From assembly GCA_947650005.1 (NCBI GenBank), contig CANSTU010000023.1, positions 1 to 41,453 of the forward strand: a DNA stretch of 41,453 nt, in the 5' to 3' direction. The number at the start of each line of letters is the position of its first letter. Within the stretch, counting starts at the first letter, position 1. Shown in pieces: positions 1 through 41,453 of the stretch. The notes beneath the pieces were generated by a model. That model saw nothing but the letters and a program-made list of their open reading frames with translations. It was not told the DNA's origin and ran no database searches. Position numbers and translations under genes: made by a program. The DNA is from an uncultured Lachnospiraceae bacterium. Lineage in GTDB: Bacteria; Bacillota; Clostridia; Lachnospirales; Lachnospiraceae.

Positions 1-88
1 ATGCATTCTATTTCAGGGTGGTTGAAAGCGTCCTTCTTTCAACCTTGCTCCCCTCCGCATGCGCAGCATGCATTCTATTTTCATATAT
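1..88 (-). repeat. Dispersed SD-hairpin repeat, locus 1 (two partial units)
   Basis: Two copies of ATGCATTCTATTT lie about 70 bases apart. Between them is a stem GGTTGAAAG/CTTTCAACC, then CTCCCC and the palindrome GCATGC-GCA-GCATGC. Order and orientation match the repeats at 17.2, 17.9 and 27.5 kb, which precede minus-strand genes. The gene served here, if any, lies left of the window. Confidence 0.6.
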
Positions 89-100
89 CTCGATCCGTTG

Positions 101-1438
101 CTATCTTTTTATAGGAACTCCGGCGATACCCCCCCCCGGCAGATTCAACAGCACCCTTGCCAGGAACGTCCCGTCTTCCACCAGAAAATCCGTTTCCCCC
201 ACATATCGGGCAGCCGTTTTCACGATGGAACTCATCCCCGTGCTGTTCCCTTTCTCTGGCCGGGGCAGTCCGTTCCGAAACCGAATGTTCGCACCACAGG
301 TGTTACGGCACTGAATCACGATTTTATGTCCCTTTTGGGTAATGGACATATTGATTTCCTGTTCTGGCGCTCCGGAATGCAGGCAGCCCTGGATGGCATT
401 TTCGAACAGGTTAGCAAGAATGGCCACCAGATCAATATCCCGCACAGCCGGATCTTCGGACATTGTCACTACCATACGCACCCGGATCCCCTCCTTCCTC
501 GCATGGTGTGCGTAAGAAGATAGAATCCCGTTTACCGAGCGGTTCCCACAAAGCCGCTCCGTCCTTGCGTTTTCCACGTCCTCCCCGTACTGCTTCAGAT
601 AGGCAAGCAGGCTTTCCGTATCCCGATCTCTCACATATTGCCGGATCAGCATGCAGTGATGCCGCACATCATGGCGGATCCTGGCAGCCTCCTCCTCGGC
701 GCGCTTCTCCAGCTCTAATTGACGGCGCAGAAACTGTTCATTCATTTCCAGAAGCTGCTTTTCCGCCTGATAGCAATGTTCCTTTCCCAAATGCAAGTAC
801 AGATGGAACGTCAGATATTGGATCACCCCTGCCATAAACATGATAACGGCAATGCGGATCATATTCATGACGGAAAAGGTGCGCTCTGTAGGCCAAAGAG
901 CCACAAAAGCCGCCAGAATAAAGGATACAATCAGAGTGATGAGGCTGGACGCATCCATTTCTTCCCGCAAAAAATCCAGGCTCTCAAAAAAAAATTTCCG
1001 ATAACGCTTTGCAAGCCCGGTCAAAATCAGTATACAGACTCCCATCCGTATTCCGATATCCACCCACTTGTTCCCGCCAAACCATAGCCTGGATACATCG
1101 ATCCCCAAAAACACACAGATGGAAAGTAGATAAAAACCTAATGATATCTTATAAAAAGATAAGTAAATCCCTTCCCCGCTCATTGCCGCGCAGAAAATAC
1201 CAATAGCGGGCAGGGACATGATCCCTGAAAACCGAATATATCCGTCCCGGTCAAAACCATACCATGCACTGAATACAAGAACCATCAGTATTCCAAACAG
1301 GATATAGCACAACACAGTCTTCTTCATGGACAGTCTCGGGCGATCCAACAGAAGGAAAATCCCCATCATTAGTATGGCGCCCATTCCATTACGCAACAGA
1401 GCGACCGCAAAAGAACCCCCTAACATTTCTCCTCTCAT
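101..1438 (-). CDS. GHKL-type sensor histidine kinase (AgrC/VirS-like), copy 1
   Basis: This is a membrane sensor kinase of the GHKL/HATPase_c_5 type, usually paired with a LytTR regulator and often sensing a peptide. The N-terminal ~200 residues are strongly hydrophobic, with about six membrane segments. A coiled linker then leads to the phospho-acceptor box RIRHDVRHHCM and an ATP-binding N-box ANLFENAIQGC. I chose the ATG at 1438 (protein starts MRGEMLGG), about 445 residues. The frame stays open to 1555 but runs through promoter-like DNA. A GTG-free alternative is the next ATG three codons in. It is a paralogue of the gene at 1649-2902 and belongs to the same block as the LytTR regulator at 3150. 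A terminator separates it from its paralogue, so it probably has its own promoter. A run of nine G lies in its last codons (129-137). The ligand is unknown. Confidence 0.85.
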   Translation of the reverse strand: MRGEMLGGSFAVALLRNGMGAILMMGIFLLLDRPRLSMKKTVLCYILFGILMVLVFSAWYGFDRDGYIRFSGIMSLPAIGIFCAAMSGEGIYLSFYKISLGFYLLSICVFLGIDVSRLWFGGNKWVDIGIRMGVCILILTGLAKRYRKFFFESLDFLREEMDASSLITLIVSFILAAFVALWPTERTFSVMNMIRIAVIMFMAGVIQYLTFHLYLHLGKEHCYQAEKQLLEMNEQFLRRQLELEKRAEEEAARIRHDVRHHCMLIRQYVRDRDTESLLAYLKQYGEDVENARTERLCGNRSVNGILSSYAHHARKEGIRVRMVVTMSEDPAVRDIDLVAILANLFENAIQGCLHSGAPEQEINMSITQKGHKIVIQCRNTCGANIRFRNGLPRPEKGNSTGMSSIVKTAARYVGETDFLVEDGTFLARVLLNLPGGGIAGVPIKR

Positions 1439-1481
1439 TCCGCCGCACTGCAGGCGGCATGATTCTATCGTTATAGTTTGC

Positions 1482-1505
1482 ATTATAACAAAAATACCCC
1501 CCCCC
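1482..1505 (-). promoter_or_regulatory. Extended -10 promoter with a G9 tract, upstream of kinase copy 1
   Basis: On the minus strand TG-T-TATAAT (1482-1490) is an extended -10 element. The -35 region is poor. A run of nine G (C on the plus strand, 1497-1505) sits where the -35/-10 spacer would be, so slippage could change the spacing. Confidence 0.5.
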
Positions 1506-1598
1506 GGAAGCATTTGGGCACGGATTGCACTTTTTCGGGAATGTTTTGCATCCATTTCAAAAACAGTTTTTTATGATCTTTATTTCATACATTCAAAT

Positions 1599-1623
1599 AA
1601 AAAAAGAGAGGCCTACGCCTCTC
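1599..1623 (-). terminator. Rho-independent terminator of kinase copy 2
   Basis: Stem GAGAGGC/GCCTCTC with a 4-base loop is followed on the minus strand by a run of seven T. It lies 26 bases beyond the stop of the gene at 1649. Confidence 0.85.
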
Positions 1624-1648
1624 CTTGTGTTCCTTTCTCATCCAAATA

Positions 1649-2902
1649 TCATTTACATTTCATAATAACTCTTACGGTAAACCACCCTTCTGAACAGGCA
1701 AAATCCGTATCTCCGTTGTATTTTCCCACACTTTGCAGGACGCTCGAAATCCAAATTCCTTTTATGTCCGGCAGACCGCCTGGAAAAGAAAGATCCTCGG
1801 CACAGGAATTGCCCACCATAATGAAGAGTTTTTCCGCAGCCATACGAATCCTCACCCGAATTTTCATTTCTTCCTTCTCGGATTTCAGACAACCATGCAT
1901 GGCATTTTCCAACAGATTTGCCAGCACAGCCACCAGATCCACGTCCCCTATGCCCACATCTTCCTCTACCAGAGCCCGAAAATCCGTCTGAATCCCTGCC
2001 TTTTGTGCCTCAAGGTCATACACCGACAAGATATGATCCAAAGTGGAATTAGCGCTGAAATGCTGCGTCTGCGTCCTCTCCACTTCCTCCTCGTATTCCC
2101 CTAGATAGCGTAATAACGCCTCCGTATTCCCGGCTTTTGCGTACTCAACCACATTCCGCAGATGATGCCGCAGATCGTGCCGGACGCGTCTGGCATCTGC
2201 CTCGGCCTTTTCCATGAGGATCAGTTTTTCGGAAAGGATTTTCTGTCTCTGTTCGATCTGCCGATTCATGGCCATCTTACGCATGTAATGGATGGTGCGA
2301 AAAATCACCCAATATCCGATCAAAACTACTGCCAAAAGCGGAAGAAATATCATGAGATTTACCGAGCGGAAATAGGAAGCCTGGGCCGTCATAGTAACAT
2401 AACACATGTATCCGGTATACAGAATAGAAAGAATACACAGAGGCCACCAGCCTTCCTCCGCTATCTCCCATCGAATCACCTCAAATCGTTTCCGGAATTT
2501 CATCCCGTAGACTGCCAGTATTGTCCCATGTAGCAGCAGCCGCACATATGCCGTCGCATCCTGGCTTGCGTTGAACATCCAGTTTGACAAAATACCGGAT
2601 AGATAGGTGACCACCATGAAGGCCTGCACATAAGTCATGCATAAAAATAGCGTCTTCGCAAAGCCTTCCGCAGATATCCAGAATATTTCCACCAAAAGCA
2701 CGGCAAAAGTAGATAGGAATACCAGATATATCCATATAGGCCCTGATAAAAAATATCTGGCTCCAAATGCAATCCCAATCTGGACCGCAGCCAGAGCGAC
2801 GCAAATTGCCTGCGTTTTCCTTCCATTGTATCGTGAACGGCATAACAACAGGACTGCAGCCGCATGAAAGATATAATTTCCCACGACACCTGCTATGTTC
2901 AT
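1649..2902 (-). CDS. GHKL-type sensor histidine kinase (AgrC/VirS-like), copy 2
   Basis: Same family and layout as the gene at 101-1438: about six hydrophobic N-terminal segments, a coiled linker, the H-box VRHDLRHHLRN, and the N-box ANLLENAMHGC. The C-terminal ATPase part is short, as is typical of HATPase_c_5. The ATG at 2902 (MNIAGVVG) is preceded by GGAAGAAG at about 6 bases, a better start than the upstream GTG at 2944. It lies downstream of the LytTR regulator across a 247-base gap filled by a repeat. Its own terminator follows. The signal is not identifiable, and no AgrD-like peptide gene is visible nearby. Confidence 0.87.
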   Translation of the reverse strand: MNIAGVVGNYIFHAAAVLLLCRSRYNGRKTQAICVALAAVQIGIAFGARYFLSGPIWIYLVFLSTFAVLLVEIFWISAEGFAKTLFLCMTYVQAFMVVTYLSGILSNWMFNASQDATAYVRLLLHGTILAVYGMKFRKRFEVIRWEIAEEGWWPLCILSILYTGYMCYVTMTAQASYFRSVNLMIFLPLLAVVLIGYWVIFRTIHYMRKMAMNRQIEQRQKILSEKLILMEKAEADARRVRHDLRHHLRNVVEYAKAGNTEALLRYLGEYEEEVERTQTQHFSANSTLDHILSVYDLEAQKAGIQTDFRALVEEDVGIGDVDLVAVLANLLENAMHGCLKSEKEEMKIRVRIRMAAEKLFIMVGNSCAEDLSFPGGLPDIKGIWISSVLQSVGKYNGDTDFACSEGWFTVRVIMKCK

Positions 2903-2942
2903 GCAATCTTCTTCCTTTCTGTTCTCAATCTTTCTCCTATCC

Positions 2943-3062
2943 ACGCAGTTTAGCGCACATGCAAATCAAGGAGGCTAAAAATATTAATTTTAATCTGATA
3001 CCTATCTGCAGGCAGGGCACGCCCTCAAATTCAATTTGAATCGTAGTTTCAATCTTTACCAA
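2943..3062 (-). repeat. Dispersed SD-hairpin repeat, locus 2 (degenerate)
   Basis: Reading the plus strand, CTCC is followed by a weak GCAG-TTTA-GCGC hairpin, then AAATCA, the AT-rich palindromic stretch AAAATATTAATTTTAA, a second GC hairpin and CAAATTCAATTTGAATC. The order is that of the better-preserved copies. It fills most of the gap between the response regulator and kinase copy 2, in the orientation expected for a minus-strand gene. Confidence 0.5.
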
Positions 3063-3149
3063 TCTACGTGCCAGGATTGTTTTCCCACAGGGCCCCACCC
3101 GCTGCTTGGGATATCCAATCATATGTTCATCACCTTGCATGTGTGGGTC

Positions 3150-3878
3150 TTATTCACAATAAAAGCTGAAATATCGTTCCCGCAAAGGCTGATAGGTTCC
3201 CCTGGGCAAATAGATGATCCGGCCTATGTCCAGACAAATTTCCTGCGCATTCAGACTATCCACATGCTCCAGATTGATGATGTAAGAGACTCCCACCTTG
3301 ACGAACTCCGGCCGGTCGGAGAGCATCCCATAGATCTCCGTCATGGTCATGCGCAATTGTGCATACGTACCGTCCGCCAGATGCAGACGCTGGCTTTTTC
3401 CCTGAGCCTCAGCGTACACAATCGTTTCCGGAGCAATTCTACTGATGCGGCCATCAATCCTGAAAAGCAGATAATTCTTCTTTTTCTCCTTCAATTCCAT
3501 AAACAGCCGATCCAGCACGGTGAATAGCTCTTCCTTTTCAATGGGCTTCACCAGATACTGGGTAGCGTCAACGCCAAAGGCCTCCAATGCATGCTCCCTG
3601 GAGCTGGTGAGAAAAATGATCTTGCACGAGCTTCCCAGGCTGCGCAGCGCTTTCGCCGCCTCTATCCCTGTCCTTCCCGGCATATAGATATCCATTAACA
3701 GTAAATCCGGTTCATAACCGTTTTCCATAACCATGCCAAGCAGCTCTTCAGCGCTCGTAAACCGTTCGATCTGAAAGGTATGATCCGGCTGCCCCTCCCG
3801 CCACTGCGTCAGATAGCGTTCTGTTTTATTTAATTCTGCCATTTCATCGTCGCAAACCGCCACCAAATATAGCCCCAT
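3150..3878 (-). CDS. LytTR-family response regulator (AgrA-like)
   Basis: Two-component response regulator of about 242 residues. The receiver domain spans roughly residues 2-125: acidic pair DDE near residue 10, phospho-acceptor Asp63 in LLLMDIYMPG, and Lys in LVKPIEKEE. A LytTR DNA-binding domain follows (about 140-240; FRIDGRISRI and FVKVGVSYIINLEHV). The ATG at 3878 (MGLYLVAVCDDE) follows AAAAGGG and gives the normal N-terminus; a longer frame to 3914 is less likely. It is the only regulator in a block with two sensor kinases, so both kinases may signal to it. The CPBP gene ends 119 bases upstream on the same strand, with no clear terminator between them. Confidence 0.9.
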   Translation of the reverse strand: MGLYLVAVCDDEMAELNKTERYLTQWREGQPDHTFQIERFTSAEELLGMVMENGYEPDLLLMDIYMPGRTGIEAAKALRSLGSSCKIIFLTSSREHALEAFGVDATQYLVKPIEKEELFTVLDRLFMELKEKKKNYLLFRIDGRISRIAPETIVYAEAQGKSQRLHLADGTYAQLRMTMTEIYGMLSDRPEFVKVGVSYIINLEHVDSLNAQEICLDIGRIIYLPRGTYQPLRERYFSFYCE

Positions 3879-3997
3879 ACGCCCTTTTCTCCCTTTTATC
3901 AAAAACTGCCCCATGTACCGCGCCTCTCAAATCTCCGTCCTCGGACGGCCCCCTGGCCAATCCTCTAACGGCTGCCCTGAAACGCCCAATCCGCGGC

Positions 3998-4933
3998 TCA
4001 AGCCTTTGCCTTGAACCAAAGCCGTAACTGTGGGAAATATTCCAGCACACATCCTGCGGCGGCCGCCAACAAGGCAACGCAGGCAAAGATGCGCAGCAGC
4101 AAGCTCACATTCCCCAATCCCAACCGGTCGATGGCAAGGAATACGGCTACATTTCCCACTCCATGAAAAATCACGGCCGCCCAGATTGATCCAGCTTTCT
4201 CATAAATACAGGCCAAAAGAATGCCCATCGAGAGGGCATATATCCCCTGAACCACATTGCCGTGGTAGACGGCAAACAATATCCCTGAAAAAAAGACGGC
4301 CGCATTCCTGCCCAACGTTTTCCTCGCCCTGCCATACAGAATCCCTCGGAATAATATTTCCTCAGAAAAGGGAGCGATCAGGCCATAGAGTAAAAGGCCA
4401 AGCCACAGGGGTACTGCCGCCTGTGCCGCTGCCGTCTTCTGGAAGGCTTGCGAGACATCAGGCAGACGGATCAGCCCCAGCAGCAAATTCAGCCCCAGCG
4501 CAGAGGAAACCGCCAGACCCAGAAAAGACGCTGCGGTCGAAAAAGCATCCGTCCTCTTTTTCCCTCCGCCCTCTGTATTCCGGCTTTTCCATCTTCGGGG
4601 CATCTGCCAGGCAATCCATTTTCTCCACACAATACCGCAGATCGCCCCGCCCCCAAGCTGCATGGCAATGCCTCCTAGGCCAAACCACACTGCCTGGCTG
4701 CCGCCAGACAATGCATCCCCAAGCCGGTCCCTTACGGCCAATAAAGCCCACAGACCGGCCTGCTTGCCCAGTTCATAGACCAAAAGCGCGGCAAAAAGCG
4801 AGAACACAGTTCCCACATTCCAACCAGCGCTAACGGCTTTGTTCTGCGCTTCCTTTGGATCTCTTCCGGTTCTAGCCCTTTTTTCTGTCTGTCCTTTTTT
4901 TGCGTCCAATCCAACCACCCTCCGAGAGGACAT
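3998..4933 (-). CDS. CPBP-family intramembrane metalloprotease (Abi/CAAX-like)
   Basis: Predicted polytopic membrane protease of about 311 residues. A charged N-terminal tail of about 35 residues precedes seven or eight hydrophobic segments. The three CPBP motifs are present: SEEILFRG (EExxxR), FAVYHGN (FxxxH) and FHGVGN (HxxxN). These are known to form the metal site of Rce1/CPBP proteases. Members often sit with bacteriocin or peptide-signalling genes. Here it is the first gene before a LytTR regulator and two GHKL kinases, which fits processing of, or immunity to, a peptide, but no substrate gene is visible. The start at 4933 lies 38 bases past a strong promoter; an internal start near residue 38 (after the charged tail) is possible. 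Confidence 0.85.
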   Translation of the reverse strand: MSSRRVVGLDAKKGQTEKRARTGRDPKEAQNKAVSAGWNVGTVFSLFAALLVYELGKQAGLWALLAVRDRLGDALSGGSQAVWFGLGGIAMQLGGGAICGIVWRKWIAWQMPRRWKSRNTEGGGKKRTDAFSTAASFLGLAVSSALGLNLLLGLIRLPDVSQAFQKTAAAQAAVPLWLGLLLYGLIAPFSEEILFRGILYGRARKTLGRNAAVFFSGILFAVYHGNVVQGIYALSMGILLACIYEKAGSIWAAVIFHGVGNVAVFLAIDRLGLGNVSLLLRIFACVALLAAAAGCVLEYFPQLRLWFKAKA

Positions 4934-4970
4934 CCCCTTTTCTTCTGTTTTTCGTTCCTATTGAGGTACT

Positions 4971-4999
4971 ATTATACCCATAATTTGTATTTTGATCAA
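4971..4999 (-). promoter_or_regulatory. Sigma-A promoter of the CPBP/LytTR block
   Basis: On the minus strand, TTGATC, a 17-base spacer and a perfect TATAAT. It reads toward the CPBP gene start at 4933. Confidence 0.8.
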
Positions 5000-5111
5000 G
5001 CTCTATACACAGCAATCCAGAATCGAACTATTTTGAAACGCTACATAAAACCAGTATCTTCTGGGTATTCTGGAAGTATCTAAACGATCAAGCGAAACGG
5101 AGTGTGGACAC

Positions 5112-6665
5112 GTGATGGATGTTAAAAAAGACTTTCGCTCCTGGCGGAGGGAATTCGACGAATTCCGCCAAAAAACGGACGCCTTCTATGCAGGACAGAT
5201 GGATAAAGCCGCCTACAAGGCCTTTTCCGGGCGTTTCGGCAGTTATGCCCAGAGGGGCGGCGAATCCAACATGCTGCGGCTGCGCATGCCCGCCGGGCGT
5301 CTCACCAAAGACAGGCTCGCCTTTGTGGCGGATGTCATAGAACGATATCAGGTAAAAAGAGCGCATTTTACCACCTGTCAAACCATACAGCTACACGACA
5401 TCGACGGCCAAACGGCAGCGGACATCATGGCCGAAGCGCTGGACGCAGGGATTGTCACCCTGGGCGGCGGCGGGGATTATCCGCGCAACGTGATGTGTTC
5501 CCCGCTTTCCGGCACAGAAAGGGGAGAATACTTCGATACCCTCCCCTGGGCTGAAGCAGCTGGAGATTATCTACTGGGATTCATTCATGCCCCAGCCATG
5601 CCGCGAAAGCTGAAGGTGGCCTTCTCCAATTCTCCTGTCAACCTCACCCATGCCACCTTCCGGGATCTGGGATTTGCCGCCCGGCCGGACGGGCTCTTCG
5701 ATGTATACAGCGCCGGCGGACTGGGCCCTAACCCGCGCATGGGCATCCTTTCGGCCGAAGCCGTAAAGCCTTCCCAAATCCTTTATCATATCAAAGCCAT
5801 GTGGCTGCTCTTCCTCGCCCACGGCAACTATGCTTCCCGGGTGCGGGCGCGTACACGCTATATACCAGAGGCCCTTGGAGGGCCACAGGCGTATGTGGAC
5901 GCCTATCGCAGCAAGCTGGAAGAAGTTTTTGCCTCCGGAGAAGATCTGACCCTCGCCCTTAATCCCCACGAAATCACCAAAAACGGGGACGGCACTCATA
6001 TAGAGGGATTCCGCGTCCTTCCCCAGAAGCAAGAGGGACTCTACAGCATCCTTTACCACCCCATCGGCGGCCAGCCCCGGACGGACTGGTTTTCCGAAAT
6101 TCTACAGGTCATCAAAGATATGGAGGAAGCGGAACTGCGCCTGACTCCGGACGAGGGAGTCTATCTGATCAATCTCACAGGACAGGAAGCCCGCAAAGTG
6201 CTGGATGCCACCCGGGACGGGGCGGATACTCCCTTTGAAACCTCCGTAAGCTGCATCGGCAGCTCCACCTGTCAGGTTGGCATTGGGGATTCCCAGAGGC
6301 TTCTGGCCGCCTGCGTGGAGGCAGTACGGGCCGCCGAGCTTTCCGCGAACGCCCTCCCTCAGATCCACATTTCCGGCTGTCCTTCCTCCTGCGGCACCCA
6401 TCAGATCGGAGCCATCGGATTTCAGGGCACCGTAAAAATGATAGACAAGCAGCCTCATCCCGCCTTTTTCCTCCAAATCGGCGGAAAAGAAAACCGCCAG
6501 GACACCCGTTTCGCCTCCCAAGCCGGTGCCATTCTGGAAAAGGATATCCCGGATTTCCTGGTCGCCCTTGGAAAAGTGGTTGACAAAAGCGGGCTCGTGT
6601 TCGACCAATGGTATCGACAGAATCCGGAAGGCATCCTTCAGCTGGCAAAACCCTATCTAGTCTGA
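5112..6665 (+). CDS. Ferredoxin-type nitrite/sulfite reductase (siroheme, 4Fe-4S)
   Basis: About 517 residues with the two-fold repeat of siroheme sulfite/nitrite reductases. The N-terminal ferredoxin-like half has RAHFTTCQTIQLHDI. The C-terminal half carries the cofactor ligands SCIGSSTCQ (Cx5C) and GCPSSCG (Cx3C). These cysteines bind the 4Fe-4S cluster bridged to siroheme, for six-electron reduction of sulfite or nitrite; the substrate cannot be told from sequence. A GTG at 5112 lies 9 bases from GGAG and is immediately followed by an ATG at 5115; either could be the start. It stands alone with its own terminator, far from the siroheme genes at 25-37 kb that would supply its cofactor. Confidence 0.9.
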   Translation: MMDVKKDFRSWRREFDEFRQKTDAFYAGQMDKAAYKAFSGRFGSYAQRGGESNMLRLRMPAGRLTKDRLAFVADVIERYQVKRAHFTTCQTIQLHDIDGQTAADIMAEALDAGIVTLGGGGDYPRNVMCSPLSGTERGEYFDTLPWAEAAGDYLLGFIHAPAMPRKLKVAFSNSPVNLTHATFRDLGFAARPDGLFDVYSAGGLGPNPRMGILSAEAVKPSQILYHIKAMWLLFLAHGNYASRVRARTRYIPEALGGPQAYVDAYRSKLEEVFASGEDLTLALNPHEITKNGDGTHIEGFRVLPQKQEGLYSILYHPIGGQPRTDWFSEILQVIKDMEEAELRLTPDEGVYLINLTGQEARKVLDATRDGADTPFETSVSCIGSSTCQVGIGDSQRLLAACVEAVRAAELSANALPQIHISGCPSSCGTHQIGAIGFQGTVKMIDKQPHPAFFLQIGGKENRQDTRFASQAGAILEKDIPDFLVALGKVVDKSGLVFDQWYRQNPEGILQLAKPYLV

Positions 6666-6691
6666 AACAGGCACACCGGATTAGCCCTTAC

Positions 6692-6797
6692 AAAAAGGAC
6701 TGCTGCCCAATGACAGATTCCCGTAATATAGCGCGGCTATCCCAAGGCCACGGCCATATATACGTGATACTGTCCCAAAGCAACAGTCCTTTTTTTC
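6692..6797. terminator. Long bidirectional terminator between the sulfite reductase gene and htpG
   Basis: Arms of 15 bases (6692-6706 and 6780-6794; one G-U pair) are bounded by A and T runs, so the structure can end transcripts from both convergent genes. The ~73-base loop can itself fold (GGCC-AC-GGCC; CGTAATATA against TATATACG; GACAG against CTGTC), which is much larger than an ordinary terminator loop. Confidence 0.75.
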
Positions 6798-6858
6798 ATA
6801 GCATAGGATCCTCACAGGTCACGCCGGCATCCAGGCCGCCGAAGAGGGCCAATACCCT

Positions 6859-8955
6859 CTATTTTGTTAGGATCACCATCATTTCATTGGAACGCTCCAC
6901 AAAACGGGCCATCGCCTGCGCATCCAGCGGGCCGTTCTGCAGTTTCGCCAAATCGTAGAGCTGTTCACAGATCATCGTCTCATTCTTGTTGTCTTCCTCA
7001 TCCTTATGGGCGATCACATATTCCACCAAAGGATGAGCCGCATTGAGCACCAGAGTTTCCCCTTCTCCGCCGAACATTCCCATATCCATGCCGTTCATGG
7101 CATACATCTTCATCATGTCCTGCATCCTTCTGCTTTCCTCGGAGATGGTGAGCACAGAAGACGTCTTCTTATCTCTCAGCCTTTCCACCTTCACGGAAAG
7201 TTTTTCATTCGACAGGGCCTTCCTGACCACCTTCTCCAACGCCTCGGACAGGGCCTTCAATTCTTCCTTCGCCTCTTCTGAGGTCTCGTCTTTCACCGTA
7301 TCGTTCAGGTCGGCATCGATCCTGCAGAAACGGATTCCCTCGTTCTTCATCTCGAGCTGATTGATGAAGGGTTGGTCGATCTGATCAGGCAGCACCACCG
7401 CATCCATCCCGGCCTGCTTGAACATGTTCACATACTGTCCCTGCAGCTTCAAGTCCGTGGCATAGTAAATGGTGCGCTCCTTCTTTTCCTCTTCCTCCTT
7501 GGACGCTTCGGTTTCCACCACTTCCGCTTCCACTGCTTCGCCTTTTTCATCTACGGCGGTTTCATCCTTTTCATCCGGATCCACCTTCTTCACCTCTAAG
7601 CAGTCGGGCAGGGTCACATATTTTCCGTCCAGGTTCTTGAACAGGATATAATCCGTGATCTTCTCGCAGAACTTGTCATCCTTCAGGCAGCCGTACTTCA
7701 CGAAGGGACTGATATCGTCCCAGTATTTTTCATACTCTTCCCGATCGGTCTTACACATCCCGGAAAGCTTGTCAGCCACCTTTTTGGTGATATAATCGGA
7801 AATTTTCTTCACAAAACCGTCGTTCTGCAAAGCGCTTCTGGATACGTTCAGCGGCAGGTCCGGACAGTCGATCACGCCCTTTAAGAGCATCAGGAATTCC
7901 GGAATCACCTCTTTGATGTTATCCGCGATGAATACTTGATTGTTATACAGCTTAATGGTTCCCTCTATGGATTCATACTCCATGTTGATCTTGGGGAAAT
8001 ACAGGATACCCTTTAAGTTAAAAGGGTAATCCATATTCAAATGGATCCAGAAAAGGGGCTCCTTGTAATCCTGAAATACCTTGCGGTAAAATTCAACATA
8101 GTCTTCCTTCGTACACTCGCTGGGAGACTTGCTCCACAGCGGATGGATCTCATTCATCAGCACAGGACGCTTTTTAATTTTCAACCTTACGGGCTGCTTT
8201 GCTTCCTCTTCGTCCTCTGCCTCTTTTCCGTCCTTCTCTTCTTTCTTTTCAGGCTGGATAGTCTCCAGGACCACGTCCGCATCCAGCTTCTCATCCTCGT
8301 TGATGGTCTGGGTTTCAGGCGTATTTTCCCTGGAAAGCCAGATCTCCACGGGCATGAAGGAACAATATTTCTTCACCACCTCGTCGGCTTTGTATTCATT
8401 GCAGAACTGCAGGCAGTCTTCGTTCAAAAACAGCGTAATCTGCGTGCCCACCTGATTCCAGGATCCTTCCGTCATATCGAATTCCGTACCGCCGTCGCAC
8501 TCCCAATGTACGGCCGTCGCACCATCCTGATAAGACAACGTATCGATATGCACCTCATCCGCCACCATGAACGCGGAATAAAAGCCCAGGCCGAAATGGC
8601 CGATGATCTGGTTATCGTCGGATTTATCCTTGTACTTCTCGATGAAATCCGTGGCGCCGGAAAAGGCGATCTGATTAATGTACTCCTCCACCTCGTCCGC
8701 GGTCATTCCGATTCCGTTATCGATGAATTTCAACGTCTTTTCCTCAGGGTTGACGATGACCTGCACCTGGGGCTTATATCCTTCCGGCAGGGTGTATTCC
8801 CCCATCACGTCCAGCTTCTTCAGCTTGGTGATGGCATCACAGCCGTTGGAAATCAATTCCCTGTAAAAAATATCATGGTCGGAATACAGCCATTTCTTGA
8901 TAATAGGAAAAATATTTTCGCTGTTGATTGACAAATTTCCGTGCTTCTCTGCCAT
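6859..8955 (-). CDS. htpG: Molecular chaperone HtpG (bacterial Hsp90)
   Basis: Hsp90 of about 698 residues. The N-terminal ATPase domain has the hallmarks YRELISNGCDA, FIDNGIGMT and IGHFGLGFYSAFMVA. A middle domain has LYNNQVFIADN and PLNVSRSALQ. A C-terminal dimerisation domain ends in a stretch rich in M (MKMYAMNGMDMGMFGGEG). Two highly acidic, lysine-rich insertions (about residues 225-255 and 485-520) make it longer than most bacterial HtpG. The ATG at 8955 (MAEKHGNL) has AAGGA upstream; the in-frame GTG at 8964 is too close to it. Transcription starts at a promoter flanked by a perfect CIRCE element, so HrcA repression is expected. Confidence 0.97.
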   Translation of the reverse strand: MAEKHGNLSINSENIFPIIKKWLYSDHDIFYRELISNGCDAITKLKKLDVMGEYTLPEGYKPQVQVIVNPEEKTLKFIDNGIGMTADEVEEYINQIAFSGATDFIEKYKDKSDDNQIIGHFGLGFYSAFMVADEVHIDTLSYQDGATAVHWECDGGTEFDMTEGSWNQVGTQITLFLNEDCLQFCNEYKADEVVKKYCSFMPVEIWLSRENTPETQTINEDEKLDADVVLETIQPEKKEEKDGKEAEDEEEAKQPVRLKIKKRPVLMNEIHPLWSKSPSECTKEDYVEFYRKVFQDYKEPLFWIHLNMDYPFNLKGILYFPKINMEYESIEGTIKLYNNQVFIADNIKEVIPEFLMLLKGVIDCPDLPLNVSRSALQNDGFVKKISDYITKKVADKLSGMCKTDREEYEKYWDDISPFVKYGCLKDDKFCEKITDYILFKNLDGKYVTLPDCLEVKKVDPDEKDETAVDEKGEAVEAEVVETEASKEEEEKKERTIYYATDLKLQGQYVNMFKQAGMDAVVLPDQIDQPFINQLEMKNEGIRFCRIDADLNDTVKDETSEEAKEELKALSEALEKVVRKALSNEKLSVKVERLRDKKTSSVLTISEESRRMQDMMKMYAMNGMDMGMFGGEGETLVLNAAHPLVEYVIAHKDEEDNKNETMICEQLYDLAKLQNGPLDAQAMARFVERSNEMMVILTK

Positions 8956-9113
8956 TTGTATCACATTCCTTTCTGATTAAATTTTATGAAAGCCCATCCA
9001 GCGGGCAGCTGCGTGAACGCACCTGCCCGTACCGATGCCCGATCCTGATATCGGCCGAATCAACGGGCAGAACCGCAGGACGGTTTTCCTTTTTCTTTTT
9101 TGCTCTGGTATTT

Positions 9114-9142
9114 AGTGTACTTCCATCCTGGAGAAAAGTCAA
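9114..9142 (-). promoter_or_regulatory. Sigma-A promoter of htpG
   Basis: Minus strand TTGACT (9137-9142), 17-base spacer, TACACT (9114-9119). It lies directly downstream of the CIRCE operator. Confidence 0.75.
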
Positions 9143-9149
9143 TAGAAAA

Positions 9150-9176
9150 TTAGCACTCAATTCAAATGAGTGCTAA
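9150..9176. promoter_or_regulatory. CIRCE operator (HrcA binding site)
   Basis: TTAGCACTC - 9 bases - GAGTGCTAA, a perfect match to the CIRCE consensus, 8 bases upstream of the htpG -35 box. CIRCE usually controls groESL and dnaK operons and binds the repressor HrcA. Confidence 0.95.
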
Positions 9177-9316
9177 TAACAAAAAACTGTCCAGACCTGT
9201 ACAAACTGTTACAATGAGTCAATGCATTTTAAATAAGTCGCTGAGAAACTGGATTCACGATACCGGAGGATAAGCAAACGACGGAACAAAAAGCCGGGAA
9301 AAGTTCCCAGAGCTGC

Positions 9317-9346
9317 GCATAATTGTCCCCTTGATTCCACATGCTA
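9317..9346 (+). promoter_or_regulatory. Candidate forespore (sigma-G/sigma-F) promoter of spoVAE
   Basis: GCATAA, 17-base spacer, CATGCTA fits the -35/-10 pattern of forespore sigma factors. It lies 68 bases upstream of a spore-germination gene known to be sigma-G dependent in Bacillus. This is pattern matching only. Confidence 0.45.
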
Positions 9347-9414
9347 ACAGCACAAGCAGCCCATTTCCTTTTTGAGCAGCTCCAATCTGACAACCAACAG
9401 GGAAAGGAAGATTT

Positions 9415-9771
9415 ATGGATTATATCAACGCATTCTGGATCGGCGGGCTCATATGCGCCCTGGTACAGATCCTTATGGAAAAAACAAAATTGATGCCCGG
9501 ACGGATCATGGTACTCCTGGTATGTACCGGAGCCGTACTCGGCGCCATCGGCGTCTACGAACCTTTTTTGAAATTTGCAGGAGCAGGAGCCAGCGTTCCT
9601 CTGCTGGGTTTTGGCAACACGTTAATGAAGGGTGTCCGGGAGGCTATCGACGAACAGGGTTTCCTGGGCCTTTTCACCGGAGGTTTCAAAGCCGGAGCCG
9701 CCGGATGCTGCGCTGCCCTCGTCTTCGGCTACCTGGCATCTCTTATTTTTAACCCAAAGATGAAAAAGTAA
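9415..9771 (+). CDS. spoVAE: Stage V sporulation protein AE (SpoVAE)
   Basis: 118-residue membrane protein with three or four hydrophobic segments. It is glycine/alanine rich, with FWIGGLICALVQIL at the start and LLGFGNTLMKGV in the middle, as in the SpoVAEb family. SpoVA proteins form the inner-membrane channel for dipicolinic acid uptake in the forespore and release at germination. The start has GGAAAGGAAG upstream. Normally the gene follows spoVAC and spoVAD; here it is alone, with a candidate forespore promoter and two long hairpins behind it. The partners must lie elsewhere. Confidence 0.9.
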   Translation: MDYINAFWIGGLICALVQILMEKTKLMPGRIMVLLVCTGAVLGAIGVYEPFLKFAGAGASVPLLGFGNTLMKGVREAIDEQGFLGLFTGGFKAGAAGCCAALVFGYLASLIFNPKMKK

Positions 9772-9801
9772 TTCTTTTAGAAGCTACCTTTTGTATTCTG
9801 T

Positions 9802-9872
9802 CCGGGTGGTTTTGGCTTTGCAGGAGAAGGCGGGAGCATGCCCCTTTCTCCTGCAAAGCCAAAATCGCCCGG
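9802..9872. repeat. Long hairpin without U-tract, 27-base arms
   Basis: Arms 9802-9828 and 9846-9872 pair over 27 positions. The two non-Watson-Crick positions are both G-U pairs in plus-strand RNA. The core GGCTTTGCAGGAGAA recurs rearranged in the hairpin at 15341. No T run follows on either strand, so this is not a standard terminator. Confidence 0.85.
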
Positions 9873-9901
9873 GCGGAATGGGTCAGGCAACGCTTTCATC
9901 T

Positions 9902-9987
9902 ATACCCTCGCTGGACAAGGGGATACACGCCGCCAGTTGCCAAAATACGGCACTTGGGGCATGTATCCCCTTGTGCAGCGAGGGTAT
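9902..9987. repeat. Long hairpin without U-tract, ~38-base arms
   Basis: Arms 9902-9939 and 9950-9987, with uninterrupted blocks ATACCCTCGCTG and ACAAGGGGATACA on each side and few mismatches. It follows directly after the 9802 hairpin and lacks a T run. Confidence 0.85.
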
Positions 9988-10012
9988 CGCCTATTAAAAT
10001 GAATTTCCTTCC

Positions 10013-10041
10013 TTGCATGACATTCCTGCCTATGGTATACT
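10013..10041 (+). promoter_or_regulatory. Sigma-A promoter of the small His/Cys-rich gene
   Basis: TTGCAT, 17-base spacer, TATACT. A leader of about 95 bases runs to the ATG at 10142. Confidence 0.65.
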
Positions 10042-10141
10042 GGATATCGGGAAGAAATATCCATACCGAAAGGGACCTGCTTCCTTGAAAAAGGCGGCTC
10101 CCATCCCTTCCTGGCTTTTTTAAAAAGGAGGAATTGTCATC

Positions 10142-10423
10142 ATGGTAATCAAAAAAACTTTGGCTGCAGGTACCGCCGCGCTGATGTTGTCCCTGCTCGT
10201 GGTAACCCCGGTATCCGCCCATGGCCATCACAGGCAGGCAACGGCCCCAGCCGATATGCAATGCCCGATATGTACGGTGGAGGGCTGCCTCGAAGAGGGA
10301 CGCCACACCCATGACGGGTATGATTACTGCGGTTATAACCATAGCTGCGGCTACTGCGACGGTACTTGCGTGAACGCTGCTCCCCGTCGCGGGCACGGCG
10401 GACATCACGGCTGCTGCCGCTAA
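10142..10423 (+). CDS. Small secreted His/Cys-rich protein, possible metal binder
   Basis: 93 residues. A clear signal peptide comes first: basic MVIKK, a hydrophobic core to about residue 22, and a cleavage site near VSA-HG at residue 26. The mature 67 residues are packed with potential metal ligands: HGHH, CPIC, CGYNHSCGYCDGTC, HGGHHGCC. A strong AAGGAGG precedes the ATG by about 9 bases, and a consensus-like promoter lies upstream. I recognise no family. The composition suggests binding of Cu, Zn or Ni outside the membrane, but this is inference from residue content. The downstream DUF362 gene is 91 bases away. Confidence 0.75.
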   Translation: MVIKKTLAAGTAALMLSLLVVTPVSAHGHHRQATAPADMQCPICTVEGCLEEGRHTHDGYDYCGYNHSCGYCDGTCVNAAPRRGHGGHHGCCR

Positions 10424-10431
10424 TCGGACAA

Positions 10432-10505
10432 AAGTTAACGTATAAAATGGCTCTACAGCCATTTTTATCCGTGGATTTACGCCCGCTGAAGCGGGCAGGA
10501 AGGTT
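10432..10505 (+). repeat. Dispersed SD-hairpin repeat, locus 3
   Basis: Two hairpins in tandem: AAAATGGCT...AGCCATTTTT, then GCCCGCTGAAGCGGGC, followed by AGGAAGG. The reverse complement matches the tandem units at 16.0-16.2 kb, including CACGG and ATGGCTGTA. It is inverted relative to the other copies because the gene served (10515) is on the plus strand. Confidence 0.85.
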
Positions 10506-10518
10506 ATTACATTTATGA
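10447..10518 (+). CDS. Possible leader ORF inside the repeat, coupled to the DUF362 gene
   Basis: An ATG in the first hairpin of the repeat opens a 23-codon frame starting MALQPFLSVDL. Its TGA (10516-10518) overlaps the ATG of the next gene (10515), a classic coupling overlap. Units at 16.0 kb encode the similar start MSLQPFFN. There is no good Shine-Dalgarno before this ATG, so translation is uncertain. Confidence 0.3.
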   Translation: MALQPFLSVDLRPLKRAGRLLHL

Positions 10519-11381
10519 AGGCGAAAGTTTTCTTTTCCAGAACCATCACCCCTGAGAAAATCCTGGAGCTGTATCAGCTTCTGGACAAACCGCTTCCAGG
10601 CAAAGTCGCCGCTAAGCTGCATTCGGGGGAAACAGGCAACCAAAACTTCCTCGGTCCGGAATTCTGGATTCCTATCATTAACCACATAAACGGAACCGTG
10701 GTGGAATGCAATACAGCCTATGAGGGAACTCGCAATACCACCCAGGCACACCTGAAGACGCTGGAAGAACACGGCTGGAGCCGGAACTTTCCCGTTGATC
10801 TCCTGGATGGAGAAGGTCCGGATCTGGAGCTGTCCATTCCCGAAGGGAATTGCATCCGCAAGAATTACGTCGGGAAAAACCTGGCAAATTACGATTCCCT
10901 TCTCGTGCTTTCCCATTTTAAAGGCCATCCCATGGGAGGCTACGGCGGAGCGCTCAAGCAGCTGTCCATCGGCATCGCTTCCTCTTTTGGCAAAGCATAT
11001 ATCCATGGCGCGGGAAATACGGAAAAAATTTGGACGTCGGATCATAATTCCTTCCTGGAATCCATGGCAGACGCTGCTGCCTCCGTCGTAGAGTATTTCC
11101 ACGGAAATGCAGCATACATCAACGTGATGAAAAACATGTCCGTGGACTGCGACTGCTGTGCCGTCGCGGAAGATCCCTGCATGAAGGACATCGGTATCCT
11201 GGCCTCCCTTGACCCGGTAGCTATCGACCAGGCATGCCTGGATTTGGTCTATGCGGCAGACGACCCTGGCCGCAGCCATCTCATTGAGCGCATCGAGACG
11301 CGCAACGGAGTCCATACCATAGAAACCGCAGCGGCGCTGGGGATAGGCTCCCGAGAATATGAACTGGTAGAAATCGGCTAA
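10515..11381 (+). CDS. DUF362 domain protein
   Basis: 288 residues, recognised as a DUF362 protein by VECNTAYEGTRN near the N-terminus, the central HFKGHPMGGYGGALKQLSIGIAS and the C-terminal DPVAIDQACLDLV. DUF362 proteins are often fused to or found beside ferredoxins; the biochemical role is not established. This member has no CxxCxxC ferredoxin motifs, only isolated cysteines (DCDCCAV). AGGAAGG from the repeat is the only plausible ribosome site, about 10 bases before the ATG. A strong terminator follows, so it is probably monocistronic or cotranscribed with the gene at 10142. Confidence 0.85.
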   Translation: MKAKVFFSRTITPEKILELYQLLDKPLPGKVAAKLHSGETGNQNFLGPEFWIPIINHINGTVVECNTAYEGTRNTTQAHLKTLEEHGWSRNFPVDLLDGEGPDLELSIPEGNCIRKNYVGKNLANYDSLLVLSHFKGHPMGGYGGALKQLSIGIASSFGKAYIHGAGNTEKIWTSDHNSFLESMADAAASVVEYFHGNAAYINVMKNMSVDCDCCAVAEDPCMKDIGILASLDPVAIDQACLDLVYAADDPGRSHLIERIETRNGVHTIETAAALGIGSREYELVEIG

Positions 11382-11400
11382 TTCGGACACCCGAAAGATA

Positions 11401-11452
11401 AAAAACCATGCCTTTTTCCCATAAAACCTGATTGGGGAAAGGCATGGTTTTT
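11401..11452 (+). terminator. Rho-independent terminator after the DUF362 gene
   Basis: AAAAACCATGCCTTT and AAAGGCATGGTTTTT form a stem of about 18 pairs around a 13-base loop, ending in TTTTT. The A run on the left means it may also work on the other strand. Confidence 0.85.
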
Positions 11453-11484
11453 GTTGCATGGCAAGATTTTTGGAAAGAAGCATT

Positions 11485-11541
11485 TAAACTCACTAAGTTG
11501 GACGGTATTACAGGCATAGCCTGTGATATGCAGGGGGAAAT
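11485..11541 (+). repeat. Dispersed SD-hairpin repeat, locus 4 (variant)
   Basis: TTACAGGCATAGCCTGTGAT then ATGCAGGGGG. This is the same variant, inverted, as the copy at 38519. The terminal GGGGG lies 5 bases before the ATG at 11543 and is the ribosome site of the kinase gene. Confidence 0.75.
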
Positions 11542-11542
11542 T

Positions 11543-13708
11543 ATGAAGACACATCGGCAGAGAGGGCTGATCCTACTATTTTTACTCTTATGCATCACTG
11601 GTATTTCCGTCACATTGATGGGAAATACCATGGATAAGACTCTCAAAATACTCTTACTGGCGAGCGCATTCTTTATTTTTCATTTTATATACCGCAGCTG
11701 GCGTCAAACGCAGGAAAAGGAACTGGAGCTAAAGTACCGCGATCTGATGTTTGATACCCTTTCTCTCAACGTAGATGATATCTTTGTAATGCTGGATCAT
11801 AAGACATGGAGAGTGGACTATATCAGCCCCAATGTGGAACGGCTCTTGGGTATCCCGCTGGATGAGGCCATAAAGAACGTACGGCTGCTGGGGCAAGGCG
11901 TAGTGGATGACGACGTTTCCATTTCTCGTGAAGAACTGGCCGCCATTCCTATTCATGGCAGCCGTCATTGGGAACATCAGCATATGCATCAGACCAGCCG
12001 GGAATTACGTTGGTATCGCAAAACCATTTATCACGAAAAGATCCAGGGCATGGAGAAATTCATCCTGGTGATGTCGGACCGCACACAGGAACGGCGGATG
12101 AATGAAAATCTTCAGGGCGCCCTGGAAGCAGCCAAAAACGCCAATGAGGCAAAAAGCCACTTCCTGTCCAATATGTCCCATGATATCCGTACCCCCATGA
12201 ACGCAATCATCGGTTTTTCCGTCCTGCTGGAAAAAGATGCCGACCAGCCTGATAAGGTACGGGAATACACCCGAAAGATTTCTGCCTCAGGCCAACATCT
12301 GCTCAGCCTTATCAACGACGTGCTGGATATGAGCAAAATCGAAAGCGGAAAAACCTCCTTGAACCTGCAGCCCTTTCAGCTTCCCGACCTGCTGGAGGAG
12401 CTTACCACCATTCTGCTCCCCCAAACCAAGGCCAAACGCCAGACCTTTGATCTGCATGTACAGGGATACCCCGCCGAACAGTTGCTTGGCGATAAATTAC
12501 GTCTGAATCAAATCCTTCTCAACCTGCTATCCAATGCGGTCAAATATACCCCGGAGGGCGGGAAGATCGATTTTATCGTCCAGGCCCTGCCGCAGGCTTC
12601 GTCTCAATATGCCAGCCTATGCTTTGTTGTACAGGACAACGGAATCGGTATGAGTGATTCATTTCTCAAAACCGTCTTTGACCCTTTCTCCCGGGAAGCC
12701 AATTCTACAGCCAGCGGCATCCAGGGAACCGGCCTGGGAATGGCCATTACCAAAAACCTGGTGGATCTCATGGGCGGCGTCATCCAAGCGGAAAGCCGGC
12801 CTGGGCAAGGCAGCACCTTCACGGTAGAACTCTCCTTTGCCCTTCCAGCCCAATCCGATGAGGAAGACATCCGGGTCCGTTACGGAGTTACCAAGATCCT
12901 GGTGGTGGATGATGAGGAAGAGGTCTGCCGGGACATCCAAACCCTGATGCGGGATACCGGCGTGGAAGTCTCCTATACCACAGACGGAGATGCTGCGGTG
13001 GTGATGGCAATACAGGCACAGGAACAAAATGACGGATATGATGTGATTCTTCTCGACTGGAAGATGCCAGGACACAATGGGGTGGAAATCACCGGGCAGC
13101 TCCGGTCTCGCATCCAGAAACACATACCCATCCTGGTTCTCACTTCCTATGATTGGAGCGATATAGAGGAGGAGGCCCAGAGCGCAGGCATTGATGCCTT
13201 TATGCCTAAGCCCTTCTTCATCTCCACCTTCCGCCAGACCCTGAATTCTCTCTATGCTGACAGCCGCCCTCTTCAGGAACTCCCTGATGAATCTCCGGCG
13301 CTGGAAGGTATGTTATTCCTGGTGGCAGAGGATAACGAACTGAACGCGGAGATTCTGTCCGAAATGCTGGATATGGAGGACGCCTCCTGTGAACTGGCAC
13401 ACAACGGGCAGGAAGCGTTGGAAATGTTCCTCCATTCCGATCCCGGACATTATGACATGATTCTCATGGATATACAGATGCCGGTCATGAATGGTTATGA
13501 AGCTACCAGGCAGATTCGCTCATGCAGCCATCCTGACGCTGGGCATATCCCTATTGTGGCCATGACGGCCAACGCCTTTGCCGAGGATGTCCGCAGCGCC
13601 CTGGATGCCGGCATGAACGGCCATCTAGCGAAGCCTATAGACATGAACGCCATGAAGTCCCTTCTAAGCCAGTTCAAAGCCGGCTGTCCCGTGGACCATA
13701 CTCCATAA
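11543..13708 (+). CDS. Hybrid sensor histidine kinase: 2 TM, PAS, HisKA, HATPase, two receivers
   Basis: 721 residues from the ATG at 11543. Two membrane helices lie at about 8-28 and 34-50. A PAS-like domain (70-200) includes DHKTWRVDYISPNVERLLG. The HisKA box FLSNMSHDIRTPMNAI has His213. HATPase motifs are LRLNQILLNLLSNAVKYTPEGG and DNGIGMSDSF plus GTGLGMAI. Receiver 1 has Asp505 in LLDWKMPG; receiver 2 has Asp643 in LMDIQMPVMNG. No Hpt domain or DNA-binding output is fused, so the phosphate probably passes to a separate protein. An open frame extends upstream to 11432, but it crosses the terminator and the repeat, and GGGGG five bases before 11543 decides the start. No cognate regulator adjoins it. 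Confidence 0.92.
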   Translation: MKTHRQRGLILLFLLLCITGISVTLMGNTMDKTLKILLLASAFFIFHFIYRSWRQTQEKELELKYRDLMFDTLSLNVDDIFVMLDHKTWRVDYISPNVERLLGIPLDEAIKNVRLLGQGVVDDDVSISREELAAIPIHGSRHWEHQHMHQTSRELRWYRKTIYHEKIQGMEKFILVMSDRTQERRMNENLQGALEAAKNANEAKSHFLSNMSHDIRTPMNAIIGFSVLLEKDADQPDKVREYTRKISASGQHLLSLINDVLDMSKIESGKTSLNLQPFQLPDLLEELTTILLPQTKAKRQTFDLHVQGYPAEQLLGDKLRLNQILLNLLSNAVKYTPEGGKIDFIVQALPQASSQYASLCFVVQDNGIGMSDSFLKTVFDPFSREANSTASGIQGTGLGMAITKNLVDLMGGVIQAESRPGQGSTFTVELSFALPAQSDEEDIRVRYGVTKILVVDDEEEVCRDIQTLMRDTGVEVSYTTDGDAAVVMAIQAQEQNDGYDVILLDWKMPGHNGVEITGQLRSRIQKHIPILVLTSYDWSDIEEEAQSAGIDAFMPKPFFISTFRQTLNSLYADSRPLQELPDESPALEGMLFLVAEDNELNAEILSEMLDMEDASCELAHNGQEALEMFLHSDPGHYDMILMDIQMPVMNGYEATRQIRSCSHPDAGHIPIVAMTANAFAEDVRSALDAGMNGHLAKPIDMNAMKSLLSQFKAGCPVDHTP

Positions 13709-13728
13709 TGGCCGCCCATCGCTATAAG

Positions 13729-14049
13729 AGAGGTTCGACGCCCGACAAGCCAGATGGTCCAGCCCCTCGGCATCGCCCTGGCTACAGGTGAAGGCGGCAT
13801 GTCCTGCTGCGATGGGGAAGGGGGCAAGTCTGTTTTCGAACGCCTTTCATGCCATGAAGATGAGACCTGCTTCCCAGGAGGGACGCACCCCGACTGGGAA
13901 GCGTCCAGGGCTCATCGGAATGTCTGGCATGAGTGCGTTCGAAAACAGACTTGCCCCCTTCCCCATCGCAGCAGGACATGCCGCCTTCACCTGTAGCCAG
14001 GGCGATGCCGAGGGGCTGGACCATCTGGCTTGTCGGGCGTCGAACCTCT
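13729..14049. repeat. Giant palindrome: perfect 115-bp arms, 91-bp loop
   Basis: Bases 13729-13843 are the exact reverse complement of 13935-14049. The loop continues the symmetry imperfectly: TCATGCCA against TGGCATGA, GATGAG against CTCATC, GCTTCCCAG against CTGGGAAGC. GC-rich blocks just outside (GGCCGCC, 13709-13715 and 14052-14058) also mirror each other. It fills the space between two convergent genes. There is no T run for a normal terminator. The open frames inside it are near mirror images on the two strands and therefore not evidence of protein. Confidence 0.95.
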
Positions 14050-14067
14050 TTGGCGGCCTCATACTCT

Positions 14068-15177
14068 CTATCCGTACAGGATTCCGTCATAATACTCCAA
14101 AAGGAGTTGTACCACCCTGCCGTAACTCTTCATACCGTCCTCCACACCGTTGATCTTCAACGTGGCCTCTGTAAACTGATTGGAGGCTTTCTTTACCACT
14201 TCAGTATCCACCACCGCCTTTTCCTCCACCTCTTCCCAAGCCTCCGCGGTTAGAAATAGGTCATCCCCATACACCTGATCAGCGATTCCGGGATGCTCCG
14301 CGTACAGCGATGCGTTGTGACCAATGGAATTCAGAAATTCCCGCTCCACATAGCTGAGCACTCCCATATAGCCGCTGTACCTGAAAAAAGGATCGTCCGA
14401 TGTAATACAGGCGAGAAAACCAATGAAGTTCGCGTCATCTTCAAAGATGAATCCCTTCAGGTGCGCCAGTTCGTGGCAGATGGTGGACGGCATGTTCACC
14501 ACATACATCCTGCCATTATAATTGGCTTCCATAGAAAAGGGGAAATAATATCCCATCATATACTCTTGGCTGAGCAGGTCGGAGGCCCTTATGATTTTTG
14601 CCCTGGGATAATATCCGGCAAGCTGCCCGTACTCCTCTCCCAGCTTCTGCATGGCCGCAATAGCTTCCTGCGTCACCTGTCCTGTATAGACCAGGTAACC
14701 GTCCCCGTCCCGTTCCATCAAATTGCTCAGTTCGTTTAGCTGCTCCACGATATGGTCCCGTACAAGGGCAAGCTCCTGATCCGTGTAACCTTTTGCCGCC
14801 CTCTCCGGCATATACTTCTCATCGAATTTGGACGCATGATATAGGATGAAACAGTTCCAGGTCATGACCATGAAAACTGCTAGAAGAATCCAAGCAAACG
14901 CCCGGTAATACCCCCTGCACAGCAGCTTTACCCATTCCCGGCGCACGAAAAGGCGGACTATCCCCAAAAGCACCGCCTCCAAGAGAAGCAAAAGGCCCAA
15001 AGCAATCATCCACTCTCCTACAGAAAAAGGAAAAAGGGACGTCAGTCTGCCATATCCGTTCACTGCCGCAGGGAACAGATGCTTCACATGCCAGTCACAG
15101 AACTGCCTGCTGTTCCAGGCAACCACGTTCACCAGTATTGTTAGTCCAAATAACCCCAGCCATACCTTTCTCTTCAT
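14068..15177 (-). CDS. DUF3810 family membrane protein, predicted zinc peptidase
   Basis: About 369 residues. Three N-terminal hydrophobic segments (about 5-25, 45-75 and 90-115) precede a long soluble domain with STICHELAHLKGF (HExxH) followed by EDDANFIGFLAC, a glutamate-containing helix as expected for a gluzincin third ligand. DUF3810 proteins are uncharacterised predicted membrane-anchored metallopeptidases. The ATG at 15177 (MKRKVW) has GGGGG 8 bases upstream; an ATG at 15201 lies before that site and is less likely. A promoter at 15216-15244 and the giant palindrome at its 3' end suggest a single-gene unit. Confidence 0.85.
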   Translation of the reverse strand: MKRKVWLGLFGLTILVNVVAWNSRQFCDWHVKHLFPAAVNGYGRLTSLFPFSVGEWMIALGLLLLLEAVLLGIVRLFVRREWVKLLCRGYYRAFAWILLAVFMVMTWNCFILYHASKFDEKYMPERAAKGYTDQELALVRDHIVEQLNELSNLMERDGDGYLVYTGQVTQEAIAAMQKLGEEYGQLAGYYPRAKIIRASDLLSQEYMMGYYFPFSMEANYNGRMYVVNMPSTICHELAHLKGFIFEDDANFIGFLACITSDDPFFRYSGYMGVLSYVEREFLNSIGHNASLYAEHPGIADQVYGDDLFLTAEAWEEVEEKAVVDTEVVKKASNQFTEATLKINGVEDGMKSYGRVVQLLLEYYDGILYG

Positions 15178-15215
15178 GTAAGAATCCCCCGCCCTGTACA
15201 TTCACCTCTTTTATG

Positions 15216-15244
15216 ATTATATCGTGAACGAATGAACAAAACAA
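15216..15244 (-). promoter_or_regulatory. Sigma-A promoter of the DUF3810 gene
   Basis: Minus strand TTGTTT, 17-base spacer, perfect TATAAT, reading to the ATG at 15177. Confidence 0.7.
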
Positions 15245-15340
15245 GGCAATCATAAAAATGCCACAAAGTGTTTACAGGTCCGTTACATTTGACCTGTTCG
15301 TTTATAAATTCAGACTTCCCGCCCTCTATTCCACCGTCCC

Positions 15341-15402
15341 AATGCAGGAAGGCTTTGCAGCCCCGGTCGGTCTCTTTTGGGACTGCAAAGCCTTCCTGCA
15401 TT
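15341..15402. repeat. Long hairpin without U-tract, perfect 20-base arms
   Basis: AATGCAGGAAGGCTTTGCAG (15341-15360) is exactly complementary to 15383-15402 across a 22-base loop. It lies 8 bases past the stop of the YgjP-like gene. It shares the words GCTTTGCAG and GCAGGA with the hairpin at 9802. Confidence 0.85.
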
Positions 15403-15409
15403 TGAGATA

Positions 15410-15976
15410 TTATTCCAGCATACGCCCGATGATACGGCTGCCGTTTTCCTTCAGCCAACGCCTGCGTTCTCCATAATCCGGAAGGATCCTTTCCACCTCT
15501 CGCCAGAATTGCTCCGAGTGATTCATTTGTCTGCGGTGGCAGAGTTCATGTACCACCACATAGTCCTGGATTTCCGGGGGAGTGAGCATCAAAAGGCAGT
15601 TGAAGTTCAGATTACCCTTTGCTGAGCAGCTCCCCCACCGGCTTTTCTGGTTTCTGATCGTGATCTTACCATAAGTGACGCCCACCTGCGGCGCATAATA
15701 CGCCACCCGGCCGGGAAGCAACTCCAGGGCCTGATCTGCCAGCCTGCGGATATCCTCCGCGGACAGCTTTTCCTGTGCCTCCCTTTCAGCCTTCCTTTGG
15801 CGTACCAGCTCCAGGCTCTTTTCGATCCATGCCGATTTTTCCTGTACAAAGCGGGCGATTTCTTTTTCCTTCATACGCATAGGCGCTCGGACGATGACCC
15901 GCACGTCCGCCGTCACCTCCAACGCTATGGTTTTGCGCCTGCTGCGGCGTATCTCAATCTCCATACGGATAACCAT
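15410..15976 (-). CDS. YgjP/SprT-like M48-type zinc metallopeptidase
   Basis: About 188 residues of the YgjP (DUF45) family. The N-terminal part is IEIRRSRRKTIALEV, the middle is ITIRNQKSRWGSCSAKGNLNFN, and the zinc site is VVHELCHRRQMNHSEQFW, giving HExxH with a downstream His. The family is predicted to be a soluble metallopeptidase of unclear substrate. The start is ambiguous. ATG 15976 has GGAAAGG only one base away; ATG 15964 has it 13 bases away; ATG 16054 lies inside a repeat unit after AAGGAGG and would add MSLQPFFNRE from the repeat. Alignment with the family favours 15964-15976. Tandem repeats fill its leader. Confidence 0.85.
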   Translation of the reverse strand: MVIRMEIEIRRSRRKTIALEVTADVRVIVRAPMRMKEKEIARFVQEKSAWIEKSLELVRQRKAEREAQEKLSAEDIRRLADQALELLPGRVAYYAPQVGVTYGKITIRNQKSRWGSCSAKGNLNFNCLLMLTPPEIQDYVVVHELCHRRQMNHSEQFWREVERILPDYGERRRWLKENGSRIIGRMLE

Positions 15977-16021
15977 GCCTTTCCATAACCTGCGAATTTG
16001 TGCCTGCATCAACAGAGACAT

Positions 16022-16255
16022 AAATTCACGGTTGAAAAATGGCTGTAAAGACATTTTTCAATCTAACCCTCCTTGCCTGCTTCAGCAGGCATACATTCAT
16101 GGTTGAAAAATGGCTGTAAAGACATTTTTCAATCTAACCTCTTTGCCTGCTTCAGCAGGCATACATTCACGGTTGAAAAATGGCTGTAAAGACATTTTTC
16201 AATCTAACCTCCTTGCCTGCTTCAGCAGGCATACAAATCAGGGTAATTTAGAATT
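16022..16255 (-). repeat. Dispersed SD-hairpin repeat, locus 5: three tandem 70-71-base units plus remnant
   Basis: Units start at GGTTGAAAAATGGCTG (16030, 16101, 16171), so the period is 71 then 70. Each contains a stem TTGAAAAATG/CATTTTTCAA and the perfect hairpin TGCCTGCTTCAGCAGGCA. Units differ at only a few positions, so the amplification is recent. Read on the minus strand, each unit carries AAGGAGG (or AAAGAGG) about 12 bases before an ATG followed by the codons for SLQPFFN. The last remnant runs into the stop of the DMT gene. Confidence 0.95.
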
Positions 16256-17164
16256 TCAATTTTCACTCTTTTTTCCTGAAGGAAGCTGCACCAGGATAAC
16301 CGCTGTAAATACCAACGCGCAGCCCGCAAGTTCTCTGGGCGAAAGAGATTGTCCCAGTAAGACCCAACCAGCCAGCACGGAAATCACGGACTCCAGGCTG
16401 AGAATCAGAGAAGCCACCGTGGGATCCATATCCCTCTGGCCGATGATCTGCAGCGTATAGGCCACACCGCAGGACATCACACCCGCATAGAGCAGGGGAA
16501 CGATCCCTGCAAGCAGGGCGCTCCAGGAAGGCGTCTCCAGCAAAAATGCCCCGGCCATACACAGGACCCCGGATACATAAAACTGGATGCAAGATAGCTT
16601 CACCCCATCCGCTTTTGGTGAAAAATAATCTACCACCAGGATATGGATGGAAAAAAGGATCGCGCAGAAAAATACCAGCACATCCCCCCGATTCATACGA
16701 AAGCTTCCTCCCACACACAGAAGGTACATCCCTATGGCCGCAAGGAACGCACCGATCCATACAATTTTACGCACTTTTTTCCGAAAAAAAAGTCCCAGGA
16801 TGGGAACGATGACAATGTACAGCGTTGTGATGAATCCCGCCTTTCCCACGGAGGTATACTGGATCCCTAACTGCTGCAGCATACTGGCAGAGCACAGGGC
16901 CAGGCCGCAGCAAAGCCCGCCGATTAGCGTCACACGCCTTTCTGCCTTCGTCTTTTCCGGGTTCTCCGGTTCCTCCTGCGGCCCCCGCTTTCTTTCCCGA
17001 TAGGCGATCAACGGCAGCAGAACGGTTCCGCCGATCAGGCTGCGCGCGCCGTTAAAGGTAAACGGTCCCATATAATCCATGCCCACACTCTGGGCCACAA
17101 ACGCCACACCCCAGATAAAAGCTGCCAGAAACAAGAGCAAACTCCCCCGATAATTCTTTCTCAT
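16256..17164 (-). CDS. DMT-family transporter (EamA, RhaT-like)
   Basis: About 302 residues with ten hydrophobic segments in two five-helix EamA repeats. The first starts RGSLLLFLAAFIWGVAFVAQ and contains FNGARSLIGG. The second contains CGVAYTLQIIGQ and ASLILSLESVISVLAGWV, which is typical. These are inner-membrane exporters or importers of metabolites; the substrate is unknown. The ATG at 17164 lies six bases from GGGAG, which is the end of the upstream repeat. Its stop codon TGA lies in the border of the next repeat array, so repeats touch both ends of the gene. Confidence 0.9.
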   Translation of the reverse strand: MRKNYRGSLLLFLAAFIWGVAFVAQSVGMDYMGPFTFNGARSLIGGTVLLPLIAYRERKRGPQEEPENPEKTKAERRVTLIGGLCCGLALCSASMLQQLGIQYTSVGKAGFITTLYIVIVPILGLFFRKKVRKIVWIGAFLAAIGMYLLCVGGSFRMNRGDVLVFFCAILFSIHILVVDYFSPKADGVKLSCIQFYVSGVLCMAGAFLLETPSWSALLAGIVPLLYAGVMSCGVAYTLQIIGQRDMDPTVASLILSLESVISVLAGWVLLGQSLSPRELAGCALVFTAVILVQLPSGKKSEN

Positions 17165-17165
17165 T

Positions 17166-17392
17166 TTTAGCTCCCATCTGCGCGCTTTAGCACGCACTCA
17201 AATCAATGAGTTTGAAGGGCCCCTCTTTCCAACCCGTTTCCGCCTGCGCACCTTCACGCGCATATGAATCGAAGAGATTGAACTATGCTTCTTTCAAACT
17301 CATATTTTGTTCCCATCTGCCCGCTTTAGCAGGCAGACAAATCAGGAAGATTGAAAATTTTAATTTTCAATCTAATTCCCCTACCTATCATA
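17166..17392 (-). repeat. Dispersed SD-hairpin repeat, locus 6: three diverged units
   Basis: GC hairpins GCGCGCTTTAGCACGC (about 17180), GCGCACCTTCACGCGC (about 17246) and GCCCGCTTTAGCAGGC (about 17319) alternate with T-rich stems; the last is AGATTGAAAA/TTTTCAATCT. Two hairpins are bounded by CTCCCATCTGC or TCCCATCTGC, the complement of GCAGATGGGA(G). The proximal one supplies the ribosome site of the DMT gene. The middle part contains GGGA, seven bases, ATG and a six-residue frame MSLKEA. Confidence 0.9.
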
Positions 17393-17410
17393 TCATGGGG
17401 TTTGCTTACA

Positions 17411-17932
17411 TTACTGCATCCTAAGACGCTTATCGATCTCTTCCACCACGCTGCGCAGCCCCTTTTCTTCACAGTCAACGGTCAAGTCCCCATACTTTTC
17501 ATAAAGGGGAACCCGCTCCGCATACAGCTCCGCCAGCGTCTGTCCCTCCTTCAGCGCCACTCCGCGCTTTTTCAGGTCCCCCAACCGATCCGCGATTCCT
17601 TCACAGGAGAGTTTCAGATAAACCACCCTGCCGATCCCCTTCAGATGCTCCATAGCTTCCGTACCATAGACAACGCTTCCGCCCGTGGCAATGACGCTGT
17701 GGTGTGCCTGAATATTTCGGTTCACGTCGTTTTCCACTTTTATGAAACCGGAAAGCCCTTCCGAAGATATGATTTCATGGAGAAGCTTTCCCGTCTCCTC
17801 CTGAATGATCAAGTCTGAATCCAGGAAACGATATCCCATTTTCTTGGCCAATACCACCCCCACTGTGCTTTTCCCCACGCCGGGCATGCCGATCAAAATG
17901 ATATTGTCTTTTTTCTCCGCATTCTCTCTCAT
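17411..17932 (-). CDS. aroK: Shikimate kinase
   Basis: 173 residues. P-loop ILIGMPGVGKST at about 12-23, shikimate-binding Asp/Arg region FLDSDLIIQEETG, second glycine motif VIATGGSVVYG and the lid region LYAERVPLYEKY. It phosphorylates the 3-hydroxyl of shikimate in aromatic amino acid synthesis. The conserved motif SEG in place of the usual EG-x-x-F-R (ISSEGLSGFIKVENDV) lacks the arginine normally seen after the Phe, as some clostridial AroK-like proteins do. The ATG at 17932 has GGGAG five bases upstream from the repeat. No other shikimate-pathway gene is nearby. Confidence 0.88.
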   Translation of the reverse strand: MRENAEKKDNIILIGMPGVGKSTVGVVLAKKMGYRFLDSDLIIQEETGKLLHEIISSEGLSGFIKVENDVNRNIQAHHSVIATGGSVVYGTEAMEHLKGIGRVVYLKLSCEGIADRLGDLKKRGVALKEGQTLAELYAERVPLYEKYGDLTVDCEEKGLRSVVEEIDKRLRMQ

Positions 17933-17936
17933 TTGT

Positions 17937-18075
17937 GCTCCCATTTGCGCTCCTTGGCGTACATACAAATCAGGGTGATCCCATCTGCGTGCAAGGCACG
18001 CACTCAAACCGGGGTGATTGAAAGCGCCTTTCTCTCACCCCGCCTCCATCCTGCGCACTTTAGCGCGAATCCAAA
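17937..18075 (-). repeat. Dispersed SD-hairpin repeat, locus 7: three units
   Basis: CTCCCATTTGCGCTCC...GGCG, then CCCATCTGCGTGCAAGGCACGCA, then CATCCTGCGCACTTTAGCGCG, separated by AAATCA and a GGGGTGA/TCACCCC stem. The proximal GGGAG is the ribosome site of aroK. Confidence 0.85.
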
Positions 18076-18111
18076 CAAAAAGGCTTTGCGCCGCTATACA
18101 GCACAAAGCCC
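18076..18111 (-). terminator. Rho-independent terminator of ridA
   Basis: Minus strand GGCTTTGTGC/GCGCAAAGCC stem with a loop of about 9 bases and a following TTTTTG run. It begins 10 bases after the ridA stop. Confidence 0.85.
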
Positions 18112-18119
18112 GGAAGGAG

Positions 18120-18503
18120 TCATCGCTCCCCAAGATATGCAATGACCTCCACCTCGCACAGCACTCCTTTAGGAAGTTCCTTCACAGCCACGCAGCTCCT
18201 GGCCGGCTTTTCCGTAAAATATTTCTCATAGACGCCATTGAAAGCGGCAAAATCTCCCATATCTGCAAGGAAACATCCTGTCTTCACTACCTTGGCATAA
18301 CTGCTGCCCGCTTCCGTGAGGATCGCCCCGACATTCTTCATCACCTGCTCTGCCTGTCCTTCAATCCCTTCTGCCTCCACATTCCCGCTTTCCGGATTAA
18401 TGGGGATCTGGCCTGACGCAAACAAGAAATCCCCAGCAATGATCGCCTGGGAGTAAGGCCCTATGGCTGCAGGCGCCTTGTCTGTCGTTATTTTCCGAAA
18501 CAT
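18120..18503 (-). CDS. ridA: RidA family enamine/imine deaminase
   Basis: 127 residues, the usual length. KAPAAIGPYSQAIIAGDFLF and ASGQIPINPESG near the start, VVKTGCFLADMGDF in the middle, and the C-terminal PARSCVAVKELPKG with the conserved arginine. RidA trimers hydrolyse reactive 2-aminoacrylate and other enamines formed by PLP enzymes, protecting against their damage. AGGAGG lies six bases before the ATG at 18503. A terminator directly follows the stop, and a structured leader of about 115 bases lies upstream. Confidence 0.93.
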   Translation of the reverse strand: MFRKITTDKAPAAIGPYSQAIIAGDFLFASGQIPINPESGNVEAEGIEGQAEQVMKNVGAILTEAGSSYAKVVKTGCFLADMGDFAAFNGVYEKYFTEKPARSCVAVKELPKGVLCEVEVIAYLGER

Positions 18504-18600
18504 ATGATACCTCCTGATCTTCAACCTATTTATTTATATGGCTAACTGCTGTTTCTTATCTTACCATCAGAAAACACAGGATGCAAGTCCAATGTGAGCG

Positions 18601-18716
18601 GCACATCCTTGCGTTTAGCTTAGTTCTCTTAAGACCAAAGCCGTTCCCTCTTGCGGCCCTAAATGCTCCTAGCGGCAAAACAGCTCTGGCCTTAAAAAAC
18701 CATCTTAGGATGCAGA
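18601..18716 (-). promoter_or_regulatory. Structured RNA segment between the ABC operon and ridA
   Basis: Inner stem TTAAGACCAAAGCCGTT against AACAGCTCTGGCCTTAA (18629-18695) pairs through several G-U pairs on the minus strand. An outer stem pairs CATCCT (18604) with AGGATG (18707). AGGATGCA also occurs at 18578, so the CATCCT strand has two possible partners. This could be the ABC operon terminator or a leader switch for ridA. Confidence 0.4.
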
Positions 18717-18733
18717 AAAACGATACGCCAAAC

Positions 18734-19537
18734 TCATCCTCCGCTGCTGTCATACCTTCGCAGCCCAGCTCTCCACACCAATGCCGATATACCTGCCAAA
18801 ACTGCAGTCACGACGGGAGAGACCATACATAGCCACGGCGGAGCATCCGGTTTTCCCATGAGATAGGAGGCAGGATAAAAATTGAGGAAAGCGATCGGCA
18901 CAATCCCCGTCACCAATACGCGAAACGCCCTGCCGAAAATCGTAACCGGATACTTTTGCGTCAACAGATAGATCTGAGTGAATATGGAACTCAGAGCGCC
19001 TGCCTTTGTGGTCCAGAAAGCCACACAGGAGATCAGGAAACGTATACACACCGCGATAGCTCCCCCCGAAAGGATGAAAATCACAAACCAGAGAATATGC
19101 CACATTCCCCATCGCACGCCAGCCATGGCCAGTCCAGCTGTCACAAGCGAAATACCCATGAGAGTGTCGCACAAACCGACATAATTGATATCGCCTCCCA
19201 CAAGCTGTAAAAACGGGCTGACAGGACGCAGCAGATAGACATCGAAGGTGCCGCTTTCGATTTCCTCCTCGATCTTGGACAGCTTGCGGAAGAAAACAGA
19301 AAAGATGCTCCATGAGATCATGAACATGCCGTAAAGCACCAGCAAGTCGCCCACTTCCCAGCCGCCAAGAGCCTGAAAGCGCCAGGAAATCACGGACAGC
19401 TGGACAATATTGGCGCCGTTAAGCAGCACCACGCTCAATAGGCTTATCCAGAAATCGGCCCGGTATTGCAAGATTCCCTTCATGGTCATTTTGAGCAGCG
19501 AACCATACATTTTAACTGAAAAACGAAACTCCTCCAT
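18734..19537 (-). CDS. ABC-2 type permease (DUF990-like), subunit 2
   Basis: 267 residues with six hydrophobic segments. It shares with its neighbour the hallmark cytoplasmic segment KIEEEIESGTFDVYLLRPVSP (residues near 85-105), the 'gate' between helices in this ABC-2 family. It is the third gene of an operon after the ATPase (20397) and permease 1 (19594), 56 bases behind the latter. The two permeases would form a heterodimeric export channel. The substrate is unknown; relatives export lipids, peptides or drugs. Confidence 0.88.
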   Translation of the reverse strand: MEEFRFSVKMYGSLLKMTMKGILQYRADFWISLLSVVLLNGANIVQLSVISWRFQALGGWEVGDLLVLYGMFMISWSIFSVFFRKLSKIEEEIESGTFDVYLLRPVSPFLQLVGGDINYVGLCDTLMGISLVTAGLAMAGVRWGMWHILWFVIFILSGGAIAVCIRFLISCVAFWTTKAGALSSIFTQIYLLTQKYPVTIFGRAFRVLVTGIVPIAFLNFYPASYLMGKPDAPPWLCMVSPVVTAVLAGISALVWRAGLRRYDSSGG

Positions 19538-19593
19538 TCCAATGCCTCCTGCATATCGTGTGGTATACCCGCCCTACTGCCTAAATAGAAATT

Positions 19594-20400
19594 TTACCCT
19601 CCCTGCACCGCCAAATATCCATGGACCTTCGTCCACACCACATGTCCTGCCAGAAACAACATTCCAGCCCAGGCGGCTTGCAACAGAATGTCTTCCACAA
19701 CCTGCCTGCCGGTTGCGGCACCCGTATAGATATTTAAGGGAATCTCGAAAATACATCGGAAAGGAAGGACATGGACCACTGCCTGCATCCAGCCCGGATA
19801 GAGCCAGTTGGGAATGAGTTTTCCCGAAAGGATGGTAAGGATACCACTATAGGCCATGGTGATCTGCCGAATATTTGTGGTCACAAAACAGACCATACCC
19901 AACAGAAAATTAAGGGAAAATAAAATGAAAAAGCTTAAAAGCCCGCTGACCGCAAATCCAATTCCCCCTATCAGACCGGATGGCAACTCCATTCCCAAAA
20001 ACAGTACTCCCAGGAGCCATGCGGGAAAGACCAGCCACACAACGCCAAAGAGGGCCGCTCCCGCATTGCGGGCGAGCAGCTGTCCCTGCAAACCCATGGG
20101 ACGCAACAAATCCGTGTCAATGCGTCCGGAACGCACCTGCCCAGAAATATAATTCTGAGGCGCTGTGGATAGGGCGGAAGGATAAAAGATGATATCCAAT
20201 GCCACGGCCAACATGGCATAAGTGATCATGGAATCCAGCGGACACCCCACCATGGACGCATCCTGGGCATACAACGCCATCCACAGACTGCGCACGCCGT
20301 ACATGGCAATCACACTATAGACCACCTTCAGCAGAAAGTCCGCCCGGTATATGCCAGCGGAGCGTCCCTCTGTTCTCACAAAAGCCGCAAATACCCTCAT
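19594..20400 (-). CDS. ABC-2 type permease, subunit 1
   Basis: 268 residues, six hydrophobic segments, with the family segment ISGQVRSGRIDTDLLRPMG (about 88-106) matching that of the sister permease. Its ATG overlaps the stop of the ATPase gene (ATGA), showing tight coupling. Paralogous to the gene at 18734 but diverged, as expected for a heterodimer. Confidence 0.88.
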   Translation of the reverse strand: MRVFAAFVRTEGRSAGIYRADFLLKVVYSVIAMYGVRSLWMALYAQDASMVGCPLDSMITYAMLAVALDIIFYPSALSTAPQNYISGQVRSGRIDTDLLRPMGLQGQLLARNAGAALFGVVWLVFPAWLLGVLFLGMELPSGLIGGIGFAVSGLLSFFILFSLNFLLGMVCFVTTNIRQITMAYSGILTILSGKLIPNWLYPGWMQAVVHVLPFRCIFEIPLNIYTGAATGRQVVEDILLQAAWAGMLFLAGHVVWTKVHGYLAVQGG

Positions 20401-21383
20401 ACCGCTTTTCCGCCTTCCTGATAGATATCCCGGACGATCTGCTCAATGTCCGCATCCTGGATGATAATATCCCGTATAGGCGAGCCAGCCCTTCGAACAA
20501 AGGCGAGCACCTCATCCACCGTATAGATGTGCTGATCGAACAGGACAGCCATCCGTCCCTCCCCCATCTTTTCCGTTTTCACTCCGGGCAGGGCCAGGGC
20601 CGGACAATCCCCTTCAAACTGCAACTCCATCCGACGCTGTCGGCCATAGCGCTCCCGAAGGCCGCGGATATCCCCGTCATAGATGATCGTACCCGTATGA
20701 ATGACGATCACACGGTTCACCAGCTTTTCCATGTCAACCACATCATGGGTGGTGAGCAGCACCGTCACGCCCCGTTCCCGGTTGATCTCAAGGATGAACT
20801 TACGCAAACGCTCCTTTGCCACCACATCCACACCGATGGTGGGTTCATCCAGAAACAGAATGCCAGGATCATGCATCAGGGCCGCAGCCAGGTCTGCACG
20901 CACGCGCTGGCCCAGGCTCAGCTGCCGCACCGGCTGATTCAGAAAGGGGCCCAGATCCAACAGTTCTGTAAAAAGTTCCAAATTCCTTTGAAACCTGCTC
21001 TCCTCCACCCGGTACATTTCCTTTAAAATGCGAAGGCTGTCCATCACCGGCACATCCCACCAGAGAGAAGTCTTCTGCCCGAACACCACCCCGATATTTT
21101 GCAGATGTTCTTTCCGATCCTTATGGGGCGTTAGGCCATTGACCTCCACTTCACCCCCGGTTGGCACCAGAATGCCGGACAGCATCTTTATGGTGGTGGA
21201 CTTGCCCGCGCCGTTTTGCCCGATATATCCTACGATTTCTCCGTCCTCTATGGAAAAGTTAATGCCGGCCACGGCCCGGCGCTCTATGTAATGAGGATGC
21301 AGCAATGACCGGACCGCAGCGAAACGTCCTTCTACAGGCTGCGCGATCCGATAAGTCTTTGTGAGATCTTTGGCAATTATCAA
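20397..21383 (-). CDS. ABC transporter ATP-binding protein (export type)
   Basis: 328 residues. Walker A GQNGAGKST, Q-loop in VVFGQKTSLWW, signature LSLGQRVRADLA (variant of LSGGQ, usual in this ABC-2 subgroup), Walker B ILFLDEPTIGVD and the H-loop TTHD. A C-terminal extension of about 90 residues resembles those of lipid or polysaccharide exporter ATPases. The start is a TTG at 21383 with AAGGAG about 10 bases upstream; no ATG or GTG fits. Powers the two permeases downstream. Confidence 0.92.
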   Translation of the reverse strand: MIIAKDLTKTYRIAQPVEGRFAAVRSLLHPHYIERRAVAGINFSIEDGEIVGYIGQNGAGKSTTIKMLSGILVPTGGEVEVNGLTPHKDRKEHLQNIGVVFGQKTSLWWDVPVMDSLRILKEMYRVEESRFQRNLELFTELLDLGPFLNQPVRQLSLGQRVRADLAAALMHDPGILFLDEPTIGVDVVAKERLRKFILEINRERGVTVLLTTHDVVDMEKLVNRVIVIHTGTIIYDGDIRGLRERYGRQRRMELQFEGDCPALALPGVKTEKMGEGRMAVLFDQHIYTVDEVLAFVRRAGSPIRDIIIQDADIEQIVRDIYQEGGKAV

Positions 21384-21563
21384 AATAGTTCAACTCCTTT
21401 TTACATCCATTGAATTCCCGCATTGCGCTGTTTTCTCTGAAGCAGCATTATGACCGGCAATGTTATCATGCAAAAGACATCGCCTCTGTTCTGTCCGTAG
21501 CCCCTGACCTTATACCGGTCTATTTCTGCTATTCTGAATCTTCCGTATAATTTTTATTCTTCT

Positions 21564-21708
21564 CTATGACATCTCAATTTCTTTCCATAATTCTGTCAGT
21601 TTCTGTTTTCCCCAAATGCTATCTTCCTCATAAGACAATATTTTGTCATACATATCAATCTGACATTGATGAACCTTATGACCAAATAAAATGTCCCCAA
21701 TATATCCC
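21564..21708 (-). pseudogene. C-terminal gene fragment, unrecognised
   Basis: On the minus strand an AT-rich frame ends at a TAG (21564-21566) and reads KGYIGDILFGHKVHQC...WGKQKLTELWKEIEMS. It has convincing protein character but no start, and it runs into the tRNA-flank repeat at 21712. It looks like the 3' end of a gene cut when the mobile element arrived or left. The remaining bases up to 21384 hold only the leader of the ABC operon. Confidence 0.45.
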
Positions 21709-21711
21709 TTA

Positions 21712-21798
21712 CTAGTATCAATCAAGGAGCCCGGAGAACGCCATATTTATCGCTCTCCGGGCATAATAAAAAGCGGATAGCGGGAATTGGATCCGCCG
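21712..21798 (-). repeat. Distal copy of the tRNA-Gly flank (att-like direct repeat)
   Basis: Closely matches 24490-24572: CTAGTATCAA, the hairpin CCCGGAGA...TCTCCGGG (21729-21762), and then a stretch of 37 bases with one mismatch ending in the tRNA 3' portion GATAGCGGGAAT. After that the match to the tRNA decays. This is what an attachment-site remnant looks like. Confidence 0.75.
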
Positions 21799-21904
21799 TT
21801 TTTCCCCATATTATCTCCTGCTTTTCTCTATATTTTATCCCTATTTTTCCGACTATTCAAGCTTTATTTTTCTCTTTCCAGCCTTTTAGTATCAGTGTAG
21901 AATC

Positions 21905-21924
21905 AAAAATAGGGGCCTATTTTT
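21905..21924. repeat. Short AT-rich palindrome
   Basis: AAAATAGG-GG-CCTATTTT lies in the AT-rich, gene-poor start of the element scar. It may be a terminator or operator; no adjoining gene is intact. Confidence 0.4.
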
Positions 21925-21998
21925 ACCCTCTTAGCGCCGAGGTAAATTTTCATCCCAGCAGCATCGCCGCCCACTCCGTGCTGCTCGTCCAGGTACGC

Positions 21999-22106
21999 TT
22001 AAACGACGCCACGCCTCCCTAGTATGCCTTGCTCCCCAAGGCTTCCGGCAGAAACGGCGCCAGCCTGTCCCTCTTTGATCCGTAGGACAAGCTGCTCTTT
22101 CGTCAT
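21999..22106 (-). pseudogene. Short truncated frame, perhaps a sigma-70-like N-terminus
   Basis: GGGAGG, nine bases, ATG, then a 35-codon frame starting MTKEQLVLRIKEGQ. This opening resembles the first helix of small phage- or ICE-borne sigma factors, but the similarity ends after about 14 residues. Probably a decayed relic. Confidence 0.25.
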
Positions 22107-22125
22107 CGCTTCATCCCTCCCAGAT

Positions 22126-22163
22126 AAAAACGTCCCGGGCAATCACTCCTGAAAGCCCGGGAC
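22126..22163 (-). terminator. Rho-independent terminator after the capsid relic
   Basis: Perfect 9-base stem GTCCCGGGC/GCCCGGGAC with a 14-base loop and TTTTT on the minus strand. Confidence 0.85.
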
Positions 22164-22204
22164 ATTTCCTTATGGCATCTTACTTCCTTCTCTTACGACA
22201 CACT

Positions 22205-22708
22205 CTATGCTGCCGGCTGTGTCTGGTAATAAATGGCCTTCGCCTTGTTTTCCAATACGAATGCATCATAGCAGATACGGCCTTCCACAAGGGCCCCGTT
22301 TATTCCCGGCGAGCATTCGTGGATAATATAATCCTCCAACTTTACCGGTGCAACCGTCGCACAGGGATGGCACATCAGGAACCCGAATCCCTCCGGCAAG
22401 CGGATCGCAGGCACCTTGATCACCATAGCCCCATCCAGGCTTGAAATAACACCCTTCAGGCGCAGGTCAGCGCCTATATCCGTCTCCATCATTATATCCT
22501 TGCTCTTTTTAAGCGCATACATGGACAGCGTCACAATGATGAAACGGTTTGTCTCCGACATTTTTGCATTATCCAGCGCCTCACTTGCTTTTAAAATCTC
22601 TGCATAGATATTCGCTGCAGTTAGGACTGCCGCTGCTGGATTGTGGTCTGCATTCTCACACATCGCGGCGATACATACGCGTCCACCTCCGGAATGATAA
22701 CTCCGCAA
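22205..22708 (-). pseudogene. Phage major capsid protein, C-terminal fragment
   Basis: About 155-167 codons. From memory of Firmicutes prophages, the stretch VIKVPAIRLPEGFGFLMCHP, followed by VAPVKLEDY and the ending GRICYDAFVLENKAKAIYYQ, are typical of the C-terminal half of a phage major capsid protein, normally about 280-300 residues. The first ~120 residues are missing, and the 5' end runs without a break into a relic of an HTH gene, so two phage genes have been fused by deletion. An internal ATG (MCENADHNP) follows a weak site. It cannot make a capsid. A good terminator still follows. Confidence 0.7.
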
Positions 22709-22776
22709 GTTATTTTTGTGTCATGTCATGCTTTGCAAGTTCCGTCACCAGTTTAATTCTGTCAATTTTTATGCAT
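22690..22776 (-). pseudogene. XRE/HTH regulator N-terminal relic with stop codon
   Basis: After GGAGG, the minus strand reads IKIDRIKLVTELAKHDMTQK, a TAA (22710-22712), then LAELS: the opening of a Cro/cI-type helix-turn-helix protein. The frame is broken at its start (ATG is out of frame by one base) and by the stop. It points away from the intact XRE gene at 22922, like a phage cI/cro pair. Confidence 0.5.
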
Positions 22777-22921
22777 TTTCCTCCATTGTTCAAAAAAATA
22801 GTTGCAATAAGCTTTTGCTTATGCCACATTATTAACTAAGCTTATATATTGCGAGCACAAATATAAACATTTGCTTTTATTTTTCTCTTTCATCTGATAA
22901 ACTTATTATTGAGGTGATTAC

Positions 22922-23521
22922 ATGTTTATTGGAGAGCAAATACGAAAATATAGAAGCGAAATGGGGCTATCGCAAAAAGAGCTTGGTGCTAAATTGGGCG
23001 TATCGCAAGCTATGATAGCACAATATGAAAATGGTAAACGGACACCCAAGATAGAAACGCAACAGAAAATAGCTAATGCATTAAATGTACCTCTTTATGA
23101 ATTAATGGGATTTGATGGCAGCATTCGGGTTAACACGGATTCCGAAAGAGAAAGATTAGATGAAGAAGCACAAAAAATAATCATAAAACAGAACTCTGGC
23201 GAAGAAATTACAGAAGAAGAAACTCAAAAAGTTTCTGATTTCATTCAACGAACAACAGAGAGCTATGATAGACTTAGTAAAAGCATAAAAGATTGTGCCG
23301 AAATTATCGGTAGGTATTTAAACGAAAATACCCAAAAATCCAAGGAAAACGTCCAAGTTCTTAAAGAAAAACTTCAAACACTTATAGAGCTGACACCTAC
23401 CATGCCAGACTTTTATGAGAACTTAAACGATATTGGTCGAAAAAAAGCTGCGGATTATATATCGGATTTATCTAATATACCCGAATACCAAAAGAAGCTA
23501 AACAAACCACCCAAGGACTAA
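22922..23521 (+). CDS. XRE-family repressor (phage/ICE type)
   Basis: 199 residues. An N-terminal HTH_3 domain (5-60) has LSQKELGAKLGVSQAMIAQYE and the second helix KIETQQKIANALNVPLYELM. A charged, mostly helical C-terminal part of about 130 residues has no peptidase S24 motif that I can see. GAGGTG precedes the ATG by 6 bases. The gene is AT-rich with an A/T-biased codon use unlike the flanking host genes, and sits among phage relics, so it is probably the immunity repressor of the decayed element. A short AAGCCA/TGGCTT hairpin follows the stop. Confidence 0.85.
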   Translation: MFIGEQIRKYRSEMGLSQKELGAKLGVSQAMIAQYENGKRTPKIETQQKIANALNVPLYELMGFDGSIRVNTDSERERLDEEAQKIIIKQNSGEEITEEETQKVSDFIQRTTESYDRLSKSIKDCAEIIGRYLNENTQKSKENVQVLKEKLQTLIELTPTMPDFYENLNDIGRKKAADYISDLSNIPEYQKKLNKPPKD

Positions 23522-23546
23522 CCAAGCCACTTTTGGCTTCGTGGCC

Positions 23547-24050
23547 TGTTCAAAAACGGAAACCACCGTAGGCATACCTACAAGTACAGGTTCGTCCGAA
23601 AAACGGACTGGTCACATCAAAGGACACTCTCCAGATATCCATTAAATGGATAGCCCCAAATTGTACCGTCCAATCTGTGGCAGGGGCGCTGGTGATTACG
23701 AACAGGGGATGCCCTAAATTTGGGCGGCTCCTGCATGGAGCTATCTGGTAAAAGCCAAATGAGTGTAACCACGAACAATGGCTGTGCTTACTTTTCCCCC
23801 ACAAAATGGAGAAAGGGAACTGGTGTTGCCACAAGTGGTTACAATGGTTTTCTCCAAGTACTGTGAAAACTCTTCACCGCCACTTCTCCCACTTATGGGC
23901 GAAAACAGCCGCTCTATCCGCCCCATATAGGCGTTTTATGCATTCGTTGATAAATTCCATCAACAGGCATTTCGCCCGCATATGCGCGGCAGTGAGAGCC
24001 TCAGGGCATATTTAATAGCCACGATTTCAAATCGAAAAACTACTGCACCA
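23547..24050. other. Gene-free part of the element scar
   Basis: No gene supported. A 94-codon open frame on the minus strand (23550-23834) has no ribosome site and low-complexity, Ser/Cys/His-rich content. Visible structure: GTAACCAC (about 23765) against GTGGTTAC (about 23834), and short GC hairpins such as CGTCCG/CGGACT. Probably decayed mobile-element DNA. Confidence 0.5.
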
Positions 24051-24131
24051 TGACAACATAATATGTTTAACCGGGCAGCCGGGGGACGTGCTCTCACCCA
24101 ATCCGAAGTCTTGCGGAAGGTGGTGATTATT

Positions 24132-24215
24132 ATGAGTACATATGAAGAATTTATGGTTATATTAACAATTGGACTTTTGATTGTTGCGATTCTGAATCTG
24201 AAAAATAAGAAATAG
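24132..24215 (+). CDS. Holin-like type I toxin (TxpA/Hol_Tox family)
   Basis: 27 residues: MSTYEEFMVILTIGLLIVAI then LNLKNKK. A short acidic head, one membrane helix and a lysine-rich tail are the signature of the putative holin-like toxin family (TxpA/BsrG relatives), usually on prophages and plasmids. The strong GGAAGGTGGTG site is typical of these genes. The toxin would insert in the membrane; an antisense RNA to its 3' end would silence it. The antisense promoter and shared terminator are visible (next entries). It may act as an addiction module that helped retain this scar. Confidence 0.8.
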   Translation: MSTYEEFMVILTIGLLIVAILNLKNKK

Positions 24216-24313
24216 CCGTCCTGCTCCTGACAAAGTAGACGGCTATTCTTAATAGTTTTGTTATAAATCTTCGCCGGGTCGGGTGACTTGCACTCACCTT
24301 CCGGCTGTCCTGT
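24212..24313 (-). ncRNA. Predicted antisense RNA antitoxin (RatA-like)
   Basis: Begins about 7 bases after a near-consensus promoter (24321-24349) and ends at the hairpin AGCCGTC/GACGGCT followed on the minus strand by TTCTTATTTTT. It overlaps the last bases and terminator of the toxin mRNA, the arrangement of txpA/ratA. About 100 bases long. Its DNA includes a segment that resembles the toxin leader in inverted orientation. Confidence 0.6.
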
Positions 24314-24320
24314 TAAACAT

Positions 24321-24349
24321 ATTATATGCCATATCCCCGCATTTTTCAA
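24321..24349 (-). promoter_or_regulatory. Promoter of the antisense RNA
   Basis: Minus strand TTGAAA, 17-base spacer, TATAAT. The following ATGTTTAAC is repeated in the opposite direction upstream of the toxin (24062-24070). Confidence 0.75.
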
Positions 24350-24489
24350 CCATAATTTGAAAAGACCGCAGCGCGCCAACGCCGGAGCCTTTCAGATAGA
24401 TCCCATAAAGGATTATGATATACCACCTCACTAAGGCCAGGCTGCAGGATATCTGCCAGAAGAACACATACTAAATTATTTGTATCATT

Positions 24490-24572
24490 CTAGTATCAAA
24501 GAACCCGGAGAGCGCCCTATTTGCCGCTCTCCGGGCATAATAAAAAGCAGATAGCGGGAATCGAACCCGTCT
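24490..24572 (-). repeat. tRNA-proximal copy of the att-like direct repeat
   Basis: CTAGTATCAA, hairpin CCCGGAGAGCG/CGCTCTCCGGG (24504-24535, likely the tRNA terminator), then the 3' end of tRNA-Gly. Direct repeat of 21712-21798; the two copies bracket about 2.7 kb of AT-rich mobile DNA. Confidence 0.75.
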
Positions 24573-24616
24573 CTCCAGCTTGGGAAGCTAGCGTTCTACC
24601 GATGAACTATATCTGC
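24546..24616 (-). tRNA. tRNA-Gly (anticodon CCC)
   Basis: Folds as a standard cloverleaf: acceptor GCAGATA/TATCTGC, D-stem GTTC/GAAC, anticodon stem CTAGC/GCTGG with loop TTCCCAA (anticodon CCC), T-arm CGGG-TTCGATT-CCCG, discriminator T, no encoded CCA. One A-C mismatch closes the T-stem. tRNA genes are classic integration sites, and the 3' end is duplicated 2.75 kb away. Confidence 0.95.
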
Positions 24617-24625
24617 ATGTAAAGA

Positions 24626-24654
24626 AGTATATCATAAACCTTTTCATTTGAAAA
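24626..24654 (-). promoter_or_regulatory. Promoter of tRNA-Gly
   Basis: Minus strand TTTTCA, 17-base spacer, TATACT, ten bases before the tRNA 5' end. Confidence 0.55.
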
Positions 24655-25092
24655 GAGGTAATTTCACTTTTTCCATATTTTTTAGCGTATAACGCCTTCT
24701 GCCTTTTTGAGCATATGTGTGTAAAAGTTCCGGCAAGCCTGAGTCGTTTTGCATCCAGCCATCAAAATCGCCGCGCACTTAGCTGGATGCATGTGATGCG
24801 TCATTTCATCCAATCTATTCAGCAAATGCACAGGCGAACTATCATAATCCGGCTACTCCCCCTATTTTTCTGCAATATCCAATCACCCTGCCTTGAAGCA
24901 GGGTAAACTGGAGTTTCCATATATGAAAAGCCAAAAATCAAGGCAGGAAGGGCACTGTTTACAGCAGTTGTCGCAAGCTGATCCTCCTGCCAAACTCCTA
25001 GCGCCCCCAAAACGACGCAAACCGTTTATATGGAGCAGTCGCCATACAACACTTCCTTGCCCCAATATTACACCGACGTATTCCCAAATGTG
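24655..25092. other. Intergenic region without a supported gene
   Basis: Between the tRNA promoter and the 3' end of the hemC fusion. Contains hairpins GCATCCAGC/GCTGGATGC (24749-24791) and ACCCTGCCTTGAAGCAGGGT (about 24886), the latter resembling the GC hairpin of the dispersed repeats but without its flanks. Confidence 0.5.
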
Positions 25093-27459
25093 TCAGCTCT
25101 TTTCTTCCCTTCCCATACACAGCCAGGCCAGCGTTTCATACGAAGCCTCTCCAGCCTCTTGAATCCGTTCAACCCCAAGCCCTTTTAAACAGGCCGTAGT
25201 CTTTGGCCCAATGCTGTAAAAACAACCTTTTCTTATCCATTCTTCTCGGTTTACGCACGCATTTAGCAGGCGGGATGCGGCGGACGCGCTGGTGCACAGG
25301 ATTCCATCATAGTCGTCCACCTTCCGATCTTCCATACCATCCGGGTTCACAGCCCGGTTTGCATAAACCGCCAGTTCTTCAAAGGAACAGACTCCCCCGA
25401 GTCTCTCCTTCAAATGGCAGTCCGCATTCTCCGCCTTCAGGTACAATACCCTCTGCGTCTTGCTTAGAACATCTGCTAGCGCGTCCGCCAGCGCATCGCT
25501 GTTCCATTTTTCCGGAATCAGATCCGCAAAAAGCCCATGGGACCGCAGGCATTCTGCGCTTCTTCCTCCGATCGACGCGATCCGGCAGCCCGCCAAGCTC
25601 CTCAGATCCAGCCCTGAGGAAGCTAGGTTTCTTAAAAACCCTTCCACACCATTTTGGCTGGTGAAAATCAGCCAGTCAGTTTCCTGCAGCCTTTCTATGG
25701 GAAGTTCCACCCTTTTGTATTCAATATCGCCTACCGGAAGCACATCCGCAGCCGCTCCCTGTTCCTGCAAAAGCTCTGCCAGCTCCATCGCCCTCCTGCC
25801 GATCCCCGGAATCAAATACCTCCTGCCGGCCAAGGGCTTTGTTTCATAAAAATTCAACTTTTCCCGGAAAGCAACCACATCGCCCACGACGATCAGGGCA
25901 GGCGATTCTAAACCGGCACGTCTCGTTTCTTCTTCCAGCCGAACCAAAGGGGCGCTCACCGTCCTTTGCTTTGGAGTCGTAGCTTTAGAAATGACAGCCG
26001 CAGGCGTTTCTGGCTCCATTCCCGCATCCAAAAGCCCTCGGGTGATCTCGTCCAGCTTTTCCAAGCCCATAAGAAAAATACAGGTTTCCTTTCCCCGGGC
26101 CATGGTCACAAAATCGATTTCAGCCAGCTTATCCCTGCGGTCGTGGGCGGTCACCACATGAAAACCTGTGGCGATTCCCCGATGGGTAATGGGAATCCCT
26201 GCATAGGCAGGCCCCGCGGTACAAGAGCTAATGCCAGGAATGACTTCAAAGGCAATCCCTTGTTCTGCCAAAGCCAAGCCTTCTTCGCCTCCCCGTCCAA
26301 ATACATAAGCATCCCCGCCCTTCAGCCGCACCACCGTTTCATATTCCAAGCTCTTTTGGATGAGAAGGGCATTGATTTCTTCCTGCTTCATCGTATGGAA
26401 ACGGTTGGCTTTTCCCACATAGATGCGCTCGCAGCCCTCCTTCGCCTCTTCCAGAAGCGCCGGTGAGGAGAGGCGGTCATATACGATACAGTCTGCGCTT
26501 CGGATCGCCTTCAGCCCCTTGACCGTGATTAGCCCCGGATCTCCCGGACCACCGCCCACCAGGTATACCTTTCCCGCCAGCTCCCGCCGAATCTTTTCAG
26601 CCGCTTCCTCGGCCAGCTGTCCCGGATCCCTGCCGCATACTTGCGAAAAAGCAAGTCTGTCACTGTCTTTCTTTCCGAATACGGCACGCAGCATGAGCCT
26701 CCCGTCCGGCATCCGGCTGCAGACTGCACCGATGGGAATATGACAGTCCCCTCCAATTCTCTGAAGGAATCCGCGCTCCGCCTCCACCGCAGCTTCCGTC
26801 TCCCCATGGCTGAGCGCATTCAACATGCGGCTCGTTACCTCATCCCCTTCCCGGATCTCAAGCGCTAGCACGCCCTGGGCCGGAGCGGGAATCATCTGAT
26901 CCGGTTCCAGATATTCCGTGATCCTTTCTGCCATTCCCAATCGATGAAGTCCTGCTGCCGCCAGCACAAGCCCGTCCAGCTTAAGTTCCTCCATCTTCCG
27001 CAGACGGGTATCCACATTTCCCCGGATCCCCACCACCTTCAAATCGGGACGCAAACGTTTCAGCTGAAGTTCCCTGCGCCTGCTCCCCGTCCCGATTACG
27101 GCGCCGTAAGGCAGCTCCCGCAAGGCCTTCTTTTCCCTCAGGATCAACACGTCTCTGGGATCTTCCCGCTTCCAGGCGTGGACAAATGCCAGCCCAGGTG
27201 CAGGCTGCGCAGGCATATCCTTCATGCTATGCACGCCCATATCCACTTTCCCGGCCAAGATCTGCTCTTCAATCTCTTTTACAAATACCCCCTTATCCCC
27301 GATCTGATCCAACGGCCGATCCTGCACCGCATCCCCTTTTGTCCTTATGATACGGATTTCATAGTCATTTTCCGGGTAAGCCTCTTTCAGCCTGTCGCAG
27401 ACATAGGAAGCCTGCGCCAAAGCCAGCTTAGATCCCCGTGTGCCGATCACATATTTCAT
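25093..27459 (-). CDS. Trifunctional HemC-CobA-HemD fusion (porphobilinogen deaminase, SUMT, uroporphyrinogen-III synthase)
   Basis: 788 residues, three consecutive enzymes of siroheme synthesis. HemC (1 to ~295): IGTRGSKLALAQ, IGDKGVFVKEIE, GVHSMKDMP and the cofactor-binding Cys239 in GGDCHIPIGA. CobA/SUMT (~296-540): VYLVGGGPGDPGLITVKG, RLKGGDAYVFGRGGEE, GIPITHRG. HemD (~541-788): YLIPGIGRRAMELAELL and DWLIFTSQNGVEGFL, a domain that is always weakly conserved. Together they turn porphobilinogen into precorrin-2. The ATG at 27459 has CGGGAG seven bases upstream, contributed by the repeat. hemA lies 96 bases upstream on the same strand, with the repeat filling the gap. CobA-HemD fusions are common in clostridia; adding HemC in one chain is less usual. 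Confidence 0.93.
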   Translation of the reverse strand: MKYVIGTRGSKLALAQASYVCDRLKEAYPENDYEIRIIRTKGDAVQDRPLDQIGDKGVFVKEIEEQILAGKVDMGVHSMKDMPAQPAPGLAFVHAWKREDPRDVLILREKKALRELPYGAVIGTGSRRRELQLKRLRPDLKVVGIRGNVDTRLRKMEELKLDGLVLAAAGLHRLGMAERITEYLEPDQMIPAPAQGVLALEIREGDEVTSRMLNALSHGETEAAVEAERGFLQRIGGDCHIPIGAVCSRMPDGRLMLRAVFGKKDSDRLAFSQVCGRDPGQLAEEAAEKIRRELAGKVYLVGGGPGDPGLITVKGLKAIRSADCIVYDRLSSPALLEEAKEGCERIYVGKANRFHTMKQEEINALLIQKSLEYETVVRLKGGDAYVFGRGGEEGLALAEQGIAFEVIPGISSCTAGPAYAGIPITHRGIATGFHVVTAHDRRDKLAEIDFVTMARGKETCIFLMGLEKLDEITRGLLDAGMEPETPAAVISKATTPKQRTVSAPLVRLEEETRRAGLESPALIVVGDVVAFREKLNFYETKPLAGRRYLIPGIGRRAMELAELLQEQGAAADVLPVGDIEYKRVELPIERLQETDWLIFTSQNGVEGFLRNLASSGLDLRSLAGCRIASIGGRSAECLRSHGLFADLIPEKWNSDALADALADVLSKTQRVLYLKAENADCHLKERLGGVCSFEELAVYANRAVNPDGMEDRKVDDYDGILCTSASAASRLLNACVNREEWIRKGCFYSIGPKTTACLKGLGVERIQEAGEASYETLAWLCMGREEKS

Positions 27460-27464
27460 ACGCA

Positions 27465-27556
27465 ACTCCCGCCTGCCCGCTTTAGCGGGCATTCAAATCA
27501 AGACTGTGAAATCGCTGATTTCACATTTACTCCCATCGCCCGCCTAGCAGGCATTC
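27465..27556 (-). repeat. Dispersed SD-hairpin repeat, locus 8: two units
   Basis: GCCCGCTTTAGCGGGC and GCCCGCCTAGCAGGC, each preceded on the plus strand by CTCCC and followed by ATTCAAATC; between them the stem TGTGAAATC/GATTTCACA. It spans the whole hemA-hemC gap: its ATTTGA border forms the hemA stop codon and its GGGAG is the ribosome site of the hemC fusion. Confidence 0.9.
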
Positions 27557-28781
27557 AAATCCGAAACAGCTCCCCCACCATCCGTTTATATTCTTCCTGC
27601 TTCTGCTGCGAATCAATCTGTTTCAATTCCTGAATCGGCTCACGCAGGAGTCTCTGCAAGGACGCGTTTAAAACTTTTTTTAGAAGTTTCTGTTCCCTGG
27701 GGCTCAGCTCCATCTTTCGATCCAGGTAAGCATAACTATCTTCCACGATACGGCAGCATCGGGCCTGTAGGGATTCGATGGTGGAATCCATGCGGCTTCG
27801 CAGCAGCCATGCAGAAGTTTCCTTTAGATCCTCCCCGATCAACCTGCGGCTTTCTTCCACAAGCCGTTCCCGCTCCCGTTTGTTCTCCTCCACGATTCTC
27901 TGCAGGCTATCCAGATTGATCAGGTTTACCAATCGCTCCTCTGCTAAAGTGATATCCACATCCCGGGGCGTCGCCAGATCCAGGAAAGTGACTGGGCGCA
28001 CAGGAGAAAAGTCCTCCTGGCGTACCACCAAATGCGGGGAGGCGGTGGCTGAAACCACAATGTCGCAGCCTTCCATCACTTCATAACGGCGCTCAAAAGC
28101 CACCACCCCAATTTCCGGAAATGTTTCCCTCAATTTTTTTGCATGGGTATGGTTCCTGCTGCACGCCGTTATCCGCACCTCTTTATATTCAAACAGATAT
28201 TTCAACGCCAGCATCGCCGTATGCCCGCTGCCAATGACCAGAATCCGTTTTCCCGCAATCCCGCACTCCTCTTCCAATCTCTTTATCCCTACATAGCTAA
28301 CTGAAAGCGGCCTTTCACTGATCTTCAGTTCAGTTTTGACCCGTTTGGCGCAGGTGATTGCGTCACGCACCACACGGTTCATTTCCTTCTTACTATATCC
28401 CATGGTTCTGGCATAGTCCAGAGCTTCCTTGACCTGTCCGAGGATCTGATCCTCTCCCAGCACCAGCGATTCCAGCCCGGCGGCAATCCGAAACAGATAG
28501 GCGATGGCCTCTTCTCCCCGCAATTCAAACAGGTACTCCCCCAGTCCCACTTTCGGAAACATTCCCGTATAGGCCTCCCGCATCCCGATAGCCTGTGCCT
28601 CCTCTTCATAGAAAAAATAGACCTCGCTTCGGTTGCAAGTGGACAGTACCATACACTGCTCTATGCCCTGTTTTTCCGCTCTGTGAAAAAAATCCAATTT
28701 CATTCCATCTGTAAACGAAGTTTTGTCCCGGATATCCAGCTGCGCCTTTTTATAATTGACTCCAATTAAACCAAACTGCAT
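27555..28781 (-). CDS. hemA: Glutamyl-tRNA reductase
   Basis: 408 residues. Catalytic cysteine in MVLSTCNRSEVYFF, VLGEDQILGQVKEAL, the NADPH site ILVIGSGHTAMLALKYL, and a C-terminal dimerisation region. It reduces Glu-tRNA to glutamate-1-semialdehyde, the first step of the C5 route to tetrapyrroles. It heads a two-gene unit with the hemC-cobA-hemD fusion. A terminator for the preceding transporter gene lies upstream, so a separate promoter is expected in 28782-28918. The stop codon is inside the repeat border. Confidence 0.95.
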   Translation of the reverse strand: MQFGLIGVNYKKAQLDIRDKTSFTDGMKLDFFHRAEKQGIEQCMVLSTCNRSEVYFFYEEEAQAIGMREAYTGMFPKVGLGEYLFELRGEEAIAYLFRIAAGLESLVLGEDQILGQVKEALDYARTMGYSKKEMNRVVRDAITCAKRVKTELKISERPLSVSYVGIKRLEEECGIAGKRILVIGSGHTAMLALKYLFEYKEVRITACSRNHTHAKKLRETFPEIGVVAFERRYEVMEGCDIVVSATASPHLVVRQEDFSPVRPVTFLDLATPRDVDITLAEERLVNLINLDSLQRIVEENKRERERLVEESRRLIGEDLKETSAWLLRSRMDSTIESLQARCCRIVEDSYAYLDRKMELSPREQKLLKKVLNASLQRLLREPIQELKQIDSQQKQEEYKRMVGELFRI

Positions 28782-28918
28782 ATGATCGCCCCTTTATGTT
28801 CCAGCTCCTGCGATAAAACCAGCTCCAACCCTCACATCGCCTTTTTTTCTCACCCAATTTCCAGAAGGCATTTTCTATCACCGAAGCGCCTTCCGACAGC
28901 CCTTCCTAATGGATAAAG

Positions 28919-28952
28919 CAAGAAAAAAGGCCGCTTTGGGCAGCCCTTTTTC
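28919..28952 (-). terminator. Rho-independent terminator after the YeiH-family gene
   Basis: Minus strand AAAGGGCTGC/GCGGCCTTT around a short loop, followed by TTTTTTCTT. Confidence 0.75.
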
Positions 28953-28969
28953 TTTCGGATCCTATACAC

Positions 28970-30019
28970 CTAACCGATATATCCCGCGAAGAAAAACGCA
29001 AACAGGTAAGAGGAAAGCGCCACACAAGCCCAAGTAATCCCCCCCAGTGCGATCGGCTTAAGGCCTTTTGAAAAAACATCCTTGAACTTGATCTTGAATC
29101 CCACGCCGGCCAGGGCGGAGGCAAACAGGAACTTGCTCACAGTCTGTAAAAGTTTCAGACCCACATCGCTGAATACGCCATAGGTGTTCAACCCGGCCAT
29201 CACCACAAACCAAAGGATAAACATGGGGAAGGTTTTCTTTACTACCGCAAAAATACTATCATTGCTCCCAGCTTCCCCGCTCTTCTTCGCATCCCGGGCA
29301 CACAGAATCGTCCATGCCACCGCCACAAAGATCAGCATCGTGGTACGCACCAGCTTCACATTCAACGCGCCGTTGAAATCCGGATTGCCGATCATTGCCT
29401 GGAAGGTAGCCTGCGCACCTGCCACAGAGGAAGTATCGTTGATGGCCGTACCGGCCACAAACGCGAACTGATTGTCCGTAAATCCGATTCCCGTAGCGAT
29501 ATACGGATAGGAGAACGCGGAAATGGTATCGAACAAGAAAATTGCCGCCATCCCAAAGGCGATCTCCGCATCCGTAGCCTTGATAATCCGGCTCAGGGTC
29601 GCGATCGCCGTACCGCCGCAGATGCATGTACCGCCGCCCACCAGCACGGAAGTATTCTTGGATACGCCGATCTTCTTCCCAATCAGAAGCGCCACCGCAA
29701 ACGACAGGAAAATATTGAAAATAATCAGGGGCAGCGCCTTCACGCCCGTTCCCAGGATGGACGCAAAGCTCAACGTACCGCCGGTTAAGATAATGCCCCA
29801 ATTCAAAAACTGTTTGCTGCAGTAGGTCGTCCCCTCCTTGAAATCCTTATCCAGAGAAGGCAGCATATTACATACGATCATGGAAACTAAAAGCGCTACC
29901 ATGGGCCCGCCCATAACGACGCGGCCGAACAGCGAAGACTGTAGCTGCGTGGATTCGGTCGCAAGAAACCCGATCAAGAGGCACAGTACGATCGCGCCGT
30001 ATTTTTTCTTTGCATTCAT
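28970..30019 (-). CDS. YeiH/UPF0324 family transporter (putative sulfur anion exporter)
   Basis: 349 residues, about ten hydrophobic helices. Family marks: VGGGTCICGGTAIATLSRIIKA and GTAINDTSSVAGAQA, two pseudo-symmetric re-entrant motifs. These proteins are annotated as putative sulfate exporters; biochemical proof is thin. Position in a row with a siroheme reductase and a CoA-disulfide/rhodanese protein supports a role in moving sulfite, sulfide or a related anion. GAGGG lies 8 bases before the ATG. The reductase gene ends 74 bases upstream, so the three genes likely form an operon ending at the terminator at 28919. Confidence 0.88.
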   Translation of the reverse strand: MNAKKKYGAIVLCLLIGFLATESTQLQSSLFGRVVMGGPMVALLVSMIVCNMLPSLDKDFKEGTTYCSKQFLNWGIILTGGTLSFASILGTGVKALPLIIFNIFLSFAVALLIGKKIGVSKNTSVLVGGGTCICGGTAIATLSRIIKATDAEIAFGMAAIFLFDTISAFSYPYIATGIGFTDNQFAFVAGTAINDTSSVAGAQATFQAMIGNPDFNGALNVKLVRTTMLIFVAVAWTILCARDAKKSGEAGSNDSIFAVVKKTFPMFILWFVVMAGLNTYGVFSDVGLKLLQTVSKFLFASALAGVGFKIKFKDVFSKGLKPIALGGITWACVALSSYLFAFFFAGYIG

Positions 30020-30093
30020 CTCCTAATCCCTCATTTTACCGATATCCGATAATTTTAAACTAAATTCTGTTCTTTTATGCAAGAATTCCTGCA

Positions 30094-31044
30094 TCAGCAG
30101 GTCGCACCACCCACCAGATGAAGCTGAGCATTCAAGATTTCCTGCTTTCTTCCCAGCAAATCGTCGGAAAGCAGCTGCCTTTCCACCTCTTCAAACCCGA
30201 TTCGCGCAATGGTGTCCGCAAAACGTTCTCCAGTCTTTCCCTGCTCGCGGAACAGAAGGATCGCCTTCTCCACAGTATCCAGCATTTCTTCCTCAGTGGT
30301 AAAGATCTTGGAAAGAGGTCTGCCGTGGGCCACCTTTTTGCCCCATCTACCGCCGATATAGATCTTATAACCGGTGGTTCCATCCTCGATCGCGTCAAAG
30401 GGGCATTTCTCCACACAGCGTCCACAGTTGTTGCACAGCTCCTTATCGATCTGGATCACGCCGTCCTCCAGCTTTGCCGCGTCCATTGGGCAGACAGTCT
30501 CCACCTGGCATTTTTTACAGCCGTTGCACATATCCTCATCCAGGTTGGGAATCAGCTGCCCCACGATACCCAGGTCATTCAGGTCGGGCTTCACGCAATT
30601 ATTCGGGCAGCCTCCTGTGGCGATTTTGAATTTATGGGGAAGCCTGACGGTATGGTAGCCCTTATAGAAGCGCTCATGGATTTTCTCTGACAGGGCAAAG
30701 GTATCGTAGAGGCCATATTGGCAGGTCGTGCCTTTACAGGATACCACCGGACGTACCAGGGAACCCGTGCCTCCCGTTTCCAGGCCGGCCTTAGCGATAT
30801 ACTCCCGGAAGGGCTCGATATTGTCGAAATGGACCCCTCTCACCTCAACGGTCAGGCGTGTGGTGAATTCCACCTCGCCGCTTCCAAATTTCTCCGCCGC
30901 CTCCGCAATCACCTTTGTCTGCTCCGCTGAGATCTTGCCATTTACCGTGATCACACGGGCGTTAAAAAGATCGGTTCCCTTGTTGTTCAAAAAACCCATC
31001 CCTTTTACTCTTTTAATCTCTTCCGGTTTTATTGTGCATGCCAT
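30094..31044 (-). CDS. Siroheme sulfite reductase-like protein with ferredoxin domain (AsrC-like)
   Basis: 316 residues. The N-terminal half is a nitrite/sulfite reductase ferredoxin-like and siroheme domain: TTRLTVEVRGV, then SCKGTTCQYG and GGCPNNCVKPD as the four iron-sulfur/siroheme cysteines. About residues 180-235 hold a two-cluster ferredoxin: CNGCKKC then CNNCGRCVEKCP. The layout matches anaerobic sulfite reductase subunit C and small clostridial sulfite reductases. AAAGGAG sits 9 bases before the ATG at 31044 (MACTIKPEE); a longer frame to 31074 is unlikely. No asrA/asrB partner is present. Electrons may come from ferredoxin, and product sulfide may feed the neighbouring persulfide enzyme. 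Confidence 0.88.
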   Translation of the reverse strand: MACTIKPEEIKRVKGMGFLNNKGTDLFNARVITVNGKISAEQTKVIAEAAEKFGSGEVEFTTRLTVEVRGVHFDNIEPFREYIAKAGLETGGTGSLVRPVVSCKGTTCQYGLYDTFALSEKIHERFYKGYHTVRLPHKFKIATGGCPNNCVKPDLNDLGIVGQLIPNLDEDMCNGCKKCQVETVCPMDAAKLEDGVIQIDKELCNNCGRCVEKCPFDAIEDGTTGYKIYIGGRWGKKVAHGRPLSKIFTTEEEMLDTVEKAILLFREQGKTGERFADTIARIGFEEVERQLLSDDLLGRKQEILNAQLHLVGGATC

Positions 31045-31094
31045 GTTTATTTTCTCCTTTTCTTTTGTTTTCATGTATATGTTCGTTCCCTTTG

Positions 31095-31135
31095 CCTATT
31101 GCAGGCTTTTCCTGCGATACTGCCGCCAAAGGGGA
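31095..31135 (-). repeat. Weak copy of the dispersed repeat, locus 9 (CAGGC variant)
   Basis: CTATTGCAGGCTTTTCCTGC then GATACTGCCGCCAA resembles the variant at 38526. It lies in the 129-base gap between two sulfur genes; the ribosome site of the downstream gene is not part of it. Confidence 0.35.
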
Positions 31136-31173
31136 ATCGGGACGTTCCCTTCCATGTTTTCCGGTTTATAAAG

Positions 31174-32796
31174 TTATCCTTCCACATCCGTGAAAGTGAT
31201 GCCGCCCTCCAGAACCCTCGTATTCTTATATCCGTAGAATTTCATACGGTTCTGGAGCAGATAGGCCCTCTTGCCCTTGTTGCACACGAGAAGGAGCTTT
31301 TCTTCCGGATCCAGGCCGTCCACCGGCCCTTCCACACTGGTTAAATCCACATAAGGAGCCCCTTCAATGGAAGGGACCAGACAAGCGTCCACCACTTTAT
31401 AGCCTTCGGCCGCTCCTGCCGCATACTCCGCAGGAGTAAAGGTTTCAAATTTCCCGCTGATCTTGTTCATCAATATATTCAGGGTATGGGCAAAAGGATG
31501 AATTGCCGTGGAGAAAGGAGGGGCATAGGCAAGATCCATATCCGCCAGATCCGTCAGCGTAGCCTTCATCATGATGCCGCACACCGCAATGTCCACCACC
31601 TTATCCACAGCGCCGGCGCCCAGAACCTGAATGCCCAGAAGCCGCAGGGAATTGCGATCCGCGATCATTTTAATCACAAAGGTTCCTGCCCCTGGATAAT
31701 AGTGGGCCTTGTCGTCCACCACCGTGATCACGCTCACAGGGTCAAATCCCTCCTCCGCCGCCGCTGCCTCGGTCAGCCCCGTCCTGCCCACGTTAAGGCC
31801 GGGCAGCTTGCATACCGCAGTTCCCAGGCTGCCCCTGTAGCCGATCTTTGCTCCCATTATATTCTGCGCAATCAGGCGTCCGTCGATATTGGCCGTAGAA
31901 CCCATGGGCGACCAGGCGGCTTTCCCTGTCAGCGCATTGTGTACCATGGCGCAGTCCCCCGCCGCATATACATCCGGAAGGTTGGTTTGGCCGAATTCGT
32001 CTGTGAGTATCGTTCCCTTGAACATTTCGATCCCGCTGCCTTCCAGGAACGCCGTGTTGGGCCGGATTCCGGCGCTGAGCACCACCAAGTCAGCCTTATA
32101 GGCCTTCTTGCTGGTAATCACCTTCTCCACCTTTCCATCTCCCTCGATTCCGGTCACGGTCACTCCCGTCACGACCGGGATCCCGCTCTCCTGGAGTTTT
32201 CCTTCCACATATGAAGCCATTTCCGTATCAAAGCCCGGCAGTGCATTCGGCGCCATATCCAGCACAAAAGGACGGATTCCCTGCAATTTCAGGTTTTCCG
32301 CAATCTCCAATCCGATGTATCCTGCGCCCACTACCACGGCGCGTTTCACCTGGCCGGAATCCGTCACTTCCCGCAGCCGAATCGCATCCTCCGGCGTTCT
32401 CATGAAAAATACGTTTTCCAGGTCGCATCCCTCAATGGGCGGTTTTATGGGGCTGGCTCCCACAGAAATCACCAGCTTATCGTAATCGTAGGCCGTTTCC
32501 TCTCCAGTGGGCAGATTCACTGCCGTTACCTGCTTTGATGCAGGATCCACCTTCACCGCTTCCGTCTCCGTCAGCACCTTCACCCCTGTCAGCTTGGCAT
32601 ATTTCTCCGGCGTGTTGACGATGAGCTGCTCCTTGTCCTCAATTACATGACCCACATAATAGGGAAGGCCGCAGCCCGCATAGGAAATGTTCTTCCCCTT
32701 ATTGAGCACCGTCACCTCGCAGCTACGATCCTCCCGCATCAGTTTCGCCGCAATCTTGGTTCCGGCTGCCACTCCACCCAATACCAATACCTTCAT
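31174..32796 (-). CDS. FAD-dependent CoA-disulfide/persulfide reductase with rhodanese domain
   Basis: 540 residues. FAD Rossmann motif VLVLGGVAAGTKIAAKL, redox cysteine in ISYAGCGLPYYVG, second nucleotide site AVVVGAGYIGLEIAENL and YAAGDCAMVHN, then a dimerisation domain, and a C-terminal rhodanese-like domain (about 450-540) with CNKGKRA, i.e. the sulfur-carrying Cys loop. CoADR-rhodanese fusions reduce CoA-persulfide or polysulfide with NAD(P)H. AGGAGGTAGGATC precedes the ATG. First gene of the operon with the sulfite reductase and the YeiH transporter, and divergent from the LysR gene at 33348. Confidence 0.92.
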   Translation of the reverse strand: MKVLVLGGVAAGTKIAAKLMREDRSCEVTVLNKGKNISYAGCGLPYYVGHVIEDKEQLIVNTPEKYAKLTGVKVLTETEAVKVDPASKQVTAVNLPTGEETAYDYDKLVISVGASPIKPPIEGCDLENVFFMRTPEDAIRLREVTDSGQVKRAVVVGAGYIGLEIAENLKLQGIRPFVLDMAPNALPGFDTEMASYVEGKLQESGIPVVTGVTVTGIEGDGKVEKVITSKKAYKADLVVLSAGIRPNTAFLEGSGIEMFKGTILTDEFGQTNLPDVYAAGDCAMVHNALTGKAAWSPMGSTANIDGRLIAQNIMGAKIGYRGSLGTAVCKLPGLNVGRTGLTEAAAAEEGFDPVSVITVVDDKAHYYPGAGTFVIKMIADRNSLRLLGIQVLGAGAVDKVVDIAVCGIMMKATLTDLADMDLAYAPPFSTAIHPFAHTLNILMNKISGKFETFTPAEYAAGAAEGYKVVDACLVPSIEGAPYVDLTSVEGPVDGLDPEEKLLLVCNKGKRAYLLQNRMKFYGYKNTRVLEGGITFTDVEG

Positions 32797-33077
32797 GATC
32801 CTACCTCCTAATCGGAAATCTGCCGTATCCGTTTTAGCGATACCCGTTTACACATCCATACGATAAAAATGTCCTGCGGCGGGCAGTGAAATCTGTCCTT
32901 TTTCTTTATGCAGCCCGCAAAACAGTATCCCAAAACCACATCGGCTGTTGCTCTTTGTCTGCGGCCGGTTTCCGTCCACAGGGCCACAGGAAATTCATGA
33001 AACCCTGCGGCAGCCCTTCTGTTTTCTGGCGGACAAACCTGGCCGGATTTAAAAACCTCGGCTGACAAATTTTCTCA

Positions 33078-33152
33078 TTATTAATATACTATCACTTGAA
33101 ATTTTGTACGTAAAATAGTATTATCCAAAGAAAGCTATAGGTTTTTTACTAT
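33078..33152. promoter_or_regulatory. Divergent control region: LysR promoter and candidate operator
   Basis: Plus strand TTGAAA (33096-33101), 17-base spacer, TATTAT (33119-33124). The spacer holds the near-palindrome ATTTTGTACGTAAAAT, and ATAGTA/TACTAT words repeat around it (about 33085, 33116 and 33147). This is where a LysR protein would bind between its own gene and the operon it controls; binding is inferred. Confidence 0.55.
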
Positions 33153-33244
33153 AAAAGAACGCTCCTTCCGGAATTGTGTACCTGTCAACATGGATTTCAA
33201 TTTATAAAGGGAATTATCAGGTATGCGAAGAGGAGGAGTCTATT

Positions 33245-33325
33245 GTGAAGCAGGACATTCCTATCAGAAAAGCTGCAGAAGCAGATATCGATTGTATCGA
33301 AAAGCTGTATGGGGATATGAATTGA
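33245..33325 (+). pseudogene. N-terminal fragment of a GNAT acetyltransferase gene
   Basis: GGAGGAG, a short spacer, GTG and 26 codons reading VKQDIPIRKAAEADIDCIEK and on to LYGDMN before TGA. This is the typical first strand and helix of a GNAT N-acetyltransferase, cut off after helix 1. The rest is absent: LysR starts 22 bases later. It is a remnant or at most a short coupled leader. Confidence 0.5.
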
Positions 33326-33347
33326 CAGGAGGTCTAAAGGAGGCGCA

Positions 33348-34226
33348 ATGGCAACCCTAAAACAGTTAAAAACCTTCCTTGCGGTGGCGGAATACCGGAA
33401 AATGTCCGAAGCCGCCAGGCATCTCTATATTTCCCAGCCCACGGTAAGCCAGATCATTTCCGACCTGGAGGAAGAATACCAGGCCCAGCTGTTTGAACGC
33501 TTTCCCAAAGAACTGCGCATTACGGCCGCCGGGGAACTCCTGTTGGGCCATGCCCGGGAGATCGTGGCAATCCATGAACATTTGGAACAGTCCATGAAGA
33601 ATATCAATGCCCGCCGCACCCTGCGCATCGGCGCCACGCTCACCATCGGCAATACCATGATGGGCAGCCTTGTGGAAAAACTGGCCGCATCATACCCGGA
33701 TATCGATGTCACCGTCTTCGTGGACAACACCAGGATTATCGAACACAGGCTGATCCATAACGAGCTGGATATCGCCCTCGTGGAGGGCATTATCACCCGG
33801 TCGGAGATCATGACCCAGCCTATCATCCAAGATTTTCTTTGCCTCATCTGCGGAGCAAGGCACCCGTTTGCCTCCCGAGACTGTGTCTCCATCGGGGAAC
33901 TGCGCAATCAGGAGTTCATCATGCGGGAAAAAGGGAGCGGAACCAGGGCTATTTTTGAAAATATCATGCTGACCCATCATATCCCTTTTATCACCAAATG
34001 GGAATGCAGCAGCGGAACCGCCATCATCGATGCGGTACGCCACAATCATGGCCTTGGCGTCCTGTCCGCGCGGTGTATCCCCTCCTATGTGGAAAAAGGG
34101 GAGATTTTTTCCGTCCCTGTGGAGGCTGTTTCCATGGAACGTTACTTCTATGTCTGCCAGAATCAGCACCATCCCCTCACTTCCCAGATGCAGCATTTCA
34201 TAGAAGTCGCAAAAGGCATGCCATGA
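33348..34226 (+). CDS. LysR-family transcriptional regulator (CysB/CysL-like context)
   Basis: 292 residues. Winged HTH at 1-60 (LKQLKTFLAVAEYRKMSEAA and QPTVSQIISDLE) and a periplasmic-binding-like effector domain (90-290; RIGATLTIGNTMMGSLVEKL). AAGGAGG precedes the ATG. It faces away from the CoA-disulfide reductase/sulfite reductase/YeiH operon, so it likely controls that operon in response to a sulfur compound or O-acetylserine; the effector is not readable. A hairpin overlapping its stop codon ends the gene. Confidence 0.9.
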   Translation: MATLKQLKTFLAVAEYRKMSEAARHLYISQPTVSQIISDLEEEYQAQLFERFPKELRITAAGELLLGHAREIVAIHEHLEQSMKNINARRTLRIGATLTIGNTMMGSLVEKLAASYPDIDVTVFVDNTRIIEHRLIHNELDIALVEGIITRSEIMTQPIIQDFLCLICGARHPFASRDCVSIGELRNQEFIMREKGSGTRAIFENIMLTHHIPFITKWECSSGTAIIDAVRHNHGLGVLSARCIPSYVEKGEIFSVPVEAVSMERYFYVCQNQHHPLTSQMQHFIEVAKGMP

Positions 34227-34244
34227 CCGGTTCCATGGCATGCC
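34215..34244. terminator. Hairpin overlapping the LysR stop codon
   Basis: GGCATGCCATG (34215-34225) is exactly complementary to CATGGCATGCC (34234-34244). It lies between two convergent genes and has no T run, so a terminator role is likely but not certain. Confidence 0.6.
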
Positions 34245-34285
34245 CTCTATGCAAAAAGCCTGCTAAGCGACAAATGCGGCAAGCG

Positions 34286-35575
34286 CTATCCTCTTCCTGC
34301 CTTCTTCCCGGAAAAGTATTCTTGTATCACCAGGCAGGTACGTTTTACATCCTCCTGCGTGTGCGCATCCGACACAAACATTGCCTCAAACTGGGAAGGG
34401 GCTACGTAGATTCCTCGGTCCAATAGATATCCGAAATAGTCCGCATAGCGGACCGTATCCGAAGAAGCGGCATCCTCATAGTCCTTCACCCTATCGGGGC
34501 CAAAAAAGATGCCGAGAAGGGAACCGATGCGGTTGACGCATACGCCTTCTCCCGCCGATTCCTTCACTGCGGAGGCGATTTGTCCCGCCTTTTCGTCCAG
34601 CCTTGCGTAAATAGATGGGTCTTCCTTCAAAATCCGCAGGGTTTCCAGCCCCGCCGTGGTGGCTATGGGATTTCCGGACAGCGTCCCTGCCTGGTACACC
34701 GGCCCATCCGGCGAAACCATTTTCATGATCTCCCGCCTTCCTCCATATGCGCCGATGGGCATGCCGCCGCCGACGATCTTGCCCAGGGTAGTCAGATCCG
34801 GGACAACACCGTAGTGCTCCTGCGCCCCGCCCAGGGCCAGGCGAAAACCCGTAATCACCTCATCGAAGATCAGCAAGGCCCCGTATCGTAACGTAATTTC
34901 CCGTAAGAATTCCAAAAAACCCGGTTCCGGCAACACGACGCCCATGTTGGCAGCCACCGGTTCCACGATCACAGCCGCTATTCCCTCCGGATCTGCCTGA
35001 AAGAGCGCTTCCACTGACTCCCGGTCATTGTACAGAGCCACCAGCGTATTTCTGCTGTAATCCGCCGGGACGCCCGCGCTGTCCGGTACCGATGTGGTCA
35101 ATGCCGCAGAACCTGCCTTTACCAGAAGTCCGTCAGAATGTCCGTGATAGCAGCCCTTAAATTTTATGATCCGATCCCGTTTCGTATAGCCCCTGGCGGT
35201 ACGGATCGCGCTCATCACCGCTTCCGTGCCCGAGCTCACCAGACGGCTCACCTCCATGGAGGGCACCAATTCAGCTATCAGGGCAGCCAACTCCACCTCT
35301 TTCTGCGTGGGCGCCCCATAGGTCAACCCGTCCTCACAGGCCTCTTTCACTTTTGTTATCACCCGCGGATGGGCATGGCCCAGGATACCGGGCCCCCAGG
35401 AACATACATAATCGATCAACTCATTCCCGTCCACATCTACAATCCGATCCCCTTTGGCGGACGCAATGAACCGCGGCGTCCGTCCCACCGCCCCAAAGGC
35501 GCGTACCGGACTGTTCACGCCGCCCGGGATATGCTCTTTCGCCGCCTCAAACAGCTGCCTCGATCTGGTATCCAT
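34286..35575 (-). CDS. hemL: Glutamate-1-semialdehyde 2,1-aminomutase
   Basis: 429 residues. FEAAKEHIPGGVNSPVRAFG at the start, GCYHGHSDGLLVKAGS, PLP-pocket Asp in LLIFDEVITGFR, and catalytic lysine in TLGKIVGGGMPIGAYGG. It makes 5-aminolevulinate from the product of HemA. The ATG at 35575 follows GGGGG (11 bases away). It is separated from hemB by about 330 bases that are mostly repeat sequence, yet both are on the same strand with no standard terminator between them. Confidence 0.95.
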   Translation of the reverse strand: MDTRSRQLFEAAKEHIPGGVNSPVRAFGAVGRTPRFIASAKGDRIVDVDGNELIDYVCSWGPGILGHAHPRVITKVKEACEDGLTYGAPTQKEVELAALIAELVPSMEVSRLVSSGTEAVMSAIRTARGYTKRDRIIKFKGCYHGHSDGLLVKAGSAALTTSVPDSAGVPADYSRNTLVALYNDRESVEALFQADPEGIAAVIVEPVAANMGVVLPEPGFLEFLREITLRYGALLIFDEVITGFRLALGGAQEHYGVVPDLTTLGKIVGGGMPIGAYGGRREIMKMVSPDGPVYQAGTLSGNPIATTAGLETLRILKEDPSIYARLDEKAGQIASAVKESAGEGVCVNRIGSLLGIFFGPDRVKDYEDAASSDTVRYADYFGYLLDRGIYVAPSQFEAMFVSDAHTQEDVKRTCLVIQEYFSGKKAGRG

Positions 35576-35689
35576 GCCTTTATCTGCCCCCTTTTCCTAA
35601 CGCAGTTTTTCACTTCGAAAACCTCCACGCCACGTCCTTTACAGCTACGCGCTGCGAAATCCGCGCAGATAATTTCGCATCTACAATTC

Positions 35690-35868
35690 AGACTTGGGCC
35701 GCTTGCAACACAAATCTCGATATGAGAAATAAGCCATCGGGCTCATTTCTCACACAAACCTCCATGCCTGCTTTTGCAGGCATCAATTCACGATTGATAA
35801 ATGGCTGCAAAGACTTTTCTCAATTTAACCCTACGCCTGCTTCTGCAGGCGGTACACAAATCAGACAA
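35690..35868 (-). repeat. Dispersed SD-hairpin repeat, locus 10: two to three units
   Basis: GCCTGCTTTTGCAGGC and GCCTGCTTCTGCAGGC alternate with TGATAAATGGCTGCAAAGAC, closely matching the 16 kb units, and with the larger stem TGAGAAATAAGCC/GGCTCATTTCTCA (35720-35750). A minus-strand unit again has GGAGG about 12 bases before an ATG. A more degenerate unit may extend to about 35625. Confidence 0.85.
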
Positions 35869-35905
35869 CAGAAACGCCTTTTTCCAGGGAAGCAGAAATT
35901 ATACG

Positions 35906-36874
35906 TTATTTTGGGATCCATTCCGCCGCCTCCAGGGCGTAATAGGTGATGATCATCTTCGCTCCGGCCCGTTTGAAACCGGTGAGAATCTCCATCACGA
36001 TCTTCTTTTCATCGATCCATCCTGCCGCTGCCGCCGCCTTGACCATGGAGTATTCCCCGCTCACATGATAGGCCGCGATGGGAATGTTATAATTCAGGGA
36101 AATTTCTTTAATGATATCCAGATAGGCCATGGCCGGTTTGGCAATGATGATGTCCGCCCCCTCCCGGATATCCTCCTCCACCTCCCGCAGGGCCTCCCGG
36201 CCATTGGCCGGATCCATCTGGTAAGTTTTGCGATCTCCGAAACCTGGCGCGGAATGGGCTGCATCCCGGAACGGGCCGTAAAAGGCGGATGCGAATTTGG
36301 CGCTATAGGCCATGATCGGCGTATTGATAAAACCGTTTTCGTCCAACGCTTCCCGGATTGCCGCCACCCTTTTGTCCATCATGTCGCTGGGCGCAATGAT
36401 ATCCGCTCCCGCCTGCGCATAACTGACGGCAGCGCGCGCCAAAAGAGGAAGGGTCTCGTCGTTCAGAATTTTCCCGTCCTGCACCAGGCCGCAATGTCCA
36501 TGGGAAGTATACTCGCATAGGCACACATCCGCGATCACCACCAGATCACGATACCGTTCTTCTTTTTTCATAAAACGGATGGCTTCCTGAACCACGCCAT
36601 GCTCCGCATAAGCTCCGCTGCCCAGTTCATCCTTATGCGCAGGGATTCCGAACAGAAGAACCCCCTTGACGCCCGCGTTCACTACCCGGTCCAGTTCCTC
36701 CGGCAGCCTGTCAAGGGAATACTGGCAGATACCGGGCATGGAATCCACCGGACTGCATATTCCGCGCCCTTCTATAATAAAAAGGGGATAGATCAATTCC
36801 TCCACCCTGACATGGTTTTCCCGCACCATCCCCCTCATTGCCTCGCTCTGCCTCAGCCTTCTCGTCCGCTCCAT
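35906..36874 (-). CDS. hemB: Porphobilinogen synthase (delta-aminolevulinate dehydratase)
   Basis: 322 residues. Zinc-type active site VCLCEYTSHGHCG (three cysteines), catalytic lysines in AYSAKFASAFYGPFRDAA and IIAKPAMAYLD, and the metal/allosteric region typical of bacterial HemB. It condenses two 5-aminolevulinates to porphobilinogen. AAAGGATGGGGA lies just before the ATG. It follows the siroheme synthase gene by 108 bases on the same strand. Confidence 0.95.
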   Translation of the reverse strand: MERTRRLRQSEAMRGMVRENHVRVEELIYPLFIIEGRGICSPVDSMPGICQYSLDRLPEELDRVVNAGVKGVLLFGIPAHKDELGSGAYAEHGVVQEAIRFMKKEERYRDLVVIADVCLCEYTSHGHCGLVQDGKILNDETLPLLARAAVSYAQAGADIIAPSDMMDKRVAAIREALDENGFINTPIMAYSAKFASAFYGPFRDAAHSAPGFGDRKTYQMDPANGREALREVEEDIREGADIIIAKPAMAYLDIIKEISLNYNIPIAAYHVSGEYSMVKAAAAAGWIDEKKIVMEILTGFKRAGAKMIITYYALEAAEWIPK

Positions 36875-36982
36875 TTCCCCATCCTTTCTTGATGCTCACC
36901 GCAGCCGCTTCCTTTTTCCTATCATTGTGTTTCCTGTGGCTTCCGCTGCTTCTTTATATCCGCCTTTTCATCGCAGCGCTTC

Positions 36983-37666
36983 CTAAATCCTCATGTCGGC
37001 CGCAGCGTCTTCTTCCTTTTTTGTACGCGCCCTTTCCCTTTCAGCGCTTCCTGCCTTCCCATGCCTGTGCAGCGCCTCTTCGATCTCCTCCTTGGAAGGG
37101 ATCCTCTCTTCTTCCAGCGCCAGGGCCAAAAGCTCCTGATACAGTCTTTTACGTCCCTCCTGCGTATCCACACATCCCATTACACGCTCCCGCAGGCTGC
37201 CCAGGCAGGACGAGATCTCCCCCAGAAGAGGCGTCATCATAGGCCGTATCCCTTCCTTTAAGTGTTGCGCAGTCACCGGGCTTTGCCCACCGCTGGAAAA
37301 GGCCGCCACCACCTCCCCCTGTTTCAGATAGGCGGGAAAAATAAAGTCACAGTCTTCTGTCTGATCCACCGCATTTACAGGGATTTTCCGTTCTCTGCAT
37401 AACTTCGCAATTCTATGGTTCTCCTCTTTATCATCCGTTGCCGCCACGACCAGATCCTGCCCGGCCAGATCTTGCGCTTCAAACCGCTTTTCTGCCCAAG
37501 CCACTCCCCGCATCTGCTTCAACTGCAACAGGATCCGCGGCGCCACCACCGTCAGCCTGCTGCCAAATTCTCTGAGCGCCTCCGCCTTACGCAGGGCAAC
37601 TTTTCCACCCCCAACTATGAGGCACCGCCGGCCCTCCAAATCGATGAACATGGGAAAATAGGACAT
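36983..37666 (-). CDS. Precorrin-2 dehydrogenase / sirohydrochlorin ferrochelatase (SirC/Met8/CysG-N type)
   Basis: About 227 residues. NAD motif CLIVGGGKVALRKAEAL at 15-31, VVAATDDKEENHRIA and the family core IPVNAVDQTEDCDFIFPA with the catalytic aspartate. It oxidises precorrin-2 to sirohydrochlorin and, in bifunctional members, inserts iron to give siroheme. No separate ferrochelatase is visible in the window, so this protein may do both steps. GGAGG lies 8 bases before the ATG at 37666. The last 30 residues are a charged tail. Confidence 0.9.
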   Translation of the reverse strand: MSYFPMFIDLEGRRCLIVGGGKVALRKAEALREFGSRLTVVAPRILLQLKQMRGVAWAEKRFEAQDLAGQDLVVAATDDKEENHRIAKLCRERKIPVNAVDQTEDCDFIFPAYLKQGEVVAAFSSGGQSPVTAQHLKEGIRPMMTPLLGEISSCLGSLRERVMGCVDTQEGRKRLYQELLALALEEERIPSKEEIEEALHRHGKAGSAERERARTKKEEDAAADMRI

Positions 37667-37723
37667 GATAGGTTCCTCCAAAATCTGGCCTGCAGGCACA
37701 TGCCACAGAACGCCATAAACAGG

Positions 37724-38266
37724 CTAATGGCGCCTTTCCTGCTCCCGAATCGTCTCCCATAACACCTGTGCCGCAAAAGCGGAACCGGCTTGGGATGCAT
37801 GGGCTCCATCCGGATCATACATTTCCACATCGGGATTGGCATGGATATACTCCCACCACTTCTCTCCCACCGGCGCAAGAATAGCATTTTGTTCCTTCGC
37901 CATCCTCCTGTAGGCCTCTGCCATGGAAGCCTGTTCCTCTTCTTTTCCCTTCCGCGCCCATGTCATATAAGCAACCGGCGTGCTGCCCGCCTCCGCGATC
38001 CAGGCACAGATGGCATTTGCCGCATTCTGCATTTTTTCCTCCGGCCCAAAGGGGTGGGCATGCTCTTGGAGCACTACATAGTCATAATTACCATGCAGGA
38101 TATTAAAACGAACCTCCGGCTCTTCCTGATGCTGTTCCAGAAACCAGCCCCCATGAGCGATCATCGTCACCTCACAGCAAATCCCATCCTCCCTTGCCAA
38201 CGCGGCCAGCGTAGCGGGCATGTCGTTATAAAATGTATGGCTGTTACCGATAAAAAGAATACGCAT
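37724..38266 (-). CDS. SGNH/GDSL-family hydrolase
   Basis: 180 residues. Block I is FIGNSHTFYNDMP with the nucleophile Ser in GNSH instead of GDS; a Gly/Asn oxyanion region (HGGW...HGNYDYVVLQEH) and the C-terminal Asp/His in PDGAHAS complete the site. No signal peptide, so it acts in the cytoplasm, probably as an esterase or deacylase of unknown substrate. GAGG lies 7 bases before the ATG. It may be cotranscribed with the siroheme gene 57 bases downstream, though the link in function is unclear. Confidence 0.85.
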   Translation of the reverse strand: MRILFIGNSHTFYNDMPATLAALAREDGICCEVTMIAHGGWFLEQHQEEPEVRFNILHGNYDYVVLQEHAHPFGPEEKMQNAANAICAWIAEAGSTPVAYMTWARKGKEEEQASMAEAYRRMAKEQNAILAPVGEKWWEYIHANPDVEMYDPDGAHASQAGSAFAAQVLWETIREQERRH

Positions 38267-38518
38267 AATAAAACCTCTTTTCTGAGTCTGCCGTTTTTAC
38301 GGTGAAATTTTTCCGCATTCAGCCAAAAGGCCCGCATGTATGAACAATGCAAACTTTCTGTCTCAGAGTGACAAGACCTGAACTTGAAAAAATGTGTCAC
38401 TGTAAAAGCCCGTTTTATAGTATTCCGCGAAACACACGGTTCCTTCACTCTGCCATGTTATAGTATTTTGCAATATTATGCAACTGTTTATTGTCTTTTA
38501 CAGCAATATCATTTTTAT

Positions 38519-38590
38519 ACCCCTGCATATCGCAGGCTATGCCTGCGACACTGCCATCAATAAAGAGTTTGAAACGTAGTTTCAAACTTA
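38519..38590 (-). repeat. Dispersed repeat, locus 11 (CAGGC variant, no adjacent gene)
   Basis: CCCCTGCATATCGCAGGCTATGCCTGCG followed by the perfect hairpin AGTTTGAAAC-GTA-GTTTCAAACT. It is the inverted counterpart of the copy at 11485. GGGG is followed by seven bases and ATG on the minus strand, but the frame stops after four codons, so the original gene may have been lost. Confidence 0.75.
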
Positions 38591-38692
38591 CCGTCCTCCA
38601 CGGCCAAAAGCCCTTTCAACTGTGCCAGCCAAAGCCGCACGCCGCCCAGCTGCGCATCGGTCCTATTACTTAAAAATGGTGTAAAAACAGGC

Positions 38693-38712
38693 CCAGTTCC
38701 CGCCGGGCCTTA
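38693..38712. terminator. Hairpin, probable terminator
   Basis: AGGCCC-AGTTCCCG-CCGGGCCT, followed by TATTGTCTTG. Orphan: no intact gene ends here, consistent with a deleted gene. Confidence 0.55.
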
Positions 38713-38816
38713 TTGTCTTGTGCACTTTTACTACTATTTTAAAATGCCAAGTTGTACTTGACTTTGCTTAATTGGCCTTCCAATGCATTCCCCCCATAAC
38801 CCCCGCGTAAAAACGA

Positions 38817-38845
38817 TTGACAACATAACTTTTCTAAACTATAAT
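38817..38845 (+). promoter_or_regulatory. Consensus sigma-A promoter of the TetR-CPBP operon, with operator-like palindrome
   Basis: TTGACA, 17-base spacer, TATAAT: both boxes perfect. Just downstream, TACGTTATATAACATA (about 38848-38863) is centred on the palindrome GTTATATAAC, well placed for autorepression by the TetR protein. Confidence 0.85.
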
Positions 38846-38888
38846 CTACGTTATATAACATAAATTATTAAATGGAGGAAAAACAAAA

Positions 38889-39455
38889 ATGCCGCCAAAG
38901 GCAAGGGTTACAAAAGATATGGTTATTAACGCCGCATTTGAGGTTGCGCGTAAAACAGGTGCAGAAAATATCAATGCAAGGACAGTATCAGAAAAGCTGA
39001 GCTGTTCCACACAGCCTGTCATGTACCACTTTGCAACGATTGAAGAATTGAAAAAGGCTGCCTATGCAAAGGCGGACTGGTTTCATACGGAATATCTGAC
39101 AAATGTAGAACAGCATAACATACCGTTAGGTATCGGACTCAATTATATCCGCTTTGCAGTTGAAGAACCGCATTTGTTTCGCTTTCTTTTTCAATCAGGC
39201 TTTTCCGCTAAAAACAGTTTGCTTGAGATGATAAATTCCGAAGAACTCATACCCGTAATCTCGGCCATGCAGGAGGCTATGAACTTAAATATAGAGCAAA
39301 CAAAAGAAGTTTTTGTTACACTTGCTCTGTTCGTTCATGGATATGCCAGCATCATTATCAATCATTCTCTCGGATATGATGAAAAAATAATAGCACTACA
39401 TTTAGAGCGAGTATACACAGGTGCATTATTAGCCATACAGGAGCAAATGAAATGA
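38889..39455 (+). CDS. TetR-family transcriptional regulator
   Basis: 188 residues. HTH at about 8-55 (MVINAAFEVARKTGAENINA and SCSTQPVMYHFATIEELKKA) and an all-helical ligand domain with no match I recognise. GGAGG lies 9 bases before the ATG. AT-rich codon use differs from the neighbouring host genes. The stop overlaps the ATG of the CPBP gene (ATGA), so the two are coupled. It probably represses its own operon through the palindrome in the leader. Confidence 0.88.
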   Translation: MPPKARVTKDMVINAAFEVARKTGAENINARTVSEKLSCSTQPVMYHFATIEELKKAAYAKADWFHTEYLTNVEQHNIPLGIGLNYIRFAVEEPHLFRFLFQSGFSAKNSLLEMINSEELIPVISAMQEAMNLNIEQTKEVFVTLALFVHGYASIIINHSLGYDEKIIALHLERVYTGALLAIQEQMK

Positions 39456-40210
39456 AAAAGCTATATGAGAAAAGTGAGCTGGCCTTTGCGCTGGTCTGCA
39501 TCATGGCCTATTGCGTTCTGCAATCTCTGGCAAATCCGCTCAACCGCATGCTCGGTGTCCAATACTCCGCAAGTGCCCTATTCTGCGCATTGCAGGCTAT
39601 GTCCCTTTGGTTGTTTATCTGGCAGAACGGCCTATTCCAACGGTACGGACTTTGTAAACCCTCCGTTCCTAGCAAACAGTTTCTCTATTACATCCCGCTG
39701 CTTATCCTAATGACACGAAACTTCTGGAATGGGATTGCCATTAATTTACCTTTGAGCGGGATGGTATGCTATATCGTCTGTATGCTCTGTGTCGGTTTTG
39801 TGGAGGAAGTGATCTTTCGAGGCCTTTTATTCAAGGCGCTGGAAAAAGACAGCGTGAATATTGCCATCGTTATTTCCAGCGTCACCTTTGGCCTGGGACA
39901 CTTGCTGAACCTGGTCAACGGCAGCGGCGCAGGGCTTGTGGAAAACCTGTTTCAAGTAACCGGGGCCATCGCAATTGGCTTTCTGTTCGTTGTTCTTTTT
40001 TATCGCGGCAAGAGCCTCTATCCCTGCGTCATCGCTCACGCTGTCATCAACATCACCAGCGCCTTTGCAAATGTGGAAGGCCTGACAATGGAACGGCGTA
40101 TGATCTTCCATTTGGCATTGATTGCTATTACTGCCGGATATACTTTCGTGCTCAATAAGACACTCCTCCAAAAGCCACGAACAAACGGGAATGGTAAAGT
40201 GGATAGATGA
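39452..40210 (+). CDS. CPBP-family intramembrane metalloprotease, accessory copy
   Basis: 252 residues, about eight hydrophobic segments, with all three CPBP motifs: VEEVIFRG, FGLGHLLN and IAHAVINI. Translationally coupled to the TetR gene. It is only distantly similar to the CPBP protein at 3998. In mobile cargo such TetR-CPBP pairs are common; the substrate is unknown, and roles in bacteriocin immunity or membrane-protein maturation have been shown for relatives. It lacks a Shine-Dalgarno of its own beyond the coupling region. Confidence 0.88.
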   Translation: MKKLYEKSELAFALVCIMAYCVLQSLANPLNRMLGVQYSASALFCALQAMSLWLFIWQNGLFQRYGLCKPSVPSKQFLYYIPLLILMTRNFWNGIAINLPLSGMVCYIVCMLCVGFVEEVIFRGLLFKALEKDSVNIAIVISSVTFGLGHLLNLVNGSGAGLVENLFQVTGAIAIGFLFVVLFYRGKSLYPCVIAHAVINITSAFANVEGLTMERRMIFHLALIAITAGYTFVLNKTLLQKPRTNGNGKVDR

Positions 40211-40211
40211 T

Positions 40212-40405
40212 ATGGCAAAGATAATCTCTAAATGGGTACGCTGTCCTGCCTGCGGAAATAAAACAAAGCTATAGATACAGCAGGATACAGAATTGAAGAC
40301 TTCCCTCTGTTTTGTCCTAAATGCAGACAAGAGAGCTTAATCAATGTGAAAGTATGGAATATATCCGTTATTCATAAGCCAGACACATGGACGCAGAGCC
40401 GGTAA
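40212..40405 (+). pseudogene. Cysteine-rich KTR domain protein, frameshifted (Tn916-type element relic)
   Basis: Frame 1 reads MAKIISKWVRCPACGNKTKL then hits TAG. One base shifted, the sequence resumes YRIEDFPLFCPKCRQESLIN and ends DTWTQSR-stop at 40405. Joined, these give the two CxxC zinc knuckles and the QSR tail of the small KTR protein known from Tn916-family conjugative transposons. A single indel near 40270 breaks the gene. It marks the TetR-CPBP segment as transposon cargo. Confidence 0.7.
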
Positions 40406-40440
40406 CACGCAGATTAAACCTGAGGTTATCGGCTCTTCTT
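40398..40440 (+). terminator. Terminator-like hairpin after the KTR relic
   Basis: AGCCGGTAA (40397-40405) against TTATCGGCT with a long loop, then CTTCTT. Overlaps the relic's stop codon. Confidence 0.55.
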
Positions 40441-40448
40441 GAAAGATG

Positions 40449-40485
40449 CGGCAACCGTTAAGGAGGTGTTGCCGTGTCTTTTTAT
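40449..40485 (+). terminator. Rho-independent terminator
   Basis: CGGCAAC/GTTGCCG stem with a loop of about 11 bases and downstream TGTCTTTTTAT. Probably the end of the accessory segment. Confidence 0.65.
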
Positions 40486-40512
40486 ATTGTCCGCCCCTTG
40501 ATCTCTCTTGTC

Positions 40513-41421
40513 CTATTCCAGAATACGCACCTGATGGATATTACTGCTAATTCCCATGGCAGCATACTGCTGGCTGGATACCTCAGCCTGCTCCCGGCTC
40601 CATACGTCCGCCACTGACGCTGTCCACAGCTCGATGCCGCCTGCATCCAGTATGGACACCCGATGCACCTTGCAGCCCGGATATGCCGCCGCTACGGCCT
40701 GCGCCAGCTCCTGAGTCCACATATCCGCGATGGATACCGTATAGAGGATTCCGGACTTCACAGGGGCCTCCTGGATGCCTACAGGGTCTTGCCAGCAGAT
40801 GTCAAGGTCTACGTTTCCGGATACGCCCGGGATACGGCCTGTGCTGGTATGCTGCCAGCCCCACAGATCGCGGCCCAGGTCGGGTTTCTTAGCCTCATCC
40901 GGCAGCTCTCCGAACTGGATCACCCTGCTTCCTCTGTAATACCTAGCTGCCCACATAGGGCAGTCTATAAACGCGTTGAAGTCGAACCAGCCTTCCGACC
41001 GGACATAGGCCCCTGAATAGAGTCCAAAGCGGTATCCTGCCGTTTCTATGACCCCTCGCGCCGCCTGGATGCATGCCGTAAGCTTGTCCCTGCCCAGGGC
41101 CTTCAAGGACGGGTCTTCCACATCCCACCAGATAATACAGTCAAGGCCGTGTTGTTTGACAAGCGAAACCACTGTCCCAGCCTCTTTTGCAGACTCCATT
41201 TCTGATTTCCCATACATATATTTGTACGTCGATACAGGGATTCCGTATTTCCTGAAACCTTCCAAGTTGGCCGAGAAGAAGTTGTCCGGTTTCCCAGATT
41301 TCCGGGTGCTCCGCAGGATCGCAAACCCACATCTTGCCGCCGCTACTTGTGCATAGTCAATTTTCCCCTGGCAATCCGATACATCAATACCTTTCCATAC
41401 TTTCTGCATATTCTGAATCAT
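40513..41421 (-). CDS. GH25-family lysozyme (phage-endolysin-like) with duplicated C-terminal motif
   Basis: 302 residues. The GH25 domain (1 to ~205) has KGIDVSDCQGKIDY, the acidic pair in CIIWWDVEDPS, LYSGAYVRSEGWF and the end motif GNVDLDICW. It would cleave peptidoglycan between MurNAc and GlcNAc. Residues ~220-302 hold two related copies of a ~40-residue unit, YTVSIADMWTQELAQAV and WTASVADVWSREQAEVS, likely wall binding. No signal peptide, as in holin-dependent phage lysins. AGGAGGG lies 8 bases before the ATG at 41421. A further frame ending TGATG overlaps its start, so it is part of an operon that continues beyond the window, possibly a prophage lysis module. Confidence 0.9.
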   Translation of the reverse strand: MIQNMQKVWKGIDVSDCQGKIDYAQVAAARCGFAILRSTRKSGKPDNFFSANLEGFRKYGIPVSTYKYMYGKSEMESAKEAGTVVSLVKQHGLDCIIWWDVEDPSLKALGRDKLTACIQAARGVIETAGYRFGLYSGAYVRSEGWFDFNAFIDCPMWAARYYRGSRVIQFGELPDEAKKPDLGRDLWGWQHTSTGRIPGVSGNVDLDICWQDPVGIQEAPVKSGILYTVSIADMWTQELAQAVAAAYPGCKVHRVSILDAGGIELWTASVADVWSREQAEVSSQQYAAMGISSNIHQVRILE

Positions 41422-41453
41422 CAATATATCCCTCCTACTATTAGTATTGTCAT
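41421..41453 (-). CDS. Possible 3' end of the upstream gene (cut by the window edge)
   Basis: A frame open to the window edge reads TILIVGGIY and stops at a TGA whose A is the first base of the lysozyme ATG (TGATG). The hydrophobic end would suit a holin, but ten codons are too few to identify anything. Confidence 0.25.
   Translation of the reverse strand: MTILIVGGIY

What the first reader, a model, noticed from the sequence alone, without database searches (positions are those of the whole stretch)
16022..18075. A dispersed two-hairpin repeat that supplies the ribosome-binding site of the gene behind it
At about ten intergenic loci (1, 2943, 10432, 11485, 16022, 17166, 17937, 27465, 35690, 38519; a weak one at 31095) the same composite recurs. 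In gene sense it is a T/A-rich stem (ATTGAAAA/TTTTCAAT type), GATTTGAAT, a GC stem (GCCTGCTAAAGCGGGC type), then CAGATGGGAG or CAGGAAGG. Wherever a gene follows within the window, the repeat sits just upstream in the same orientation, and it flips for plus-strand genes. In at least five cases (DMT transporter, aroK, hemC fusion, DUF362, hybrid kinase) the terminal G-rich box is the only Shine-Dalgarno, 5-11 bases before the ATG. REP/BIME repeats usually lie at 3' ends; an element that carries the start signal would be a different kind of element: a translational control module, a mobile 'RBS donor', or both. Stem bases vary in a compensating way (GCGCGC..., GCCCGC..., GCACGC...), which argues for selection on structure.
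Basis: partly seen in the sequence, partly recalled or inferred. Interest (0 to 1): 0.88.

Follow-up and report, generated by a model that had tools for sequence, protein, structure and literature searches.

The report
Mobile repeat that replaces ribosome-binding sites
Some gut bacteria carry short DNA repeats that settle between a gene's ribosome-binding site and its start codon and bring a replacement binding site with them, so the spread of a repeat appears to have swapped the translation start signal of many genes.

Summary
A GATTTG-NNATG / GC-hairpin / GGGAG unit (often behind an A+T-rich hairpin, often in tandem) occurs 226 times in 1.24 Mb of this genome, about 650 per genome by extrapolation. 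Of 155 loci, 147 face a gene on the same strand and 109 have the start codon 9-22 nt behind the hairpin; 1 of 155 does when the strand is flipped. Stem bases covary. The unit is patchy in the family (12 of 250 genomes).

A sister species (84-85% nucleotide identity) gives filled and empty sites. In the clearest pairs the repeat sits between the native Shine-Dalgarno (SD) and the start codon: the native SD stays upstream as a relic and the repeat ends in the new SD. At the one locus tested, 12 other genomes of the genus lack the unit at that start, so it is a gain. First units often have an SD-like box at their left edge.

Best reading: a small mobile repeat that inserts at SDs and replaces them. 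The enzyme is unknown, a selective filter is not excluded, and no effect on translation was measured.

The parts
16022..16243 (-). tandem array, three full units (16201-16243, 16131-16172, 16061-16102) plus a partial one; variant with TTGAAAAATGNC..GCCATTTTTCAA hairpin and tail AAGGAGGTTA; runs into the start of a YgjP-like gene (start 16054 or 16021, to 15410)
   Evidence: gene by Pfam PF01863
17348..17373 (-). A+T-rich hairpin AGATTGAAAATT/AATTTTCAATCT, first unit of the 17166-17373 array
   Evidence: 12-nt perfect inverted repeat
17305..17347 (-). unit: TCCTGATTTGTCT-GCCTGC TAAA GCGGGC-AGATGGGAAC
   Evidence: R1 49.3 bits
17232..17274 (-). degenerate unit
   Evidence: R1 36.5 bits
17166..17208 (-). 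last unit; SD GGGAG (17171-17175), then ATG 17162-17164 of the EamA/DMT transporter (gene to 16256)
18039..18080 (-). unit, first of the aroK-side array
   Evidence: R1 32.9 bits
17976..18014 (-). unit, 3-nt-loop variant (GCGTGC CTT GCACGC)
   Evidence: R1 19.3 bits, E 0.61; not carried into the 226
17933..17975 (-). last unit; GGGAG, then ATG 17932 of shikimate kinase (17411-17932)
   Evidence: R1 41.6 bits; SKI domain; start
27461..27503 (-). unit; GCGGGAG, then ATG 27459 of the hemC-cobA-hemD fusion (25093-27459)
   Evidence: R1 51.5 bits; Pfam; start
27525..27565 (-). preceding unit of the same array, overlapping the 3' end of the glutamyl-tRNA reductase gene (27555-28781)
   Evidence: R1 20.2 bits, E 0.38, (not carried into the 226); Pfam
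10469..10510 (+). unit on the + strand; AGGAAGG, then ATG 10515 of the DUF362 gene
   Evidence: R1 40.5 bits
35752..35793 (-). unit with tail ATGGAGG; called start codon 189 nt away
   Evidence: R1 41.2 bits
35824..35880 (-). unit by eye (GATTTG TGTACC GCCTGC AGAA GCAGGC)
2929..2971 (-). degenerate unit upstream of a GHKL sensor gene (ATG 2902, to 1649)
   Evidence: R1 25.3 bits
11500..11542 (+). second hairpin-SD family (TTACAGGC ATA GCCTGTGATATGCAGGGGG), directly before ATG 11543 of the hybrid histidine kinase
   Evidence: sequence; Pfam
38519..38588 (-). second family (GGCAGTGTCGCAGGC..GCCTGCGATATGCAGGGG) with an A+T hairpin upstream
31075..31130 (-). second family, weak copy
   Evidence: sequence, by eye

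Best explanation
A short (about 41-70 bp) palindromic repeat of Lachnospiraceae inserts, in sense orientation, just 3' of a gene's Shine-Dalgarno. Its right end is itself an SD (GATGGGAG or GGAGG/AAGG variants), followed by the start codon, in the clearest pairs with the native spacer kept. Each insertion therefore leaves the native SD upstream as a relic and takes over translation initiation. Because the new SD is again a target, further insertions or slippage build head-to-tail arrays. SHOWN: placement, orientation, covarying hairpin, an SD-like box at the left edge of many first units, filled/empty sites, gain at one locus, recurrence in other genera. INFERRED: that the SD-like box is the recognised target rather than the survivor of selection; that movement is by a recombinase or transposase acting in trans on the hairpin with a GGAG-like core; and that ribosomes use the new SD, with an altered yield.
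For: 226 copies (E<=0.11; 258 at E<=1) in 1,241,453 bases. 155 loci: next gene same strand 147; start codon 9-22 nt after the hairpin 109 (73 at 13-14 nt; 99 ATG); flipped strand 1 of 155; random positions 74 of 3,100. Stem pairs: 92.9% of cells paired against 83.6% shuffled; 104 cells changed on both sides against a shuffled mean of 44. Left edge of first units: SD-like 9-mer (dG<=-4) in 47 of 81, against 7-17 of 81 at offsets -10 to -60. Filled/empty pairs with G002: L083:9069 CAGAGGAGAAAACT-ATG empty, with the insert after CAGAGGAGAAAA; L086:19374 GGAG|GAAGGATG empty, filled CGGAG|insert..GGGAG|GAAGGATG; also L080:14357, L080:19645, L078:17818, L086:13127, L080:17844. L086 orthologue: of 13 genus genomes only G002 has the unit at this start. 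Other genera: 16 of 24 loci with a start 9-22 nt after, mirrored 1 of 24. By eye, two inserts at SD-like purines inside coding DNA: L173:11400 and L058:19180.
Against: No enzyme found: Y1_Tnp 0 in G000 and G002; RVT_1 0 in G000 and G122 but 3 in G002; IS110 0 in G000, G002 and G122; other recombinases not tested. 46 of 155 loci do not have a start codon at 9-22 nt. By my reading 7 of 13 G000 loci and 10 of 19 G002 loci with both flanks matched have a unit at the same start in the other species, so about half the sites are shared: old insertions or retention. Three of 20 aligned pairs (L064:16887, L078:8442, L081:15898) carry other inserts upstream of a kept native SD, and L076:18748 does too. 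In Parablautia (G288) only 4 of 10 loci abut a start; in the pattern loci 19 of 44, mirrored 3 of 44. Gene starts come from my own simple gene finder, which misplaced some. Polarity was tested at one locus. No expression data.
Confidence: 0.75

Rival explanations
1. Random insertion plus selection: the repeat lands anywhere, but copies survive mainly where their terminal SD keeps the downstream gene translated.
For: The repeat ends in an SD at the right spacing, so such insertions would be tolerated; about half the compared sites are shared by the two species (my reading), which fits retention; selection cannot be watched directly here.
Against: Neutral places should hold copies in both orientations, yet only 4 of 155 loci face a gene on the opposite strand and 3 lie inside genes. 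The left flank is SD-like in 47 of 81. Two inserts in coding DNA also sit at SD-like purines (by eye).
Confidence: 0.2
2. No enzyme: ectopic recombination or template switching between SD microhomologies (GGAG..NTGAAA) copies SD-to-SD blocks from gene to gene.
For: SD at both ends; 92 of 221 G000 units carry NTGAAA or NTGAGA in the left arm, 76 of these 92 with an SD 4-14 nt upstream against 19 of 92 control windows; other hairpin modules share the habit in part; none of three transposase/RT families is in G000.
Against: 4-6 nt of microhomology is very short for hundreds of events; a conserved hairpin with compensatory changes suggests that the hairpin itself is recognised.
Confidence: 0.2
3. 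Host regulatory leader: a translational control RNA (SD occlusion, or a coupled mini-ORF) kept at chosen genes; spread is incidental.
For: The GGG of the SD is paired in the MFE of 3 of 6 folds, in 1 by the unit's own upstream CCC. About half the compared sites are shared with the sister species. In G122 several units read as an open frame ending over the start codon (by eye).
Against: Downstream genes in the window are unrelated. By my reading 6 of 13 and 9 of 19 compared sites have the unit in one species only. The mini-ORF is open to the tail in only 23 of 92 G000 units.
Confidence: 0.15
4. IS200/IS605-type MITE or REP (RAYT-mobilised), with an SD-like target tetranucleotide.
For: Hairpin, fixed orientation and a target retained at the left edge are like single-strand transposons (recalled knowledge).
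Against: No Y1_Tnp match in G000, G002 or G122, although G161 (13 matches) and G288 (2) have it. REPs lie mainly 3' of genes (abstract of PMC3733652).
Confidence: 0.1
5. Artefact of assembly or gene calling.
For: G000 and G002 are draft assemblies.
Against: Same geometry in records titled Parablautia intestinalis, Robinsoniella peoriensis and Anaerocolumna aminovalerica strains. In the aligned pairs similarity between species resumes at or next to the start codon.
Confidence: 0.02

Closest known systems
REP/BIME repeats and their RAYT transposases (PMC3733652, passages incl. abstract)
   Same: short interspersed palindromes in high copy, patchy among relatives
   Different: REPs are reported predominantly downstream of coding regions; GTAG REPs go with RAYT (IS200/IS605-type) transposases, whose domain was not found in G000 or G002; this unit lies 5' of genes in one orientation and carries the SD
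MITEs / small mobile sequences such as RUP and NEMIS (PMC2229807, passages)
   Same: non-autonomous repeats that are transcribed with neighbouring genes and form RNA structures
   Different: the text of that review has 0 hits for ribosome binding, Shine-Dalgarno, start codon or initiation codon; clear terminal inverted repeats at both ends were not seen here
TAACTGA direct repeats of marine Beggiatoaceae (PMC4679880, passages)
   Same: repeats stacked directly before start codons, mostly in one orientation, genome-wide, patchy between lineages
   Different: 7-mers with little SD character (about 10% of such intergenic regions also have an SD); here the repeat brings the SD and filled/empty sites are seen
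Engineered multiple-RBS leaders in Bacillus (PMC9723656, abstract and section list)
   Same: several SDs in a row before one gene
   Different: synthetic; here natural arrays made by repeats
Riboswitches and structured leaders (Rfam 15; PMC11109978 passages)
   Same: RNA hairpin next to the SD
   Different: no Rfam family reaches its gathering score at the repeat; unrelated genes; mobile

Membership tests
REP/BIME | small palindrome in high copy, mostly between genes | tested here: met
REP/BIME | predominantly 3' of genes | tested here: not met
   147 of 155 loci face the 5' end of a same-strand gene
REP/BIME | RAYT / Y1_Tnp in the genome | tested here: not met
   0 in G000 and in G002, both drafts of 96-98% completeness
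REP/BIME | GTAG or CGTC tag at one end of the hairpin | tested here: not met
   the logo of 153 copies shows variable GWRT (GTAT in part) before the stem and AGATGGGAG after it
MITE | terminal inverted repeats | tested here: inconclusive
   the A+T hairpin is a 12-nt inverted repeat at the left end, but no partner at the right end was seen; present before 81 of 150 first units
MITE | target-site duplication | tested here: inconclusive
   GGAG-like on both sides in the clearest pairs, but the right copy follows the repeat's own consensus, so it may belong to the repeat
MITE | filled and empty sites between relatives | tested here: met
MITE | related autonomous transposon | tested here: inconclusive
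   three transposase/RT families tested: none in G000; others not tested
Riboswitch / known RNA family | match to a curated model at its gathering score | tested here: not met
   only a tRNA in the window
TAACTGA-type start-codon repeats | heptamer, little SD character | tested here: not met
   43-nt hairpin unit with GGGAG
Integron attC | integrase and attC boxes | not tested
   no search made

The most novel reading that the evidence does not exclude
A class of mobile DNA whose target is the translation start signal: hairpin cassettes that recombine SD-to-SD (a GGAG-like core on both sides) through a dedicated but unidentified enzyme. In some Lachnospiraceae they have given roughly a tenth of all genes a standard replacement ribosome-binding site. 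Several unrelated hairpin modules use the same route.
Probability: 0.4. Interest if true: 0.93.

Novelty: new variant of a known kind. Interest (0 to 1): 0.85.

Why it matters
Mobile repeats usually disturb genes from outside. One that homes on, or survives only at, the SD-start gap and brings the replacement SD would move translation initiation signals between genes and could reset protein output of hundreds of genes in one lineage. Sister species offer ready-made natural pairs (same gene, same start codon, with and without the repeat) to measure this. It also raises the question of how DNA can be inserted at so short and weak a motif as an SD. The nine literature searches made (open-licence PMC papers only) listed no paper whose title or shown abstract describes such an element; that is a limited search.

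Tried and rejected
Rfam families: none at the repeat. The GATTTG word alone is chance-level in the window. RAYT/IS200, IS110 and reverse transcriptase: no match in G000; G002 has 3 reverse transcriptase matches, G288 has 2, so that family is not excluded for them. Coupled mini-ORF as a general rule: open to the tail in 23 of 92 G000 units against 24 of 184 in the other two frames, 11 of 41 against 9 of 82 in G002, 8 of 15 against 7 of 30 elsewhere: a weak excess only. SD occlusion: SD bases paired in 3 of 6 folds, in 1 by the unit's own CCC; fold z-scores -3.8 to -0.5. Viral contigs: 0 matches. The 3' end of 16S rRNA was sought to check the anti-SD: no exact match in G000, so a standard anti-SD is assumed. 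The L187 gene as a polarity test failed, because the family has too many paralogues. Sister G009: one marginal copy in 353 kb and few flanks in common. A first pattern for the own genome was too strict (0 matches).

Rows dropped: the 32 weakest of 258 matches (E>0.11); 6 of 80; 1 of 25; 2 of 56; 5 of 155 first units (too near an end); the logo uses 153 of 223 copies (30 bits or more). 20 of the 44 clean indels were aligned, chosen because they lie near a start codon; 13 of those 20 went into. Two of the 44 (L083:4148 and L083:4213) are one site counted twice. L086:19374 and L058:19180 were labelled 'inside' by the gene finder, and L083:7515 was labelled '5prime_start' although by eye its insert is gene sequence. 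In one search the two groups overlap: L132 and L148 are the same DNA as G288 stretches, and L139 is nearly the same DNA as a G002 stretch.
Full report
WHAT WAS CHECKED. I built a covariance model (R1: 43 positions, 7 base pairs) from 11 window copies. To get a count that does not depend on hits I took 60 stretches of 20 kb chosen by contig number and searched them with the window: 258 matches at E<=1 in 1,241,453 bases. I carried 226 (E<=0.11) forward. Scaled to 3.59 Mb this is about 650 copies.

ANATOMY. Consensus in gene sense: [optional A+T hairpin, e.g. AGATTGAAAATT-AA-AATTTTCAATCT] CCCTGATTTGNATGCCCGC-TAAA-GCGGGCAGATGGGAGCAAA, then ATG. The stem covaries: pair 18-32 is C-G in 83 and G-C in 54 sequences, pair 19-31 is C-G in 87 and U-A in 43; 92.9% of cells pair against 83.6% in shuffles, and the slid controls pair 18-67%. 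The alignment was fitted to the model, which favours the structure, and holds the 150 best of the 258 matches. Copies form 155 loci: 113 single and 42 arrays of 2-6; 64 of 71 array spacings are 61-71 nt. Variants differ in the A+T hairpin and tail (AAGGAGGTTA, GGAAGGTTA, GGGAGTTA). Other hairpin modules with SD-like ends are interleaved. In G000 strict motifs of four of them have a start codon within 14 nt in 3 of 14, 2 of 8, 6 of 15 and 7 of 10 cases; in G002 in 5 of 11, 5 of 7, 9 of 20 and 5 of 8; mirrored controls 0 in all eight. The window sites 11485, 38519 and 31095 belong to one of these.

POSITION. With my own gene finder (1,111 genes, 86% coding): next gene on the same strand 147 of 155, opposite 4, inside genes 3, edge 1. 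Start codon 9-22 nt after the hairpin: 109 of 155, of which 73 at 13 or 14 nt; 99 ATG, 7 TTG, 3 GTG. Flipped-strand control 1 of 155; random positions 74 of 3,100. 109 such starts against 1,111 called genes is about a tenth.

LEFT EDGE. For first units with a recognisable A+T hairpin (81 of 150), the 9-mer just before it pairs with the anti-SD at dG<=-4 in 47 of 81 cases (offset -2), against 7-17 of 81 at offsets -10 to -60. Many units thus begin behind an SD and end with one. 92 of 221 G000 units have NTGAAA or NTGAGA in the left arm; 76 of these 92 have an SD 4-14 nt before it, against 19 of 92 control windows.

FILLED AND EMPTY SITES. G002 (same genus; its contig lengths equal those of Lachnospiraceae bacterium S29_Bin8) is 83.5% identical over 104 kb in a first comparison and 85.2% over 226 kb with both sets of stretches, matches of 72% or less left out. 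Synteny with G000 gave 159 adjacent match pairs and 44 clean indels of at least 30 nt. By the gene finder 25 of the 44 have a start codon within -12..40 nt, 12 are elsewhere between genes, 7 inside genes; 545 of 2,516 random noncoding positions fit the first class. I aligned 20 of the 44, chosen near a start. In the clearest cases the native SD stays at the left, the unit follows, and its own SD is followed by the native spacer: L086:19374 (empty GGATTGGAGGAAGGATG; filled CGGAG-unit-GGGAG-GAAGGATG), L083:9069 (empty CAGAGGAGAAAACTATG; filled CAGAGGAGAAAA-units-GGGGGTATAGCTATG), L080:14357, L080:19645, L078:17818, L086:13127; L080:17844 and L083:18607 are filled in G002. By my reading the start codon is the same in 17 of 20, another codon at the same place in 1, and differs in 2. 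Against: L064:16887, L078:8442 and L081:15898 have other inserts upstream of a kept SD, and L076:18748 also. An earlier pass matched both flanks of 13 of 155 G000 loci and 19 of 57 G002 loci: by my reading 7 of 13 and 10 of 19 have a unit at the same start in the other species, often with another number of units, and 6 and 9 do not. One G002 unit adds 66 nt in frame inside a CAAX-protease-like gene at a purine-rich CAGGGCGGAA (L173:11400; gene name by eye).

POLARITY. For the L086:19374 gene, relatives were found in 13 of 13 genus genomes. Only G002 shows the unit at this start; the other 12 show none in the 150 nt printed, and a model search of the 13 loci finds it there only in G002 (other matches lie elsewhere in the loci: one strong and one weak in G000, one weak each in G011, G003 and G007). 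This locus is a gain in G002. The one other locus tried gave paralogues.

DISTRIBUTION. A strict pattern over 84,980 species genomes gave 69 stretches whose titles are Lachnospiraceae, genera or species that I place there, or (two) only Bacillota; viral contigs 0. That the window's own family is Lachnospiraceae is inferred from these titles. Three of those pattern stretches repeat DNA of the other sets.

MECHANISM. SD on both sides, fixed orientation, arrays and insert-at-SD all follow from one rule: the unit enters just 3' of an SD and ends in an SD. Whether that reflects recognition of the SD, recombination at a GGAG core, or survival only there is not settled. The rarity of copies facing opposite-strand genes and the two inserts in coding DNA argue for targeting; the shared half of the sites fits age or retention as well. 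No Y1 transposase, IS110 transposase or reverse transcriptase domain was found in G000; other recombinases were not tested. Over 13 pairs the SD:anti-SD energy goes from a mean of -9.5 (empty) to -7.2 kcal/mol (filled), weaker in 8 and stronger in 5 (Wilcoxon p 0.033). Insertion thus tends to swap a strong native SD for a medium standard one. Effects on translation are unmeasured.

KNOWN KINDS. REPs lie mainly 3' of genes and GTAG REPs go with RAYTs (PMC3733652, passages). A review of small mobile sequences has no hit for ribosome binding or Shine-Dalgarno (PMC2229807, passages). TAACTGA repeats sit before start codons in Beggiatoaceae but mostly lack an SD (PMC4679880, passages). I therefore file this as a new variant of small palindromic mobile repeats, with the stronger reading given in the section on the most novel reading.

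Noticed in passing
window 13729-14049: A long perfect hairpin (115-nt arms, 91 nt between) with core GATGAGACCTGCTTCCC..GGGAAGC..CAGGGCTCATC is one of 16 copies of that core in 1.24 Mb of G000 and 0 in the G002 and G009 stretches; of the 14 printed, at least four lie within 60 bases of a contig end, so it probably breaks the assembly. A second, larger dispersed hairpin family.
   Followed up: partly
window 21721-21795 and 24495-24616: The 3' part of the tRNA-Gly(CCC) gene and the terminator-like hairpin behind it are repeated 2.8 kb away without the rest of a tRNA; it may mark the two ends of something inserted at the tRNA.
   Followed up: no
L173 about 11400-11442 (G002): A repeat unit lies in frame inside a CAAX-protease-like gene and adds 66 nt (22 codons, counted by hand) compared with the G000 relative (gene name by eye).
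   Followed up: no
L220-L225 (G122): In several copies the stretch from the left-arm ATG/GTG reads as an open frame of about 21 codons whose stop overlaps the downstream ATG (by eye), which looks like translational coupling.
   Followed up: partly
window 9795-9879 and 9902-9987: Two further long imperfect hairpins (39 and 36 nt arms) side by side upstream of 10142.
   Followed up: no
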